This document shows, piece after piece, positions 1 to 64,000 of a DNA stretch of 64,000 nucleotides. Source of the stretch: Amycolatopsis sp. FBCC-B4732. Lineage in GTDB: Bacteria; Actinomycetota; Actinomycetes; Mycobacteriales; Pseudonocardiaceae. A program made the translations under genes and the position numbers. The notes below the pieces were generated by a model that was given only the letters and a program-made list of their open reading frames with translations, searched no databases and was not told the DNA's origin. Location: positions 7,792,501-7,856,500 of the forward strand of contig NZ_CP095376.1 of the NCBI RefSeq assembly GCF_023008405.1. Direction: 5' to 3'. How positions within the stretch are numbered: the first letter of the stretch is position 1; every line of letters starts with the position of its first letter.

Positions 1-245
1 GCCAGCCCGCTCGCGCGGCGCCGGGCTTCGAGCTGCCCGGCGGTCAGGACGGGCGCGGAAGCGCGGCCGTCCGGGTCGACGCCGAGCCGGCGCATCCGCT
101 GCCAGGACGCGCCGATGACCGCGCGCGGGCGGCTGGGCAGGGCTGTTCCGGCCAGGGCCGCCTCGTGCACCTGCGAGAGGACACGCGCGTGCCGCCGGGG
201 GTCCGCCCCGGCCGGCAACGCTGCCTCGAGGTCTCGCTGACCCAA
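1..245 (-). CDS. GAF-type transcriptional regulator, AcoR-like N-terminus (partial)
   Basis: Only the first 81 codons lie inside the window; the gene runs off the left edge. The chosen start is TTG at 245-243, which has AAGGAG six bases upstream; no ATG or GTG fits in frame. The N-terminal part contains VIGASWQRMRRLGVDPD, the kind of sequence found just before the GAF domain of actinobacterial AcoR-like regulators (family knowledge from memory). It lies 107 bp downstream of acoB on the same strand, so it probably regulates the acoXAB operon. The GAF, AAA and HTH parts are not visible, so whether it is a true sigma-54 activator or the truncated actinobacterial type cannot be told. Confidence 0.6.
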   Translation of the reverse strand, partial: MGQRDLEAALPAGADPRRHARVLSQVHEAALAGTALPSRPRAVIGASWQRMRRLGVDPDGRASAPVLTAGQLEARRRASGL

Positions 246-351
246 CCGCCACTCCTTGCGCTCTGCCTCCTCAGTCTGCCTTTTCGATCCGGTGATCGGA
301 AGGTGGCGACGATCTCGCCTTTTCGGGCCCGGAGCTACCCGGGCGCCCGGC

Positions 352-1338
352 TCAGCGCCGGTACCCGACGACCGCCTTCGCCGCGTTGAGGACCTTCTGC
401 GCGTCCGGGATGTAGAGGTCCTCGAGCGCGTCGGAGAACGGCACGGGCGTGTGCGGCGGCGTCACCATCTCGATCGGCGCCCGCAGCGAGCCGAACGCCT
501 CCTTCGCGACGAGCGCCGAGATGTCCGTGGCGAGGTTGCACCGCGGCGACGCCTCGTCGACGACGACCAGCCGTCCGGTCTTCTCGACGCTCGTCAGGAT
601 CGTCCGGGTGTCGAGCGGGCTGGTCGTGCGCGGGTCGATGACCTCGGCTTCGATCCCGGAGGCGGCGAGCTCCTTCGCCGCCCCTTCGGCCATGGCGACC
701 ATGCGGCCGATCGCGACGATGGTGACGTCGCCGCCGTCGCGGACGACGTTCGCCTCGCCGAACGGGATCGTGTAGCTCGCCGCCGGGACGTCGCCGCTGG
801 TGTCGTGGAGCGCCTTGTGCTCGCAGAAGACCACCGGGTCGTCGTCCCGGATCGACTGGACCAGCAGGCCCTTCGCCTCGTACGGGCTCGACGGCACGAC
901 GACCTTCAGCCCGGGGATGTGCGTGAAGATGGGGTACAGGCACTGCGAATGCTGCGCGCCGGCCCGCAGTCCGGCGCCGTACACCGTGCGGATGACGACC
1001 GGCGTGCGGGCGGCGCCGCCGAACATGTAGCGGAACTTGGCGGCCTGGTTGGAGATCTGGTCGAAGCAGACGCCGGTGAAGTCGATGAACACGAGTTCCG
1101 CGACCGGCCGCTGCCCGCGCGTCGCGGCACCGATCGCCGCGCCCACGAACGCCGACTCGGAGCTCGGCGTGTCGAGCACCCGGCCGGGGAACCTGCGGGC
1201 CAGGTCGGCCGTGCCGCCGCGGGTCCCGCCCCAGGCGTCGTCCACGCCGCCCTGGCCCAGCACGATCACCGACTCGTCCCGGGCCATCTCCTGCGCGAGC
1301 GCCTCGTCGATCGCCTCGCGGTAGCTGATCGTGCGCAC
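352..1338 (-). CDS. acoB: Acetoin/2-oxoacid dehydrogenase E1 component, beta subunit
   Basis: 328 residues, the usual size for an E1-beta subunit. It forms the alpha2beta2 thiamine-diphosphate-dependent E1 of an acetoin or branched 2-oxoacid dehydrogenase complex in the cytoplasm. The N-terminal half is a transketolase pyrimidine-binding domain (starts VRTISYREAIDEALAQEM; FVGAAIGAA and ELVFIDF blocks). The C-terminal transketolase_C domain contains VTIVAIGRM and EVIDPRTTSPLD. The GTG start at 1338 is preceded by GAAGGAG; a longer upstream reading is rejected because it overlaps acoA out of family register. It follows acoA by 10 bp. No E2 or E3 gene is in the window, so the exact substrate (acetoin versus another 2-oxoacid) is inferred from acoX. 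Confidence 0.9.
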   Translation of the reverse strand: MRTISYREAIDEALAQEMARDESVIVLGQGGVDDAWGGTRGGTADLARRFPGRVLDTPSSESAFVGAAIGAATRGQRPVAELVFIDFTGVCFDQISNQAAKFRYMFGGAARTPVVIRTVYGAGLRAGAQHSQCLYPIFTHIPGLKVVVPSSPYEAKGLLVQSIRDDDPVVFCEHKALHDTSGDVPAASYTIPFGEANVVRDGGDVTIVAIGRMVAMAEGAAKELAASGIEAEVIDPRTTSPLDTRTILTSVEKTGRLVVVDEASPRCNLATDISALVAKEAFGSLRAPIEMVTPPHTPVPFSDALEDLYIPDAQKVLNAAKAVVGYRR

Positions 1339-1348
1339 GAGGGCTCCT

Positions 1349-2254
1349 TCAGTACGAGACGTAGACGTCGGTTTCGAGGTCTTCCCGGCTGGGTTTCGGT
1401 GCGGACCTGGCCGCGGCGACGGCGTCCTCGATGAGCTGCGCGACCGCGGCGTCGATGGCGTCGAGGACCGGTTCGCCCAGCTCACCGCGGTCGGTGACGG
1501 CGGCGCGGAACCGCTCGAGGCAGTCGAGGCCCGCGCGCGGGTTCGGCCCGGTGAACTTGACCTCGATCAGCGTCGGGCCGCCGCCCTCGCGGGCGCGCTC
1601 GACGGCCTCACCCGCGGCTTCGTGGACGGCGAAGAAGTCGAGCCCGTCGACGATCACCCCCGGTACGCCGAACCCGGCGGCCCGGTCGGCGATGTTGTCC
1701 GACGCGACGGACCAGGCGCTCGACGTCGCTTCGGCGTAACCGTCGTGCTCCGCGACGAAGATCGCGGGGAGGTTCCAGGCGGACGCGAGGTTCAGCGCCT
1801 CCAGCGTCGTCCCCCGGTTGCCGGCGCCGTCGCCGAAGAACGCGACGCCGACGCCGCCGGTGTTCTGCTGTTTCGCGGCGAGCGCGGTGCCGCAGATGAG
1901 CTGCGGGCCACCGCCGACGACGCCGTTCGCGCCGAGCAGGCCCTTGGCCAGGTCGGCGATGTGCCTCGAGCCGCCCTTGCCGTGGCAGGACCCGGTCGTG
2001 CGGCCGTAGATCTCGGCCATCATGGCGTGGACGTCGACGCCCTTGGCGATGCAGTGGCCGTACCCGCGGTGGGTGCCGGTGACCGCGTCCCGGTCGTCGA
2101 GGTGGAGGCAGACCCCGGCGGCCGAGGCCTCGTCACCGGCGTAACCGGGTACGAACCCGGGGATTTCGCCGGTCGCGAACTCCTCGTGCACCCGCTCCTC
2201 GAAGGTCCGGATGGTGCGCATCACGCGGTAGGCCTCCCGCAGGGTGTCCGTCAT
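1349..2254 (-). CDS. acoA: Acetoin/2-oxoacid dehydrogenase E1 component, alpha subunit
   Basis: 301 residues. This ThDP-binding alpha subunit pairs with acoB to decarboxylate the substrate and pass the acyl group to an E2 lipoamide. The ThDP motif begins FFGDGAGNRGTTLEALN, and the region HRGYGHCIAKG ... GRTTGSCHGKGGSRHI is typical of acetoin-type E1-alpha. At the end of the ThDP motif the family usually has ENN-x-Y; here it reads EHDGYAE, so the Asn that ligates Mg is replaced by Asp. The ATG at 2254 overlaps the acoX stop in an ATGA arrangement, indicating translational coupling. Likely one transcript acoX-acoA-acoB. Confidence 0.9.
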   Translation of the reverse strand: MTDTLREAYRVMRTIRTFEERVHEEFATGEIPGFVPGYAGDEASAAGVCLHLDDRDAVTGTHRGYGHCIAKGVDVHAMMAEIYGRTTGSCHGKGGSRHIADLAKGLLGANGVVGGGPQLICGTALAAKQQNTGGVGVAFFGDGAGNRGTTLEALNLASAWNLPAIFVAEHDGYAEATSSAWSVASDNIADRAAGFGVPGVIVDGLDFFAVHEAAGEAVERAREGGGPTLIEVKFTGPNPRAGLDCLERFRAAVTDRGELGEPVLDAIDAAVAQLIEDAVAAARSAPKPSREDLETDVYVSY

Positions 2255-3324
2255 CTTCGACGCTCCTTCCCCGGCTCGGTCTCCGCGCGCAACAACCCTT
2301 TCCGCGCCGCTTCCGCCATCGCCGCCCGGACGTCGACGCACCACGGCCCGTCCGGCTTGAGCTCGACGAACGCGCTCTCGCCGTTCTTCAGTTCGAGTTC
2401 GCGCTCGCCGTCGAGCGCGATGACCCCGCCGGCCGCGGCCAGTTCCACGCGCACGCCGGGCCGCAGGACGCCCCACCCGCGCACCCCGACGGGCCGCACG
2501 AGCCCGGGCGCGATCGGCGCCTGCACGATGTACGGCGTCTCCCCGACCGGCCCGAGCTGGAGCGCGACACCGTCCGGGCTGGACCGCGGGCTGGGGCAGA
2601 GCTGCCCGGCAACGCTCGAGAGGCCGATGCCGTCCGGCTCGGCGAAGGTGCAGTACAGCTCGGTGAGCGTCGACGGGTCCCACAGCGCCCGCGCTCCGAT
2701 GTGCTTGCTCAGCGACACGCAGACGTCGACGAGCGCGATCTCGCGCCGTGCCTTCGTGACGACCTCCAGCACGCTGACCCGGTGCGTGACGAGGTCGGGA
2801 TCGATCTGCCCGGTCGCGATCAGCCCGGCGGCGAGGCCGGCGACGGTCGCTTCCCGCATCTGCGGGAACGCGTTGTTGGTCCCGGTCGAGAGCGCGAGGA
2901 TCGGCACGTCTTCGCAGGCCGCGGCGGCGACCCGGGCGGTCCCATCCCCGCCGAGGACGACGATGACCCCGGCCCCGGCTTCGACCATCCGCCGCACGGC
3001 GTTGGTCGTGTCGGCCGCGGTGCCGGTGAGCGGGTCGTCCTCGCAAAAGTCGACCTCGGGCCAGGCCCCGTTCCGGGTCCCGCCCCTGTTCCCGCCCCGG
3101 CCGAGCGCCCGCAGGACCGCGGCGGAGATCCCGCCGAGATCGGTCGAGACGAGGGCGCGGTCGAGCCCGGTCGCGGCGAACGCCGCCAGCAGCCGCTGGA
3201 CCATGTTCGCCTTCTCCGCGGTGGGGAACACCGAAGCTTGCGCGACCAGCCGGCGGATGTCCCGCCCCGAAGCCGGATTCGCGACGATCCCCGCCACCGT
3301 TTCGCCCACCTGACCTCCAGACAC
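2251..3324 (-). CDS. acoX: AcoX-like ATP-NAD kinase family protein
   Basis: 357 residues. The diacylglycerol/NAD-kinase-type nucleotide site is visible as VVLGGDGTARVAAAA, followed by ILALSTGTNNAFP, and the N-terminus has GIVANPASGRDIRRLVA. AcoX proteins are encoded first in many acetoin catabolic operons; their biochemical role is not settled. The C-terminal part (from about residue 180) is typical of AcoX rather than of canonical NAD kinase. The GTG at 3324 is the longest plausible start; an internal GTG at 3310 is also possible, with GGAGGT only three bases before it. The stop overlaps the acoA start by 4 bp. A strong palindrome at 3437-3461 lies about 110 bp upstream. Confidence 0.8.
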   Translation of the reverse strand: MSGGQVGETVAGIVANPASGRDIRRLVAQASVFPTAEKANMVQRLLAAFAATGLDRALVSTDLGGISAAVLRALGRGGNRGGTRNGAWPEVDFCEDDPLTGTAADTTNAVRRMVEAGAGVIVVLGGDGTARVAAAACEDVPILALSTGTNNAFPQMREATVAGLAAGLIATGQIDPDLVTHRVSVLEVVTKARREIALVDVCVSLSKHIGARALWDPSTLTELYCTFAEPDGIGLSSVAGQLCPSPRSSPDGVALQLGPVGETPYIVQAPIAPGLVRPVGVRGWGVLRPGVRVELAAAGGVIALDGERELELKNGESAFVELKPDGPWCVDVRAAMAEAARKGLLRAETEPGKERRR

Positions 3325-3436
3325 TTCACCGGAGAACAGCAGACTCCGCGGATGGCGCGGAAGGAAGGGTTGCAGGCCGTTGCAGTGCTGAGCGGTGGCC
3401 TGGAGGCGTCGAACGACACCCGGGCGCCTCGATGAT

Positions 3437-3461
3437 CTCCAGTGGACAGTCCACCCTGGAG
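3437..3461. promoter_or_regulatory. Palindrome upstream of acoX operon (candidate operator)
   Basis: Inverted repeat: outer arms CTCCAG and CTGGAG enclose TGGAC-A-GTCCA, with two extra C on the right. The inner 13 bases GTGGACAGTCCAC are a perfect odd palindrome. It lies between the copZ stop and the acoX start, both on the minus strand, where an operator for the aco operon is expected. The protein that binds it is not identified. Confidence 0.4.
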
Positions 3462-3483
3462 AAATCCCACCGTGCGTGGGGCG

Positions 3484-3708
3484 CTACCCGACGAGGCTGA
3501 CGACGCCCTGGTAGGTGTAGCCGGCCTCTTCGACCGCGCCCCGGACGTCGGCTTCGGCCAGCGCGGCTTCAGCGCGCACGATGACGCGGTCGCTGGAGAC
3601 GTCTACGTCCACTTCGGTCACTCCGGGCAGGCCGGTGAGTTCTTCGGTGACCGACTGCGCGCAGTGGCCGCAGCTCATGCCGGAGACGGTGTAGCCGTGC
3701 TCGATCAT
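3484..3708 (-). CDS. copZ: Heavy-metal-associated (HMA) domain copper chaperone
   Basis: 74 residues, one complete HMA ferredoxin-like domain. The metal site is GMSCGHC (Met-x-Cys-x-x-Cys, Cys13 and Cys16). The rest (VTEVDVDVSSDRVIV, AVEEAGYTYQGV) fits CopZ/Atx1-type chaperones, which carry Cu(I) in the cytoplasm to a P-type ATPase or to a CsoR repressor. No copper ATPase, csoR or other HMA gene is in the window, so this is an isolated copy. The end of the cold-shock gene upstream is separated from it by a bidirectional hairpin terminator at 3726-3758, so copZ probably has its own promoter. Confidence 0.9.
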   Translation of the reverse strand: MIEHGYTVSGMSCGHCAQSVTEELTGLPGVTEVDVDVSSDRVIVRAEAALAEADVRGAVEEAGYTYQGVVSLVG

Positions 3709-3725
3709 GGTGCGCAGCTTACGAA

Positions 3726-3758
3726 AAGGGCCGCCACCCCGAACGGGTGACGGCCCTT
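3726..3758. terminator. Hairpin terminator between copZ and csp
   Basis: AAGGGCCG-CACCC and GGGTG-CGGCCCTT form a long GC-rich stem with a short loop, placed 15 bp after the csp stop. On the minus strand it ends the csp transcript. The stem begins with A and ends with T on both strands, so it could work in either direction. Confidence 0.75.
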
Positions 3759-3772
3759 CCCCAAGATCAAAG

Positions 3773-3976
3773 TCAGATCACGGTGACCGACGTGGCCTGC
3801 GGGCCCTTCTGGCCCTGGCCGATCTCGAACTCGACGCGAGCGTTCTCTTCCAGGCTCTTGAAGCCGTTACCCTGGATCTCGCTGTAGTGAACGAAGACGT
3901 CGCCGCCACCGTTGTCGGGGGTGATGAAGCCGAACCCCTTCTCGGAGTTGAACCACTTCACAGTGCCCTGAGTCAT
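3773..3976 (-). CDS. cspA: Cold-shock protein (CspA family)
   Basis: 67 residues, one cold-shock (OB-fold) domain. RNP1-type KGFGFITPD and RNP2-type VFVHYSEI nucleic-acid-binding motifs are both present. It binds single-stranded RNA/DNA and acts as an RNA chaperone. The start is ATG at 3976 with GGAG seven bases upstream. A long leader of about 200 bp with hairpin-forming sequence (CCGGGTCATCACCCGG near 4028-4043) precedes it, as often seen for csp genes whose mRNA leader controls translation by temperature. The upstream neighbour on the same strand is a 57-residue orphan. Confidence 0.95.
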
Positions 3977-4184
3977 CAAAAATCTCCATGTGTAACACCA
4001 AAAAACAGGAAGCCACTTCGGCGCCCCGGGTCATCACCCGGACGGTTTGCTTCCTCGGCGAGGAGACACTACGCCCGCTGAGTTCTGCGAGCGTGACTCA
4101 ACACGAACACAAAAATCGAGACCTTCAGCAGTAAAGCACACCTCGACGTGGGCGGACAAGCGGTCTTCACCCGGGAGAGGTGAG

Positions 4185-4358
4185 CTATTCGCCACTCGCC
4201 GGGCGCAGCCCCTCCGTGGTGAACGGCGAACGCCAGGCCGTGTCGTGCTCGTCCGCGACCACGGCGTCGTCGTGGGCCTCGGCGGAGGCGCTGAACAGCA
4301 CCGGTACGACGCCGGAGGACTTCCGCGCTGCTTCGGATGCGTGCTGGTGATCGGTCAC
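4185..4358 (-). CDS. Small hypothetical protein, 57 residues
   Basis: GTG start at 4358 with GGGGAG seven bases upstream and a TAG stop at 4185. The codons have the strong G/C third position of real genes here, and the peptide starts VTDHQHASEAARKSSG and ends TTEGLRPASGE. It is acidic, without a signal peptide, membrane segment or Cys, and I do not recognise a family. About 50 bp upstream sits a TGTCGGTG-N8-CACCAT element (4409-4431) resembling the RecA-independent DNA-damage promoter motif of actinobacteria. A small DNA-damage-responsive protein is possible but is inference only. Confidence 0.5.
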   Translation of the reverse strand: MTDHQHASEAARKSSGVVPVLFSASAEAHDDAVVADEHDTAWRSPFTTEGLRPASGE

Positions 4359-4408
4359 GTCGAAACTCCCCTCGTTCCCTGCCCGCTTCGGCGCGGGTCA
4401 TGACCGTG

Positions 4409-4431
4409 ATGGTGCCGTGCGGCACCGACAG
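4409..4431 (-). promoter_or_regulatory. RecA-NDp (PafBC)-like promoter motif
   Basis: On the minus strand: CTGTCGGTG, eight bases, then CACCAT. The published actinobacterial RecA-independent damage motif is TTGTCRGTG-N8-TANNNT; this differs at the first T and at the first base of the -10. It lies about 50 bp before the 57-residue orphan gene. The same core occurs again at 8136-8158. Confidence 0.35.
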
Positions 4432-4572
4432 AAACCGGTTGTCTCCCGCCGGGACCCGGCCGGGAAGGTTCAGCGGCGAACCACCACCGGAACACCGTCA
4501 GGCTACCTGAGCCTTCGTCGTGCTACCACACAACTTTCCCGGCGTTTCCCGTAATGAAACCGAGTGAAACCG

Positions 4573-6204
4573 TTACTGGGCGGGAGGTTGCGGACGAGCC
4601 TGCCCCAGCAACGACGAAAGCCGCACGTCCGGAGTCACCACATCGGGGTCCGTCCGCACGTCGATGACACACGGCCGCTGCCGCACCAGTGCGCTGGCGA
4701 TGATCGGTTCGAGCTCTTCCCGATCGTCCACGGTGTACCCCGCCGCGCCCAGTCCACGCGCCCAAGAGGCGAAGTCGGTCAGCGGGATCGACACCCCGGA
4801 CAGCCGCCCGTGCATCCGCGCCTGGTGCATGGCGAGCGCGCCGTGAACGCCGTTCTGGAAGACGACGACCATCACCGGCGCCCGGTACCGCACGGCGGTT
4901 TCGATCTCCTGCCCGGTCATCAGCGTCCCGGCGTCCCCCACCATGGCCACGACGGTCCGCCGCGGCTCGGTGAGCTTCGCCGCCACGGCGGCCGGCACGG
5001 CGTAGCCCATCGCGGCGTTGCTCGGCCCGAGCTGGCTGCGCGGCGCGGTGAAGCACCAGTAGCGGTGCATGAACTGCGCGAAGTTGCCGGCATCGCTGGT
5101 CACGATGGTGTCCTCGGGCGCCAGCTTCCGCAACGCCCGGACGACGTCCACCGGGTGCACCCGCGTGTTCCCGCTGGTGTCGGGCGGGGTCATGAACGTG
5201 TGCACGGCCGCGTTCGCCGCCGAAGCCCGCCGCGTCCGCGGCGACGCCACCGCCCGCAGCTCCCGCAGGAACGGCTCGACCTCCGAGTCGACGCGGAACG
5301 TGAGCCCTCGTCGCTTCGGGCTGACATCGATGCCGGTCCCGACCATGACCAGCGTCTGCTGCGGCGTCGGGTAGCGGTACGCCTGCGTGGTCACCTCGTC
5401 GAGCTGGGTGCCGAGCGCGACCACGAGGTCGGCCCGCTCGAGCGCGTCCAGCTGCCGGGCCGGGATGCCGAGCCCCAGGTGTCCGGCGTAGCGGGCGTGG
5501 TTTTCGGGGAAGGCGTCCTGCCGCCGGAAGGCGTTGTAGACGGGCAGCGCGAGCTCGTCGGCCACGGCGATCAGCTCGTCCCGCGCCGACCGCGCCCGCC
5601 CGCCGACGATGACCACGGGGTACTTGGCCTCGTCCACCAGTTGCGCGACGGCGTCCGCCGAACGGCCCAGCGTCCCGGACGCCGGCGGCCGCACCCGCGC
5701 CATCGGCTTCGCCGCGTCGTAGGGCATCCCCCAGACGTCACAGGGCACACCGAGCACGACCGGCCCCGGCCGTCCTTCCTGCGACGTCGTCAGCGCGTGC
5801 GCGAGCAGGCTGGGCAGGCTGTCCGGGTCGGTGACCCGCAGCGTCGACTTGGCGATCGATTCGAACATCGCCGTCAGGTCGGACGTCGGGAGTTCCCCGG
5901 ACGACGACGGCACCGGTTCGGTCGACGGCGTCTCCAGCAGCACGACCATCGGGGTCTCGTCCTGGTACGCCGTTTGGACGCCGATCGCCAGGCTCGCCGC
6001 ACTCGGCCCCCGGCTGGCGAGCAGCACGGCGGGACGCTCGGTGAGCTTGCCTTCGGCCTCCGCCATGAACGCCGCACCCGCGTCGTGGCGGGCCGAGACC
6101 AGCGTGATCTCCCGCTCGCGTTGCAGCGCGTCGAGCAGTTCCAGGAAGGACTCACCGACCACCGCGTAAACGCGGCGGACACGCGCCTCGGTCAGGATCC
6201 GCAC
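4573..6204 (-). CDS. Thiamine-diphosphate-dependent enzyme, acetolactate synthase/benzoylformate decarboxylase family
   Basis: 543 residues with the three-domain ThDP fold: pyrimidine-binding (about 1-165), central (about 180-310) and diphosphate-binding (about 345-520, with MVGDAGTLMTGQEIETAV and VVVFQNGVHG). Two family hallmarks are altered: the catalytic Glu of RHE-x-G-A-A is Asp (ARHDAGAAFM, Asp41), and the GDG of the Mg/ThDP motif is GDA. The function is therefore uncertain: a 2-oxoacid decarboxylase or carboligase with changed chemistry. It is divergently transcribed from a hydroxyacid-oxoacid transhydrogenase across 111 bp, which suggests joint use of a 2-oxoacid. The GTG start at 6204 is the first usable one; no convincing ribosome site lies upstream, so the start is uncertain. 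Confidence 0.75.
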   Translation of the reverse strand: MRILTEARVRRVYAVVGESFLELLDALQREREITLVSARHDAGAAFMAEAEGKLTERPAVLLASRGPSAASLAIGVQTAYQDETPMVVLLETPSTEPVPSSSGELPTSDLTAMFESIAKSTLRVTDPDSLPSLLAHALTTSQEGRPGPVVLGVPCDVWGMPYDAAKPMARVRPPASGTLGRSADAVAQLVDEAKYPVVIVGGRARSARDELIAVADELALPVYNAFRRQDAFPENHARYAGHLGLGIPARQLDALERADLVVALGTQLDEVTTQAYRYPTPQQTLVMVGTGIDVSPKRRGLTFRVDSEVEPFLRELRAVASPRTRRASAANAAVHTFMTPPDTSGNTRVHPVDVVRALRKLAPEDTIVTSDAGNFAQFMHRYWCFTAPRSQLGPSNAAMGYAVPAAVAAKLTEPRRTVVAMVGDAGTLMTGQEIETAVRYRAPVMVVVFQNGVHGALAMHQARMHGRLSGVSIPLTDFASWARGLGAAGYTVDDREELEPIIASALVRQRPCVIDVRTDPDVVTPDVRLSSLLGQARPQPPAQ

Positions 6205-6315
6205 GGCCGTCTGGGCGACGGTCGCTCCCAGTTGGTATCTAATGAGGAGAGCTTAGGCGGGCACCGTTCAGTGCAGTCAAGTGATCTTCGCCGAAACCCG
6301 GCAAGGATAGGCCGA

Positions 6316-7647
6316 ATGTCCGCTTTGACCGACTGTCAGCCGATCAAGGGAGCGAGGACCGCAGTCTTGGCCGCAACCGAACATGAAACCGTTTTTACCT
6401 ATGGCGCACCGGCGTTGAAGTACGGAACCGGCGCCAGCGACGAGATCGGCTACGACCTGACGCAGTACGGCGCCCACCGCGTGCTCGTCCTGACCGACCC
6501 GCAAGTCGCCGCGACCGGCTGGCCCCGCCGCATCGCCGACGGCATCGCCGGCTACGGCATCGAGACCGAGATCTTCGACGGCGTACACGTCGAGCCCACT
6601 GATGTCAGCATGCAGAAGGCGGTTGACTTCGCCCGCGGAACCGGCCCGTACGACGCCTTCGTCGCCGTAGGTGGCGGATCCGCGATCGACACCGCCAAAG
6701 CGGCGAACCTGCTCACCAGCAACGACGGCGACCTGATGGACTACGTCAACGCCCCCGTCGGCGTCGGCCGCGCACCGGAGCGCCCACTGAAGCCCCTGGT
6801 CGCGGTACCGACCACGACCGGCACGGGCTCCGAGAGCACCACAGTCTGCGTCCTCGACGTGCTGTCCCTGCGCGTCAAGAGCGGGATCAGCCACCTGCGG
6901 CTGCGCCCCACCCTCGCCGTCGTCGACCCGCGCCTGACGGTCAGCCAACCCGCGGGAGTGACCGCCGCCAGCGGCATGGACATCCTCTGCCACGCCGCGG
7001 AGAGCTACACCGCGAAGCCGTACACCGAGTTCGAGCGCAAGCGCCCGGAACAGCGGGTGCCGTACTGCGGAGCGAACCCGCTGGCCGACATGTTCGCCGA
7101 GCAGTCCCTCCGGCTGCTGTCCTGGGCCCTCCCGGCTGCGGTCCGCGACGGTTCCGACCTCAAGGCCCGCGAAGCCATGGCCCTGGCCGCAACGTTCGCC
7201 GGACTCGGCTTCGGCAACGCCGGCGTGCACATCCCCCACGCCAACGCGTACCCGATCGCCGGCCAGGTCGGGAACTTCCACCCGGACGGCTATCCAGGCG
7301 AAGAACCCATGGTGCCCCACGGCATGGCCGTGTCCCTGACAGCGCCCGCGGCGTTCCGCTTCACCTTCGACGCGGCCCCGGACCGCCACCTGCGCGTCGC
7401 GCGCCTGCTGGCACCCGACTTCGAGTGGCCCAGCGACTTCGCCGACCACCTGCCCGCGGTGCTGATCGACCTGATGCGCCAGATCGGCATCCCGGACGGC
7501 ATCGGCGCCGTCGGCTACGAGGAGTCCGATGTGGACTCGCTGGTAGAGGGAACGCTGAAGCAGCAACGGCTGCTGGCCACCGCACCGCGCGAGGCCTCCG
7601 CGGAAGACCTCTCGGACATCCTGCGCGAGTCGGTGTCTCTGTGGTGA
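6316..7647 (+). CDS. Hydroxyacid-oxoacid transhydrogenase (iron-containing alcohol dehydrogenase family)
   Basis: 443 residues. HOT enzymes couple oxidation of 4-hydroxybutyrate to succinate semialdehyde with reduction of 2-oxoglutarate, with tightly bound NAD. The N-terminal dinucleotide part has [17 protein letters not shown] (about 117-133) and PTTTGTGSE (165-173). The metal part has [11 protein letters not shown] (Asp222, His226), HIPHANAYP and VPHGMAVSL, giving the Asp/His ligands of group III alcohol dehydrogenases. Segments such as [21 protein letters not shown] are typical of HOT. ATG at 6316 has AAGGA upstream; a TTG at 6366 is an alternative. The gene ends overlapping the next one by GTGA. 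Confidence 0.85.
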
Positions 7648-8054
7648 GCGGATACCCCCACTGGCAGACGGTTCCGCTGCGCTGGAAGGACAACGACGTC
7701 TACGGACACGTCAACAACGTCGTCCATTACTCCCTGATGGACACCGTGATCAACACCTGGCTGATCGAGCAGGGCGGCCTCGACATCGAGACCGGGGAGG
7801 TGATCGGCCTGTGCGTCGAGTCGCACTGCGGCTATCACTCATCGGTTTCCTTTCCTGGTTCGCTGCGGGTGGGTTTGCGGGTGGCGCACCTCGGGAAGTC
7901 CAGCGTCCGCTACGAGATCGGCATGTACGCCGCCGACGAGACCCTGGTCGCGGAAGGCCACTTCGTGCACGTCTTCGTGGACCGCGAGTCGCGCCGACCG
8001 ACACCGCTCGCGGGCAAGCTGCGTGAGGCGCTGGAAGCACTACAACCCGGCTGA
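7644..8054 (+). CDS. Acyl-CoA thioesterase, hotdog fold
   Basis: 136 residues, one hotdog domain of the 4-hydroxybenzoyl-CoA thioesterase/YbgC type. The hallmark catalytic-Asp block is [14 protein letters not shown] (Asp18). It hydrolyses an acyl-CoA in the cytoplasm; the substrate is unknown. The GTG start overlaps the TGA of the transhydrogenase gene (GTGA), so the two are translationally coupled and probably act in one pathway, for example on a CoA ester linked to 4-hydroxybutyrate or succinate semialdehyde metabolism (inference). Confidence 0.85.
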
Positions 8055-8135
8055 CACGCACCGCACGCTGGTCACCTCCTCTCTCTGCAGGTTCTCTGCC
8101 GGTGCCGCTCCGGGCTGTGTTCTTTGGCACTTCCG

Positions 8136-8158
8136 ATCATGCCCGACGGCACCGACAG
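8136..8158 (-). promoter_or_regulatory. Second RecA-NDp (PafBC)-like motif
   Basis: Minus strand: CTGTCGGTG, eight bases, CATGAT. It shares the CGGCACCGACAGAA core with the element at 4409-4431. No ordinary gene lies downstream on the minus strand; only an 8-codon ORF with a perfect ribosome-binding site (8040-8066) follows. Its role is unclear. Confidence 0.3.
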
Positions 8159-8178
8159 AACCGGCGAATCAGCTCGAG

Positions 8179-8296
8179 TTATCCACAGGCAGCTCGAGCA
8201 TCGGCGAGTTGTCCACAGATTTCCCACAGGGCTTGCCCAGCCTCCCGACGGCGATAATCTGAGAAGGCACATGAGATCAGTCCACAGTGGACAAGT
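8179..8296. promoter_or_regulatory. Cluster of DnaA-box-like sequences
   Basis: Within 118 bp: TTATCCACA (8179-8187, the classic DnaA box), TTGTCCACA (8209-8217, the form common in high-GC actinobacteria), TTTCCCACA (8220-8228, degenerate) and AGTGGACAA on the opposite strand (8287-8295, reading TTGTCCACT). An AGCTCGAG direct repeat (8171, 8191) brackets the first box. The region is the gap between the thioesterase and the lanthipeptide transporter ends, both pointing inward. There is no dnaA or dnaN here, so it is not the chromosomal origin as usually organised. Confidence 0.5.
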
Positions 8297-8298
8297 CC

Positions 8299-10290
8299 TC
8301 AGTTGACACGTGCGGCTCGCGACACGGATGGCGACCTAGGCGTCGATCCGGTGGCACCGGGAATCGTGTCCGGCTGACGGCCCACGGTGGCCGCGGAACC
8401 GCCGCCGGCAGGCGCCCCGCCGGCGGGAGCGGATCCACCGTCCACGATGGGACTCAGTGTGGTGTGACCGTTGCCGGTAGGCGCCCCGCCAACGGTCACA
8501 CCACCGCCCCCAGGCGAACCGGTCGAGGCATCCACCGGTTCACCACCTGCACCAGCAGGCGGGCGGGCACCGGTGGCCGCATGGTCGGGCACCGGTGTCG
8601 CCCAGGCCTGCATGAGCTCCGCGTACCTGGCCGAGCTGGCCACCAGCTCGGCGTGGCTGCCCACCGCGGTTTCGCGCCCGTCCACGACGAGCACACGATC
8701 CGCGCGCAGAGCCGAAGAAAGCCGGTGCGCGATCACCACCAGAACACCACCCCGCGCGGCGAAGGCCCGCTCCGCGCGAGCTTCCGCCACCGGGTCGAGA
8801 TGGGAGGTCGCTTCATCGAGGATCACCAATTGCGCCGAACTGGCGTACACCCTGGCCAACGCGAGCAGCTGCGCTTCGCCCGCGGAGACGCCTTCGCCGC
8901 CGTGACCGATCTCGGCGTCGAGGCCGCCCAAGCGCCGCAGTAGCGCGCCCGCGCCCACCGCGTCCGCGGCGGACGACAGCTCGTCGTCCGAAGCCGACGG
9001 GGCGAACAGGCTCACGTTGTCCCGCACCGTTCCCGCGAAGACGTACGCCTCCTGCGGGATCAGCGCCACGAGTTCGTGCCGCACGGCCGCGGGCACGTCC
9101 CGGACCGGGACGCCGCCCAGCAGCACCTGTCCTTCCTGCGGCGCGAGCATCCCGGTGAGCAAGCCGGCCAATGTCGACTTGCCGATGCCACTCGGCCCGA
9201 CGACGGCGAGGTGCTCCCCCGGCCGCAGCCCCAGGTCCAGACCACGGACCACGGGCTCGGCCGACGCACCCCAGCTGAACGTCAGGCCGCGCACCTGGAC
9301 GTCGGTTCCGCGCGGGGTCGCCGTACCGTCGACGACGTCGGGCAATTCGGCAGTCTCCGCCAACCGGCGAAGAGCCACGAGCAGGCGCAGGACGACGGTG
9401 CCGGCCGTGGCGGCCAAGCCGCGCAGTGCCGGTTGCATCGTCGTGGCCAGGTAGACGAGCGCGCCCAAAGCCGCGCCCGCGGTCAGCTCGCCGCTGACGA
9501 CCAGGCCCGGAGCCAGGGCGAGCGCGAGGAGCAGCGGAACGAACCCGCCGAGCGAGATCACCAGCGCTCGAAGGGCGCTCGAGCGCGCCACGCGGATTGC
9601 GGCCCGGGCTTGGGCGTCGACCGCGTCGTACATCGCCAGCGCGGCGATCGGCTGCGCGCCGCAAGCCACGATGTCGCGCATGCCAGACAGCGAGGCGCCG
9701 GCTGTTGCTGCCGTGTGCTCGTCGGCCAGTGCCAGCGCGCGCTGGCGGCGAGCCAGCGACGGCAGGAGGCAGGCGAAGACGACCAGCGCGCACACCACCG
9801 GGACCGCGACCGGCAGCACGAGCGCGCCGGCGACGGTCGCGAGGCCGGCGAGGGCGGACGCCGTCGTCACCAGCATGCCGCGGGCCTGGACGAGCAGGCC
9901 GGCGGTTGCGTCGCGGACGACCTCGACGTGCTGGGTGATCCGCGCGACGCCACTGGAGTCGGGTCGGTTGCGCGGTGGGGAGTCGTCGTGGAGGACGCCG
10001 CGGACGACCGCCGTCACGAGAGCGTCGCGGAGGGGTTCGATGACCGTGCCGAGCTGGTGCCAGACCATCCGGGCGCCGAACGCGCCGAGCACGGCGGCCA
10101 CGCCGAACAACGCCAGCCAGCCGAGGCCGGCGGCCGGGGCGCCGGCTGCAAAACCGCGGTCCACGGACAGCTCGACCAGCCGGCCCGAAAAGAACGCAGG
10201 GATGCCTTCCAGCAGCGAACACACCAGCAGCACCACACCGCCGCGCCATTGCGCGGCGAGGGCGGACCAGTACAACCGGCGCAGGCTCAC
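8299..10290 (-). CDS. Lanthipeptide ABC exporter half-transporter, second subunit (LanT-like)
   Basis: 663 residues. An N-terminal membrane domain with about six helices (roughly 15-290) is fused to an ATPase domain: Walker A GPSGIGKST (365-373), signature VSAGE (468-472, degenerate), Walker B LVILDEAT with catalytic Glu493, and an H-loop AHRLSS. After the ATPase there is a Gly/Pro/Ala/Thr-rich tail of about 98 residues (566-663) with no recognisable domain. GTG at 10290 overlaps the upstream ABC gene (GTGA), so the two are probably made together as a heterodimer that exports the lanthipeptide encoded at 12103-12246. Transcription is from the lanthipeptide promoter or from readthrough of the 12001 hairpin. 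Confidence 0.85.
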   Translation of the reverse strand: MSLRRLYWSALAAQWRGGVVLLVCSLLEGIPAFFSGRLVELSVDRGFAAGAPAAGLGWLALFGVAAVLGAFGARMVWHQLGTVIEPLRDALVTAVVRGVLHDDSPPRNRPDSSGVARITQHVEVVRDATAGLLVQARGMLVTTASALAGLATVAGALVLPVAVPVVCALVVFACLLPSLARRQRALALADEHTAATAGASLSGMRDIVACGAQPIAALAMYDAVDAQARAAIRVARSSALRALVISLGGFVPLLLALALAPGLVVSGELTAGAALGALVYLATTMQPALRGLAATAGTVVLRLLVALRRLAETAELPDVVDGTATPRGTDVQVRGLTFSWGASAEPVVRGLDLGLRPGEHLAVVGPSGIGKSTLAGLLTGMLAPQEGQVLLGGVPVRDVPAAVRHELVALIPQEAYVFAGTVRDNVSLFAPSASDDELSSAADAVGAGALLRRLGGLDAEIGHGGEGVSAGEAQLLALARVYASSAQLVILDEATSHLDPVAEARAERAFAARGGVLVVIAHRLSSALRADRVLVVDGRETAVGSHAELVASSARYAELMQAWATPVPDHAATGARPPAGAGGEPVDASTGSPGGGGVTVGGAPTGNGHTTLSPIVDGGSAPAGGAPAGGGSAATVGRQPDTIPGATGSTPRSPSVSRAARVN

Positions 10291-11954
10291 TCGTCGTCCT
10301 CCGTGAAGACACCGCGATAACCCGGCTCTCGCCACAGGGCGGCGTGCGGGGCGACCGCGCGGATGCGGCCCTCCTCCAGCCAGACCACCAGGTCGGCGCG
10401 GGCAGCTGTGCCGGCTCGATGGGTCACGACGACGCGCGTGCGTCCCGGCAGCGCGTCGGCCAAGGCGCGCTCGACCGCTGCCTCCGTGACCGTGTCGAGG
10501 CTGGCGGTGGCGTCGTCGAAGATCAGGACGCGTGGGTGGTGGACGATCGCCCGCGCGAGCCCGAGGCGCTGGGCCTCGCCGCCGGACAGGGGTGTCTCGG
10601 TCAGGAGCGTCCGGTAGCCCTCGGGGAGCCGGACGACCACCTCGTCGACCTGCGCTGTCCGGCAGGCGCTGCGGATGGCGGACTCGCCGGCCCACGAGCC
10701 GTAGCCGACCGCGTCCGCGACCGTCGTGCCGAGCAGGGTGGGGCGTTCGAAGGCGTAGCCGATGACCGCGCGCAGCTCCTCGGGGCGGATGCGCTCGAGC
10801 GGGCGGCCGTCGAGGAAGACTTGCCCCTCGTCCGGTGTGATCAGGCCGCCGAGCACCTCGGCCAGCACCGACTTGCCCGAGCCCGAGCGGCCGACGACCG
10901 CGAGGTACGTGCCGCCGTCGATGTGCAGGTCGATCTCCGCCAGGGCGCCCGTGACCCCGACGTGGCGGAGCTGCACCGTGCCGTCGCCGGGGAGGAGGGG
11001 GAGCTTGCCGGGTGCGGGTTCGGGCTCCTCGAGGACCTCGACGAGCCGCTCGGCGCAGCCGCGCGCCCGGGACAGCATCGTGAGCAACGGGATCTGGGTG
11101 ACCAGGCCGAGGGCGAGGGCGACGTAGCCGAGCGTGGCCACGACGTCGCCGACGCTCAACCGGCCTTCCAGCACCCCGAAGCCGGCGGCGGCCAGCACCG
11201 AAAGCTCGACCGCCGGGGTCAGCAGGCCGGCGCGCCAGACCATCCGGGCCTGGGTGCGCCACAGGCCCTGGCCGGCGAGCGTCAGCTTCGGCAGCGGGCG
11301 CAGGACTCGCGAGGCCTCCCGATCGGCCGTGCCGGACGCGGCGATCGTTCTGAGGCCGGCGACCGCGTCGACCATCCGGGCCGCGAGCTCGCCGGAAACC
11401 TGCTGGTACGTCAAGACGTCGTCGGCCGTGCGGCGGAGGTGGCTGCGGGCGAGCACCAGCGCGAACGGGATGCTTCCGAGGAAGACCAGCGCCAGCCGCC
11501 AGTCCAGCAGGGCGAGCAGAACGACGGCGCCCGACGAGATGACCAGCATCGAGCCGCACTGGACGACGATCGTGACGATGCCGCCCGCGCCCGTGCAATC
11601 TCCCGTGAGGCGGCTGATCGAGTCGCCCTCCGCGAAGCGGGTTCGGGCGCCCAGTGCGAACAGCTTGTCGGAGAGGGTGCGGCGCAGCCAGGCGGACGCC
11701 GTCGCGGTGAGGCGGGTCGTCAGGATTCCGCCCACGACGTCGGCGGCGATCTCCGCTCCGCCGACCACGAACAGCCGGAAGACCTCGGGGCCGGAAGGGC
11801 GGCCGGCGAGCACGGCGTCCACCGCCCCCGCGAGCGCGCTGGGCAAAAGCAGGCCCGCCGCGGTCGCGACCAGCGCGGTGACCACGACGGCCGCCAGGCG
11901 GAGGCGGTCGAGGCCGGCCACCTTGAGCAGCAGCCGATCGGCGGGGCCGCGCAT
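10287..11954 (-). CDS. Lanthipeptide ABC exporter half-transporter, first subunit
   Basis: 555 residues. A membrane domain (about 15-300) is followed by an ATPase domain: Walker A GRSGSGKSV (355-363), signature LSGGE (456-460), Walker B VLIFDDATASLD, where the catalytic Glu is Asp481, and an H-loop VTHRAG. This degenerate Walker B combines with the degenerate signature of the partner (8299-10290) to give one inactive and one active composite site, the usual pattern in heterodimeric ABC exporters. ATG at 11954 with AAGGAG upstream. It lies 148 bp after the lanthipeptide precursor gene, separated by a strong hairpin. Substrate inferred from location. Confidence 0.85.
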   Translation of the reverse strand: MRGPADRLLLKVAGLDRLRLAAVVVTALVATAAGLLLPSALAGAVDAVLAGRPSGPEVFRLFVVGGAEIAADVVGGILTTRLTATASAWLRRTLSDKLFALGARTRFAEGDSISRLTGDCTGAGGIVTIVVQCGSMLVISSGAVVLLALLDWRLALVFLGSIPFALVLARSHLRRTADDVLTYQQVSGELAARMVDAVAGLRTIAASGTADREASRVLRPLPKLTLAGQGLWRTQARMVWRAGLLTPAVELSVLAAAGFGVLEGRLSVGDVVATLGYVALALGLVTQIPLLTMLSRARGCAERLVEVLEEPEPAPGKLPLLPGDGTVQLRHVGVTGALAEIDLHIDGGTYLAVVGRSGSGKSVLAEVLGGLITPDEGQVFLDGRPLERIRPEELRAVIGYAFERPTLLGTTVADAVGYGSWAGESAIRSACRTAQVDEVVVRLPEGYRTLLTETPLSGGEAQRLGLARAIVHHPRVLIFDDATASLDTVTEAAVERALADALPGRTRVVVTHRAGTAARADLVVWLEEGRIRAVAPHAALWREPGYRGVFTEDDE

Positions 11955-12000
11955 CTCACTCCTTCGGACAGGTACCGCCGTGGCGGAACCGGAGCCACAA

Positions 12001-12050
12001 TGAACGTGCGGGAGCGGCGCACTTGGCCTGTGCCGCTCCCGCACCGTTCA
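12001..12050. terminator. Strong hairpin between lanthipeptide precursor and transporter genes
   Basis: GTGCGGGAGCGGC (12006-12018) pairs perfectly with GCCGCTCCCGCAC (12032-12044); TGAAC and GTTCA extend the stem past one mismatch. Placed between the precursor and the ABC genes on the minus strand, it probably ends most transcripts or stabilises the 3' end of the precursor mRNA, so that far more precursor than transporter is made. Confidence 0.7.
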
Positions 12051-12079
12051 CCTCGGCACTACTCGCCGGCGAACCGCCC

Positions 12080-12117
12080 GATCAGCAGGAGGTCAGCCGA
12101 GATCAGCAGCAGGTCAG
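12080..12117 (-). repeat. 17-bp tandem repeat over the lanthipeptide stop codon
   Basis: GATCAGCAGGAGGTCAG (12080-12096) and GATCAGCAGCAGGTCAG (12101-12117) differ at one base and are 21 bp (seven codons) apart. On the coding strand each copy reads CTG ACC TSC TGC TGA, that is Leu-Thr-Cys/Ser-Cys-stop, so the duplication includes the stop codon of the precursor. Confidence 0.85.
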
Positions 12118-12246
12118 GAGGCTGAGCGTGCTGTGGGCGCACGCCGCGAGCAGGCTCAGGTTCGACGTGCCGCCGCCGTGACCGCCGTGACCGCCGTCGA
12201 GGACCTCGGGGGTCTCCATGGCCTGCAGCTCCAGAACGAGTTCCAT
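12103..12246 (-). CDS. Class III lanthipeptide precursor (SapB/AmfS-like)
   Basis: 47 residues, ATG at 12246 preceded by GGAAGGAA. The leader starts MELVLELQAMETPEVLDGG and contains the L-x-L-E-L-Q block used by class III synthetases to bind their substrate. A GGHGGHGGG linker joins it to the core TSNLSLLAACAHST (27-40) and LSLLTCC (41-47). The core has two S-x-x-S...C units, as in SapB, catenulipeptin and labyrinthopeptins: Ser28/Ser31/Cys36 and Ser39/Ser42/Cys46 or Cys47. Such peptides are dehydrated and cyclised to lanthionine or labionin rings; SapB-type products are surfactants that help aerial growth. The synthetase gene ends 39 bp upstream and two exporter genes follow. No dedicated regulator or leader peptidase is seen. 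Confidence 0.92.
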   Translation of the reverse strand: MELVLELQAMETPEVLDGGHGGHGGGTSNLSLLAACAHSTLSLLTCC

Positions 12247-12285
12247 CGATGTTCCTTCCTTCGGGTTTCCTTCGGGGTCCGCCGG

Positions 12286-14841
12286 TCAGCGACCGGAGGT
12301 CTGGGGGGACGGCGTGCCGCCCAGGAGGGGCAGCACCTCCTTGCCGTCCAGGAGGGCGGCGAGCGCGAGGAGGATTCCCGCGCCGCCGGTCTTGACGTCC
12401 ATCGACAGGCGCAGCAGCTGGTTGCCGGGGAACGCGAGGCCGCCCTTGAACGGGACCGCGTACCAGGCCAGGCGCGCGAGGTGCAGGTCGATCGCCGCGC
12501 GGATCGACGGCGACGGGTCCGGGTCCATGCCGAGCGCGACCGCCAGCCCGCACCGGCCGTAGAGCAGGCCCGGGTGGATGACGAACTCGCCGCGGCACGA
12601 CTCGCGCAGGGCGGGGAGGCTCTCGCAGGCTTCGGCGTCCGGGCGGTGCCGGGCCAGCTGCTCGGCGACCAGGAGGATGCCGGCGCTGCCGATGCCCGCG
12701 TACGGCAGTGTGCGGGCCGCGCCGTCGCGGACCTGCAGTGAGCCGTCGTCGGTCTCGACGCACTCCTCGAGGTCGCGCGTCAGCGCCTGGTCGGCGAAGG
12801 ACAGCCAAGCCGGCTCGCCGGTGCGCTCGAAGAGGCGGATGAACAGCAGCGCGGGCCCGGACCAGCCGGACAGCAGGCCGGCGCGGGCGAAGTTCCCCGG
12901 CGCCGCCGCCGTCTCCAGCGCCTCGGCCAGCCGGACGGCCGTGGTCAGCGCCTGGCGGCCGAACTCGTTGTCCTGGCGGACCGCCGCGAAGTGCAGCATC
13001 GCGAGCCCGATGCCGGCGAGGCCGCTTTCGAGGGCGTGGTCGGTCGTCTGCTCGACCAGCCGCGCGGACGACGCCAGCAGCCTCGTGGCCTCCTCGCGGT
13101 GGCCGAAGTTCTCCAGCACGTACGCGATGCCGTAGCTGCCGTCGTAGAAGCCGGGCCGGGTCGGCGGGTCCCGGCGGACCGCATCGATCAGCCAGCGCTC
13201 GTGCTCCGGGAACCGGCCGGCGCCGATGACGTCGAGGGCGTGCAGCACGCCCGCGGCGCCGACGCCGAAGCAGGCGCCGCCGACGCGGAACTGCTCGATG
13301 TCGCCGGGGAAGAGCCGGTCCTTGCGGGCCGGGGTCGCGCTGGCCAGGATCGCTTCGGCGATCTGCTTGCGGACCAGCGGCCAGTCCGGTTTCCGCTGGT
13401 CGAGCTCGGTGTGGACCGGTGATGGCGCCGCAGGGGCGGTGCGCGGAGCCAGCACCGCGACCGCGGCGTCGGCGTACCCCTCGGCGAGGCCGAACCGGCG
13501 TTCGACGAACTCCGCGATCCCGGGCAGCTTCGGCGGGGCGAGTTCCGTCAGCTGGGAGAGCGGCAGGAACAGCCACAGCCGCAACGCGGCGATCGCGTGC
13601 TCGTCGATCTCGAAGCCGGTGCGGTCGGCCGGGGCGCGGAAACCGGGTGCGCCCAGTGCCGGGCGGTCGCCGGACTCGACGTCGAAGGCCAGTTCGAAGT
13701 CGATCAGGGAGATCCGGCCGTCGTCGTCGACCAGGATGTTCAGCGGGTGCAGGTCGCCGAAGACGACGCCGCGGGCGTGGATGGCCTCGATCGCCCTCTC
13801 GACGCCGTCAACGATGTCGAGCGCGCGCCGGGCGTAGTCGGCGAGGTCGGCCTCGGTGATGTCTCGCCTGGTCAGCGGGTAGTTGCGGGCCAGCCAGTTG
13901 CCCAGCGAGGTGCCCGGCATGTACTCCATGGCCAGGTAGTGGTGCTCCCAGACGGTGAACCGCTCGAGGGCCCGCGGCACGCCGGGCACGCCGGCCAGCC
14001 GGTCGAGGACGTCGTGCTCGCGGCGGAGGCGTTCGACGGCGTCGGTCCCCGCCTTGTCGAGGCCGGCGTGCGGGCGGGCTTCCTTGAGGACGATCTGCTC
14101 GCCGCCCGCCTTGGGCTCGGCGAGGTAGACGCCGCCGCCGTTCGAGAAGTGGAGGGACCTCGTCACCCGGTAGTGGAATTGAGCCGGGTCGCCGGCCTTG
14201 CGCGCGGCCACGCTGCTCCGCAAACACGCCGGAATTTTCACCCAATCGGGGACGGAGAACGTCGGCTCCCGCTTGTCGGGGACGAGCCGGCCGTCCGGCT
14301 TGCGGATCGCCAGGACGCGGTTGCCGTCGTGTTCGACCCACTGTTCGGCGAATCCGCCGTAACGCACGTAGAGCGGCCCGTCGCCGTATCGCAGGTCGCT
14401 CAGGACATAGGCACCGTGCTCGCCCTCGAGCCGCGCCGAGAGGTCTTCGAGAACCCGTTCGAGCTGCCTGTCGTCCGCCGGGTAAATCGTCACCAGCTTG
14501 GCGCTGCCGTCCCGCGGCGCGTATTTCGAATTCCGGGCGAGCAGGGTCAGCATCGAGCGGAGGTGCTTGTACGAGACGCGGTGCTCGAGGCAGTACTCGT
14601 GCACCTGCTCGAGGACCCGGCGGGCGTTGTCCAGACCCGCGGAGACGTGGATTTTCCAGCCCTGAGCGGGAAGAACCTGCCCCCGGGGGTGCAGCGCGCG
14701 CCAGACGCCGCGCTCGGCGCTCACCCAGCCTGCCGGCGCCGGCAGCGCCGAAGCGAAATCGTCGACCGGCGCGCCGATTTCCGGTTGTTCGTCGTAGAAC
14801 AACGGGTCGGCGAAGCAATAAGCTTCGTAGCGCTGGTCCAT
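12286..14841 (-). CDS. Class III lanthionine synthetase (LanKC, RamC/LabKC-like)
   Basis: 851 residues, normal length. An N-terminal phospho-Ser/Thr lyase domain (about 1-210) is followed by a Ser/Thr kinase domain (about 220-480; VLKEA Lys253, VVFGDLHPLNILV with Asp363 and Asn368, SLIDFE Asp381) and a C-terminal LanC-like cyclase domain (about 530-845; VGAAGVLHALD, GFYDGSYGIAYVLENFG, HPGLLYGRCGLAVALG). The Cys-Cys-His zinc ligands of class I/II cyclases are not obvious, as expected for class III. It phosphorylates, dehydrates and cyclises the precursor at 12103-12246. ATG at 14841; the leftward transcription unit lanKC-precursor-ABC-ABC starts here. Confidence 0.95.
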   Translation of the reverse strand: MDQRYEAYCFADPLFYDEQPEIGAPVDDFASALPAPAGWVSAERGVWRALHPRGQVLPAQGWKIHVSAGLDNARRVLEQVHEYCLEHRVSYKHLRSMLTLLARNSKYAPRDGSAKLVTIYPADDRQLERVLEDLSARLEGEHGAYVLSDLRYGDGPLYVRYGGFAEQWVEHDGNRVLAIRKPDGRLVPDKREPTFSVPDWVKIPACLRSSVAARKAGDPAQFHYRVTRSLHFSNGGGVYLAEPKAGGEQIVLKEARPHAGLDKAGTDAVERLRREHDVLDRLAGVPGVPRALERFTVWEHHYLAMEYMPGTSLGNWLARNYPLTRRDITEADLADYARRALDIVDGVERAIEAIHARGVVFGDLHPLNILVDDDGRISLIDFELAFDVESGDRPALGAPGFRAPADRTGFEIDEHAIAALRLWLFLPLSQLTELAPPKLPGIAEFVERRFGLAEGYADAAVAVLAPRTAPAAPSPVHTELDQRKPDWPLVRKQIAEAILASATPARKDRLFPGDIEQFRVGGACFGVGAAGVLHALDVIGAGRFPEHERWLIDAVRRDPPTRPGFYDGSYGIAYVLENFGHREEATRLLASSARLVEQTTDHALESGLAGIGLAMLHFAAVRQDNEFGRQALTTAVRLAEALETAAAPGNFARAGLLSGWSGPALLFIRLFERTGEPAWLSFADQALTRDLEECVETDDGSLQVRDGAARTLPYAGIGSAGILLVAEQLARHRPDAEACESLPALRESCRGEFVIHPGLLYGRCGLAVALGMDPDPSPSIRAAIDLHLARLAWYAVPFKGGLAFPGNQLLRLSMDVKTGGAGILLALAALLDGKEVLPLLGGTPSPQTSGR

Positions 14842-15288
14842 CCGGGATACCCCTCCGTGCGATCCCCCGGGGCGCCGCGGCCCCGGGACGAGGAATATTC
14901 CCCCATGCCGAACGGCCCTGGGCCAATCCGCCAACACGGGGGTTCAACTGGGCTATCCGAGGTAGGCAAAAAGGTCGCTTACCAGCCGGTATCGGAACTG
15001 AGGGTTATTTTTACGAGGCAGCCCACCACTCCGTAGTGGTGTAACACGAAGCTTTTTACGACATTCACCCAGGTCCACCTCAGTACCGGGCGGAATGCGC
15101 CGCCGAATTGGCAGAATGCCATCAAGGCGCCGCGGTGATCAAATAACCCGATGGCCGCGATTCGCGTGACCACCGGATCGTCCACAGTGGAGCACGACGT
15201 GGCCCGCGCCACGCCGCGGCACCTCGGCGGGCGGACCGCCCGGTTCCACGGAGTAAGTTGGCGCCCGGCGGAGCGGAAGGAGGAACGG
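14842..15288. other. Divergent intergenic region upstream of lanKC
   Basis: No credible gene in these 447 bp. It must hold the lanKC promoter on the minus strand and that of the membrane-protein pair on the plus strand. The middle (14990-15065) is unusually AT-rich for this genome. It contains the palindrome at 15024-15041 and a GTCCACAGTGGA palindrome at 15180-15191 of the kind that recurs in the window. No LuxR-type ramR/amfR regulator is encoded nearby. Confidence 0.5.
15024..15041. promoter_or_regulatory. Palindrome in lanKC upstream region (candidate operator)
   Basis: CACCACT-CCGT-AGTGGTG, perfect 7-bp arms, in the AT-rich part of the lanKC upstream region about 185 bp before its start. 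It could be an operator or a short RNA hairpin; the binding protein is unknown. Confidence 0.35.
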
Positions 15289-15654
15289 GTGATCTTCGGA
15301 TTCGCCGTGACGGTCGCCGTGGCGGCCGCGCTCGTCGCGCTCTGGAGCTTCCTCCAGTCCGCGCGCAACCGGCTGCCGGACAACCCGCTCCTGATCGCGC
15401 TCGCAGTCCTCGAGCTGCTGCTGGTCGCCCAGCTGGTGATCGGCATCGTGCTGCTCGCGGGCGGTGACCGCCCCGGCAGCCTGGCGACCTACCTGGCCTA
15501 CCTGATCGGCAGCCTGGTCGTGCTGCCGGTCGGCGCCGCCTGGGCGCTGGCCGAGCGGAGCCGCTCGAGCACGGCGGTGCTGGGCATCGCCTGCCTGGCC
15601 ATCCCGGTGATGGTGCTGCGACTGAACGAGGTGTGGAGTGGAGCAACGGCGTAG
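15289..15654 (+). CDS. Integral membrane protein of unknown function
   Basis: 121 residues. GTG at 15289 is preceded by AAGGAGG. Four hydrophobic segments fit transmembrane helices: FGFAVTVAVAAALVALW, LIALAVLELLLVAQLVIG, TYLAYLIGSLVVLPVG and STAVLGIACLAIPVMVL. No catalytic motif and no family I can name. Overlaps the next membrane gene by 17 bp, so they form an operon. It is divergent from lanKC; a link to the lanthipeptide is not shown by the sequence. Confidence 0.75.
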   Translation: MIFGFAVTVAVAAALVALWSFLQSARNRLPDNPLLIALAVLELLLVAQLVIGIVLLAGGDRPGSLATYLAYLIGSLVVLPVGAAWALAERSRSSTAVLGIACLAIPVMVLRLNEVWSGATA

Positions 15655-16048
15655 GACGGCCACCGGCCCCGGACGCGTGCTCGTCGCCGTGTACGCGATC
15701 TTCGCGCTGGCCGCGACGTCGCGGGCCGGCGTCCAGATCGGCACCAAGTTCCACGAAGCCCCGCTCGCGTACCTGCTCTCGGCGTTCGCCGCGGTCGTCT
15801 ACATCGTCGCGACGATCGCGCTGGCCCGCCGCGGCGACGGCTGGTGGCGCGTGGCCCTCGTGGCCTGCTCGATCGAGCTGCTGGGTGTGCTGACCATCGG
15901 CACGCTGAGCCTGGTCGACGCGGCCGCCTTCCGGCACCCGACCGTCTGGTCGGTCTACGGCGAGGGCTACCTGTTCATCCCGCTCGTCCTGCCGGTCATC
16001 GGCCTCTACTGGCTGCGCAAGTCCGCGCCCGCCAAGGTCGCGGCGTAA
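15638..16048 (+). CDS. Integral membrane protein of unknown function
   Basis: 136 residues, GTG start inside the end of the previous gene. About four membrane segments (VLVAVYAIFALAATS, LLSAFAAVVYIVATIAL, VALVACSIELLGVLTIG, YLFIPLVLPVIGLYWL). It resembles actinobacterial small membrane proteins of unknown role that often sit in pairs. Probably co-translated with the gene at 15289 and may form a hetero-oligomer with it (inference). Confidence 0.75.
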   Translation: MEQRRRTATGPGRVLVAVYAIFALAATSRAGVQIGTKFHEAPLAYLLSAFAAVVYIVATIALARRGDGWWRVALVACSIELLGVLTIGTLSLVDAAAFRHPTVWSVYGEGYLFIPLVLPVIGLYWLRKSAPAKVAA

Positions 16049-16210
16049 CAGTACGGGTAACTGCACGTAGCCCCCGCGGGGAAATAAATACGGATTCCAC
16101 CGGCGACTTTCGTCGGTTCCGGACATTCCCCTTCAACTCGGACACTCTTGTCGTTCGGTCCCCACCGGCTTTCCCCCACGCGGCTCTCCCCCGCGTGAAA
16201 AGGAGTCAGC

Positions 16211-16927
16211 GTGAAATTCGGCAAGTTCGTCCTGCTGGCCGCGAGCACCGCACTGGCCGTCGTCGGCCTCGGCGGTCCCGCGTCCGCCCAGACCACCCCG
16301 CAGGCCCAGCCGTCGATCATCGGCGGCAGCACCGCCACGAGCGGCCCCTGGGCGGCCCGGCTGTTCGTGAACGGCCAGCAGAACTGCACCGCGACGATCA
16401 TCGCGCCGCAGTACATCCTCACCGCCAAGCACTGCGTCAGCAGCTCCGGCACCTACACGTTCCGGATCGGCAGCCTGGACCAGACCAGCGGCGGCACGAC
16501 GGCCACCGGCTCCACCATCACGCGCTACCCGGGCTCCGCCGACCTGGCGATCGTCAAGCTCACGACCTCGGTCAGCGCGACGTACTCGCCGCTCGGCAAC
16601 GTCGGTGACGTCGCGGTCGGGCAGAACGTCTCGGTCTACGGCTGGGGCGCGACCAGCCAGTGCGGCTCCGAGATCAACTGCCAGTCGCGGTACCTGAAGG
16701 TCGCGACGGTCCGGGTCAACTCGATCGGCTGCAGCGACTACACCGGCGGCGTCGCGGTCTGCGCGAACCGCGTCAACGGCATCACCGCCGGCGGCGACTC
16801 GGGCGGCCCGATGTTCGCTTCCGGCCGCCAGGTCGGGGTCGCCTCGACCAGCGACCGGTCGAACAACACCGCGTACACGAACATCACGCGTTATCGCAGC
16901 TGGATTTCCCAGGTGGCCGGGGTCTGA
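16211..16927 (+). CDS. Secreted trypsin-like serine protease (S1 family)
   Basis: 238 residues. Signal peptide 1-26 (ends GGPASAQ), short propeptide, then mature enzyme from IIGGS at residue 36, which implies zymogen activation. The catalytic triad is complete: His74 in LTAKHC, Asp111 in SADLAIVKL, Ser197 in GGDSGGP. Secreted endopeptidase. GTG at 16211 with AAGGAG upstream. One of three S1 proteases within 4.2 kb, all sharing the SIIGGSTA or EIIGGTTA mature start, probably paralogues. A terminator hairpin follows. Confidence 0.93.
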   Translation: MKFGKFVLLAASTALAVVGLGGPASAQTTPQAQPSIIGGSTATSGPWAARLFVNGQQNCTATIIAPQYILTAKHCVSSSGTYTFRIGSLDQTSGGTTATGSTITRYPGSADLAIVKLTTSVSATYSPLGNVGDVAVGQNVSVYGWGATSQCGSEINCQSRYLKVATVRVNSIGCSDYTGGVAVCANRVNGITAGGDSGGPMFASGRQVGVASTSDRSNNTAYTNITRYRSWISQVAGV

Positions 16928-16936
16928 TTCCCGGAG

Positions 16937-16968
16937 AAAGGGGCCCGGTCACGCGACCGGGCCCCTTT
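16937..16968. terminator. Bidirectional hairpin terminator
   Basis: AAAGGGGCCCGGTC-ACGC-GACCGGGCCCCTTT, a perfect 14-bp stem with A at one end and T at the other, in the gap between the convergent protease and alginate-lyase-family genes. Confidence 0.9.
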
Positions 16969-16973
16969 CGCCG

Positions 16974-18275
16974 TCAGGAACCGGAAATGTCGTCGAGCTG
17001 TTCGGCGGCGGGCCGGACCGGGTAGAGGTCGCCGCCCGGCTGGACCGGCACCTTCGGCACCGCCGTGCGCGCCGCGCGATCACCCGCGTCGGCCGCCGCG
17101 TGCAGGACGTCGAGCGCCGCGTACGGCCGGAAGTCCAGCTCGGGGTACGGCCACGTGGACGGCCCTTGCGTGGCGCCCGGGATCAGGAAGTCGACCGCCT
17201 TGAACAGCGTCGCACCGCTGGGTGCGGTGTAGTGCCACAGGTCGACGCCGACGTGCTCGCCGATCTGGGCGAGCCGCGTCAGCGCGACGAGGTTGAAGTT
17301 CGAGTAGTGCCAGCTCCGGGTCCGGCTCGCCTCCTGCGACTGGTAGCCGTCCGCCTGGATCTGCGGCGCGATCCGCCCCGGGCCGGCGTTCTGCGCGATG
17401 GTCTTGGCCAGGTCGCGCTGCCCGGTGCCGAGGGCGAGCGCGGCGGCGAGCATGTCGTAGAAGCTGCCGTGGTTGTTCTGGGCCTTGGCTTCGTCGGCGC
17501 CGTTCTTGCTGGTGCGCAGCCAGTCGAGGAACTGCGTGTACCAGCCGGTCATGCCGGACTGGTCGGTCTTCGTCCAGCCCGGGGCGCCGGTGGCCAGGAT
17601 CGCGGTGGCATCGACGACCTGCGTCAGCGTGTAGGAGAACTCGATGATGCCGATGCCGCGCCCGTCGACCTTGCACGGGATGCCCTGCGCGTAGTTCATG
17701 TTCGGGTTCATCTTCGTGGCCGCATCGAGGAACCATGTGCGCAGGTCGAGCGCCGCGCGCCGGGCGTACCGCGCGTCCCCGGTGTAGTACCAGGCCAGCG
17801 CGAGCCGGTAGATCGCGGCGAACGCGTCACCGCGGTAGGCGTGGTCGGTGATCTCGTCGACGACGGGGTTGCGCTGGCCGTCCTTCTGCACGAACGGGCA
17901 GCCCCACGGGTTTTCCGCGGTCGGCTCGGTGGTCGGCCACCAGTAGGGCGCGAGGCTCAGGTAGTCGTGCTTGTCCCCGCTGGGTGGGACCTGCTTCTTC
18001 GAGGTGACGCTCCACGGCCCGGCCGTGAGGTCGGTCTTCGCCGCGGCGAGGAGGTTGCTCAACGCCGTGCGGGACGTCTTCTCGCCGGCGAGCGCCGCGA
18101 ACTTCGTCCGGAGCAGCCGGCTGCCGTCGAGGACGGCGGTGTCGGGAGCGCAGACCGGCCCGATCACCGGGATGCTGCAGCTCCGTGGCGTGGCCTCGGC
18201 CGCCGGGGCGGCGAAGGACGTGGCGACGAGACCGAGCGCGGCGAGCGCGGCCACGACGGTGTGGCGGAAAACCAT
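16974..18275 (-). CDS. Secreted alginate lyase family protein (PL5-like)
   Basis: 433 residues. Signal peptide about 1-28 (ends APAAEA). The alginate_lyase domain spans about 60-385, with YLSLAPYWWP (105-114), the conserved NNHGSFYD block (267-274), where family enzymes hold their catalytic Asn/His, and TRSWHYSNFN (319-328). PL5 enzymes cleave mannuronate-type uronans by beta-elimination. Actinomycete members are common but their substrates are mostly undefined, so mannuronan is not certain. ATG at 18275 with GGAG upstream; a longer reading lacks a signal peptide at the N-terminus and was not used. Confidence 0.85.
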   Translation of the reverse strand: MVFRHTVVAALAALGLVATSFAAPAAEATPRSCSIPVIGPVCAPDTAVLDGSRLLRTKFAALAGEKTSRTALSNLLAAAKTDLTAGPWSVTSKKQVPPSGDKHDYLSLAPYWWPTTEPTAENPWGCPFVQKDGQRNPVVDEITDHAYRGDAFAAIYRLALAWYYTGDARYARRAALDLRTWFLDAATKMNPNMNYAQGIPCKVDGRGIGIIEFSYTLTQVVDATAILATGAPGWTKTDQSGMTGWYTQFLDWLRTSKNGADEAKAQNNHGSFYDMLAAALALGTGQRDLAKTIAQNAGPGRIAPQIQADGYQSQEASRTRSWHYSNFNLVALTRLAQIGEHVGVDLWHYTAPSGATLFKAVDFLIPGATQGPSTWPYPELDFRPYAALDVLHAAADAGDRAARTAVPKVPVQPGGDLYPVRPAAEQLDDISGS

Positions 18276-18361
18276 GTCCGCTCCATTCACAAATATGAAC
18301 ACCAAACCTGTGAGTGAATGGAGAGTACGCATGTGAAAGCGGCTGGGGCAATGCCCCGAAG

Positions 18362-18862
18362 TCAGTCGCGGGGCCGGAAGAAGGCGACGAGCTTCGCGGT
18401 GGCGAGTGCGTCCCAGGGGTCGGACGTCGTGAGCACGGCGGCGGCGCCGGTCGGGAACTTGACCTGGACGGCGCGGGTGTCTTCACCGCGCCCGGCGAGG
18501 TGCAGCGTCAGATCGCTGACGCCGGGCTCGTGCGCGACCAGCGCGATCGTGGTGACGTCGGCCGGCGCCCGGCTCGCCGCGCTCAGCAGTTCGGGGACGT
18601 CGGCGCCGTAGAGGTCTTCGTCGTACGTCACCGGCGGCGCGGCGGGCAGCTCCCCGGCGAGGTGCTGCCAGGTCTCCCGGGTGCGGCGGGCGGTGGAGCA
18701 GAAGACGAGCTCGGGGACGTACCCCTGCTCGGTGAGCCAGCGGCCGAGCCTGGGCGCGGCTTCGAGCCCGCGCGGCGCCAGCGGGCGTTCGTGGTCGGGG
18801 AGCTCGCCCGACCAATCCGACTTGGCGTGGCGGACGACGATGAGCCGCCGGGTCGCGTCCAT
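18362..18862 (-). CDS. SixA-type phosphohistidine phosphatase
   Basis: 166 residues, histidine-phosphatase superfamily. The RHG-type motif is IVVRHAKSDW (His12 nucleophile); a second conserved His is in VAHEPGVSDL. SixA proteins dephosphorylate phosphohistidine on HPt domains or phosphotransferase-system proteins; here the partner is unknown. Two other leftward genes flank it, with a hairpin at 18875-18907 separating it from the protease gene upstream, so it probably has its own promoter between 18863 and 18875 or receives readthrough. Confidence 0.85.
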   Translation of the reverse strand: MDATRRLIVVRHAKSDWSGELPDHERPLAPRGLEAAPRLGRWLTEQGYVPELVFCSTARRTRETWQHLAGELPAAPPVTYDEDLYGADVPELLSAASRAPADVTTIALVAHEPGVSDLTLHLAGRGEDTRAVQVKFPTGAAAVLTTSDPWDALATAKLVAFFRPRD

Positions 18863-18874
18863 CGGCCGAGCCTA

Positions 18875-18907
18875 GCGAGCCCGTGGTCGCGAGGACCACG
18901 GGCTCGC
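18875..18907. terminator. Hairpin terminator
   Basis: GCGAGCCCGTGGTC-GCGAG-GACCACGGGCTCGC, a perfect 14-bp stem five bases after the stop of the leftward protease gene at 18912. It closes the two-protease unit. Confidence 0.85.
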
Positions 18908-18911
18908 GGGG

Positions 18912-19607
18912 TCAGGACCCGGTCTGCTGCCGGATCCAGGTGAGGTGCTGGGCGATCCCGGTGTAGAGGGTGCTCGTCGCGCACTCGCCGTTGTCGTCGC
19001 CGGGGCCGTGCGTTTCGCCGACCAGCGTCCAGTTGCCGGTCGTGCCGACGACCGCCGGGCCGCCGGAGTCGCCGTGGCACGCCGAATGCGTGCGGTCGCC
19101 GGAAACGCAGACGTCACCCGAGCCGCCACCGCCGGCGTAGCAGGAACTGCTGGGCAGCACCCGCAGGTCGATCTGCCGCAGCGTGGTCGGGGTGCTGCAG
19201 CCCGGCCAGCTCGTGCAGCCCCAGCCCAGCAGCCGGGCGGTGGTGTTCGCGGCCGGGTTGCTCGTCGCCATCGGCACCGGGGTGGCGCGCGCCGCCGCGG
19301 ACAGGTGCATCAGCGTGAGATCGGTGCCGGGCTTGGTGATCCGGCGGTCGATGCGGCCCACCTCGCCACCGGAGTTCTTCGTGGTCGAGCCGATGCGGCC
19401 CTGCGACGCGCTGCCGCAGTGGTCCGCGGTCACGATCCACTGGGGCGCGACGAGACTGCCGCCGCACCCGTTGCTCAGCGAGACCATGAAACTGTAAGTC
19501 TCCGTCGCCGTGGTGCCGCCGATGATTTCCGGGCTCTGCTGTGCCTGCGCGATTCCGGGTACGGCCATCGCGAGAACCGCGAATGCGGCCGAAAGCATTT
19601 TTCGCAT
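18912..19607 (-). CDS. Secreted trypsin-like serine protease (S1 family)
   Basis: 231 residues. Signal peptide 1-22 (ends GIAQAQ), almost no propeptide, mature start about IIGG at 28. Triad: His63 (VTADHC), Asp96 (GTDLTLMHL), Ser181 (CHGDSGGP). Six Cys allow three disulfides, more than in the neighbouring paralogues. It starts three bases after the stop of the protease gene at 19611, so the two are co-transcribed. ATG at 19607. Confidence 0.92.
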   Translation of the reverse strand: MRKMLSAAFAVLAMAVPGIAQAQQSPEIIGGTTATETYSFMVSLSNGCGGSLVAPQWIVTADHCGSASQGRIGSTTKNSGGEVGRIDRRITKPGTDLTLMHLSAAARATPVPMATSNPAANTTARLLGWGCTSWPGCSTPTTLRQIDLRVLPSSSCYAGGGGSGDVCVSGDRTHSACHGDSGGPAVVGTTGNWTLVGETHGPGDDNGECATSTLYTGIAQHLTWIRQQTGS

Positions 19608-19610
19608 GGG

Positions 19611-20375
19611 TCAGACCCCGCTGACCTGGCGGATCCAGTTGCGACCCGCCGCGACGCTGCCGTAGGTGGTGGTGCTGGACCGGTCGCTGGTCGAGCACAC
19701 GCCGACCTGGACACCGCCGTCGAGCATCGGGCCGCCCGAGTCGCCGCCGGCGACCGCGCCGTTCGGGGTGGCCGCTTCGATCGCCGGCCCGCCGAAGTAG
19801 TCGCTGGCACCGGTGTCGGAGATCTCCACCGACGCCTGCTTCAGCACGCTCGACTGGTGGCTGCCCTCGTCGGTGGACTGGGTCGCGCCCCAGCCGTAGA
19901 CGCGGGCGGCGTCACCCTCGTTCGCGTCCGACGAGCTCGACGCGAGCCTCGCGAAAGTGCTGCCCCCGTTGGTGTTCAGCTTGATCAGGGCCAGGTCGCC
20001 GCCCGAGTACAGGTAGGTCGACGACGCTTTCGCGTGCACGCCACCGGAAGCGCTGTTCGATCCGACGTAGAGGTCGATGTCGGACAGGCGCTGCCCGTTG
20101 TTGTCGTACATGCAGTGCTTGGCGGTCAGGACCCAGCGCGCGCCGATCAGCGTGCTGGTGCAGAAGAACGTGTAACCGTTGGCGTGGCCGTTGAACCGGG
20201 TGATGTAGCCGGGGTTCTGCGCGGTGCTGCCGCCGATGATCGACGGCTGCGCGTCGGGCGAGAGCGGCGCGACCGGGGCGGCCGACGCGGGGGCGGCGGC
20301 GAGCGTCGCGAACACGGCGCAGGAACCGGCGAGCACAGCGGCGGCGCGGACGAAGCGGCCGGGGTTTTCACGCAT
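19611..20375 (-). CDS. Secreted trypsin-like serine protease (S1 family)
   Basis: 254 residues. Signal peptide 1-33 (ends AAPASAAP), propeptide to IIGGS at 46. Triad: His87 (LTAKHC), Asp127 (GGDLALIKL), Ser213 (AGGDSGGP). It resembles the protease at 16211 closely in the TAKHC and DRSS/DRSN end regions, suggesting duplication with inversion. First gene of a two-gene leftward operon. The 282 bp upstream (20376-20657) carry no other gene and should hold divergent promoters. Confidence 0.92.
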   Translation of the reverse strand: MRENPGRFVRAAAVLAGSCAVFATLAAAPASAAPVAPLSPDAQPSIIGGSTAQNPGYITRFNGHANGYTFFCTSTLIGARWVLTAKHCMYDNNGQRLSDIDLYVGSNSASGGVHAKASSTYLYSGGDLALIKLNTNGGSTFARLASSSSDANEGDAARVYGWGATQSTDEGSHQSSVLKQASVEISDTGASDYFGGPAIEAATPNGAVAGGDSGGPMLDGGVQVGVCSTSDRSSTTTYGSVAAGRNWIRQVSGV

Positions 20376-20657
20376 TTCGGGACTCCTTGGGGAACCGGTG
20401 GGGACTCACCGAACGTAAGCGGGCGGTGCGTTTCCGGTAATCCGCTGGAAGTCCCGAGCCGATCAACGGAAAAGGACGGTTCCTTCGGCGGGTTGCGCTT
20501 TCCCGCGGAATCCGCTTGATCGACAAGGCCGACGTTCGTCGGGTGACAGGGACGGCCGCGGCTGTTAAACCCGGGGGACGCCCGTCGCCGGCTCGGCGCG
20601 ATCCGCCGTGACCCGCCGGGTGGACTCTCCGGCTCGACCGACGCTTGAGGAACCTGG

Positions 20658-21587
20658 ATGCCGTTGTTCGCGGTACCCGCACCCGAGCCAGCCGGGCGGG
20701 AGCTGGCGCACGCGCTCGCCACCGGCCCGTTCAGCCGGGCGCTGACCCTGGCCATCGACCACAGCGGGCTCGGCCTGGCCCGCCTCAAGGGCCGCCTCGC
20801 CGCCGCCGGCGTCCCCGTCAGCACGACGACGCTGAGCTATTGGCGCACCGGCCGCACCCGCCCCGAACGCCCGGAGTCGCTACGCGCGGTCGCGGTGCTC
20901 GAAGGCGTCCTCGGCCTGCCCACTCGCGCGTTGACCGACCTGCTCGCGCTGCCCGGCGAGGGCCCCGCGACGCCGGGCCCGGTGTGCTGGGAGCGGCTGT
21001 GGGAACCCCGCGCCCACGTGGTGGCGGTCCTGCACTCCTTCGAAGCGGCGGACGAGACGTCGCTGGTCGTGCTCAGTCTCCACGAAGTGCTGCACGTCGA
21101 CGCGACCCGCGCGTTGACCCGCCTGCACGTGCGCGAAGTCGTCCGCGCGGTCACCGAACCGGTCCAGTCCAAGGTCGTGGTCCTGCGCGGCTGCACCCCG
21201 GGTCACCCACCCCGCCTGGTGTCGACGCGGTATTGCCGGCCGGTGCGCACGGAAGTGCTGACCGAGCCGGGGTTCGTGGTCAGCGAGCTGGTCCCGCACC
21301 GGTCGCTGGCCGTCGGCGAGACGGCGATCCTGGAGTACGAATTCGAGTACTGCGACGGCGTGCCGGACACGAGCTACGACCGCCGCTTCCGCCACCGGGG
21401 GACCGAGCACCTGCTCGAGGTCCACTTCGCCCCCGGTGCGCTGCCGGCGTCCTGCCACTCTTACCGGCTGGATTCGCCGGGTGGTCCGGAGCGGGACGTG
21501 ACCGCGGTTTCGCCGGGTTCTCCCGCGCACGTGTTCAGCTCCGGTGGACCGCCGGGGATCCGGGGGATGCGGTGGAGCTGGCCGTGA
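20658..21587 (+). CDS. Hypothetical protein with HTH-like N-terminal region
   Basis: 309 residues, ATG at 20658. The N-terminal part (about 15-105) looks like a helix-turn-helix of the XRE type: LKGRLAAAGVPVSTTTLSYW then RTRPERPESLRAVAVLEGVLG. The remainder (about 110-300) is beta-rich with no recognised motif. Soluble, no signal peptide. Probably a DNA-binding regulator of unknown target. Its divergent neighbours are secreted proteases, which are possible targets by position only. Confidence 0.65.
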   Translation: MPLFAVPAPEPAGRELAHALATGPFSRALTLAIDHSGLGLARLKGRLAAAGVPVSTTTLSYWRTGRTRPERPESLRAVAVLEGVLGLPTRALTDLLALPGEGPATPGPVCWERLWEPRAHVVAVLHSFEAADETSLVVLSLHEVLHVDATRALTRLHVREVVRAVTEPVQSKVVVLRGCTPGHPPRLVSTRYCRPVRTEVLTEPGFVVSELVPHRSLAVGETAILEYEFEYCDGVPDTSYDRRFRHRGTEHLLEVHFAPGALPASCHSYRLDSPGGPERDVTAVSPGSPAHVFSSGGPPGIRGMRWSWP

Positions 21588-21599
21588 CGGGGTGGTGTC

Positions 21600-21675
21600 T
21601 GGTGGGCCGCCTGGGGCTCGAACCCAGAACCTACGGATTAAAAGTCCGCAGCTCTACCAATTGAGCTAACGGCCC
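21600..21675 (-). tRNA. tRNA-Lys (anticodon TTT)
   Basis: 76 nt reading leftward. Acceptor GGGCCGT pairs with GCGGCCC (one T-G pair), D arm GCTC/GAGC, anticodon loop CTTTTAA with anticodon TTT and stem GCGGA/TCCGT, T arm CTGGG-TTCGAGC-CCCAG, discriminator A and an encoded CCA. No integrase or duplicated 3' end is near, so there is no sign of use as an attachment site. Confidence 0.97.
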
Positions 21676-21787
21676 GCGCCCCCAGTTTAGCCAGGCCCCG
21701 CTCCGGTACCTCCACACCGGGGTGCGGCTGAGGCCGGGTGGAAGGTCAAGACTGGTTCTCGGCCGGTCGGCCGCCCATGATGCGGGG

Positions 21788-22324
21788 ATGCTTGGTTCGC
21801 TGCTGATCCTCACCGGGCCGCCCGGTGCCGGGAAGTCGACCGTTGCCCGGCTCGTCACCGTGGACGCGCCGCGGGCCACCGTGTACCTGCACACCGACAG
21901 CTTCTACGTCTGGATCCGGACCGGGTTCGTGGCGCCGTACCTGCCCGAGGCCGCGCGGCAGAACGAGGTCGTGCTCGCGGTGATCGCCGAGGCCGCCTGC
22001 GGGTACGCGCGCGGTGGCTACGACGTCGTTCTGGACGGCGTCGTCGGGCCGTGGGCGCTGGAGCCGTTCCGCGACGTCGCGAAGCGGGGCGGTCTGGACC
22101 TCTTCTACGTCGTCCTGCGGCCGGACCTCGAGGCCACCCTCGCGCGCGGGACCGCCCGGAGTGCGCCGGAACTCACCGACGTCGAGCCGCTCACCGGCAT
22201 GCACGGGGCGTTCGCCGCGCTGGGTGAGCTCGAACGGAACGTCATGGACACGACCGACCAGACGATCGAAGAAACCGCCGAGGCGGTGCGGCAACGCGCC
22301 CGCTCGGCGGCCTTCAGGTTGTGA
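21788..22324 (+). CDS. P-loop AAA-type kinase/ATPase of small-molecule kinase type
   Basis: 178 residues. Walker A GPPGAGKSTVARL (10-22) near the N-terminus and a HTDSFYVWI block after strand 2, as in chloramphenicol-phosphotransferase-, shikimate- or gluconate-kinase-like proteins. The substrate is not apparent. ATG at 21788 is preferred over upstream frames because the P-loop then lies at the normal distance from the start. A hairpin terminator follows. Confidence 0.8.
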   Translation: MLGSLLILTGPPGAGKSTVARLVTVDAPRATVYLHTDSFYVWIRTGFVAPYLPEAARQNEVVLAVIAEAACGYARGGYDVVLDGVVGPWALEPFRDVAKRGGLDLFYVVLRPDLEATLARGTARSAPELTDVEPLTGMHGAFAALGELERNVMDTTDQTIEETAEAVRQRARSAAFRL

Positions 22325-22340
22325 CGCTCCTCAGTGGACT

Positions 22341-22372
22341 GACGCGCGGGGCCCGGCCGGACCCCGCGCGTC
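22341..22372. terminator. Bidirectional hairpin terminator
   Basis: GACGCGCGGGG and CCCCGCGCGTC form a perfect 11-bp stem around a 10-base loop, between two convergent genes. Confidence 0.8.
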
Positions 22373-22378
22373 ACGCCG

Positions 22379-23224
22379 TCAGCACTGCACGAACAGGCCG
22401 GTGTAAGCCGTGCACTTCTTCGACGCCTTGTCGTTGGCCGCTTCCGGGTCGGCCGGGGCGCTCGCCGCGCGCTGGGCCGTGGCCGTGAACGCGCCCCAGG
22501 CGAAGAAGCCGCCCTCGGAGCTGAACTTCGCCGTCGCCCAGGCGCCCGGCGCGAGGTTACCGATCGCGCAGGTCAGGTCCGTGCCCGCGCGGGTGCAACC
22601 GGTCAGGGAGGTGACCGTGCGGCCCGATCCCGCGTTGGCCGTCACGCGGACGCCGGTCGCGGTGGCGGGGCCGGTGTTCGAGACCGTGATCACGTAGTCG
22701 ACGCGGGCGGCCAGGCCGGCGCGTGCGGCCCCGGCCAGCGCGACCTTGACGTCGGCCTCGTTCGGTGCGGCGATCGTGACGGCCGGGCCGTCCTCGACGC
22801 CGAACGCGTAGTTGTCGCCGGCGAACTGGTGCTGCAGCGTGAACTGCCCGGGCTGGGCGTCCTCCTTCACGCGGAAGGTGAACGTCACCGTCTTGCTCTC
22901 GCCGGCGCCCAGGTCGCCGACGCCGCCGCGAAAGCTGCTGAGGTACGGCGAGCACGCGATCGCGCCGGTGCAGGAGACCAGGTCCACCAGGTCGACGACC
23001 GGCTTCTCCTTGGCGTAGAGCGCCGCCTTCGCGCCGGTGACCGTGAAGTCCGTCGGGTTGTAGAGCTGCTCCGTGACCGTGAACGTGTCGCCCGCGTGCA
23101 CGGTGGTTTCGCTGACGTCGATCGAGCTGGGGACGGGTGCCGCGGACGCGACGGCGGGGGCCCCGATCAGGGCGGCGGTCGTGAGCGCGGCCAGAACTGC
23201 GGTTCTTCGTCCGGTTCGCTGCAT
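22379..23224 (-). CDS. Secreted protein with DUF11-type repeats
   Basis: 281 residues. Signal peptide about 1-28 (ends ASAAPV). Two immunoglobulin-like beta domains: about 36-150, with FTVTEQLYNPTDFTV, and about 155-250, with VDYVITVSNTGPATATGV, the hallmark of DUF11/CARDB-type modules. Three disulfide-capable Cys pairs and a C-terminal Cys. Extracellular, probably an adhesive or structural protein. No sortase signal or membrane anchor at the C-terminus. Confidence 0.8.
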   Translation of the reverse strand: MQRTGRRTAVLAALTTAALIGAPAVASAAPVPSSIDVSETTVHAGDTFTVTEQLYNPTDFTVTGAKAALYAKEKPVVDLVDLVSCTGAIACSPYLSSFRGGVGDLGAGESKTVTFTFRVKEDAQPGQFTLQHQFAGDNYAFGVEDGPAVTIAAPNEADVKVALAGAARAGLAARVDYVITVSNTGPATATGVRVTANAGSGRTVTSLTGCTRAGTDLTCAIGNLAPGAWATAKFSSEGGFFAWGAFTATAQRAASAPADPEAANDKASKKCTAYTGLFVQC

Positions 23225-23437
23225 CGTCTTGATCTCCTGGTTCCGAACCGAGGGGTGCCGCTTCGACCGTGGGGACCGGCGTGCGCAGCAGGGGTGACGA
23301 AGATCAGATCGGCGGTCCCCGAAATTCGTTACCTGGTTCTCGAAACCGTGTCTGAACTGGGGTTTTCAGCCCGTTGCCCGATCACCGGACAGCCCGGCGC
23401 CCCGAAAATTGTCGGACCCCCGTGGCACGCTCCGCAC

Positions 23438-23980
23438 ATGACCGAACACAGCACTCCGGTCGCGGCCCCGGCCCGCTTGACCGGGCCCCGCGAAGACCCG
23501 ACACCGATCGCCGACGAGCGGCAGGCGCTCACCGAGAGCCTCGACTACTACCGGCGCACATTCGAACTCAAGTGCGCCGGTCTGGACCCCGGCCGCCTGG
23601 CCGAGCGCTCGGTGTCGCCGTCGACGCTGACCCTGCACGGGCTGTTGCGGCACCTCACGGGTGTCGAACGCTGGTGGTTCCGGATCCAGTTCGCCGGTGA
23701 GGACCTGCCGAACCTGTACTACTCCGACGACGCCCCGGAGCAGGACTTCACCTCGCTCGACGGGGACGTGGACGAGGCCTTTTCCTTGTGGCACGCGGAA
23801 TGCGCGCGCTCCCGGGAGATCGTCGCGGCAAGCTCGATGGAGCAGACCGGCGTCCGGCGCAGCACGGGCGAACCGTTCGCTCTGCGCTGGTTGATGCTGC
23901 GCATGATCGGCGAGTACGCACGGCACTGCGGCCAGGCCGACCTGGTCCGCGAGCGGATCGACGGCGTGACGGGCGAGTAG
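23438..23980 (+). CDS. DinB family protein (DUF664, thiol-dependent transferase fold)
   Basis: 180 residues. Four-helix bundle of the DinB/YfiT type with metal-ligand His residues in TLHGLLRHLTGVERWWF and GEYARHCGQADLVRERIDG. In actinobacteria many DUF664 proteins are mycothiol-dependent S-transferases; the substrate here is unknown. ATG at 23438. Convergent with the TMEM175 gene, with a 4-bp gap. Confidence 0.85.
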   Translation: MTEHSTPVAAPARLTGPREDPTPIADERQALTESLDYYRRTFELKCAGLDPGRLAERSVSPSTLTLHGLLRHLTGVERWWFRIQFAGEDLPNLYYSDDAPEQDFTSLDGDVDEAFSLWHAECARSREIVAASSMEQTGVRRSTGEPFALRWLMLRMIGEYARHCGQADLVRERIDGVTGE

Positions 23981-23984
23981 CGGC

Positions 23985-24629
23985 TCAGCCGGCGCGGTGG
24001 CGCAGGCGGAAGAGGAGGTTGACCACGAACGGGACGACGATCCAGCAGGCATAGGCCCAGTGCGTGAAGAAGGCGACCGGGATCGAGACGACGAAGGCGG
24101 CGGCCATCGTGCCGATCCCGCGGTAGACCTTGCCGAAGAGCTCAGGCGGGGTGTCCGCGCGGTAGTGGTGGCTGCCCTGGATGCGCCGGGCCATGAGGAG
24201 GAACAGCGTCAGCGCGACGACCTGCACGAGCGCGTAGAAGACGAAGCGGAATTCGAACCCGCCGTCTTCGGCGATCACCTTCGTGGCGAACGGCATGATC
24301 ACCTGCGTCAGCAGCCAGCCGAAGCTGAGCCGGATGAGGCCGCCGTCGAGGGTGGTGACGTGGTCGAACAGCCGGTGATGGGCGCGCCAGTGGCCGCCGA
24401 TCACGACGAAACTGATCAGGAAGGAGATGTATTCGGACTGGTGATGGCCGAGTGAACGCAGCAGTTCGGCGCTGGTGGCGCCCTCCGGCAGCGGCAGCTC
24501 GAGCGCGAGCAGCGTGATCGCGATGGCTACGACGGCGTCCGAGAAGAAGGTCAGCCGCTCGGCGGCGAAACCCCGGGGTTCGACGTCGGCGGCGTCGGCG
24601 GTGTCCTCCGTGGACGGAACGCTGCTCAT
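23985..24629 (-). CDS. TMEM175-family (DUF1211) potassium channel-like membrane protein
   Basis: 214 residues, about six transmembrane helices. It carries the family signature FFSDAVVAIAITLLALEL near residue 28-45, which lines the pore in characterised bacterial TMEM175 channels. Other conserved blocks are FVVIGGHWRAHHRLF and FGWLLTQVIMPFATKVI. Probably a weakly selective K+ channel in the membrane. Divergent from the pcaB-like gene by 68 bp. Confidence 0.85.
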   Translation of the reverse strand: MSSVPSTEDTADAADVEPRGFAAERLTFFSDAVVAIAITLLALELPLPEGATSAELLRSLGHHQSEYISFLISFVVIGGHWRAHHRLFDHVTTLDGGLIRLSFGWLLTQVIMPFATKVIAEDGGFEFRFVFYALVQVVALTLFLLMARRIQGSHHYRADTPPELFGKVYRGIGTMAAAFVVSIPVAFFTHWAYACWIVVPFVVNLLFRLRHRAG

Positions 24630-24697
24630 GGCCGATGAGCGTGCCAGACGCGGCAGCGTGGCCTTCGGCGAGGCCGGGCGCGTGCGATGCTGAGGCC

Positions 24698-26404
<1,707 letters not shown>

Positions 26405-26410
26405 GAGCAG

Positions 26411-26463
26411 CTCGGCGAAGGCGCGAAAAAACTTTGAACCGCCTTCGCCGAGTGTCCGTGTAG
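26411..26463 (+). promoter_or_regulatory. ECF-type promoter overlapped by a 12-bp inverted repeat
   Basis: TGAACC (26435-26440), 16 bases, then CGTGTAG (26457-26463) resembles an ECF sigma promoter upstream of the lipoprotein gene. Perfect arms CTCGGCGAAGGC (26411-26422) and GCCTTCGCCGAG (26441-26452) flank the -35. The repeat also lies 7 bp after the pcaB-like stop and could instead be that gene's terminator. Confidence 0.4.
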
Positions 26464-26522
26464 TGGGTATCAGGCAGCCGCACCGAGCGGCGGGAAACCC
26501 CACGGACACAAGGAGAACTTCC

Positions 26523-27512
26523 ATGCTTCGCACGCGCATCGCCGTCTCCGTCGCCGCTGCGGCAGCCGGGCTGGCAGTGCTCACCGCTTGCTCGGGTGCC
26601 GAAACTGCTCAGCCGGTCATCGCCCCCGCGGCGGCGGGCGGCACCGGTGGCGGCCAGATCGCCAACGGCCAGGTGGGCAACGCAGCTCCGGCGTCGAACG
26701 AATCGAAACTCGTCGTCGCGGACGTCGCGAGCGTCGGACAGGTGCTCACCGACCAGAACGGCATGACGCTCTACCGGTTCGACAAGGACACGGCGAAGCC
26801 GCCGAAGTCCAATTGCGACGGTGACTGCGCCAAGGCTTGGCCGCCGCTGCTGGCGACCGGGGACGTTCAGGTGCAGGGGGTCGACAAGAACCTCGTCGGG
26901 AAGGTGACGCGGTCCGACGGGACCGAGCAGATCACCGTCGGCGGGTGGGCGCTCTACCGCTACGCCAAGGACACCAAGGCCGGTGACGCGACCGGGCAGG
27001 GTGTCGGTGGCGCCTGGTACGCCTCGAACGCCAAGGGCGGGAAGGCCGGGCAGGCCGCGGCCGAAGCCGGCGTCGTCAAGCTCAGCGCGAGCAAGATCGA
27101 CGGGCTCGGGGACGCGATCGTCGACCAGAACGGGATGACGCTCTACCTGTTCACGAAGGACACCAAGAAGGCCAAGACGTCCGCCTGCAACGGCGACTGC
27201 GCCAAGACGTGGCCCGCGGTCCTCTCGAACAACGGCAAGGTCGAACTGCAGGGCATCGACTCGAAGCTGCTCGGCAGCATCAAGCGCGCGGACGGCACCG
27301 AGCAGGTCACCATCGGCGGCTGGCCCGTCTACACCTTCTCGAAGGACCTGAAGCCGGGCGACGCGAACGGCATGGGCGTCAACGGCACCTGGTTCGTCAT
27401 CGAGCCCAACGGCTGCAAGGTCGGCACCACCCCCAGCTCCACCGCCAACCAGGCTCCGGCTGACAGTGGCGCTGGGAGCAGCAACTCCGGCGCCGGTGGC
27501 ACCACCTACTGA
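26523..27512 (+). CDS. Lipoprotein with duplicated COG4315/Lipoprotein_15 repeats
   Basis: 329 residues. Lipoprotein signal with lipobox LTAC (Cys23). Two copies of a secreted module of about 100 residues: each has DQNGMTLYRFDKDT or DQNGMTLYLFTKDT, a C-x-GDCAK-x-WPP/AV block, the phrase DGTEQ(I/V)T(V/I)GGW and a final GAWYAS or GTWFVI. The Y-x4-D repeat family has no firmly assigned role. ATG at 26523 with AAGGAG upstream. Ser/Gly/Thr-rich C-terminus. Likely outside the membrane and driven by an extracytoplasmic-stress sigma factor. Confidence 0.85.
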   Translation: MLRTRIAVSVAAAAAGLAVLTACSGAETAQPVIAPAAAGGTGGGQIANGQVGNAAPASNESKLVVADVASVGQVLTDQNGMTLYRFDKDTAKPPKSNCDGDCAKAWPPLLATGDVQVQGVDKNLVGKVTRSDGTEQITVGGWALYRYAKDTKAGDATGQGVGGAWYASNAKGGKAGQAAAEAGVVKLSASKIDGLGDAIVDQNGMTLYLFTKDTKKAKTSACNGDCAKTWPAVLSNNGKVELQGIDSKLLGSIKRADGTEQVTIGGWPVYTFSKDLKPGDANGMGVNGTWFVIEPNGCKVGTTPSSTANQAPADSGAGSSNSGAGGTTY

Positions 27513-27527
27513 GCCACCTCGAAACTG

Positions 27528-28181
27528 CTAGTGGGCGAGGCCCGGCGGACGCTCTTCGCGAGCGACCTCCGGGCCTCGCTCGTCGTGGTGGCGGCGCAGG
27601 AACGAGCGGCGACGCGGCTGGGCGGCGACGTCGTCGTTGCGGTCCGTGCGGTCGCGGTCGATGCGGTCGCGGTCGATGACTTCGGTGTGCTGCTCGGTGA
27701 TCGCCGGCTCTTCGACCGTCTCGTCCTCGGGCAGGAGGATGGCGCGGCGGGCCGGGAGGACGGCGATCAGCAGGCCGAGCGCCGCGACGCCGAGGTGCAG
27801 CCACGTGTCGGCGGGACCCATGTCCATCGGGTTGCCGGCGGTGGCGAAGGGGTTGTTCGAGATGAGACCGTCGATCATCAGGCCCCAGACGAACAGCAGG
27901 CCGTAACCGATGAACAGCAGCCAGCCGAACGTGCGGGCGCGGCCCGAACCGAACGCCAGCAGCAGACCGACCACGCCGGTCCCGATGCGGACCAGGCTCA
28001 TGAGCGGGTTGGCGGAAAACCGCCAGAACCCCGCGTCGTGGTGGCCGGCGAAGTTGCCGAAGCCCGTCCTGGTCAATCCGATGATGCCGACGACGAGGAA
28101 CGCGATCCCGGCCAGTCCGGCCAGCACCTGCGCCGGCTGCAGGCCGCGAACCCGGATGCGTGCGCCTTTCGCGTGAGTCAT
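27528..28181 (-). CDS. DUF4383 membrane protein
   Basis: 217 residues. Four transmembrane segments (VLAGLAGIAFLVVGIIGL, PLMSLVRIGTGVVGLLLAF, FGWLLFIGYGLLFVWGLM, LHLGVAALGLLIAVLPA) in the DUF4383 arrangement, with the conserved GHHDAGFWRF loop. The last 70 residues are hydrophilic and highly charged (repeated DRDR pattern, then RRRSFLRRHHDERG), a cytoplasmic tail. Function unknown; family members are often stress-induced. ATG at 28181. Confidence 0.8.
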   Translation of the reverse strand: MTHAKGARIRVRGLQPAQVLAGLAGIAFLVVGIIGLTRTGFGNFAGHHDAGFWRFSANPLMSLVRIGTGVVGLLLAFGSGRARTFGWLLFIGYGLLFVWGLMIDGLISNNPFATAGNPMDMGPADTWLHLGVAALGLLIAVLPARRAILLPEDETVEEPAITEQHTEVIDRDRIDRDRTDRNDDVAAQPRRRSFLRRHHDERGPEVAREERPPGLAH

Positions 28182-28371
28182 GACTCCAGTCCTTCCCAGC
28201 GGGTGGTGACGACCGTCACCGCCCTCAGGTACCCCGCGAACACGGTGAGCGAAACGACTGTGCTTGCCCGCGGGCCACCTGCGCGTTCGCGGTTTCGGTG
28301 CCTCGCGAGAGCTATCCCACAAAACCACCCGTTTCAGCGAACAGCGCGCGGTGTTCCCGGCAATCCAGGGC

Positions 28372-29250
28372 ATGCGCAAGCTGAGCGGGATCTTCCTGGT
28401 GGGGCTGTGCCTGGGGGCGATCGGCGCGGTGGTGCTCACCGCGAGTCACAGCGGCCCCCCGGCCGCCGAAGCGGTCGCGGTCGCGGAACCGCTGACAACG
28501 ATGTCGGATTCACCACCGAGCACGCCGACGCCGACACCCACGCCGAGTGCGAGCAAGAGCGCCACCCCGACGCCGAAGAGCGCGCCGAAGGTGGACGCCG
28601 CCGAGGTGGACCGGCTGATGGCGAGCGGGACCGTCAGCGCCGTCGTGTTCGACCGGGAGCGCGCGGCGGCGACCGTCTCCGTGCGGGCGGACCGCGGGTA
28701 CACGTCGGCGTCGCTGGTGAAGCTGCTGATCGCGCTCACCGTGCTGGAGCGGGGTGGTCCGACGGCGTCGGTGCAGCGGATGCTGTCCCGCAGCGACGAC
28801 GACCTCGCGAGCCAGTTCTGGGCGGCGTACGGCGGGCCGGCGATCGTCACGCGCTGGGCCGGGAAGCTCGGTCTCACCGGGACGCGGGCGCCCGAGGATC
28901 CCGGGCGCTGGGGCGACACGCGGATCACCGCGCGGGACGTCGTGCGGATCTACCAGTACGTGCTGGAGCACGCGCCGGGCGCGATCATGGCCGCGCTGCG
29001 GGCCGCGACCGAGCGGGGGGCCGACGGGTTCCGGCAGTACTTCGGGATCCCGGACGCCGCCGCGGGACGGCCGTGGGCGGTCAAGCAGGGCTGGTCGTGC
29101 TGCCGGCCGACGCGGATGCTGCACACCTCGGGCGTGGTCGGCGACGGGGACCGGTACATCGTGGTGGTGCTGAGCGAGCACCCCGCTTCGGTCGACTACG
29201 CGACCGGGTCGAAGCGGGTGACGGCGATCGTCTCCGCGCTGCTTGGCTGA
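28372..29250 (+). CDS. Membrane-anchored serine hydrolase, class A beta-lactamase-like fold
   Basis: 292 residues. N-terminal signal anchor (FLVGLCLGAIGAVVL), a Pro/Thr/Ser-rich linker (about 45-72), then a penicilloyl-hydrolase-like domain. Motifs: S-x-x-K as SLVK (Ser114, Lys117), SDD (141-143) in place of SDN, and KQG in AVKQGWSCC in place of KTG. There is no clear omega-loop Glu, so it is more likely a peptidoglycan-acting or regulatory homologue than a true beta-lactamase. ATG at 28372. Its stop is 3 bp from the convergent esterase stop. Confidence 0.75.
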   Translation: MRKLSGIFLVGLCLGAIGAVVLTASHSGPPAAEAVAVAEPLTTMSDSPPSTPTPTPTPSASKSATPTPKSAPKVDAAEVDRLMASGTVSAVVFDRERAAATVSVRADRGYTSASLVKLLIALTVLERGGPTASVQRMLSRSDDDLASQFWAAYGGPAIVTRWAGKLGLTGTRAPEDPGRWGDTRITARDVVRIYQYVLEHAPGAIMAALRAATERGADGFRQYFGIPDAAAGRPWAVKQGWSCCRPTRMLHTSGVVGDGDRYIVVVLSEHPASVDYATGSKRVTAIVSALLG

Positions 29251-29253
29251 GTC

Positions 29254-30459
29254 CTACTGGTCCGTGTCCGCGAGCGCCCCGTGCGCTCCGGACTTCGGCA
29301 GCGGCCACGGGAGGACTCCGCCCGTCGTGTCCGCCTGACGACCCGCCGGGGCCGGACTCGTCGTGTGGGCACCGATCCAAGCCAGGACGTCCGGGATCTG
29401 GGACTTGAAGGTGTTCATGTTGTGGCCCGCGTCCCGGACGCGCCACGACGTGAACTGCAGCGGGGGCCGGGCCGCGGCGCGGATCTGGTCGATCGCGTAG
29501 CTCTCGTAGTTCTCCTTGTCGCCCGAGATCGCCAGGATCTGGACCGGGGACGGGTGGAGGCGGACGTTGACCCGGACGTTGTTGGCGTCGTTGATGTCCT
29601 GGCGGCCGTGGAACAGGTCTTCGGTCTCGGCGTCGATCTGGGCCTTGTCGTAGCCGCTGACGCTGACCGCCTGGCCGTACCACTGCGGGTGGCGGGTCAC
29701 CAGGTTCATCGCGCAGTAGCCGCCCGACGACCAGCCCGCGATCGTCCAGCCCTGGCGGTTCGGGGAGACGCCCAGCTTCTGCAGGGCCCAGTCGCGCAGG
29801 TCGGCCGTCAGGTACGTGTCGTTGGCCGTTCCGTTGACCTCGTCGACGCATTCGGTGTCGTGGCCGACCTTCGGGACGCCCGTCGGGTCGGGGACGATCA
29901 CCACGGTCGGCGGCAGGGCCTTGCGCGCGATCGCCGCGTCGAGTTGCTGGGGCATGCCGTAGACGGCGAAGACCTCGGGGCCGGACGGGTAGTTCGGGAT
30001 CCACTCGATCGCCGGGAAGCGGAGTTCCTTGTAGGCCGCGTCGAAGTACTGCGGGGGCAGGTACACCGTGACGTCGCGGGTCAGCTTGGTGCGGCGGCCG
30101 GTCACCTTCATGTGGACGACCGTGCCCTTGCCCTCGCGCGCGTGCGCCACCCCCGTGTCGCGCAGCTTCTCGAGGTCCTCGCCGTTCTGCGCCGCTTCGG
30201 CGTCGGTGCCCTGGCCGGAGTACACGCCGGTGCCGATCAGGGAGCCGACCGTCGGGAAGAAGCCGCCGATCATGTTGCCCGCCATGCCGGTGGTCACGAC
30301 CAGCAGGACGACGGCGAGCAGGATCGTGGCGCTGCGCCACAGGCGCTTGCGCTTCCAGCGGTCCCAGAACCACGGGACCGCGATGATCGCGAGCAGCGTC
30401 AGCACGACCACCACGATCATGTTGACCGGCGAATCCAGCCGGATGCTGCTGAAGCTCAT
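29254..30459 (-). CDS. Membrane-anchored esterase (alpha/beta hydrolase, esterase D/mycolyltransferase-like)
   Basis: 401 residues. Two N-terminal membrane segments (NMIVVVVLTLLAIIAVPWF, ATILLAVVLLVVTTGMAG), then an outward-facing alpha/beta hydrolase domain. The nucleophile elbow is GWSSGGYC, the acid lies in the ISGDKEN region and His in RDAGHNMNTF. This architecture matches actinobacterial esterases related to antigen-85/FrmB folds. Starting ATG at 30459. A TATATA-rich -10-like patch on the minus strand near 30517-30525 is the likely promoter. Confidence 0.8.
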   Translation of the reverse strand: MSFSSIRLDSPVNMIVVVVLTLLAIIAVPWFWDRWKRKRLWRSATILLAVVLLVVTTGMAGNMIGGFFPTVGSLIGTGVYSGQGTDAEAAQNGEDLEKLRDTGVAHAREGKGTVVHMKVTGRRTKLTRDVTVYLPPQYFDAAYKELRFPAIEWIPNYPSGPEVFAVYGMPQQLDAAIARKALPPTVVIVPDPTGVPKVGHDTECVDEVNGTANDTYLTADLRDWALQKLGVSPNRQGWTIAGWSSGGYCAMNLVTRHPQWYGQAVSVSGYDKAQIDAETEDLFHGRQDINDANNVRVNVRLHPSPVQILAISGDKENYESYAIDQIRAAARPPLQFTSWRVRDAGHNMNTFKSQIPDVLAWIGAHTTSPAPAGRQADTTGGVLPWPLPKSGAHGALADTDQ

Positions 30460-30545
30460 GGGTCGGTCCTTCCGGGGCGGGCAGTGAACGCGCACCCGGA
30501 ACCCCCCGGGACTCGCGTATATATCACGTTTCAGCCCCCGGACAA

Positions 30546-30581
30546 GTTGCGGCTCTGTGGCTTCCGCCACAGGGCCGCAAC
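30546..30581 (-). terminator. Hairpin terminator
   Basis: GTTGCGGCTCTGTGG and CCACAGGGCCGCAAC form a 15-bp stem (one G-T pair) around CTTCCG. It follows the stop of the leftward hydrolase gene at 30608 and separates it from the esterase gene. Confidence 0.8.
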
Positions 30582-30607
30582 GCACGCCGAACTCAGCGTT
30601 TTCTCAG

Positions 30608-31570
30608 TTATTTCCCCAAAGCCCGGGTCAGGACGGTGACGGCCTGGGTGATCGCCGCCTCGGCGGCGTGGGTCTCGCGCAGCGCGTTGACCATCACGAA
30701 GTCGTGGATGATCCCCTGGTACCGGACGGCCGTGACGGGCACGCCGGCCTGACGCAGCTTCGCGGCGTACGCCTCGCCTTCGTCGCGCAGGACGTCGGCC
30801 TCGCCGGTGATCACGAGAGCCGGGGGCAGGCCGGCGAGCTCCTCGAGCGACGCGCGCAGCGGGGACGCGGTGATCTCCGCGCGCTGGGCGGGGTCGGTCG
30901 TGTACTGGTCCCAGAACCACTTCATGCCTTCGCGGCCGAGGAAGTAGCCCTCGGCGAACTCCAGGTACGACCCGGTGTCGAAGTTCGCGTCGGTGACCGG
31001 GTAGAAGAGCACCTGCTGCTTGAAGGTCACGTCGCCGCGCTGCTTGGCCAGGATCGTCAGCGCCGCCGTCATGTTGCCGCCGACGGAGTCGCCCGCGATC
31101 GCGATGCGCGAGGTGTCCAGCCCCTGCGAAGCACCGTGCTCGGCGACCCACTTCGCCACGGCGTAGCTCTGTTCGATGGCGACCGGGTAGCGCGCCTCCG
31201 GCGAGCGGTCGTACTCGGGGAAGACGACGGCGGCACCGACGCCGGCCGCGAGCTCGCGCACCAGGCGCTCGTGGGTGTGGAAGTCGCCGAACACCCAGCC
31301 GGCGCCGTGGATGTAGACGATCACCGGCAGCGGTCCCTCGACCCCCGCCGGGCGGACGATCCGGGTCTCGACCTCGCCGGTCGGGCCACCCGGCACCTGC
31401 AGGACCTCGATCGACGCGGGTGCCATGGCGATGTCGCCGTCCTGGACGCCGTCGACGGCCTTGCGCCCCTCCGCCGGGGGCAGCTGGAACAGGTACGGCG
31501 GCTGGTCGGTGGCCTCGGCGAACGCCTGCGCGGCCGGTTCGAGCGCCAGGTTGTGCGGGTTGGCGGTCAT
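30608..31570 (-). CDS. Alpha/beta hydrolase of the hormone-sensitive-lipase family
   Basis: 320 residues. HSL-type oxyanion motif YIHGAGW (HGGG-like), nucleophile elbow GDSVGGN, acid in ITGEADVLRDEG and His in GIIHDFVM. Soluble esterase or lipase of unknown substrate. ATG at 31570 with GAGGAGG upstream. Divergent from a MarR/OhrR regulator with a shared 155-bp control region holding the palindrome at 31624, so it is likely repressed by that regulator. Confidence 0.9.
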   Translation of the reverse strand: MTANPHNLALEPAAQAFAEATDQPPYLFQLPPAEGRKAVDGVQDGDIAMAPASIEVLQVPGGPTGEVETRIVRPAGVEGPLPVIVYIHGAGWVFGDFHTHERLVRELAAGVGAAVVFPEYDRSPEARYPVAIEQSYAVAKWVAEHGASQGLDTSRIAIAGDSVGGNMTAALTILAKQRGDVTFKQQVLFYPVTDANFDTGSYLEFAEGYFLGREGMKWFWDQYTTDPAQRAEITASPLRASLEELAGLPPALVITGEADVLRDEGEAYAAKLRQAGVPVTAVRYQGIIHDFVMVNALRETHAAEAAITQAVTVLTRALGK

Positions 31571-31623
31571 GTCGTCCTCCTCGGGGTGAAGCAAGCTGAT
31601 GTCATCAAGGTAGCTCTCAACTG

Positions 31624-31637
31624 AGTTGTGCACAACT
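31624..31637. promoter_or_regulatory. MarR-type operator
   Basis: AGTTGTGCACAACT, a perfect 14-bp palindrome in the divergent region between the hydrolase and the MarR gene. A related half-site CTTAAGTTG follows about 30 bp later. Position and symmetry fit autoregulation and repression by the adjacent MarR protein. Confidence 0.65.
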
Positions 31638-31725
31638 TAATGACGTCCAATGAGATGCAGGGCACTTAAGTTGCCGCCCACCGCGATGTCGGGGAGCATG
31701 GAGTGGTACGAGGAAGGAGGACGCC

Positions 31726-32175
31726 ATGGCATCGCTGCGGCTGGACGATCAGCTCTGCTTCGGGCTGTATTCGGCGTCGCGCGCGGTGACGTCGCTGTAC
31801 CGGGTCGTCCTGGAAGACCTCGACCTGACCTACCCCCAGTACCTGGTCATGCTGGCGCTCTGGGAGACCGACCACCGCCTGGTGAAGGAGCTCGGTGCCG
31901 AGCTCAACCTCGACTCGGGCACGCTCTCGCCGCTGCTCAAGCGGCTGCAGACCGCGGGGCTGGTGAGCCGGAACCGGCAGGCCGACGACGAGCGGTCGGT
32001 CCGCGTCAGCCTGAGCGAAACCGGGAAGGCGCTGCGCGAGAAGGCGCAGGGCATCCCCGACGTGATCGGCACGGCGATGAGCCTGGACGACGCCGGGGTG
32101 GCCCGGCTGCGCGCCGAGCTCGACCGCCTGACAGAGTCGGTGAACGCCTATCGGGAGGCTCGGGCACCGGCATGA
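31726..32175 (+). CDS. MarR/OhrR-family transcriptional regulator
   Basis: 149 residues, winged HTH. The N-terminal DDQLCFGLYSAS has the conserved Cys (Cys11) of one-Cys/two-Cys OhrR sensors that react with organic hydroperoxides. The recognition region is LDSGTLSPLLKRLQTAGLV with the wing at NRQADDERSVRVSL. Divergent target is the hydrolase at 30608; no ohr gene is nearby, so hydroperoxide sensing is inferred only from the Cys. It overlaps the next gene by ATGA. Confidence 0.88.
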   Translation: MASLRLDDQLCFGLYSASRAVTSLYRVVLEDLDLTYPQYLVMLALWETDHRLVKELGAELNLDSGTLSPLLKRLQTAGLVSRNRQADDERSVRVSLSETGKALREKAQGIPDVIGTAMSLDDAGVARLRAELDRLTESVNAYREARAPA

Positions 32176-33014
32176 TCAACCACGATGACGCGCTGAAGGC
32201 CGTCGAAAGCAGCCTGGACCGCCCCTCGGCGGCCCGGATCTACGACTACTTCATCGGCGGCGACACGCACTACGCGATCGACCGCGACTTCGCCGAGAAG
32301 GTCCGCGCCCGGCTGCCGCTCATGGGCGACTACTGCCTGACGAGCCGGCAGTTCCTCGGCCGCGCGGTCCGCCAGTGCGTCCACGAGGGCATCCGGCAGT
32401 TCGTCGACATCGGCTCCGGCCTGCCGACCGCGGGCAACGTGCACGAGGTCGCCGACGATGAGCGCGAAGAACTCGACACGCGCGTGCTCTACATCGACAA
32501 CGAGCCGATCGCGCTCGCGCACTCGACGCTGCTGCTCGCCGACACCGCCGACCCCGAGCGCCACCACGCCATCGCCGCGGACTTCCTGCAGCCGGAAGAC
32601 CTCTGGGACCGGGTGACCGCGTCCGACGTCATCGACGTGCGGGAGCCGATGGCGCTGGTGATCAACGCCGTCATGCACTTCGTCAAGGACGAGCAGAACC
32701 CGGACTACCTGCTGGACTTCTACCGCGACCGGCTGCCGTCCGGTTCGCTGCTGGTGCTGTCGCAGATGACCAACGAGAACCCGGTCAACGACGACGAGCG
32801 GCAGGCGCTGATCGACCTGCTCGAGTACTACGAGACCACGACGAACCCCGGTTTCCTGCGGCCGATGGCCGAGTTCGAACGCTTCTTCGGCGGCTGGCCG
32901 ATGCTCGAACCGGGGCTCGTCTACGCGCCGGCGTGGCACCCCGACGAGCGGACCGTGTTCGCCGCCTCGCCGTCGGAATCCCGCGTGATCGGCGGCGTCG
33001 CCCGCAAGCCTTAG
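32172..33014 (+). CDS. SAM-dependent methyltransferase (Methyltransf_19, PF04672 type)
   Basis: 280 residues. N-terminal PSAARIYDYFIGGDTHYAID is the hallmark of this actinobacterial family; the SAM-binding stretch is QFVDIGSGLPT. Substrate unknown. Translationally coupled to the MarR gene (ATGA). The stop TAG shares bases with the stop of the convergent patatin gene (TTAG at 33011-33014). Confidence 0.88.
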   Translation: MINHDDALKAVESSLDRPSAARIYDYFIGGDTHYAIDRDFAEKVRARLPLMGDYCLTSRQFLGRAVRQCVHEGIRQFVDIGSGLPTAGNVHEVADDEREELDTRVLYIDNEPIALAHSTLLLADTADPERHHAIAADFLQPEDLWDRVTASDVIDVREPMALVINAVMHFVKDEQNPDYLLDFYRDRLPSGSLLVLSQMTNENPVNDDERQALIDLLEYYETTTNPGFLRPMAEFERFFGGWPMLEPGLVYAPAWHPDERTVFAASPSESRVIGGVARKP

Positions 33015-33949
33015 GAAGCTTCGCGCAAGCTTTCCAGCACGTCGAGGACCGCGCTCTTGCCCAGCTCGACGGCCTTGCGCAGCACCTCGGGGTCCCGCTC
33101 CAGCGTGGCCACGTCCGGGGCCCCCACCGGCGGCCGGATGCTCAGGATGCGCGGATCGGACGCCAGGACTTCTTCGTCCTCGACGTCCCGGCGGTAGGTG
33201 TCGCGCCACGCCGGGATCGCGCCCGGGGCCTGGCGGCGCAGGAACCGCGGCACCACGACGTCGTACGCGCGGGGCGGCGGCAGCGGCAGTTCGTCGGCAC
33301 GGCGGGTGCGCAGCACGAGGACGTCGGTCGCGTCCTGGGCCAGCGCCGTCCGGTACGGGATCGGCTCGGCGACACCCGCGTCGACGAACCGGCGGCCGGC
33401 CATCGGGATCGGCGGCCCGGCCAGCACCGGCATGCACGACGACGCCGCGAGCGAGACCTTGATCGCGTCGACGTCGTCGAGGAAGGGGTGCAGGTCGGTC
33501 GACTCCCCCGTGTCGGCGTCGGTGGCGAGCGGGTGGAACGTCACCGGGTTGGCCAGGATCGCCGGGAAGTCCATCGGCTCCAGCACCGAATAGACCTGGT
33601 GGACGAGGTATTCGAGGTCGATCACCGCGCGGCCGCGCAGGGTGTGCAGCGGGTTGATGATCCGGCGCATGACGACCGGGTTCCACCAGGTCCGCACGCC
33701 CGTCGACGAGCAGCCGCTGAGCAGCCAGGCGCCGTTCAGCGCGCCGGCCGACGAGCCGTAGACGGCGTCGAACACCGGGACGGCGCCGAGTTCGTCGAGC
33801 GCCAGAGCCATGCCGCTGGAGTACGTCCCGCGGCTGCTGCCGCCTTCGACGGCGAGCGCGAGGCGCCTGCCGTCGGTGCGTTCGCCCGGGACGCTGCCCG
33901 TCGCCAGCCGTTCGGAGATCAGTTCGAGTACCGGGTGCACTCTCTCCAT
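33011..33949 (-). CDS. Patatin-like phospholipase
   Basis: 312 residues. Patatin domain: oxyanion motif EGGSSRGTYSSG (one Gly replaced by Ser relative to G-G-G-x-R-G), Ser nucleophile in GSSAGALNG (G-x-S-x-G), and catalytic Asp in FVDAGVAEP (usual D-G-G/A). Cytoplasmic lipid acyl hydrolase. ATG at 33949 preceded by AGG only weakly. It is divergent from a PadR gene, so its promoter region contains the PadR-type repeats at 34018-34038. Confidence 0.88.
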   Translation of the reverse strand: MERVHPVLELISERLATGSVPGERTDGRRLALAVEGGSSRGTYSSGMALALDELGAVPVFDAVYGSSAGALNGAWLLSGCSSTGVRTWWNPVVMRRIINPLHTLRGRAVIDLEYLVHQVYSVLEPMDFPAILANPVTFHPLATDADTGESTDLHPFLDDVDAIKVSLAASSCMPVLAGPPIPMAGRRFVDAGVAEPIPYRTALAQDATDVLVLRTRRADELPLPPPRAYDVVVPRFLRRQAPGAIPAWRDTYRRDVEDEEVLASDPRILSIRPPVGAPDVATLERDPEVLRKAVELGKSAVLDVLESLREAS

Positions 33950-34007
33950 CCTGGTCGTTTCGCGCGCGGAGTCGACCCGATTTGCCTCACTCAGGGGGGT
34001 GAAGTGA

Positions 34008-36608
<2,601 letters not shown>

Positions 36609-36643
36609 CCCGATAAGCGTCGGGCACTGGCAGGATGGGGCGC

Positions 36644-37612
36644 GTGCGAGACGTATGCGTGATCGGGCTCGGGCTGATCGGCGGTTCGCTGCTGCGTGCG
36701 GCCGCCGCCAGCGGCCGCACGGCGTTCGGCGCCGCGGTTTCCGAAGGGGACGCCGACGCGGCCAGCAGAGCGGGTTACGACGTCACGACCGACGTCGAAG
36801 CCGCGCTGCACCGGGCCGCCGCCGACGACGCGCTGGTCGTGCTCGCGGTGCCGCTCCCGGCCGTCGAAGACCTGCTGCGGCTGGTCAACCAGCACGCGTC
36901 GCACTGCCTGCTCACCGACGTGACCAGCGTGAAAGCGCCGGTCCTGGACGCGGTCCGCCGCCGGGTGCCCTACACGCGGTACGTCGGCGGGCACCCGATG
37001 GCGGGGACGTCGAACTCGGGCTGGCTGGCCGGGGACGCGACGCTGTTCCAGGGCGCGGCCTGGGTCGTCGCCGTCGAAGAGGACACCGACCTCGACGCCT
37101 GGGCCGAAGTGACGGCGCTCGTGCTCGACATCGGCGCGCACGTCGTCCCGCTGCCGGCGGAGTCGCACGACGAGGCCGTCGCCCGGATTTCGCACCTGCC
37201 GCACCTGTTCGCGGCCATCCTCGCCACGATCGGCGGCGAGGGCGGCCCGCTCGCGATGTCGCTGGCCGCCGGGTCCTACCGGGACGGGACGCGGGTCGCG
37301 GGCTCGAACCCGCACCTCGTGCGCGCGATGACCGAAGGCAACCGGGACGCGCTGCTGCCGATCGTCGACGAAGCCCTCGGCCGGCTCGGTGCCGCGCGCG
37401 GCTCGCTCGCGTCGACCGGTGGGCTGGCGGCCACGATCAACGCGGGTTACGAGGGCGCGCAGGCCCTCGCCGCCAACCTGGACGCCGAACGCGCGGGCGT
37501 CCGGATCAGCCTGGCGGCGCCGGACGCCCGGCAGGGCCTGATCGCGCTCGGCGAGCGCGGCGGCCGGATCACCGGGCTGTCCGACGGGATCGCCACCGGC
37601 GAGGTCCAGTAG
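36644..37612 (+). CDS. tyrA: Prephenate dehydrogenase
   Basis: 322 residues. N-terminal Rossmann domain VCVIGLGLIGGSLL, the conserved GGHPMAGTSNSG block, and helical C-terminal dimer domain with HLPHLFAAIL and SYRDGTRVAGSNPHLV. It converts prephenate to 4-hydroxyphenylpyruvate with NAD+ in tyrosine synthesis. GTG at 36644 is chosen because AGGATGGGG precedes it; the ATG at 36635 has its AGG directly against it. No ACT domain is seen. Confidence 0.9.
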   Translation: MRDVCVIGLGLIGGSLLRAAAASGRTAFGAAVSEGDADAASRAGYDVTTDVEAALHRAAADDALVVLAVPLPAVEDLLRLVNQHASHCLLTDVTSVKAPVLDAVRRRVPYTRYVGGHPMAGTSNSGWLAGDATLFQGAAWVVAVEEDTDLDAWAEVTALVLDIGAHVVPLPAESHDEAVARISHLPHLFAAILATIGGEGGPLAMSLAAGSYRDGTRVAGSNPHLVRAMTEGNRDALLPIVDEALGRLGAARGSLASTGGLAATINAGYEGAQALAANLDAERAGVRISLAAPDARQGLIALGERGGRITGLSDGIATGEVQ

Positions 37613-37822
37613 TCAGCGCGCGGGCGGGTTGTCCGGGGTGTCGTCGAACTTGTTGAGGAAGTCCTTGGCCTTCTCGACGCCGCCGTCGATCTGCGAGTCG
37701 TGGCCGGCGAACTTGGACTTCGCGAAGTCCGCCGCCTTGTCCAGGCCCTCCTCGATCTTGTCGTTGTGCTCGCGCAGGGCCTCTTCGGCCTTGCCCTTCA
37801 ACGCGTCGAAGTCGATTCCCAT
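37613..37822 (-). CDS. MT0933-like small antitoxin-family protein
   Basis: 69 residues, highly charged and helical: MGIDFDALKGKAEEALREHN then GLDKAADFAKSKF. This matches PF14013 (MT0933/Rv0909-like), annotated as the antitoxin of a type II pair in mycobacteria. No toxin (Rv0910-like) gene is adjacent; the SRPBCC-type protein at 39882 is on the other strand beyond the FUSC gene, and Rv0910 itself is SRPBCC-like, so a split pair is possible but unproven. ATG at 37822. Its stop abuts the tyrA stop. Confidence 0.8.
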   Translation of the reverse strand: MGIDFDALKGKAEEALREHNDKIEEGLDKAADFAKSKFAGHDSQIDGGVEKAKDFLNKFDDTPDNPPAR

Positions 37823-37845
37823 GGAGCAATTGAACAGCACGGACC

Positions 37846-39813
37846 TCACGTGCGCCGGTGGTAGGGCAGGAACCGCCGGACGAGCCGCGGCGGGGTGCGT
37901 TCCACCAGGTCGGGGCCGCGGACGGCGTCGAACGCCGACTCGAGCTGGTCGACCACGCCGGAGAGCTGCTCGCGGTCCGGCAGCGGCACCGACCGCGGCT
38001 CGCGCTGCTCGCGGATCGCGGCCGCCAGCTCGTCCAGCGCGGCCGTGAGCAGCTCGACGTCGGCCGGGTCCGGCGGCGGTACCCCGCGCCCGATCGTCAC
38101 GCCGACCTCGGTGACCGCGTCCGCGACGCGTTCCTGCGCGGCGATCACCGGCCACCACGCCACCGCCTGGCGGCCGTTCGCCGACGGCTCCACGACGACC
38201 TGCTGGAACGCCGTCCGCAGGTCCGCCAGCGCGCGGTAGGCGCCACGCCGGGCCCGCGACCGCGCCAGCCGGGCCTCCCCCGAAGACGCCTCGACGAGCG
38301 CGCACGAGACGTACTTCGCGACGGCGTCCAGCCCGTCGGCCAGCCGCCCGCCGACCTGGGGACGGCGGCTGCCCGGCCACAGCAGGTAGCCGAAGACCAG
38401 CACGATCACGCAGCCGAGCGCGGTGTCGATCAGCCGCGCCACGACGACGTTCCAGCTGCCGGTGTTGGCCAGGTCCATCTGCAGGATGATCAACGGCGTC
38501 ACGAACGCGCTGAGGATGCCGTAGTTGCGCACCTTCCCGACCGCGACGCCGCCGGCGAAGATCGCGATCAGCGCGACGAGCACCCAGCCGCGGCCGCCGG
38601 CGGCGAGCACCAGCGCCCCGATCCCGACGCCCGCGAGCGTGCCGATCCCGCGCAGCACCGCGCGGCCGAACACCGAGCCGAAGTCCGGCTTGAGCACGAT
38701 CCCGACGGTCAGCGTGATCCAGTAGGACCGCTCGAACGGCACCAGCAGGCCGACGACCTCGGCGATCGCGACGCAGAGGGTCAGCCGCAGCGCGGCGATC
38801 CAGGTCAGCGGGCCGGAGGCGAGCGAGCCCGCCCACGTCCGCAAGCGCCGGTACCAGGGCGTCGGCTCGCGGCGCTTGCGGTCGTCGCCCTTGCCGATCC
38901 GGACCAGGCCCGCGTACAGCGCGGCGAGCCGCGGATCACTTTCGTCCACGGGCACCGGCGGCGGTTCCGGCAGCGGCTGGCTGGCCAGCACCGACGCCGA
39001 GAGCGCGACGAAGTGGTCGACGACGTCCGTCGGCGGGCGGCGGCCGGCGTGGACCAGCGCCACCGACGCCTCGACCGCGGGGGTCGTGGCCGAGAGCAGG
39101 TTGAGCAGCTGGCGGTAGGCGGCGTCGCGGCCCGACAGCCACGAGCGCGCGGTGAGCAGCTGGTCGTAGGCGGTGTTCATGGCCGTGGTCAGCCGGTGCC
39201 GGGCCACGCGCGAGACGGCTTCGTCGGTCGCGGACAGCATCGCGGCCAGCTCGACGTAGACGTGCGCGACGGCGGTGCGTTCCGGGCTGGTCGCCCGGAA
39301 GGTCCAGCTGACCAGCGCCACCAGGAAGCTCCAGGCGGCGCCGATGCAGAAGAAGCCGAAGAGGACTTCGACGCGCACACCGGTCGCGTGCTGGCCGGTG
39401 CCGAGCACGCAGAACACGAACAGCTGCAGCCCGGCGACGGAGGCGTTGCTGCCGGCCGCGCTGATCAGCGCGGACACCGCGGCGACCAGGATCACCGCGG
39501 GCACGGACAGCGCCGGGACCCCGCCGGTGAGCAGCCCGACGAGGTAGCCGGCGGTCGCCGCGAGCGTCGCCCCGCCCAGACGTCGAGCCCGGTAGCGGTA
39601 GGGCCCGGCCGACTCGGACAGCACGGCCGGCAGCGCGCCGGTCGAGATCAGCGCGCCGACGGCGATGTCGCCCGCCGCGTACCCCACCGCGAGCGGGACG
39701 GCGAGCGCGACGACCGCCCGGGCGACCATGTTCCACGGCACCGGGACCGGCTTGCTGCGCAGGAGCTGGGTCAGCCAGTGCGGCGCGGCGAGGTCGGGAC
39801 GCGGCGTGCTCAC
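37846..39813 (-). CDS. FUSC-family integral membrane protein
   Basis: 655 residues. Two membrane blocks of about six helices (about 28-180 and 335-490) separated and followed by soluble helical parts, the fusaric-acid-resistance/aromatic-acid-exporter arrangement. Signature-like stretches are ARRLGGATLAATAGYLVGLL and RSYWITLTVGIVLKPDFGSVF. Probably exports a weak acid or structural lipid component. GTG or ATG start at 39813. Confidence 0.85.
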   Translation of the reverse strand: MSTPRPDLAAPHWLTQLLRSKPVPVPWNMVARAVVALAVPLAVGYAAGDIAVGALISTGALPAVLSESAGPYRYRARRLGGATLAATAGYLVGLLTGGVPALSVPAVILVAAVSALISAAGSNASVAGLQLFVFCVLGTGQHATGVRVEVLFGFFCIGAAWSFLVALVSWTFRATSPERTAVAHVYVELAAMLSATDEAVSRVARHRLTTAMNTAYDQLLTARSWLSGRDAAYRQLLNLLSATTPAVEASVALVHAGRRPPTDVVDHFVALSASVLASQPLPEPPPVPVDESDPRLAALYAGLVRIGKGDDRKRREPTPWYRRLRTWAGSLASGPLTWIAALRLTLCVAIAEVVGLLVPFERSYWITLTVGIVLKPDFGSVFGRAVLRGIGTLAGVGIGALVLAAGGRGWVLVALIAIFAGGVAVGKVRNYGILSAFVTPLIILQMDLANTGSWNVVVARLIDTALGCVIVLVFGYLLWPGSRRPQVGGRLADGLDAVAKYVSCALVEASSGEARLARSRARRGAYRALADLRTAFQQVVVEPSANGRQAVAWWPVIAAQERVADAVTEVGVTIGRGVPPPDPADVELLTAALDELAAAIREQREPRSVPLPDREQLSGVVDQLESAFDAVRGPDLVERTPPRLVRRFLPYHRRT

Positions 39814-39881
39814 GCCCCCATCTTGACCTACGCTGCCCGAGACGATTAATTATCAACCTGTCAACAACGTGGGAGGTTCCG

Positions 39882-40319
39882 GTGGGCCGCAAGTACTCCT
39901 TCGAGGTCAACCGCACGAGCAGCGCGCCGCCGGAGGCGCTGTTCGCGCGCGAAGCCGAGGGCCCGCGCTGGGCGGAGTGGGGAAAGCCACTCATCGTGCA
40001 GGCCCGCTGGAAGCGGCCCGGCCCCGGCGTCGGCGCCGTCCGCGAGGTCGGGCTGTGGCCGGTGCTGATCCGCGAAGAGACCGTCGAATACGAGCCCGGC
40101 CGCAAGCACGTCTACACGTTCTTCGGCGCCAACCCGATCAAGGACTACCGCGCCGAGGTGCTCCTCACCCCCACCGCCGACGGTGGCACGCACCTGCGGT
40201 GGACGGGATCGTTCACCGAACCGGTCAAGGGCAGCGGCCCGGCGCTGGCCGCCGGACTGCGCGCGGTGATCCGGCTGTTCTCGGGCAAGCTCGTCAAGGC
40301 GGCCGAAACCGGGCGCTGA
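39882..40319 (+). CDS. SRPBCC (START/Bet v 1-like) family protein
   Basis: 145 residues, one SRPBCC domain: N-terminal KYSFEVNRTSSAPPEALF, central REETVEYEPGRKHVYTFF and final helix. Binds a hydrophobic ligand in many homologues; some, such as Rv0910, act as toxins in type II systems. GTG at 39882 with GGGAGG upstream. Divergent from the FUSC gene by 68 bp. Confidence 0.85.
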   Translation: MGRKYSFEVNRTSSAPPEALFAREAEGPRWAEWGKPLIVQARWKRPGPGVGAVREVGLWPVLIREETVEYEPGRKHVYTFFGANPIKDYRAEVLLTPTADGGTHLRWTGSFTEPVKGSGPALAAGLRAVIRLFSGKLVKAAETGR

Positions 40320-40350
40320 CCTGGGTGCGCCGGGCCACACCAAGATCGCC

Positions 40351-40384
40351 CGGCGCAACTTTTCCGCACCCTCCCACGTCACTC
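40351..40384 (+). promoter_or_regulatory. ECF-like promoter before polysaccharide deacetylase gene
   Basis: GCAACTTTT (-35 region, around 40355-40363) and CGTCACT (40378-40384) with about 17 bases between CAACT and CGTC. This resembles ECF promoters of the CAAC...CGTC type. An ECF sigma gene lies 0.5 kb away at 41659, but a direct link is untested. Confidence 0.3.
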
Positions 40385-40427
40385 TTTCGGGTGGTCTTTT
40401 ATGGCCGCCTCGGAAGGGGGACGCGAG

Positions 40428-41192
40428 ATGAAACGACTGGCGGCGATCGTCGTCGTGGCGGCACTGGCGCTGACGGCCTGCTCGGCGGCGGAGCCGGACC
40501 GGCGGGAGTTCGGCACCAGCCAGCCCAACCCGGCACCGGGCGGGGGCCCGGGCGCGACGACACCGGGTCCGTACCCGTTCGGCACGGTCCAGCAGAAGGC
40601 ACCCGCGGTCGAGAACGGCCAGGTCCCGGTCGTCCGGCGGATCACCACCGACAAGCCGTACGTCTTCCTCACCATGGACGACGGCGCGGTGAAGGACCCG
40701 GACGCGGTCAAGCTGATGCAGCAGAACGACACCCACCCGGTGCTGTTCCTCAACCAGAAGTACGTGAAGGGCCACGAGGCCTACTTCAAGCAGATCCTCG
40801 ACGCCACCGGTGCGACGCTCGGCGACCACACGGTCGACCACCCGAACCTCAAGGGCAAGCCCTACGAGTTCCAGCGCAAGGAGATCTGCGACGACGCCGA
40901 CGACTTCCAGGCGTCGCTCGGCGTCCGGCCGTCGCTGTTCCGGCCGCCGTTCGGCAACTACGACCAGAACACGCTGCGCGCGGCGGCCGCGTGCGGGATG
41001 CGCGCCGCGGTGCTGTGGACGGCCGCGGTCAACGACGGGCACGTCCAGTTCCAGGCCGGCGACAAGCTCAAGCCCGGGGACGTCGTGCTGATGCACTTCC
41101 GCAAGACGTTCAAAGAGGACTACACGGCGTTCGTCGAGCAGGCGAAGAAGGACGGGCTCACCCCCGTCCCCCTGGCCGACTTCCTCGGTTAG
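40428..41192 (+). CDS. Polysaccharide deacetylase family lipoprotein (CE4)
   Basis: 254 residues. Lipobox LTAC (Cys18). NodB/CE4 domain with FLTMDDGAVKDPDAV (the usual T-F-D-D-G is TMDDG), metal His pair in LGDHTVDHPNL, and RPPFGNYDQNTL. It deacetylates N-acetyl groups of a cell-wall polymer outside the membrane. ATG at 40428 with GGAAGGGGG upstream. Its stop overlaps that of the convergent gene (TTAG). Confidence 0.88.
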   Translation: MKRLAAIVVVAALALTACSAAEPDRREFGTSQPNPAPGGGPGATTPGPYPFGTVQQKAPAVENGQVPVVRRITTDKPYVFLTMDDGAVKDPDAVKLMQQNDTHPVLFLNQKYVKGHEAYFKQILDATGATLGDHTVDHPNLKGKPYEFQRKEICDDADDFQASLGVRPSLFRPPFGNYDQNTLRAAAACGMRAAVLWTAAVNDGHVQFQAGDKLKPGDVVLMHFRKTFKEDYTAFVEQAKKDGLTPVPLADFLG

Positions 41193-41662
41193 AGCACCAC
41201 GGTCGGCGTCACGACCGTCCGGCGGCACGTGACGTCCCCGAGGTGCACGAGGATCTGCGTCGTCCCGCGCGGCACGTTGTCGAGCACGAACCGGCCGCCT
41301 TCGTCGGCGGTCGTCGACGACGTGCCGTGCTCGGCGACGCGCACCTCGACCCCGTACTGCCCGGCCGGCACCAGCCACCCGTCGATCCGGTGCAGCTTGC
41401 CCATCTTCGTCAGGTTGATCATCACGGTCAGGTCGCTGACGGTGAACGTGATCGTGCCCGTGCCACCGCCGCGGACGCCCGCGAGGTCGTCGAGCCGCTC
41501 CCAGCGGGCGACCTCGACGTCGAGGTCCCCGAGCGCGAGCGCGAACTGGACCCGCTGCACCAGATCACCCGGCGGCGGGTCGAACTCGTCGAGGAAGCTG
41601 CTGATCCCGGCCAGGATCAGCTCATCGGAAAAGGCCTCACCCGGCGCCCCGAGGTCGTTCAT
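41189..41662 (-). CDS. Carboxypeptidase-regulatory-like protein paired with ECF sigma
   Basis: 157 residues, acidic, no signal peptide. C-terminal half has a beta-sandwich look: IDGWLVPAGQYGVEVRVAE then DEGGRFVLDNVPRGTTQILV, as in carboxypeptidase-regulatory-like domains. Such proteins often follow an ECF sigma factor and precede a CHAT protease gene in actinobacteria (recall); here no CHAT gene follows. ATG overlaps the sigma stop (ATGA). Its role may be to hold the sigma factor, by inference from pairing. Confidence 0.7.
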   Translation of the reverse strand: MNDLGAPGEAFSDELILAGISSFLDEFDPPPGDLVQRVQFALALGDLDVEVARWERLDDLAGVRGGGTGTITFTVSDLTVMINLTKMGKLHRIDGWLVPAGQYGVEVRVAEHGTSSTTADEGGRFVLDNVPRGTTQILVHLGDVTCRRTVVTPTVVL

Positions 41663-42264
41663 CGGCTTCCCCCTTCACTGGCGAGGAGATCGCGCATCTG
41701 GTCGAGGCAGCGCCCCCTGGTCGGTCCGACACTGCCGCGTGGCATGCGCAGCGCCTCGGCGACGAGCTGGTACTCCGCCCGACCCGCGAGCACGGTCAGC
41801 CGGAGCAGTTCCTGACAGCGTTGGGGCAGCCGGACGAAGGCGCGCCAGACCCGGCGGTCGCGGTCGGCGCGGACGGCTTCGTCTTCGGGGGCCGGTTGGG
41901 TGCTCGGCATCGCGTCGGCGACTTCGTCGCTCAATGGCACGGGCTGGATGCGGCGGCCGAACGGGTGGGTGGCCTCGCGGCGGGTGGTGGTGATCAACCA
42001 GGCGGCGAGGGCCTTGGGATCACGGAGCTTGCCGAGCTGGCTGAAGAGGGCGAGCCACACGGTCTGGACGACGTCTTCGGCGACCGAGCGGTCGAGGCCG
42101 TTGGCGCGGGCGACGTGCCACACGAGCGGGGTGAGCTCGGCGACGAGGCGGTCCATCGCCCGGCGGTCACCGTCACGGGCGGCCTGCATGCACGCGGCGT
42201 GCAGCTCGGCGCCGGTGAGGCCCTCCCAAGGTGGGTCTACCTCTGTGGTTTGCACGTCGGTCAC
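41659..42264 (-). CDS. ECF-type RNA polymerase sigma factor
   Basis: 201 residues. Region 2 is near 33-100 (MDRLVAELTPLVWHVARANG, then DVVQTVWLALFSQLGKL), and region 4 near 130-190 (LPQRCQELLRLTVLAGRAEY, then EALRMPRGSVGPTRGRCLDQM). GTG at 42264 with GAGGGG upstream. Translationally coupled to the next gene by ATGA. Regulon unknown. Confidence 0.88.
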   Translation of the reverse strand: MTDVQTTEVDPPWEGLTGAELHAACMQAARDGDRRAMDRLVAELTPLVWHVARANGLDRSVAEDVVQTVWLALFSQLGKLRDPKALAAWLITTTRREATHPFGRRIQPVPLSDEVADAMPSTQPAPEDEAVRADRDRRVWRAFVRLPQRCQELLRLTVLAGRAEYQLVAEALRMPRGSVGPTRGRCLDQMRDLLASEGGSR

Positions 42265-42681
42265 GGTATCTGCCCCTCTTCGGAAGAGTCTTCGAGTCGG
42301 CTTTGGCAGTATCGCGGGTCCTTCGGGGGGCAGGAGCGTGCAGGTGGATCTCGGATACATCAAGTCACTTACTTCGTGCGCTGGCGGTCAATGGTCGCTG
42401 CGGGAGGCACCGGCCGGCGCGGATGCGCCCGCACCGGCCGGTGCTCCCCTCCCTCTGGGACCCGCTCCCCAACGGGTCCCGCCAGGTGTCCCCTCCCCCG
42501 AAGGGCACCCGGCCGACGGTGTCCGGCAGCCCCCTCGGCTCCCGGCCACCGCGTTTCCGTCGAACTCGACACCCCCTGTCGCGTTCTTCGTCCTCGGCTG
42601 CTCCACAGGACGCAGTGGCGGGAGGGCCAGATACACGAACCGGCGAAGTTTTTTGAAGATCGACGCAATGCCGTCAGGCGC
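42265..42681. other. GC-rich intergenic region with tandem hairpins
   Basis: 417 bp without a convincing gene. Two perfect hairpins lie in series: GCACCGGCCGG/CCGGCCGGTGC (42407-42417, 42434-42444) and GGGACCCG/CGGGTCCC (42457-42464, 42473-42480). Proline-rich open frames cross it but have weak codon bias. It must hold the sigma gene's promoter; the right end is downstream of the SGNH gene. Confidence 0.45.
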
Positions 42682-43344
42682 TCACCGAATGTGCGCGGCA
42701 AGCGTTTGCGCCCACCGCGCGTAGCCCGCCGGCCCGGGGTGGAAGCGGTCCGAGGCGAAGGCCGCGGGGTCGAGCAGCGCGGGGTCCATCGGGAGGTGGG
42801 TGACGCCGGGGACGCGGGCGAGGGCCGCCGCGGCGGCGTCGAGCGCCGTCGACCGCGCCGAGAGGACGTCACGCAGGGGCCGCGGCAGCGCCGGGAAGCG
42901 GGCCATCGGCGGCACCCCGGCCAGGACGACTTCGACCGGGCCGAGCCGCCGGCGGAGCTCGACGACGAGGGCCAGGAGGTCGCGCCGGTAGGCCGGGGCG
43001 GACCGGAGCTCGATGGTGTCGTTGACGCCGAGGGCGACCACGACCAGGTCGGCCGGGGCCACGAGCGGGACCAGTTCGGCGCGGACGGTCCGGGCGTTGG
43101 CGCCGGTCCGGCCGACCGCCTGCCAGCGCACGGCCCGGCCGTCGCGGGCGAGCTCGCGGGCGAGGCAGCCGGTGAGCGCTTCCCCGTGGTGCGCCGCGCC
43201 GACGCCGTCCACTGTGGACTCGCCCAGGACGGCCAGGCGGAACGGCTCGCCGTCGCCGGGAACGAGCCCTTCGGTGGGGCCCGCGGCGCCGGGGAGCCGC
43301 GGGGTCGTCCGCTTGACGTAGACGGCTTGAGCGATGAGGACCAT
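42682..43344 (-). CDS. SGNH/GDSL hydrolase
   Basis: 220 residues. Block I FRLAVLGESTVDGVGA (Ser at GES, normally GDS), block III VVVALGVNDTIEL (G-x-N-D), block V SDRFHPGPAGYARWA (D-x-x-H). N-terminal hydrophobic start MVLIAQAVYV may be a short anchor. An esterase or acyl hydrolase. A GTCCACTGTGGAC palindrome lies inside the coding region at 43207-43219. Confidence 0.88.
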   Translation of the reverse strand: MVLIAQAVYVKRTTPRLPGAAGPTEGLVPGDGEPFRLAVLGESTVDGVGAAHHGEALTGCLARELARDGRAVRWQAVGRTGANARTVRAELVPLVAPADLVVVALGVNDTIELRSAPAYRRDLLALVVELRRRLGPVEVVLAGVPPMARFPALPRPLRDVLSARSTALDAAAAALARVPGVTHLPMDPALLDPAAFASDRFHPGPAGYARWAQTLAAHIR

Positions 43345-43409
43345 GACGGAATTAGACCAGCGGCGCGAAGCGCCTCCGTTGAGGGCGGCGGCGGGGAGGA
43401 AGGCGGAGG

Positions 43410-44018
43410 CTAGCCGTGGGCGATGGAAACCTTTGCCCTGATCAGCGTGGGGTCCGCCACGGCGTCGAGCAGGTACGCGGCGACGTCGGCGCGCCGGATG
43501 GTGAAGGTGCGGACGTTCCCGTCGAGCCGGCTCGCGACCTTCCCCGTGCGCGGGCCGTTCAGCAGCATCGGCGGGCGGACCACGGTCCAGTCCACGTCGG
43601 ACGCCGTGACCACGGCCTCCATCGCGAGCATGTCCGCCCAGCCGTGCTTGAGGAAGGTGTTCAGCAGCGGCTTCACGAGCGTGCGGGTGAAGAAGCCGTC
43701 CCCCTCGGTGTGCATGCCGCTGGCGCTAACCACCAGCAGCCGCTTCGCCCCGGCCGCGAGCGCCGCGCGAGCCCCGTCCACGCAGACCGTCGTCGGCCCG
43801 CGGTCACGCGAACCCACCGCGGAGAGCACCGCGTCACGGCCTTCGACGGCGGCCGCCAGCTTCTCGTGCTCGTGCAGCCCGGCGACGACGACCTCGGCCG
43901 GCAGCGTCAGCTTGGCGGCGTCGCGCACGACGGCCGTGACGTGCCAGCCGCGTTCCAGCGCCTGCTTGACGACCTCGCCGCCGACGCCGCCGGTCGCGCC
44001 CAGAACGGTGATCCGCAT
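43410..44018 (-). CDS. NAD(P)-binding SDR/NmrA-like protein
   Basis: 202 residues. Rossmann start MRITVLGATGGVGGEVVKQA (T-G-A-T-G-x-x-G type), SASGMH, and WTVVRPPMLLNGP near residue 150. Atypical short-chain dehydrogenase without a clear Tyr-x-x-x-Lys, as in NmrA/flavin-reductase-like proteins. ATG at 44018. It shares an 18-bp-arm operator with the divergent TetR gene, so it is probably repressed by that protein. Confidence 0.88.
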   Translation of the reverse strand: MRITVLGATGGVGGEVVKQALERGWHVTAVVRDAAKLTLPAEVVVAGLHEHEKLAAAVEGRDAVLSAVGSRDRGPTTVCVDGARAALAAGAKRLLVVSASGMHTEGDGFFTRTLVKPLLNTFLKHGWADMLAMEAVVTASDVDWTVVRPPMLLNGPRTGKVASRLDGNVRTFTIRRADVAAYLLDAVADPTLIRAKVSIAHG

Positions 44019-44032
44019 GGTGCCTCCTCCTC

Positions 44033-44074
44033 GGTTAGTGAACACTCACCAGGTAGGGTGAGTGTTCACTAACC
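44033..44074. promoter_or_regulatory. TetR operator, perfect 18-bp inverted repeat
   Basis: GGTTAGTGAACACTCACC (44033-44050), spacer AGGTAG, GGTGAGTGTTCACTAACC (44057-44074). Every base pairs. It lies 15 bp before one start codon and 28 bp before the other, so it covers both promoters of the divergent pair. Confidence 0.9.
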
Positions 44075-44101
44075 CCGCTGAGAACGCACTCAGGAGCCGC
44101 C

Positions 44102-44665
44102 ATGGGAAGCCGCGAAGAGATCGTCGCCGCGGCCGCGAAGGTGATGCGCGAGCAGGGCTACGCCCGTGCGACGACCAAGGTCATCGCGCAGACCGCGGGC
44201 TACTCGGAGGCGATGCTCTACAAGCACTTCCGCGACAAGACCGACCTCTTCCTCAGCGTGCTGGGCGAGCAGCTGCCGGCACTGGGCGCGACGCTGGACG
44301 AGCTGACCGCGGACCCGGGACGGGCACCGCTGCGGGACAACCTGACCCGGATCGCCCGGCTCGGGCTGGCGTTCTACGTCGAGGGCTTCCCGATCGCGGT
44401 GTCGGTGTTCTCCTCGCGCGAGCTGCTGCGGTCACACCGCGAACGCCTGGGCGCGCACGGTCCGCACGTGCTGCTCCGCGGCGTGGCGGACTACCTGCGG
44501 GCCGAGGTGGCGCTGGGCCGGGTCCAGGAGGGCACCGACGTCGAGGCGGCCGCGTCCCTGCTGCTCGGCGCGTGTTTCCAGCAGGCGTTCCTGGCGACGT
44601 TCGAGGAGCGCGAGCCGGCCGACCTCGCCGGGCGGCTCGCGGACACGCTGCTCGCCGCGCTTTAG
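44102..44665 (+). CDS. TetR-family transcriptional repressor
   Basis: 187 residues. N-terminal HTH: REEIVAAAAKVMREQGYARA then VIAQTAGYSEAMLYKHFRDK. The C-terminal ligand domain is helical and unassigned. ATG at 44102. Likely autoregulates and represses the NAD(P)-binding protein gene through the 44033-44074 palindrome. Confidence 0.92.
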   Translation: MGSREEIVAAAAKVMREQGYARATTKVIAQTAGYSEAMLYKHFRDKTDLFLSVLGEQLPALGATLDELTADPGRAPLRDNLTRIARLGLAFYVEGFPIAVSVFSSRELLRSHRERLGAHGPHVLLRGVADYLRAEVALGRVQEGTDVEAAASLLLGACFQQAFLATFEEREPADLAGRLADTLLAAL

Positions 44666-44704
44666 GAGCCGGGCCGGGCACCCGCATGCGCCCGAGGGTC
44701 GCGC

Positions 44705-44726
44705 GGTCTCGAGGAAGGCCGAGACC
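44705..44726. terminator. Hairpin between convergent regulator genes
   Basis: GGTCTCG (44705-44711) and CGAGACC (44720-44726) form a 7-bp stem just before the stop codon of the leftward MarR-type gene. Modest strength. Confidence 0.45.
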
Positions 44727-45215
44727 CTAGGCGTTCTTCTCCTCGCGCAGCTTGTGCCAGCGCTCGTACATGGCGTTGAGCTCGACCAGCATGAAGGACA
44801 GGAAGTCCCGCATCTCCGCGAGCCGCTTCCCCGCCGGGGAGTCCTCGCCGAGGGCGCCGATGCCGTTCTCGGCCGCGTCGCGCCACATGATGATCATGCG
44901 GTCGCGCTTGAGGAAGGTGGCGTACCAGAGGTCGTCGTAGAGGCGGTAGTGGTCGCGGCGCTCGCCGGGCTCGCGCTCCTTGGCGACCAGGCCGATCTGC
45001 TCGAGGTAGCGGACCGCGCCCGAGACCGCGGCCGGGCTGACCGAGAGCTGCGACGCCAGGTCGGCGGCGGTCAGGCGGGCGTCGTCGGTGGTCATCAGTG
45101 CGGCGAACACCCGGGCGGGCATGCGTTGCATGCCGATCTGCGAAAGCACCAGCCCGAGGCTCTCGACGTACCGGCGGACGGCGTCCTCATCTCGCTTGGT
45201 GTCAGGCGTCGTCAT
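44727..45215 (-). CDS. GbsR/MarR-family transcriptional regulator
   Basis: 162 residues, winged HTH (LTAADLASQLSVSPAAVSGA then VRYLEQIGLVAKEREPG). The C-terminal helix block LMLVELNAMY-type dimerises. ATG at 45215 with GGGAGG upstream. Divergent from an ABC exporter operon; the TTCACAA/TTGTGAA operator at 45273-45288 lies between. It probably represses export until a toxic compound binds. Confidence 0.9.
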   Translation of the reverse strand: MTTPDTKRDEDAVRRYVESLGLVLSQIGMQRMPARVFAALMTTDDARLTAADLASQLSVSPAAVSGAVRYLEQIGLVAKEREPGERRDHYRLYDDLWYATFLKRDRMIIMWRDAAENGIGALGEDSPAGKRLAEMRDFLSFMLVELNAMYERWHKLREEKNA

Positions 45216-45272
45216 CGGCCCATCCTCCCGTACAGCCCCAGCAAGATCACTCCATCTAGACATTTTCTTAAC

Positions 45273-45288
45273 TTCACAACTTTGTGAA
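45273..45288. promoter_or_regulatory. Operator for GbsR/MarR-type regulator
   Basis: TTCACAA-CT-TTGTGAA, perfect 7-bp arms, 20 bp before the ABC ATPase start codon, in an AT-rich patch. Position fits repression of the exporter operon and autoregulation. Confidence 0.65.
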
Positions 45289-45308
45289 ACCAGTGTAGCT
45301 TCCGAAGC

Positions 45309-46205
45309 ATGGAAAACGCCATCGCGATCTCCGGCCTCCACAAGTCGTTCGGCCGGACGAAGGCCCTCGACGGCCTCGATCTGCAGGTACCTACTGGGGA
45401 AGTACACGGTTTCCTCGGCCCGAACGGCGCCGGGAAGTCGACCACCGTCCGGGTGCTGCTCGGCCTGCTCCACGCGGACTCGGGGGACGTCCGGCTGCTC
45501 GGCGGCGACCCGTGGAAGGACGCCGCGAGCCTGCACCGCCGCCTGGCCTACGTGCCCGGCGACGTCAACCTCTGGCCCAACCTCTCCGGCGGCGAGGTGA
45601 TCGACCTGCTCGGCCGCCTGCGCGGCGGGCTCGACGAGAAGCGGCGCGCCGACCTCGTCGAGCGGTTCGACCTCGACCCGAAGAAGAAGGGGCGGACGTA
45701 CTCGAAGGGCAACCGGCAGAAGGTCGCCATCGTCGCCGCCCTCGCCTCACGGGTCGACCTGCTGATCCTCGACGAACCGACGTCCGGGCTCGACCCGCTG
45801 ATGGAGGCGACGTTCCAGTACGCCATCCAGGAGGAGCGCGAGCAGGGCCGGACCGTGCTGCTCTCCAGCCACATCCTCGCCGAGGTCGAGGCGCTGTGCG
45901 ACAAGGTCAGCATCATCCGCAACGGCCGGACGGTCGAGTCCGGCACGCTCGCCGAACTGCGCCACCTGACCAGGACGTCGATCACCGCCGAGCTGGCCGG
46001 CCCGCCGAACGGGCTCACGAAGCTGGCGAACATCCACGACCTCAAGGTCGAGGGCAACCGCGTCCGGTTCGACGTCGAGACGCGCTCGCTCGACGAAGCC
46101 CTGCGCCGGCTCACCGAGGTCGGCGTGCGCAGCCTGGTCAGCCAGCCGCCGACGCTCGAAGAGCTGTTCCTGCGGCACTACACCACCGAAGCGAGCGCGA
46201 AATGA
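45309..46205 (+). CDS. ABC exporter ATP-binding protein (drug-efflux type)
   Basis: 298 residues. Walker [11 protein letters not shown] (37-46), signature YSKGNRQKV in place of LSGGQ, Walker [14 protein letters not shown]-loop SSHIL. The modified signature is common in polyketide-exporter ATPases. The C-terminal 80 residues are a regulatory extension. ATG at 45309. Overlaps the permease gene by ATGA. Works with the 545-residue permease. Confidence 0.92.
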
Positions 46206-47839
46206 CCGCGACCCTTTCGCGCGCCGAAGCCGGCGTCGCCCCGGCCCACGAGCTCGCCGGCACCTGGCACCTCACCCGGCTCGCGCTGCGCCGCGACCGC
46301 GTGGTCCTGCCGATCTGGATCGTGCTGCTCAGCGTCGTCCCGGCCGGCACGGTCAACACGTTCACGCAGTTCTACCCGACGGTGGCCGACCGGCTCGCCC
46401 TCCAGGCCGGCGCCAACGCCAACCCGTCGTACGCGCTGCTCTACGGGCCGCCGTTCGACCTGACCACGGCCGGCGGGTTCATCGCCTGGCGCATGTGCGG
46501 GTTCCTGGCGCTGCTCACCGGGCTGATGGCGGTCTTCACCGTCACCCGGCACACCCGCGCCGAGGAGGACACCGGGCGCGCGGAGCTGCTCGCGTCCGCG
46601 GTCGTCGGCCGGTACGCGGCGCTGACGTCGGCGCTGCTGGTGGCCGGCGGGGCGAGCGTACTGATCGGGCTGGTCCAGGCGGTCAGCCTGATCGGCGCCG
46701 GGCTGCCCGCGGCCGGCTCGGTCGCCTTCGGCGCGTCGGAAGCGTTGGCGGGACTGGGGTTCACGGCCGTCGCGGCGGTCGCCGTCCAGCTCGCCGAGTA
46801 CTCGCGCACGGCCAACGGGATCGGCACCGCCGTGGTCGGCGCCGCCTTCCTGCTGCGCGGCGCCGGGGACTCCACTGTGGACGCCCGCTGGCTGTCGTGG
46901 CTGTCGCCGATCGGCTGGGTACAGCAAGTCCGGGCGTTCGCCGTCGAACGCTGGTGGGTGCTCCTGCTGCCGGCGGCCTTCGCGCTCGTCGTCGGCGGGA
47001 TCGGGTACTGGCTGCTCCCCCGCCGTGACGTCGGGGTCGGCATCCTGCCGCCGCGACCCGGTCCCGCGCGGGCGGCACCGGGCCTGCGCTCGCCGCTCGC
47101 GCTCGCCTGGCGGCTGCACCGCGGCCCGCTGCTCGGCTGGCTGATCGGGGTGGCCGTCGTCGGCGCGGTCTTCGGGTCGATCGCCAGCGGCATCGGCGAC
47201 CTCGTCGGATCGAGCCCGCAGGCGCAGCAGATCTTCGAGCGGCTCGGCGGCAGCCACGCGCTGACGCAGGCGTTCCTCGCCGCGATGGCCGGGATGTTCG
47301 CCATGGTCGCCTCGCTCTACGGCGTCCAGGCGGCGCTGCGGATGCGCGGCGAGGAGACCGCGATCCGGCTCGAACCGGTGCTGGCCACCAGCGTCGGCAA
47401 GCTGCGCTGGGCAGCCGGTCACCTGGTGTTCGCCTTCTTCGGCACGGCGGCGCTGCTGCTGGTCGGCGGCCTCTTCATGGGCCTGGCCAACGGCTTGCGC
47501 ACCGCCGACGTCGGCGGCTCGATCGGCGACACCCTCGCCGGGATGCTCGTCCAGCTGCCCGCGGCCTGGGTGGTGGTCGCGGTCGCGGTGGCGATCTTCG
47601 GCCTGCTGCCGGCGTACTCGGCCGCGGCGTGGGCGGTGGGCGCGCTGGCGTTGCTGCTCAGCCTGTTCGGCCCGGTGGTGAACCTGCCGCAGGCGGTGCT
47701 GGACGTCTCGCCGTTCCAGCACCCGCCGAAGCTCCCGGGCCAGGAGTTCGCCGCGACGCCGATCGTCTGGCTGCTGGTGGTCGCGGCCGTCGCGCTGGTC
47801 GCCGGCCTGATCGGCTGGCGGCGCCGGGACGTCGGTTAA
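46202..47839 (+). CDS. ABC exporter permease (polyketide-antibiotic exporter family)
   Basis: 545 residues, about twelve membrane helices in two similar halves (halves begin near [17 protein letters not shown] and [17 protein letters not shown]). This duplicated ABC2-type fold is known for exporters of macrolide-like compounds in actinomycetes. ATG at 46202 in an ATGA overlap with the ATPase gene. The substrate is unknown. A TCCACTGTGGA palindrome lies at 46871. The stop TAA overlaps the stop of the convergent gene (TTAA). Confidence 0.9.
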
Positions 47840-48294
47840 CGCGCCCGCAGTTCGCCGCCCGCGCCCACCAGGAGCTGGGCTTGCGGCCCCGCCTTCCCGC
47901 AGGCGGGGCCGTTCGGCTCGCTGAACGACGGCGTCACCTCGACGCCGTGCGGCTTGCCGTCGTCGAACCGGACGGTGACCCGCACCGGCTCGGCGGGCAG
48001 GCCCGGGACGTCGGCGAAGCCGTGGAGGCCGCCGGTCGGGACCGCCGACGCGCCGCACACCCCGCCCGAGCACGTCGTCGCCCCCGCCGCGGACTCGGGG
48101 AAGAGGCCGACCTGGCGCGTGACGCACCGGCCGCCCCAGCAGGCGTCGAGCGTCGCGCGGGTGATGCCCGCCGGCTGCGGGATCGACAGGCCGATGCCGA
48201 CCGGAGTGCCGATCATCGTGCAGGGGACCGCCGGCTCCGCCCCGCACCCGGCCGCGGCGAGCAGGACCACGGCGATCCACGGAATCCTTCGCAT
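47836..48294 (-). CDS. Hypothetical lipoprotein
   Basis: 152 residues. Lipobox LLAAAGC with Cys17. Mature part has about nine Cys, mostly in pairs (CWGGRC, CSGGVC), suggesting disulfides, and a beta-rich layout. Unknown function. ATG at 48294; a start on the same strand 38 bp after the next gene's stop makes an operon with 48333-48659 likely. Confidence 0.7.
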   Translation of the reverse strand: MRRIPWIAVVLLAAAGCGAEPAVPCTMIGTPVGIGLSIPQPAGITRATLDACWGGRCVTRQVGLFPESAAGATTCSGGVCGASAVPTGGLHGFADVPGLPAEPVRVTVRFDDGKPHGVEVTPSFSEPNGPACGKAGPQAQLLVGAGGELRAR

Positions 48295-48332
48295 GACGGC
48301 CAGACGGGATCGGCGGCCGGTCGGTTGCACCG

Positions 48333-48659
48333 TCAGTCGCGCCGGCCGCTGGTCAGCGGCAGCACCGGCGACGTCGAGCTCGGCGTGACCGAGGTCGGCG
48401 TCGAAGTCACGGTGACCTCGACGCGGCTCGTCGTGGTCGTCGGCGGCGGTGTGTCGACCGAGGTGACGATGGACGGGGGCACCGACGCGGTCACCGTGAC
48501 GGGCACGGCGGGCACGGTGCTGGTCGGCGGCGGTGTCGTGACTTCGACCGGCCGGGGAGTCGCGCGTCCGGCGATGAGCAGCGCGGCGACGAGCAGTCCG
48601 GAAGCGAATCCCGCCAGTCCGGTGACCGCGGCGGAGCTCCAGGTAGGTCGGCCACTCAT
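48333..48659 (-). CDS. Small membrane-anchored Thr/Pro-rich protein
   Basis: 108 residues. One membrane segment (AAVTGLAGFASGLLVAALLIAG) near the N-terminus, then a low-complexity tail rich in Thr, Val, Pro and Ser (PPPTSTVPAVPVTVTASVPP, PPPTTTTSRVEVTVTST). Probably a surface-exposed stalk, no domain recognised. ATG at 48659. Confidence 0.65.
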   Translation of the reverse strand: MSGRPTWSSAAVTGLAGFASGLLVAALLIAGRATPRPVEVTTPPPTSTVPAVPVTVTASVPPSIVTSVDTPPPTTTTSRVEVTVTSTPTSVTPSSTSPVLPLTSGRRD

Positions 48660-48746
48660 CCGGGCACCCCCTCGCCACGCGCAGCGCAGGTACGAGGACT
48701 AACTCGCGTCGATCTTACTTCGTGTTACCGGATGTGCCAGGTTGGA

Positions 48747-49982
48747 ATGATGGGGGCACTGGGGAACCGCGACTTCCGACGGCTGTGGATCGCCGATCTC
48801 GCCAGCCAGTTCGGCAGCCGGATCGACGTGCTGGCGGTGCCGCTGCTGGCCGTCTCCGCCCTCGGCGCGTCGGTCTTCGAGGTCTCGCTGCTGCGCACCG
48901 CGGAGACGCTCCCCTACCTGGTGCTCGGCCTGCAGGTCGGCGCCTGGTGCGACCGGATCCGCCAGCGGCCGCTGCTGATCGCCGCCGACGTGGGGCGTGC
49001 GGCGCTGATCGCGACGATCCCGGTCGCCGCCCTGTTCGGTGTGCTCGGCCTGCCCCAGCTGCTGCTCGTGGTCCTCGGGGCCGGGCTGCTCGGCGTGTTC
49101 TTCGACATCGCGCACCAGACGTACGTCCCCCGGCTGGTGCCGCGCGAGCAGCTGCCGGAGGCGAACGCGCGGCTCCAGACGAACCTGTCGATGGCGGCGG
49201 TCGCCGGCCCCGGCCTGGCCGGGCTGATCGTCCAGGCGCTCGGCGCCGCGGCCGCGCTCGCCGCCGATGCCGTGAGCTACCTGTGGTCGGCGCTGTGGTT
49301 GCGCCGCATCGGAACGCCGGACGTGCGCCCGGCCCCTCGGCCGCGGCGGCTGCTGCGCGAGATCGGCGAAGGACTGCGCGTGGTGCGCGGCAACCGCGTC
49401 CTGCTGGCGATCAGCGCGCACGGCGCGGTGTCGAGCCTCTTCCAGTCGGCACACCTGGCGATCGTGATCGTCTTCCTGTCCCGCGACGTCGGGCTCTCCG
49501 CGTGGGCGATCGGGCTGCTCGGCACGGCGTCGCTGACCGGCGCGCTGACCGCCGGGCTCACCGCGCGGCGGCTCGGCGCGAGGATCGGCCAGGCGCGGGC
49601 CCTCTGGGGTGCCGGCGTGCTGTTCGGCCTGGCCTACCAGCTCTACCCGCTCACCGGGCCCGGCTGGGGGCTCACCTGCTACGTCGCCGCCGGGTTCTTC
49701 GCGAGCTACGGCGTCATCGTGCTGAACGTGTTCGGGATGAGCTTCCAGCAGGCGGTCGCGCCGCCGGAGCTGCTGGGCCGGGTCAACTCGATCACCCACA
49801 CGCTGGTCCTCGGGATGGTCCCGCTGGGCAGCCTGCTGGGCGGCGCCCTCGCGACCGCGTTCGGCACGCGGCCGACGATGCGGATCGCGGCCGCCGGCGT
49901 GCTCGCGGCGGCGGCGATCCTGGTCTGCTCGCCGCTGCGGAAACTGCGTGACCTGACCGACGCCCCGGCGGGCCGCCCCTAG
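48747..49982 (+). CDS. MFS transporter
   Basis: 411 residues, about twelve membrane helices, with the MFS_3-type (enterobactin-exporter-like) N-terminus NRDFRRLWIADLASQFGSRI and loop motifs GAWCDRIRQRPLLIAAD (motif A-like). Substrate unknown. ATG at 48747 (AGG five bases upstream); an ATG at 48732 or 48750 is possible. The stop shares CTAG with the convergent TetR gene. Confidence 0.88.
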   Translation: MMGALGNRDFRRLWIADLASQFGSRIDVLAVPLLAVSALGASVFEVSLLRTAETLPYLVLGLQVGAWCDRIRQRPLLIAADVGRAALIATIPVAALFGVLGLPQLLLVVLGAGLLGVFFDIAHQTYVPRLVPREQLPEANARLQTNLSMAAVAGPGLAGLIVQALGAAAALAADAVSYLWSALWLRRIGTPDVRPAPRPRRLLREIGEGLRVVRGNRVLLAISAHGAVSSLFQSAHLAIVIVFLSRDVGLSAWAIGLLGTASLTGALTAGLTARRLGARIGQARALWGAGVLFGLAYQLYPLTGPGWGLTCYVAAGFFASYGVIVLNVFGMSFQQAVAPPELLGRVNSITHTLVLGMVPLGSLLGGALATAFGTRPTMRIAAAGVLAAAAILVCSPLRKLRDLTDAPAGRP

Positions 49983-50515
49983 GCCCGCAGCCCGTCGACG
50001 ACGACGCGGACGAGGTGCGCGCTGCCCGGCGCGTACCGCTCGACGGCGAGGCAGCCGACGATGAGCGCGCGCAGGTCGTCCCCGTCGATGTCCCGCCGGA
50101 CGGCGCCGGCCTGCTGCGCCCGTTCGAGCAGCCGCGCGAAGCCCGCGCGGAAGTCTTCGCCCGCACCGGCTTTGAAGGCGTGCCCGCCGGACTCGGCGAG
50201 CGCGTCGCAGATGGCCCGGTTGAGGGACGCCTGGCCGATGACGCGGACGAAGTAGTCGAAGAAGACCTCACCGGGCTCGTCCGCGTCGGCGAGCGCGCGG
50301 GCTTCTTCGGCGAACTGCTGGATGCGCTCGAGCACGACGGCCTGGAAGAGCGCTTCCTTGCTGGGGAAGTGCCGGTAGACGGTGCCGGCCCCGACCCCGG
50401 CCAGCCGCGCGATGTCGTCGAGCGGCACGGCCAGCCCATCGACGGCGAACGCCTCCTCGGCGGCGGCCAGGACCTTGGCCCGGTTGCGCCGCGCGTCCGC
50501 GCGCATCTTCTCCAT
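49979..50515 (-). CDS. TetR-family transcriptional regulator
   Basis: 178 residues. HTH: NRAKVLAAAEEAFAVDGLAV then IARLAGVGAGTVYRHFPSKE. C-terminal SBP-type (TetR_C_33-like) helical domain. ATG at 50515 with GAGGAGAG upstream. Divergent from the SnoaL-like gene across 96 bp, its probable target. No clear palindrome is seen in the gap apart from short imperfect repeats. Confidence 0.9.
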   Translation of the reverse strand: MEKMRADARRNRAKVLAAAEEAFAVDGLAVPLDDIARLAGVGAGTVYRHFPSKEALFQAVVLERIQQFAEEARALADADEPGEVFFDYFVRVIGQASLNRAICDALAESGGHAFKAGAGEDFRAGFARLLERAQQAGAVRRDIDGDDLRALIVGCLAVERYAPGSAHLVRVVVDGLRA

Positions 50516-50611
50516 CAAGCTCTCCTCGTTGACAACCGGAGCGGCTGCTCCGTATCGTCGTAAGCGGGTGCACCGTTCCGATTCAACGCCCAGTCTTCCA
50601 GGAGAATTCCG

Positions 50612-51043
50612 ATGACTCGTACCGTGCCCGGCGCGCGTGACGTCTTCGACCGCTTCCTCGCCGCCTCGGTCGAGAACCGGTGGGACGACCTCGCCGATCT
50701 CTACGCCGAAGACGTCATCCTCGAAATGCCCTTCACCCTCCCCGGCGTGCCCCGCGTGACCCAGGGCCGCGAGGAACTCCGGCGTCGCTTCCACGCGGCC
50801 GCCGGTGCCCGGCGGATCACCAAGGCGGACAACGTGGTCGTCCACGAAACGGCGAACCCGGCCGTGCTCGTCGCCGAATTCGAGCTGCACCAGGAAATGC
50901 GCGGCGAAGCCTTCACCGTCTCGTACGTCATGGTCGTCACCGTCGAGGGCGGGCTGATCAAGCACACCCGCGACTACACCGACACCGCCGCGGCGGCGGA
51001 ACGGATCAAGGCGTGGTCGCCTGCTGGGAAGTCGGCGGGATGA
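50612..51043 (+). CDS. SnoaL-like (NTF2-fold) protein
   Basis: 143 residues, one SnoaL-like domain: RDVFDRFLAASVENRWDDLA then LYAEDVILEMPFT, ending in YTDTAAAAERIKAW. Such proteins act as polyketide cyclases, isomerases or ketosteroid-isomerase-like enzymes on small molecules. ATG at 50612 with AGGAG upstream. The 3' end overlaps the convergent gene by 38 bp. Confidence 0.88.
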   Translation: MTRTVPGARDVFDRFLAASVENRWDDLADLYAEDVILEMPFTLPGVPRVTQGREELRRRFHAAAGARRITKADNVVVHETANPAVLVAEFELHQEMRGEAFTVSYVMVVTVEGGLIKHTRDYTDTAAAAERIKAWSPAGKSAG

Positions 51044-51797
51044 ACAGGCGCTCGAACGTGCTGACCGACCAGTCCCACACCCCCGGCACCAGCAGCACGC
51101 CGAGCACCACGAACACCGGGAAGATCAGCCGCTTCTCGACCTTCTTGCCGGTCTTGAACCGGAGCGCCTTCGGGGGACCCAGCTCGTACCAGGTCTCGCC
51201 GGCGATCGGGATCGGGAAGAGGAACGGGCACCCGGACTCGGTGAGCGCGTCGCCCAGGCAATGGGTCAGGCACCCGGCCGCGACCGCGATGCCGAGCCAG
51301 CCCGAGATCGACGCCAGCTCGCCCGCGCGATCCGGTGGGGCGGTGAAGAACCACCACGCCACCGCGGATCCGCTCACCGGGAGCAGCCAGTCGCCCAGTG
51401 CGCCTTCGGCCAGCATCAGCCCGAAGATCACCACGCCGACGACCGCCCAGGGGCCGCCGGTGGTGGTGCCCCACGAAGTCAGCGCGCCGAGGCCGGCGGC
51501 GAAGAGGACCGTGTGCGAAAGGTGGCGGTGCTGGCCGGTGACTTTCTCGTCGCGCGGGCCCTTCGTCAGCGCGTAGAACGCCGCCGAAACACGCCTCAGC
51601 AGCCACGAAAGGGCGCCGGTCAACCAGCCGAGGAGGCGCGAAGCGCTCGCCCCGGGGTGGTCGAGGTCGGGCAGCAGGGCGAAACCCGCCGTGGTAGCCG
51701 CGAAGACCACCGCCTGGTGCACCGACCCCGCCCCGACCGCGGGCGCCAGGGCCAAGCCCGCGCACCAGCCGGTCAGGGCATGCGTCCGCCCCATCAT
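51006..51797 (-). CDS. Membrane metal-dependent hydrolase (YdjM/LexA-binding-like)
   Basis: 263 residues. Family features: N-terminal MMGRTHALTGWCAGLAL, LLPDLDHPGAS, GQHRHLSHTVLFAAG and THCLGDALTESG, giving the His/Asp metal ligands in and next to membrane helices (about six). YdjM-type proteins are inner-membrane hydrolases whose E. coli member is SOS-regulated; no LexA box is evident here. ATG ATG at 51797/51794. Confidence 0.85.
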   Translation of the reverse strand: MMGRTHALTGWCAGLALAPAVGAGSVHQAVVFAATTAGFALLPDLDHPGASASRLLGWLTGALSWLLRRVSAAFYALTKGPRDEKVTGQHRHLSHTVLFAAGLGALTSWGTTTGGPWAVVGVVIFGLMLAEGALGDWLLPVSGSAVAWWFFTAPPDRAGELASISGWLGIAVAAGCLTHCLGDALTESGCPFLFPIPIAGETWYELGPPKALRFKTGKKVEKRLIFPVFVVLGVLLVPGVWDWSVSTFERLFIPPTSQQATTP

Positions 51798-51853
51798 CGT
51801 GCCGCCCCCAAGGTCCACGCACAAAAATCAGTCCGCGGAACCGTAGCGGGCGG

Positions 51854-52207
51854 TCAGGCTTGGGGGTCCTCCGACACGCTCAGGTGTTCGGCCACGCCGG
51901 TGAGCTCGATCACGCGGCTCACCGCAGGGCTCGGGACGACCTCGAGCTCGACATCCTGCTCGCCGGCCTGGCGTTGTGCGCGGAGCACCACGTTCAGCGC
52001 GGAGGAATCGAAGAAGGTCACCCCGGTCAGATCGGCCACGACCCGCTGCGCGCGCTTGTCCGCGATCAGCCCCGCCAGGGCCTCCTGCAGCTGCGGGCTG
52101 GTGAGCAGATCGAGCTCGCCGGTGACCACCACCCGGGGCTCCGTCGCGTCGGTGTCCAGCGTGATGCCGAACCCGGGCGGGGTGGCGTTCTGGTCGGCTG
52201 CGGGCAT
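51854..52207 (-). CDS. STAS-domain anti-sigma factor antagonist
   Basis: 117 residues. STAS fold with VVVTGELDLLTSPQLQEAL and the phosphorylation loop TFFDSSALNVV (Ser68, next to Asp67). It should bind an RsbW-type kinase and release sigma when unphosphorylated. The rsbW/sigF pair lies 0.7 kb to the right, so it is a candidate partner. ATG at 52207. Confidence 0.9.
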   Translation of the reverse strand: MPAADQNATPPGFGITLDTDATEPRVVVTGELDLLTSPQLQEALAGLIADKRAQRVVADLTGVTFFDSSALNVVLRAQRQAGEQDVELEVVPSPAVSRVIELTGVAEHLSVSEDPQA

Positions 52208-52425
52208 GCAGTTTCTCCTCGTCAGGCGCTGCTCCTGCGCCGGGTACGCGCCTGCTGTCTCAAGCGGCAACCGTGTCACCGTGCCTTCCACAGCCCGGGG
52301 CATAACCCCGCGCCGGGCACGGTCAAGGCAACTCCGGGGCCAACCCTAACCCAGGGAGCGACCGAGCCCGCCACGGCCGCCGCCCTTTCGCATGAGGTGT
52401 TCACGTGCGTTCGAATCCTGCCTGG

Positions 52426-52734
52426 TCAGTGGGCGCCGACGGCCTTCCGGGCCGCTCGCCGCTGGCGGAGGAACAGCTGCCGCCGTTCGATCTCGCCGAG
52501 GCCGCCCCAGATGCCGTACGGCTCCTGCACGGTCATCGCGTGCTGGCGGCACTGCGCCAGGACCGGGCAGGTCTGGCAGATGGCCTTGGCGCGCGACTCG
52601 CGCCGCTCGCGCGCGGAACCGCGCTCGTTGTCGGTGTGGAAGAACAGACTGCTGTCGGCACCGCGGCACGAGCCGTTCAGCTGCCATTCCCACTCTTCAG
52701 CAACCACGTTGGGCAGCCGGCTCACGTCAGCCAC
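52426..52734 (-). CDS. WhiB-family redox regulator (WhiB3/WhiD-like)
   Basis: 102 residues. Four Fe-S ligands: Cys23, then Cys53, Cys56 and Cys62 in CQTCPVLAQC, plus the GIWGG turn (74-78) and a basic C-terminus (LFLRQRRAARK). The N-terminal WEWQLNGSCRGADSSLFF pattern matches the WhiB3/WhiD group, which responds to redox and controls stress or sporulation genes. It probably works with the sigma factor of the same island. GTG at 52734; an upstream GTG is not in the family register. Confidence 0.9.
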   Translation of the reverse strand: MADVSRLPNVVAEEWEWQLNGSCRGADSSLFFHTDNERGSARERRESRAKAICQTCPVLAQCRQHAMTVQEPYGIWGGLGEIERRQLFLRQRRAARKAVGAH

Positions 52735-52805
52735 GTCGTCCCCGCCTTTCCCAGGATCAGCATGTCGACGGCTACATGCCCGCCGGTGGAGCGGATCAAA
52801 CGCGG

Positions 52806-52831
52806 GTTTGGTTTGCTCACCCCACGGGCAT
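52806..52831 (+). promoter_or_regulatory. SigF/SigB-type promoter before rsbW-sigF
   Basis: GTTT (52806-52809), 16 bases, GGGCAT (52826-52831). The actinobacterial SigF consensus is GTTT...GGGTA, so the -10 has one change. It sits 67 bp before the rsbW start and predicts autoregulation of the sigF operon. Confidence 0.5.
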
Positions 52832-52897
52832 CTCGCTGACCGGGCGTGAGAGGACACCGCCGACCCCCCGCAGCGCGAGCCGGAGAAAGGAACAAAC

Positions 52898-53314
52898 GTG
52901 GAGGACAACGCCCCGCTCGTGCCGGAAGGCGCGCAGGTCATCGAGGTGCGGACGGCCGCGATCCCGCACGTCGTGCCCACGCTGCGAACCATCGTGGCCG
53001 ACATCGCGATGCGCCAGGACTTCGACCTCGACGCCGTCGAGGACCTCCGGATGGCGGTGGACGAAGCCTGCTCGCTGCTGCTCCCCGCCAGCTCGGACGG
53101 CAAGCTCACGTGCGTCTTCTCGTGGAACGGGCCGCGCATCGAGGTTTCCGTCTCGGTCTTTTCGGACAGCCCGGACCACGAGGACGACACCGGGCTTTCC
53201 TGGCAGCTGCTGACCGCGCTCGCGACGACGGCCGAGCGCACCATCACGCCGAAGGACGGCCGCTACCTGTCCCGGGTCGACCTGGTCCGGGAAAGCCAGG
53301 TGGCGGACTCGTGA
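52898..53314 (+). CDS. rsbW: Anti-sigma factor RsbW-like kinase
   Basis: 138 residues, GHKL ATP-binding domain: N-box-like AVEDLRMAVDEACSLLL (about 47-63) and the G1-like DDTGLSWQLLTALAT. It binds and inhibits SigF and can phosphorylate STAS antagonists. GTG at 52898 with AAAGGAAC upstream. It overlaps sigF by GTGA, the normal order rsbW-sigF. Confidence 0.9.
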   Translation: MEDNAPLVPEGAQVIEVRTAAIPHVVPTLRTIVADIAMRQDFDLDAVEDLRMAVDEACSLLLPASSDGKLTCVFSWNGPRIEVSVSVFSDSPDHEDDTGLSWQLLTALATTAERTITPKDGRYLSRVDLVRESQVADS

Positions 53315-54090
53315 GCGGTCCCGCCCAGGGCAGCGGGGACGGACCGGACGTCGGCGCGCTGTTCGCGCAGCTCGCCGCGCTGCCGCCCGACTCGCCGGAA
53401 CGTGACCGCGTCCGCGACACTCTCGTGCGCGCGCACCTGGAACTGGCGCGCAACCTGGCCCGGAAGTTCCGCAACCGCGACGAGGCGATGGAGGACCTGG
53501 TCCAGATCGCCACGGTCGGGCTCATCCACGCCGTCGACCGGTTCGACCCCGACCAGGGAACGGACTTCCTGGCGTTCGCGGTGCCGACCATCTCCGGCGA
53601 GCTGCGGCACCACTTCCGGGACAACAGCTGGTCGGTGCGGGTGCCGCGGCGGCTCAAGGAGCTGAACGCGAACATCTCGGCCGCCCGCGAAGAGCTCACC
53701 GTGCAGCTCTCCCGCGCGCCCAAGCCGAGTGAGATCGCCGGCCGCCTCGGCGTGCCCATCGAAGACGTCTACGAAGGCCTTCGAGCCGGTCAGGGCCGCT
53801 ACGGCGCTTCGCTGGACCACCTGCTGGAGAACGCGGCGCACACCCGGTTCGGGGCGCCGGACGCCGAGCTGGGCCAGGCCGAGCTGCGGGAGGCGCTGCG
53901 CCCGATGCTGGAGAGCCTGCCGGAGCGGGAGCGCAAGATCGTCGCGCTGCGGTTCGGCTCCGGGATGAGCCAGTCGGACATCGCCCGCCGTGTCGGGGTG
54001 TCCCAGATGCAGGTGTCGCGGTTGCTGGCTGCGACGCTCAAGAAACTGCGTTCGGGCCTGGACGAATCCGAGCTGGCCGAAGGCACCTGA
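53311..54090 (+). CDS. sigF: RNA polymerase sigma factor SigF
   Basis: 259 residues, regions 2-4 complete: region 2 MEDLVQIATVGLIHAVDRFD then FLAFAVPTISGELRHHFRD; region 3 about 120-175; region 4 LPERERKIVALRFGSGMSQS then IARRVGVSQMQVSRLLAAT. Group 3 stress/sporulation sigma. GTG start overlapping rsbW stop. It likely transcribes itself from the promoter at 52806 and the next gene from 54089. Confidence 0.93.
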   Translation: MSGPAQGSGDGPDVGALFAQLAALPPDSPERDRVRDTLVRAHLELARNLARKFRNRDEAMEDLVQIATVGLIHAVDRFDPDQGTDFLAFAVPTISGELRHHFRDNSWSVRVPRRLKELNANISAAREELTVQLSRAPKPSEIAGRLGVPIEDVYEGLRAGQGRYGASLDHLLENAAHTRFGAPDAELGQAELREALRPMLESLPERERKIVALRFGSGMSQSDIARRVGVSQMQVSRLLAATLKKLRSGLDESELAEGT

Positions 54091-54114
54091 TTAGCCGCTC
54101 ACCCGCTTGGGTAC
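54089..54114 (+). promoter_or_regulatory. SigF/SigB-type promoter for HATPase gene
   Basis: GATT (54089-54092), 16 bases, GGGTAC (54109-54114). It fits the streptomycete SigB-type consensus GNNT-N14-16-GGGTAC exactly. It overlaps the sigF stop and is about 40 bp before the HATPase start. Confidence 0.6.
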
Positions 54115-54152
54115 TTTGCGGGCGGTACCGAACTCACTGGGAGGGGGACCGG

Positions 54153-54572
54153 ATGACGACGTCGAAGACGCCGCAGCACACCTTTGCTGCCGCGGCCCCC
54201 CTGAGGGTCTTCCTCCCGGCCGATGTCACCGCTCCGGCGCTGGCCCGGCACGAGATCCGGACGGCGCTGCTCGCGCGGGGCGTGTGCGAGCGCCGGCTGG
54301 ACGACGTCCTGCTGGCCGCGTCGGAGCTGGTCACGAACGCCTTCGAGCACGGCGAGCGGCCGCAGCGGATGGAGCTGGAGTACTCCGGCGGGCACCTGAC
54401 GCTGCGCGTCTACGACACCGGCCCGCTGCTGCCCGAGCTGCGGGCGCCGTCCCCGGCCGAGGCGCGCAGCCGCGGGCTGGTGCTGGTCCAGGCGCTGTCG
54501 GTGGACTGGGGCTTCGAGCGCTGCCCCGGCGGCAAGTACGTCTGGGCGGTCTTCCGGGTCGCGGACGCCTGA
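54153..54572 (+). CDS. Anti-sigma regulatory factor, HATPase
   Basis: 139 residues, HATPase_c_2 domain: LDDVLLAASELVTNAFEHG (N-box with Asn), VYDTGPLLP and RSRGLVLVQALSVDWGFE. It is a small Ser/Thr protein kinase or anti-sigma of the RsbW/SpoIIAB type; the partner may be another STAS protein or sigma factor. Preceded by a SigF-type promoter, so it may give negative feedback. Start GTG/ATG at 54153 with GGGAGGGGG upstream. Confidence 0.88.
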   Translation: MTTSKTPQHTFAAAAPLRVFLPADVTAPALARHEIRTALLARGVCERRLDDVLLAASELVTNAFEHGERPQRMELEYSGGHLTLRVYDTGPLLPELRAPSPAEARSRGLVLVQALSVDWGFERCPGGKYVWAVFRVADA

Positions 54573-55058
54573 TCAGCGCAGGTCGCGCGCGGCTTCGGTC
54601 TCCCCGATCCGCTCCCGGAACGGCTTCCGGTCGAGGGCTTCGACGATCGCGTCCAGCAGCGCGCGCAGCGAGTACGGCAGTTCGGCCTCCAGCGCTTCCG
54701 ACGCCTCCGTCGTCGCCGCCCACTCCGCTTCGATCAGCGGCAGCAGGTCACGCGCCTTCGCGGTGAGCGACACGATCCGCTGCCGGGCGTCGGCGCCCGG
54801 TTCGAGCGCGACGAGGCCGTCCCGGTTCATCTGCGCGACGGTCTGGCTGGCCGCCGAGTGCGTCACGCGCATCTCCGCGGCGAGGTCGCGGATGGCCAGC
54901 GGGCCGCGCGCCAGCAGCGCCCGCACCACCGGGGAGTAGCGCGGCCGGTAGCCGTCGAGGCCGATGTCGGCGAGGAACCGCGCGACGTCGCCGTCGAGCA
55001 CCTCGAGGACGTGCCGCAGCCGGGTCCCCAGCCCGTCCGGACCCGATGTCATGGCCAT
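54573..55058 (-). CDS. MarR-family transcriptional regulator
   Basis: 161 residues, winged HTH (LAIRDLAAEMRVTHSAASQT then VAQMNRDGLVALEPGADARQ) and helical dimer ends. ATG at 55058 (or 55052). Divergent from the aldo-keto reductase by 42 bp, which is its likely target. Its stop abuts the HATPase stop (TGATCA). Confidence 0.88.
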   Translation of the reverse strand: MAMTSGPDGLGTRLRHVLEVLDGDVARFLADIGLDGYRPRYSPVVRALLARGPLAIRDLAAEMRVTHSAASQTVAQMNRDGLVALEPGADARQRIVSLTAKARDLLPLIEAEWAATTEASEALEAELPYSLRALLDAIVEALDRKPFRERIGETEAARDLR

Positions 55059-55100
55059 GACCGGCGATCATAGGCGGCGGCCGTGTGCTTGGATCGCGGC

Positions 55101-56078
55101 ATGGAGAACCGGAAGATCGCCCGGCTGGGCCGTGAGGTGTCCGTCGTGGGGCTCGGCTGCTGGCAGCTCGGCGCCGACTGGGGCGAGGTCGACGAGAACG
55201 ACGCGCTGGCCGTGCTGCACGCCGCCGCGGACGCCGGGGTCACGTTCTTCGACACCGCCGACGTCTACGGCGACGGCCGCAGCGAGCGGCTGGTCGGCCG
55301 GTTCCTCGCCGAGCGCGGGGACGTCTTCGTGGCGACCAAGATGGGCCGCCGGGTCGAGCAGGTGCCGGAGAACTACGCCGCCGCGAACTTCCGCGAGTGG
55401 AACGACCGGTCGCGCCGCAACCTCGGCGTCGACACGCTCGATCTGGTGCAGCTGCACTGCCCGCCGACGCCGGTGTACTCCTCCGGCGCGGTGTACGACG
55501 CCCTCGACGAGATGGTCGCCGAAGGCCGGATCAAGGCGTACGGCGTGAGCGTCGAGACGTGCGAAGAGGCGCTGACGGCGTTGGCGCGCCCGAACGTGGC
55601 GTCGGTGCAGATCATCCTGAACTGCCTGCGGCTCAAGCCGCTGGAGCGCGTGCTGCCGGCGGCGGCCGAGGCGGGCGCGGGGATCATCGCGCGGGTGCCG
55701 CTGGCGTCGGGCCTGCTGTCGGGGCGGTACACGGCGTCGACGACGTTCGCCGAGAACGACCACCGGAACTTCAACCGCCACGGCGAGGCGTTCGACGTCG
55801 GCGAGACGTTCTCCGGCGTGCCGTACGAGGCCGGGCTGGCGGCCGTCGAGCGGCTGCGCGGGCTCGTGCCCGAGGGTCAGGCGCTGGCGCAGTTCGCGCT
55901 GCGCTGGATCATCGACCAGCCGGGCGTGAGCACGGTGATCCCGGGCGCGCGCAACGCGGCGCAGGCCACGGCGAACACCGCGGCGGCGGCCCTGCCCGCG
56001 TTGTCCGCCGAGGCGCTGGCGGGCGTCCGCGAAACGTACGACGAGCTGATCCGGCCGCTGGTGCACGATCGCTGGTGA
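55101..56078 (+). CDS. Aldo/keto reductase
   Basis: 325 residues. TIM-barrel AKR: LGREVSVVGLGCWQLGADWG, FFDTADVYGDGRSERLVG (Asp/Tyr), KMGRR (Lys) and LDLVQLHCPP (the usual His-x-x). C-terminal NADPH loop STVIPGARNAAQATANTAA. Closest in look to the L-glyceraldehyde-3-phosphate/YghZ-type AKRs. ATG at 55101. Confidence 0.9.
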   Translation: MENRKIARLGREVSVVGLGCWQLGADWGEVDENDALAVLHAAADAGVTFFDTADVYGDGRSERLVGRFLAERGDVFVATKMGRRVEQVPENYAAANFREWNDRSRRNLGVDTLDLVQLHCPPTPVYSSGAVYDALDEMVAEGRIKAYGVSVETCEEALTALARPNVASVQIILNCLRLKPLERVLPAAAEAGAGIIARVPLASGLLSGRYTASTTFAENDHRNFNRHGEAFDVGETFSGVPYEAGLAAVERLRGLVPEGQALAQFALRWIIDQPGVSTVIPGARNAAQATANTAAAALPALSAEALAGVRETYDELIRPLVHDRW

Positions 56079-56096
56079 GCCCGGCATGATGGGCCG

Positions 56097-56735
56097 ATGA
56101 TGACGCCCGAAGAGCTCCTGACGACCACCAGGACCGTGCGCAAGCGGCTGGACCTGGATCGCCCCGTGCCGCTCGACCTGGTGAAGCACTGCGTGCAGGT
56201 GGCGCTGCAGGCGCCGAGCGGCTCGAACACGCAGCGGTGGCAGTGGCTGGTGGTCACCGACGAGGACCAGCGGGCGGCGCTCGGCCGGATCTACCGCAAG
56301 GCGTGCCTGGAGTACCTCGACTCCGACCGGGCGGCGGGCAAGCTGTTCGCGGACGACCCCGCGCGCGCCGCGGTGCAGCAGCGCGTCGGCGACAGCGTGG
56401 CGTACCTGGCCGACCGGATGGGCGACGTCCCGGTGCTGGTGATCCCGTGCCTGGAGACACCGTCGGCCGAGCTGCCGGCCGGCAACCAGGCGGGCCTGTG
56501 GGCGTCGCTGCTGCCTGCGGTGTGGAGCTTCATGCTCGCGGCCCGTTCGGTGACGCTGGGCACGGCGTGGACGACGCTGCACCTGAAGTACGAGCAGGAG
56601 GCGGCGAAGGTGCTGGAGCTGCCGGACAACGTCCACCAGGCGGCGTTGATCCCGACGGCGTTCTACACGGGCGAGACGTTCAAGCCGGCCGCGCGGCAGC
56701 CGTTGGAAGAGGTACTGCACCTCGACCGCTGGTGA
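56097..56735 (+). CDS. Nitroreductase family protein
   Basis: 212 residues, FMN nitroreductase fold: TTTRTVRKRLDLDRPVP, ALQAPSGSNTQRWQWLVV and GLGTAWTTLH-like C-terminus. Reduces nitro compounds or quinones with NAD(P)H. ATG ATG at 56097/56100. It follows the AKR gene by 18 bp, so they are co-transcribed as a small redox/detoxification operon. Confidence 0.9.
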   Translation: MMTPEELLTTTRTVRKRLDLDRPVPLDLVKHCVQVALQAPSGSNTQRWQWLVVTDEDQRAALGRIYRKACLEYLDSDRAAGKLFADDPARAAVQQRVGDSVAYLADRMGDVPVLVIPCLETPSAELPAGNQAGLWASLLPAVWSFMLAARSVTLGTAWTTLHLKYEQEAAKVLELPDNVHQAALIPTAFYTGETFKPAARQPLEEVLHLDRW

Positions 56736-57084
56736 GCTTGACCTCCACCCCGGGGACGGCCGCACGGTGAGTGGTGACCCGGGGCGGCTGCCCGGGGTGA
56801 GCCGCCCCGGATCCGGACGCTCCTCGAGCTGCCTTCCGACGAGGCCGCCGAGCACCTCACCGCCGGCCGGATCGGCGAGTTCGCGACACCGCTGTTCGCA
56901 TTGTTCGGCGGCCCGTCGATCCCCCGCCCGGAAGGCGCCGCCGGCCGGCTGTTCCTGCGCTACCACTGCGAACCCGACGTCGACGGCGATCCGGCTGCGG
57001 TGAGCACCCGCGAAGGCCTCCTTGCCGGGGCGGAGGGGGGACGTCGGCAAGGAGGCCTTCACGGCCTTTCGGCGGGCGGGAGGC
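56736..57084. other. Region between nitroreductase and chitinase genes
   Basis: 349 bp. It contains a possible gene remnant (56767-57104) and a 15-bp-arm inverted repeat (57012-57060). Nothing else is seen. Confidence 0.5.
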
Positions 57085-57104
57085 TCAGCCGGTGTAGGCC
57101 TTGA
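56767..57104 (+). pseudogene. Possible degenerate gene fragment
   Basis: In one frame, 56808-57005 reads like real coding DNA (TLLELPSDEAAEHLTAGRIG, then EFATPLFALFGG and RLFLRYHCEPD), with strong G/C third positions. That frame has no ATG or GTG before it and is closed by TGA at 56775. A GTG at 56767 lies in a different frame, so one frameshift would join start and body. The 3' part runs into the 57012-57060 hairpin. I do not recognise the family. A sequencing error or a decayed gene could explain it. Confidence 0.3.
57012..57060. terminator. 15-bp-arm inverted repeat (terminator-like)
   Basis: GAAGGCCTCCTTGCC (57012-57026) and GGCAAGGAGGCCTTC (57046-57060), perfect arms with a 19-base G-rich loop, 24 bp after the chitinase stop. 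It should end the chitinase transcript. I recall similar AAGGAGGCCTTCAC hairpins in other Amycolatopsis sequences, so it may be a dispersed element. Confidence 0.65.
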
Positions 57105-58401
57105 AGATGTTCGTGAACTCGTACAGCGACTGGGAAATCCCCGAGCAGGTCGCCACCGCGCCGCCGCCGGGGCAGCCGCCGTTGTCGCGGCCCGCCGACC
57201 AGAAGCCGATGCTCGCCACGTGGTTGACCTGCGCGTAGGACAGCAGCCGGCGGGCCGCCGTCTGGTCGGTGATCGAGCCCGTGTCGTTGCGGCCGATCAT
57301 CGGGGTCAGGCCGAGCAGGCCCTTGAGCTCCGCGTCGGACTTGGCCGGCCAGATCGTCTTCAGCTGCCCCAAGGTCGCGTTGGCCGCCGAGATCAGCGCG
57401 TCGCCCCACGAGCCGCTGTAGCCGAAGTCCATCAGCATCGGGTTGACCACGACGTTCAGCCCGCGCGACGCCGCGTCCTGCAGGATCTGCACCGAGAACG
57501 GGTCCATCCCGTAGTCCTGGCCCTGGATCCGCATGGTGTAGCTGATGTGCGTACCGCGCTGCTGCTGCAGCCGCAGCAACGCCTGGTTCACCGTCGCCGT
57601 CGGGATGGACGCCTCCACGTCGACGTCGAGGCTGTTGCTGCCCACCGCGTCCAGCGTCTTCACGTACGCGTTGTAGAGCGCGTCCACCGAGCCGCAGACG
57701 TTCTCCAGGTACGGCCCGAGCGCGCCGCCCGAAGCCACCGTGACGCCGCCGCCCAGGCCGCGCAACGCGGTGACGTCGTTGATGATCCGCGCATCCAGCA
57801 GCGGGACCGTGCCGCCCCACTGCGGGTCGCAGCCGAGGCTGCTGCCGAGCGCGAAGGCGAGCGTGAAGTTCTTTTGGCCGGTCGCGTTCGCCACCGAGAC
57901 CAGCGACGGCGTCGCCATCGTGATGTCGATGTACGGCGACACGCGCGCGCTGCCCCCGGTCGGCGGGGGCGTGGTGGTGGTCGGCGGGGTCGTCGTCGGC
58001 GGAGTGGTGGGAATCGTCGTCCCGGCGCACGGCTGGCCGTTCAGCTTGCAGTTGGCGGGCAGACCGCCCCCGCTGACCAGGAAGCCGAAGCTCGTCGACG
58101 CCCCGGCCGCGACGCTGCCGTTGTACTCGCGGTTGGCGAACGAGTGGTGCGCACCGGAAGGGGTGTCGAGCGCGTCCCAATAGGAGCCGAGCGTCGACCC
58201 CGCCGGCAGGTCGAACTCCAGCTTCCAGCTCGTCAGCGCCGACGTGCCCGCGCTGATCGTGTACTTGGCCTGGTAGCCGGAGCCCCAGTTCGAGTCGGTC
58301 GAGAACACCGCAGACGGTGCGGTGGCGGCCGTCGCCGGCGAGACGACGAGCACCGTCGCCGCCGAGAGGATCGTCGCGGCGAGCGCGAGCTTGGCTTTCA
58401 T
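57085..58401 (-). CDS. Secreted chitinase, CBM2 + GH18
   Basis: 438 residues. Signal peptide 1-26 (ends ATAATA), CBM2 carbohydrate-binding module about 28-125 (AVFSTDSNWGSGYQAKYTIS then Cys pair 118/125), Pro/Thr linker 130-148, GH18 catalytic domain about 152-438 with SLDVDVEAS (Asp259, Asp261, acid Glu263; first Asp of D-x-x-D-x-D-x-E replaced by Asn256). It hydrolyses chitin outside the cell. Nine bases separate it from the 3D-domain gene upstream, so it is in an operon controlled by the dre sites at 59233-59267. A terminator hairpin follows. Confidence 0.92.
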   Translation of the reverse strand: MKAKLALAATILSAATVLVVSPATAATAPSAVFSTDSNWGSGYQAKYTISAGTSALTSWKLEFDLPAGSTLGSYWDALDTPSGAHHSFANREYNGSVAAGASTSFGFLVSGGGLPANCKLNGQPCAGTTIPTTPPTTTPPTTTTPPPTGGSARVSPYIDITMATPSLVSVANATGQKNFTLAFALGSSLGCDPQWGGTVPLLDARIINDVTALRGLGGGVTVASGGALGPYLENVCGSVDALYNAYVKTLDAVGSNSLDVDVEASIPTATVNQALLRLQQQRGTHISYTMRIQGQDYGMDPFSVQILQDAASRGLNVVVNPMLMDFGYSGSWGDALISAANATLGQLKTIWPAKSDAELKGLLGLTPMIGRNDTGSITDQTAARRLLSYAQVNHVASIGFWSAGRDNGGCPGGGAVATCSGISQSLYEFTNIFKAYTG

Positions 58402-58410
58402 CGTCCCTCC

Positions 58411-59160
58411 TCAGTGGACGGTCAGGGTGAGCCGTTGGATGCCCCACGCGTCGGCCTGGGAGCCGGCCAGCCAGACGTCGACGATGTCGTCTTTGATCCA
58501 GCTGCCGATGTCGGCCGCGTAGCACTCGCCGTAGCCGGGGACCGAGAACCGGGTGCCCCACGGGATGATCCGGGCGTCGACCGCGCAGAAGCCCGGGCCC
58601 GCGCTGTAGCCGAGCGCCGTCTGGGCGACGTCGTTGTAGGACGTGACGCGGTAGTTGAGCGTGGTGCCGGCCGGGATCCGGTAGGTCGCGAGCCGGTTCG
58701 CCGTGTCGAGGCGGTAGGCCGTGGAGATCTGGCCGAGCGAGCCGGGCGAGTTGTCCTCCGCCGTCATCGCGTAGAGCTGGTAGTTCGCGTCCTGGCACGG
58801 GCTCGCGTCGGTGACGGTGAGCGTCGGCTGGCCCCAGTCGCTGATCCACTGCAGGGCCTGGCCGTTGCGGAACGCGCGGTACGCCTTCGCGCCGGGGACG
58901 CGGGCGAAGGTGAAGGTGACCTTGCCGTCGGCGCCGAGCCCGCCGCTGACGGAACCGGGCGCGGGCAGGCGGTTCGCGACGTCGACGGCGCCGACGAGCG
59001 TGCCGGGCCCGTGCCCGCCGGTGACCGGGCGGTCGGGGATGGTGCCCGGGTAGAAGTGCCGGCAGGCGGGCAGAACCGCGGCCGACGCGGGTGCGGCGGG
59101 AGCGACGAGCAGACCGCCGGCGGCGACCGCCGCCAGCGCGAGGACCTTGGCTGAGCGCAT
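58411..59160 (-). CDS. Secreted protein with 3D (double-psi beta-barrel) domain
   Basis: 249 residues. Signal peptide about 1-28 (ends PASAAV). Middle part may be a fibronectin-like fold (about 55-135). C-terminal 3D domain: AVDARIIPWGTRFSVPGYGE then CYAADIGSWIKDDIVDVWLA and GIQRLTLTV, as in MltA-type and resuscitation-promoting-factor-associated domains that act on peptidoglycan. Order in the operon: this gene, then chitinase; so both may be induced on chitin or N-acetylglucosamine. ATG at 59160 with GGAGG upstream. Confidence 0.85.
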   Translation of the reverse strand: MRSAKVLALAAVAAGGLLVAPAAPASAAVLPACRHFYPGTIPDRPVTGGHGPGTLVGAVDVANRLPAPGSVSGGLGADGKVTFTFARVPGAKAYRAFRNGQALQWISDWGQPTLTVTDASPCQDANYQLYAMTAEDNSPGSLGQISTAYRLDTANRLATYRIPAGTTLNYRVTSYNDVAQTALGYSAGPGFCAVDARIIPWGTRFSVPGYGECYAADIGSWIKDDIVDVWLAGSQADAWGIQRLTLTVH

Positions 59161-59232
59161 GACGGGAAACCTCCATGGTGGGGACCGGGGTGGAGGTGAC
59201 GCAAGCGGGTTCACCGCTGGAAAACGACGTTA

Positions 59233-59267
59233 AGTGGCCTGGACCACACAGTCAATAGGTCTAGACC
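59233..59267. promoter_or_regulatory. Two DasR-type dre operators
   Basis: AGTGGCCTGGACCACA (59233-59248) and GGTCTAGACC (59258-59267, within ATAGGTCTAGACCTTT). The DasR consensus of streptomycetes is AGTGGTCTAGACCACT; the first site has three changes, the second has the perfect centre. They lie 73-107 bp before the 3D-domain/chitinase operon, on which DasR control by glucosamine phosphates is expected. Confidence 0.75.
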
Positions 59268-59300
59268 TTTAAGTTTCCCGGTACCCGATCGGCGCAGCGG

Positions 59301-59939
59301 CTACAGGTAGGACACCAGGCGGTCGGCCAGCTGGGCCGGGTGGCTGAGGGTCACGCAGTGCGGGCCGTCGATCTCGTCCGGTGTCACGCCCAGGCGTTCC
59401 CGGGCGACCCGGCGCTGGAAGTCCGGCACGAAGAACCGGTCGTCGCGGCAGAGCAGCACCCGCGTCGGGACGTCCGGGTGGGCCGGCAGCGGCCACGGCT
59501 CGTCCCACTCCTTGCTCGCCTGCTCGCGCCCGTGCGCCTGGCACTCCTTCGCCAGCTCGGCCGGGACGCCGTTGAAGAACTGCTCCTCCTCGGAGAGCCC
59601 GGTCGGCGAGGCGAAACCGGTGTTGCCCCACCACTGCCCCGGCGGCTCGGCCGGCGCCGGGATCATCCCGGCCAGGTAGACGAGCAGCCGCGCGCGCACC
59701 TTCGAAGCGACCAGCGGCGCCGTGAACCCGCCATAGGAGTGGCCGACCACCGCGACGTCCGCGCGGTCGCCCAGCGCGTCCAGCACCGCGCCGGTGAACT
59801 CCGCCAGCCCGGCCGCGGGATCGGTGATCGGCAGGTCCGGCGCGACGAAGTCGTGGCCGCGGGCGACCAGCTCCGGCCCGAGCAGGTGGAAGTCCCAGCC
59901 GCTGCCGCCGCCCCCGTGGACCAGCGCGAAAGTCGTCAT
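59301..59939 (-). CDS. Alpha/beta hydrolase (EST/HNL-like)
   Basis: 212 residues. Start TTFALVHGGGGSGWDFHLLG, nucleophile VVGHSYGGF (G-x-S-x-G), acid LLCRDDRFFVPD, His in IDGPHCVTLSHPAQLADRL. Small soluble esterase resembling hydroxynitrile-lyase/methyl-esterase-type enzymes. GTG/ATG at 59939. Confidence 0.88.
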   Translation of the reverse strand: MTTFALVHGGGGSGWDFHLLGPELVARGHDFVAPDLPITDPAAGLAEFTGAVLDALGDRADVAVVGHSYGGFTAPLVASKVRARLLVYLAGMIPAPAEPPGQWWGNTGFASPTGLSEEEQFFNGVPAELAKECQAHGREQASKEWDEPWPLPAHPDVPTRVLLCRDDRFFVPDFQRRVARERLGVTPDEIDGPHCVTLSHPAQLADRLVSYL

Positions 59940-59949
59940 GCCGGCCAGC

Positions 59950-60624
59950 TCAGCAGCGGCGCAGCATGTCCGTCAAGGCGGTCTTCTCCCCCTGCGTGAT
60001 CGTCAGGCCGTAGTGGTGCTTCACCACGATCCAGTCGGTCGCGTAGGTGCACCAGAAGGACACGAGCGGCGGCTTCCACTGGTCGGGCGCCTTGTCGCTC
60101 TTCTGCTGGTTGACGTTGTCGGTGACGGCGAACAGCTGCGGCCGGGTCAGGTCGTTGGCGAACTGCTCGCGCTTCTCGGCCGTCCACGCCTTCGCGCCGC
60201 TGGCCCACGCCTGGCCGAGCGGGACCATGTGGTCGATGTCGACGTCGGTCGGCTTCGTCCACGTCTCGCCGTCGTAGATGCTGGTCCACGTCCCGGCGGT
60301 GGCCCGGCAGTCCTTGTCCGTCTGCACGTCCTTGCCGTCGCGCTTGAGGACGACCTCGCGGGTGTCGCAGCCGGCGCCCTGGCTGTCCCAGTGCTTGAAC
60401 TTCTCGCGCGAATAGCCGTCCATGGACGTCCGCGCGGCGATGCCGAGCTCGTCGAGCTGCTTCTGCGCGTCCGCGGCGCTGACCGGCACGGGGCCGGCCG
60501 AAGGCGGCGGGGTCGCGCCCGCGCCCCTGCTCGTGGCCCAGTAGCCGAAGAGCGCGACCGCGAGGATCGCGACTACCAGCAGGATCCGTTGCGTCACGCT
60601 GAGCCGAAAACTGCGGGCCGCCAA
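59950..60624 (-). CDS. Secreted or membrane-anchored HNH endonuclease (DUF1524)
   Basis: 224 residues. N-terminal anchor (RILLVVAILAVALFGYWA), then DUF1524 nuclease: TDVDIDHMVPLGQAWASGA (D-x-D-H-x-V), FAVTDNVNQQKSDKAPDQW and KPP. His-Asn type nuclease acting outside the cell, probably non-specific. TTG at 60624 has GAGGAG eight bases upstream. Located 11 bp from the hydrolase start downstream on the same strand; may be co-transcribed. Confidence 0.85.
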   Translation of the reverse strand: MAARSFRLSVTQRILLVVAILAVALFGYWATSRGAGATPPPSAGPVPVSAADAQKQLDELGIAARTSMDGYSREKFKHWDSQGAGCDTREVVLKRDGKDVQTDKDCRATAGTWTSIYDGETWTKPTDVDIDHMVPLGQAWASGAKAWTAEKREQFANDLTRPQLFAVTDNVNQQKSDKAPDQWKPPLVSFWCTYATDWIVVKHHYGLTITQGEKTALTDMLRRC

Positions 60625-60803
60625 GATTTTCTCCTCTCACCTGCGGGTGCGCGCGGCGTAGTCTCACCCGTGCCGACGTGGGACAACCGCGTCGACACGA
60701 CGACCTGGCGCGAATGTGATCTCGCCCACCCATGGCGGGGTATGTCACACCGGGCCCCTGAACTGCGACTACCGGAGCAGGACCCATCCGGAGGGAGCAG
60801 CCG

Positions 60804-61847
60804 ATGCCCGGTCGGCTCAAGAAGTTCGACGAGTTCTTCCAGCGCAAAGCCGCTGAAGGCGGCAACGTCGTCGCCATGGCCAGGATGGGCTCGGCCCTGC
60901 GCGAACGCGGGGAGCTCGCCGAGGCCGAGACCTGGTTCCGCAAGGCGGCCATGGGCGGCGACCGCGTCGCCATGACGTCGCTGGCCCACCTGCTGGCCGA
61001 GCGCGGCGCCCAGGAAGAGGCCGAACGCTGGTACCACGAAGCGGCGCTGGCCGGCGATCCCCACGGGATGCTGAACCTCGCCCGCTCCTACGAGCGGGCG
61101 GGCAAGCGCGCCGAGGCCCAGCACTGGTACGGCGAGGCCGCCCGCACCGGCGACCTGCCCTCGATCACCGCGCTCGGCCACCTGCTCCGTGAGCAGGGCC
61201 GGGGCGAAGAGGCCGAGTCGTGGCTGCGGCAGGCCGCCGACGCCGGCGCCACCAGCGCGATGATCGACCTGGGCATCGTGCTGCGCGACCGCGGCCAGGC
61301 CGCGGAAGCCGCCCGCTGGTGGCGCTCGGCCGTGCTGGCCGGCGACCTCGCGGCCACCTGCCAGCTCGGCAGGCAGGCCGAACGGCTCGGCCGGCCCGGC
61401 GACGCCGAAGCGTGGTACCGCCAGGGCGCGACCGGCGGCAACGGCGAGGCGATCGTCCGGCTCGGCCTGCTCCTGCACCGCCGCGGCGACCTCGAGGAGG
61501 CGGAGAGCTGGTACCTCGACGCCGCCGAGCGCGGCGACCCGGCGGCGATGACGAACCTCGGCGTGCTGGCCCGCAACCGCGGCGACGAGGGCGAAGCCGC
61601 CGCCTGGTACCGCAAGGCGGCCGAGCACGGCAGCGTCCCGGCGCTCACCAACCTCGGCCACCTCGCCGAGCACCGCGAAGACTTCGCCGACGCCGAGCAG
61701 TGGTTCCGCCGCGCCGCCCAGACCGGCGACGTCCAGGGCATGCTGAGCCTGGCCCGGATGCTGCGCTCGCGCGGCGCCGCGAACGAGGCCGAGCAGTGGC
61801 TCGCCCGCGCGGAGAACGTCCAGGACGACCGGGAGCACCGCGTCTGA
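60804..61847 (+). CDS. Sel1/TPR-repeat protein
   Basis: 347 residues made of about ten helical repeats of 32 residues (AMARMGSALRERGELAEAET, then AMTSLAHLLAERG, AMIDLGIVLRDRG, AIVRLGLLLHRRG, ALTNLGHLAEHRE, GMLSLARMLRSRG). The G-A-E-E-A-E-x-W-Y/F-x-x-A-A period is that of Sel1-like repeats. No enzymatic domain; a scaffold for protein binding. ATG at 60804 with GGAGGGAGC upstream. Confidence 0.88.
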   Translation: MPGRLKKFDEFFQRKAAEGGNVVAMARMGSALRERGELAEAETWFRKAAMGGDRVAMTSLAHLLAERGAQEEAERWYHEAALAGDPHGMLNLARSYERAGKRAEAQHWYGEAARTGDLPSITALGHLLREQGRGEEAESWLRQAADAGATSAMIDLGIVLRDRGQAAEAARWWRSAVLAGDLAATCQLGRQAERLGRPGDAEAWYRQGATGGNGEAIVRLGLLLHRRGDLEEAESWYLDAAERGDPAAMTNLGVLARNRGDEGEAAAWYRKAAEHGSVPALTNLGHLAEHREDFADAEQWFRRAAQTGDVQGMLSLARMLRSRGAANEAEQWLARAENVQDDREHRV

Positions 61848-61885
61848 CTATTGTGTGAGCCAATTCACAGTTCTAGCCTGGAGCG

Positions 61886-62347
61886 ATGAGGCCACGAGTC
61901 CTGGTCGCGAGCATCGGCACCATCTTCCTGAGTGATGACGGCTTCGGCGCCGAAGTGCTGAAGGAACTCGACCGGGCGGGCCTGCCACCGTGGGTGCAGA
62001 TCGCGGACTACGACATCGCGACCGTCCACCTGGCCTACGACCTGACCGGTGGCTACGACACGACGATCCTCCTGGACGCCACCCCGCACGGCCGCCCACC
62101 GGGCACGCTGTCCCTCACCGAGAACATCGACACCCACGCCCTCCGCGGCGACGCGATCGTCCAGCTGCTCCGGCTCCTGGGCGGCGACGCGGGCCGCGTC
62201 CTGGTGCTGGGCTGCGAACCGGCGTGCGTCGACGGCGGCCTCGGCCTGTCCCCGGCGGTCGAAGCCGCGGTCCCGGCCGCGGTGCGCGCGGTGACCGAGC
62301 TGGCGTGGGGCGCGAGCCCGGAGCTGCCGGTGCGGACCGAGGTCTGA
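61886..62347 (+). CDS. Hydrogenase-maturation-type endopeptidase (HycI/HoxW family), orphan
   Basis: 153 residues. Family start VLVASIGTIFLSDDGFGAEV (G-I/x-G-N-x-x-x-x-D-D-G-x-G; the Asn is Thr here), metal-type Asp in DDG and the LLDATPHGRPPGTL and ALRGDAIVQLLRLLGG blocks. These peptidases cut the C-terminus of [NiFe]-hydrogenase large subunits; no hydrogenase or hyp gene is in the window. ATG at 61886. Either a hydrogenase lies elsewhere or it cuts another target. Confidence 0.85.
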   Translation: MRPRVLVASIGTIFLSDDGFGAEVLKELDRAGLPPWVQIADYDIATVHLAYDLTGGYDTTILLDATPHGRPPGTLSLTENIDTHALRGDAIVQLLRLLGGDAGRVLVLGCEPACVDGGLGLSPAVEAAVPAAVRAVTELAWGASPELPVRTEV

Positions 62348-63250
62348 TCACTTCCCGGCCCATTCCGCCAGGTCCGGCAGGTCCGGCGGCTGCCGGAGCG
62401 CGTCGAGGACGACGTTCACCCCCGCGCGCAACGGTGTTCCGCGCCGGACCACCGCCGCGATCGTGCGGGTGACCGGGGTCGACAGCTCGCGGGTCGCCAC
62501 CCGGTAGCGGCGGTCCACCGCCAGGCCCGGCAGGAGCGCGATCGACAGCCCGGCCTCGACGTGCTGCAGGGTCATCAGGTAGTTGCTGAAGCGGCACACC
62601 ACCCGCGGCTCGAAACCCGATTCGCGGCACAGGCGCAGGGTCAGGTTCGCCATGTACGACTGCGGCACGTCCAGCGCCCACGCCGCGTCCGCGTAGGCCG
62701 ACAGCACCGCCGGGCCGCGGGGCGCTTCCGGCGGCGTGACCAGCACGATCGGGTCCGTCGCCAGCGGGACGATGTCGAGGTCCGGGCCCAGCGGCTGCTC
62801 GACGAAGTCGGTCGTGGTGATGATGACGTCGGCGTCGCCGCCGCGCAGGGCCGGGATGCTCTCGTGCGGCTCCAGCTCCAGCAGCTGGACCTCGAGGTGC
62901 GGGTGCGCCAGCCGGGTCACCGCCGGCACGGCGAGGGTGTGGATCGCGCTCTGGAACGCGCCGAGCCGGACCAGGCCCGCGGGTTCGCCGCCGAGGCTGC
63001 GCAGCTCCGCTTCGACCGTGTCCATGTGGTCGAGGATCGCCCGCGCGCGGCGGGCCAGCACCAGCCCGGCGGGCGTGAGCCGGACCCGGCGTCCGGTGCG
63101 TTCCAGCAGCTGGGTGCGGGTTTCCGCTTCGAGCACGGCGAGCTGCTGCGACACGCTCGACGCGCTCAGGTTGGCGTCCTGCGCCACCGCGCGGACCGTG
63201 CCCAGGGTGTCGAGCCTGCTCAGCAGCTTCAGGCGCCAAGGGTTCAGCAT
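62348..63250 (-). CDS. dgdR: LysR-family regulator, DgdR-like
   Basis: 300 residues. N-terminal HTH NPWRLKLLSRLDTLGTVRAV then AQDANLSASSVSQQLAVLE; C-terminal LysR substrate domain (SAIHTLAVPAVTRLAHPHLE; GDADVIITTTDF). It is divergent from the dialkylglycine decarboxylase gene across 87 bp, the same arrangement as dgdR-dgdA of Burkholderia cepacia. The symbol is by synteny; regulation by 2-methylalanine is inferred. Confidence 0.75.
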   Translation of the reverse strand: MLNPWRLKLLSRLDTLGTVRAVAQDANLSASSVSQQLAVLEAETRTQLLERTGRRVRLTPAGLVLARRARAILDHMDTVEAELRSLGGEPAGLVRLGAFQSAIHTLAVPAVTRLAHPHLEVQLLELEPHESIPALRGGDADVIITTTDFVEQPLGPDLDIVPLATDPIVLVTPPEAPRGPAVLSAYADAAWALDVPQSYMANLTLRLCRESGFEPRVVCRFSNYLMTLQHVEAGLSIALLPGLAVDRRYRVATRELSTPVTRTIAAVVRRGTPLRAGVNVVLDALRQPPDLPDLAEWAGK

Positions 63251-63298
63251 GCCGCCATTGTTGTCCGGGAAAACCGAACACCCAAGCCGGAATCGTGA

Positions 63299-64000
<702 letters not shown>

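Follow-up and report, generated by a model that had tools for sequence, protein, structure and literature searches.

The locus raises the question whether a class III lanthipeptide operon of Amycolatopsis represents a new type of system. A sequence-only reading had regarded its precursor as uncharacterised, pointing to the core, to a Gly-His linker and to missing regulator and peptidase genes. We analysed a stretch of 64,000 nucleotides (here called the window) from a host genome that consists of a single contig of 10.19 Mb. The operon is an Amycolatopsis erythreapeptin-type member of the SapB/AmfS class III family and as such ordinary, and the reasons for novelty given by that reading do not hold up. 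What is new here, and carries the interest, is a hairpin between lanA and ABC1 together with a clade of LanKC synthetases that lack a precursor.

Gene order and synthetase

The order lanKC, lanA, ABC1, ABC2 (Table 1) had been read correctly from the sequence, as coordinates and family scores agree with it, and with a synthetase, a precursor and two exporters it is that of a SapB/AmfS operon. The ABC2 and ABC1 genes overlap by 4 nt, and all four genes would be expressed as one transcript. A domain scan found no peptidase domain in ABC1.

Table 1. Features of the operon with their positions in the window, and loci of precursor-less LanKC proteins in other Amycolatopsis genomes.
Feature	Position	Strand	Description
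lanKC	12286..14841	minus	class III lanthionine synthetase, 851 aa, ATG start; lyase, kinase and LanC-like cyclase
lanA	12103..12246	minus	SapB/AmfS-family precursor, 47 aa, MELVLELQAMETPEVLDGGHGGHGGGTSNLSLLAACAHSTLSLLTCC
hairpin in the lanA/ABC1 gap	12006..12044	minus	16 pairs (one an A-C mismatch here), 7-nt loop GGCCAAG
ABC1	10287..11954	minus	exporter, 555 aa; permease and ATPase fused; PF00664, PF00005
ABC2	8299..10290	minus	exporter, 663 aa; PF00664, PF00005 (residues from 10179 on)
precursor-less loci			L043, L045, L054, L074, L077-L079, L082-L088, L101-L107

With 1050 bits in NF038151 (cut-off 575), the model of class III, LanKC is assigned to this class; the class IV LanL model NF038150 gave 358.5 bits, below its cut-off of 650, and class IV was rejected. 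PF25816 (RamC_N), Pkinase and LANC_like domains were identified by profile search, and relatives with solved structures include 8sao and 9wop. The usual zinc motifs of LanC proteins are W-C-x-G and C-H. At these places LanKC has LSGWSG and LLYGRCGLA, and neither motif was seen when reading the sequence. The protein is present as a single copy in its genome, where seven other matches are weak and cover only the kinase part.

For regulators and peptidases we scanned 14 hand-picked ORFs between positions 352 and 24629 and two other frames. Neither a ramR-type regulator nor a convincing peptidase was found among these 14 neighbouring ORFs, which bears out the earlier reading; serine-protease-like signals from ORF 16211-16927 (MamO, 24.6 bits against a cut-off of 800) and ORF 19611-20375 (MarP, 16.2 bits against a cut-off of 250) were weak. 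As a sign of novelty the missing regulator and clustered peptidase were rejected, because such an absence is usual according to the accessible text of three studies (PMC10885120, PMC4255298, PMC8960859).

Next to lanKC the window contains, at 15151-16048, two overlapping divergent ORFs which are membrane-protein-like and have no Pfam or NCBIfam match. This pair adjoins lanKC in 20 out of 26 Amycolatopsis loci.

The precursor and its known relatives

Two family models recognise LanA above their cut-offs, NF033212 with 57.2 bits (cut-off 25) and PF19402, RamS, with 56.9 bits (cut-off 24.3). With these cut-offs passed, and that of NF038151 by LanKC, the assignment as a 47-residue precursor of the class III, SapB-like type is supported. 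The precursor comprises the leader block LVLELQ, the Gly-His linker, two S-x2-S-x(3-4)-C motifs and an extra C-terminal Cys. In an alignment of 13 precursors the ring residues S28, S31, C36, S39, S42 and C46 are invariant. A protein search found 37 relatives of lanA with 52-93% identity; all of those with an organism name belong to Amycolatopsis, and most end in SLLTCH.

The loci and the protein search together yielded 59 distinct precursors, a tally in which not every one of the 65 lanA-bearing genomes of the genus is represented. Their tail is Cys-His in 42 and Cys-Tyr in seven; unlike these other Amycolatopsis SapB/AmfS precursors the window peptide ends in Cys, and this final Cys-Cys (1/59) is its only unique trait. 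Directly after the stop codon, at 12080-12096, a 17-nt repeat of the lanA end (12101-12117) is located with 16 of 17 positions identical, which may have a bearing on the origin of the unique Cys-Cys. A different, His-rich precursor type with an altered first ring motif, for example DHHGHSHYSAYCGDSTLSLLLCY, occurs at L047-L052 (A. rubida group), where LanKC shows 69-70% identity.

Erythreapeptin from Saccharopolyspora erythraea, a class III peptide reportedly first described by Voller in 2012, has the same precursor shape with both S-x2-S-x(3-4)-C motifs. The sequence which we take to be its precursor, used as a query, found a best database match of 98%, and an exact copy exists at L155 in the same bacterial family; there, LanKC and ABC1 matches and a hairpin after lanA are present as in the window. 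The window core differs from that of erythreapeptin by S to A, N to H, V to L and final H to C, and the linker GGHGGHGGG stands in place of GDPSHGGG. The claim of a new core is supported only weakly: the core is not identical to that of erythreapeptin, but 16 out of 20 positions are shared with the erythreapeptin precursor. As far as the available text of the two papers goes, erythreapeptin clusters were predicted for 21 Amycolatopsis strains (PMC5859366), and erythreapeptin-like clusters including precursor variants were compared across Saccharopolyspora (PMC11162802).

SapB (ram cluster of Streptomyces coelicolor) and AmfS share the NF033212 and PF19402 families with the window precursor, and the accessible part of PMC4255298 describes the same adjacent synthetase, precursor and two transporter genes. 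In contrast to the ram cluster, the window has no adjacent ramR among the ORFs scanned, and the core differs. An adjacent regulator of this type is reported only from streptomycetes in that part of the source (PMC4255298).

Distribution in Amycolatopsis

Among 80 Amycolatopsis genomes, one per species, 78 encode LanKC (E<=1e-60) and 64 a lanA found by protein search, to which the family model added G073 (65 genomes). The 15 genomes without lanA are G005 and G037, both without LanKC at E<=1e-60, G021, with a 49% LanKC match, a partial one and weak lanA-like matches, and 12 genomes which possess LanKC. With LanKC in 78 and lanA in 65 of 80 species the system resembles a trait of the whole genus more than an antibiotic of scattered occurrence; as lanA was not found in 15 of them, the peptide seems dispensable in some species. 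The lanKC gene of G031 (C1:2240126-2242688) is split into two overlapping frames (1-437, 433-851) with lanA adjoining, either by a frameshift or by a sequencing error.

A conserved hairpin between lanA and ABC1

The 39-nt stem-loop in the lanA/ABC1 gap, which the sequence-only reading had missed, occurs at one place in its own genome (up to 3 mismatches), and a 71-nt piece containing it has a folding energy of -46.8 kcal/mol. A pattern for its 27-nt core, again with up to 3 mismatches, matched 61 out of 80 genomes of the genus; each has a single match apart from G036, which carries the core on two contig ends. All matches fall on lanA-bearing genomes (61/65 versus 0/15), and a reversed control pattern had no match in all 80. 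The four lanA-bearing genomes missed by the pattern are G016, G033, G045 and G048, the last of which was found by a covariance model; this model also gave a weaker match in the precursor-less G051 (E 2.3e-5) which does not adjoin a lanA. In 105 loci from overlapping sets the distance from the lanA stop to the start of the core is 13-214 nt, and 64 nt in the window. A dispersed repeat was rejected because of the single place in the own genome and the empty reversed control. A known Rfam family was rejected as well, since all four Rfam hits stayed far below the gathering score and none was above chance. In the open-access literature, judged by title and abstract, we found no description of the hairpin.

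Across 54 distinct sequences from the genus, 94.7% of the cells of the 16-pair helix are paired, a value leaning towards structure because a script admitted only rows that had a loop motif and folded at less than -30 kcal/mol; six pairs are changed on both sides. None of 500 shuffles reached this helix pairing together with the double changes; further pair types were not above the shuffles (304/500). Of the 46 unpaired cells 43 represent one A-C mismatch, which is G-C or A-U in other species. A second set of 27 rows, with 15 from outside the genus found by a model that holds the structure and 12 hand-picked from the 54, likewise leans towards structure; here 97.2% of the cells are paired, seven pairs are changed on both sides, and 0/500 shuffles match on all five measures. 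The same paired variants (GAACGG..CCGTTC, GGCGC..GCGCC, GGCAC..GTGCC) were returned by a pattern search blind to pairing.

Beyond the genus, covariance model R1 matched 90 of 249 genomes of the family, own genus included, and 21 of 200 in an order-level search (E<=0.01 in both). We inspected 20 of these loci (15 from the family and five from the order search): in 16, which belong to ten further genera of this family, the hairpin lies just downstream of a SapB/AmfS-type lanA; L163 (G051), L164 and L165 are not beside a lanA, and L157 is near a contig end and was left unscored. R1 matches beyond these 20 are mostly weaker. At class level, model R2 matched ten of 394 genomes (E<=0.001), including the own genome and one of the same family. 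The nine matches outside the own genome have no cluster protein within about 1.5 kb of flank and were treated as background, so that in this sample there is no convincing copy outside the family and, in contrast to the window, no hairpin beside SapB/AmfS cluster genes. It is also absent from seven LanKC loci of Streptomyces and Frankia and from ten precursor-less loci of seven genomes.

A clade of LanKC proteins without precursor

In twelve species (G023, G029, G039, G043, G050, G051, G054, G056, G064, G065, G075, G077) LanKC is an open frame of 853-860 aa with 73-79% identity to the window LanKC, and no lanA follows. Elsewhere in these genomes the lanA protein search and the family model found no lanA above cut-off. 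Seven of them (G029, G051, G054, G056, G064, G065, G075) have the neighbours of the window on both flanks, with lanA, ABC1 and ABC2 missing in between. For the other five about 1.5 kb per side was examined: o15151 is upstream and ABC1 absent in all five, and ABC1 was present in each of six lanA-bearing loci compared alongside. Downstream of LanKC in G023 (L087, 4315-4503) 63 residues that match ABC2 at 44% identity are probably the relic of a lost exporter. At L043, L045 and L054 the stretch replacing lanA and the exporters appears by eye to contain many short GC repeats (GGCGCCTTCCGGCGACGGG-like).

In a tree of 33 LanKC proteins (the 12 precursor-less and 21 with lanA, the split G031 protein being left out) the 12 form one clade (100/100) that branches from among lanA-bearing species with a stem length of 0.10. 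A tree of flanking genes, in which seven of the 12 are included, did not group these seven together; with good support for only 3 of its 14 inner branches, it neither supports nor rejects a single loss. Compared with the window, LanKC of these seven species is 73-79% and the flanking proteins are 86-98% identical. Residues invariant in the 21 lanA-bearing proteins are broken by the 12 in 16.9% of the lyase, 15.1% of the kinase and 3.7% of the cyclase cells. R110 and K115, both retained in an alignment with the distant solved relative 9wop, are lost in all 12, and at least one of the kinase residues K253, D363, N368 and D381 is changed in six.

A decaying pseudogene is disfavoured by the full-length frames: neutral drift would be expected to leave about 30 stops per typical pair (214 stop-capable single-base changes, median pS 0.329, without bias correction), and none was seen. 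Median pairwise dN/dS (Nei-Gojobori) of the whole protein is 0.267 for the precursor-less proteins versus 0.260 for the rest, and by domain 0.296 versus 0.178 (lyase), 0.371 versus 0.365 (kinase) and 0.174 versus 0.242 (cyclase), values that include 19 of the 21 lanA-bearing proteins (L047 and L050 dropped) and are rough because the genes are high in GC and the pairs not independent. Judged from these sequence patterns, LanKC might have a second, lanthipeptide-independent job, or its seed, and in this clade it might have been repurposed as a pseudo-synthetase, perhaps as a developmental scaffold that binds peptides or proteins. We propose the repurposing tentatively, giving it slightly less than an even chance, as half of the proteins keep all four kinase residues, a precursor of another type could be located elsewhere in the 12 genomes, and the clade is not seen in the flank tree. 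A search of titles and abstracts found no description of an orphan or pseudo LanKC of this kind.

Proposed biosynthesis and alternative explanations

We consider it very probable that the locus as a whole is an erythreapeptin-type operon for a ringed, exported morphogen matured by an unlinked protease, with the hairpin as a partial terminator or 3' stabiliser. By analogy to the family, LanKC would bind the LVLELQ leader, phosphorylate Ser28, Ser31, Ser39 and Ser42 and then eliminate the phosphates. Two labionin or lanthionine rings would be closed with Cys36 and Cys46, in keeping with the conserved ring residues, and Cys47 probably stays a free thiol. With four waters lost, the calculated [M+H]+ is 1948.944 for a core that begins at Ser28 and 2049.992 for one that begins at Thr27. 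The two ABC proteins are predicted to export the peptide, and leader and linker may be removed by an unlinked protease of the M1/AplP or the FlaP type followed by aminopeptidase trimming. Seven M1-peptidase matches above cut-off are present elsewhere in the genome; certainty about the M1/AplP type is reduced by FlaP-like proteases, which the available text of PMC8960859 ties to FlaA-type precursors in Amycolatopsis.

The host is a soil bacterium, and peptides of this kind assist hyphae in growing into the air. With about 20 residues and a hydrophobic character, the mature peptide would probably act as a surfactant morphogen for aerial hyphae. That it is instead an antimicrobial lantibiotic is unlikely, even if the accessible text of two papers terms erythreapeptin a lantibiotic (PMC5859366, PMC11162802): the presence in most species of the genus and the SapB/AmfS family membership fit a developmental role (PMC4255298, in the part available), and no immunity gene was noticed among the neighbouring ORFs scanned. 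About as unlikely is a functional metal-binding or protease-recognition element in the Gly-His linker which would make a distinct lanthipeptide type. Counted from residue 17 onward, the linker has His in 51 of 53 distinct SNLS-core precursors of Amycolatopsis, the other two carry His at residue 16, one before the cut, and the A. rubida group has DHHGHSH. However, the number of His residues ranges from none (two precursors) to one (31), two (14), three (4) and four (2), the linker length varies too, a Gly-His linker is expected to drift as low-complexity sequence, and L155, whose precursor is identical to that of erythreapeptin, has only one His in the linker. Such variation speaks against the idea of the sequence-only reading that the His residues could form a fixed site for a metal or for cleavage, and the linker was dropped as a novelty. 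It does differ from the erythreapeptin linker, but P0005 carries an identical one and His-Gly linkers are usual in the genus.

For the hairpin our best guess is that it sets the precursor above the exporter: as a partial terminator or 3' stabiliser in the mRNA it would allow much lanA and little exporter message. An RNA element is favoured by its position downstream of lanA, by the transcribed strand scoring higher and by the asymmetric loop. Covariation alone cannot separate an RNA hairpin from a DNA dyad, as a DNA-binding dyad would likewise show symmetric changes; both strands score (69.4 bits transcribed versus 45.3 bits), and in the inner stem the letters themselves are conserved, beyond their pairing. 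Actinobacterial terminators often have no U-tract, and only a weak T-run follows the hairpin. The competing reading, in which the hairpin is a dyad for DNA binding or an ordinary actinobacterial terminator and has no further role, is a serious one, and we put its chances a little below one half. The asymmetric loop is nearly invariant inside the genus, and the inner stem letters are invariant in 27 sequences from eleven genera, beyond the need of a plain terminator, although the outside rows were found by a model that weighs sequence.

The peptide itself is one more member of a family already predicted in many Amycolatopsis. If expressed, the precursor-less LanKC would offer a natural example of a lanthipeptide synthetase that has become a pseudo-enzyme, and with it the chance to learn what the presumably zinc-free cyclase domain is capable of by itself. 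The hairpin is a precise and testable candidate for what sets precursor against exporter levels in the SapB-type operons of this bacterial family.
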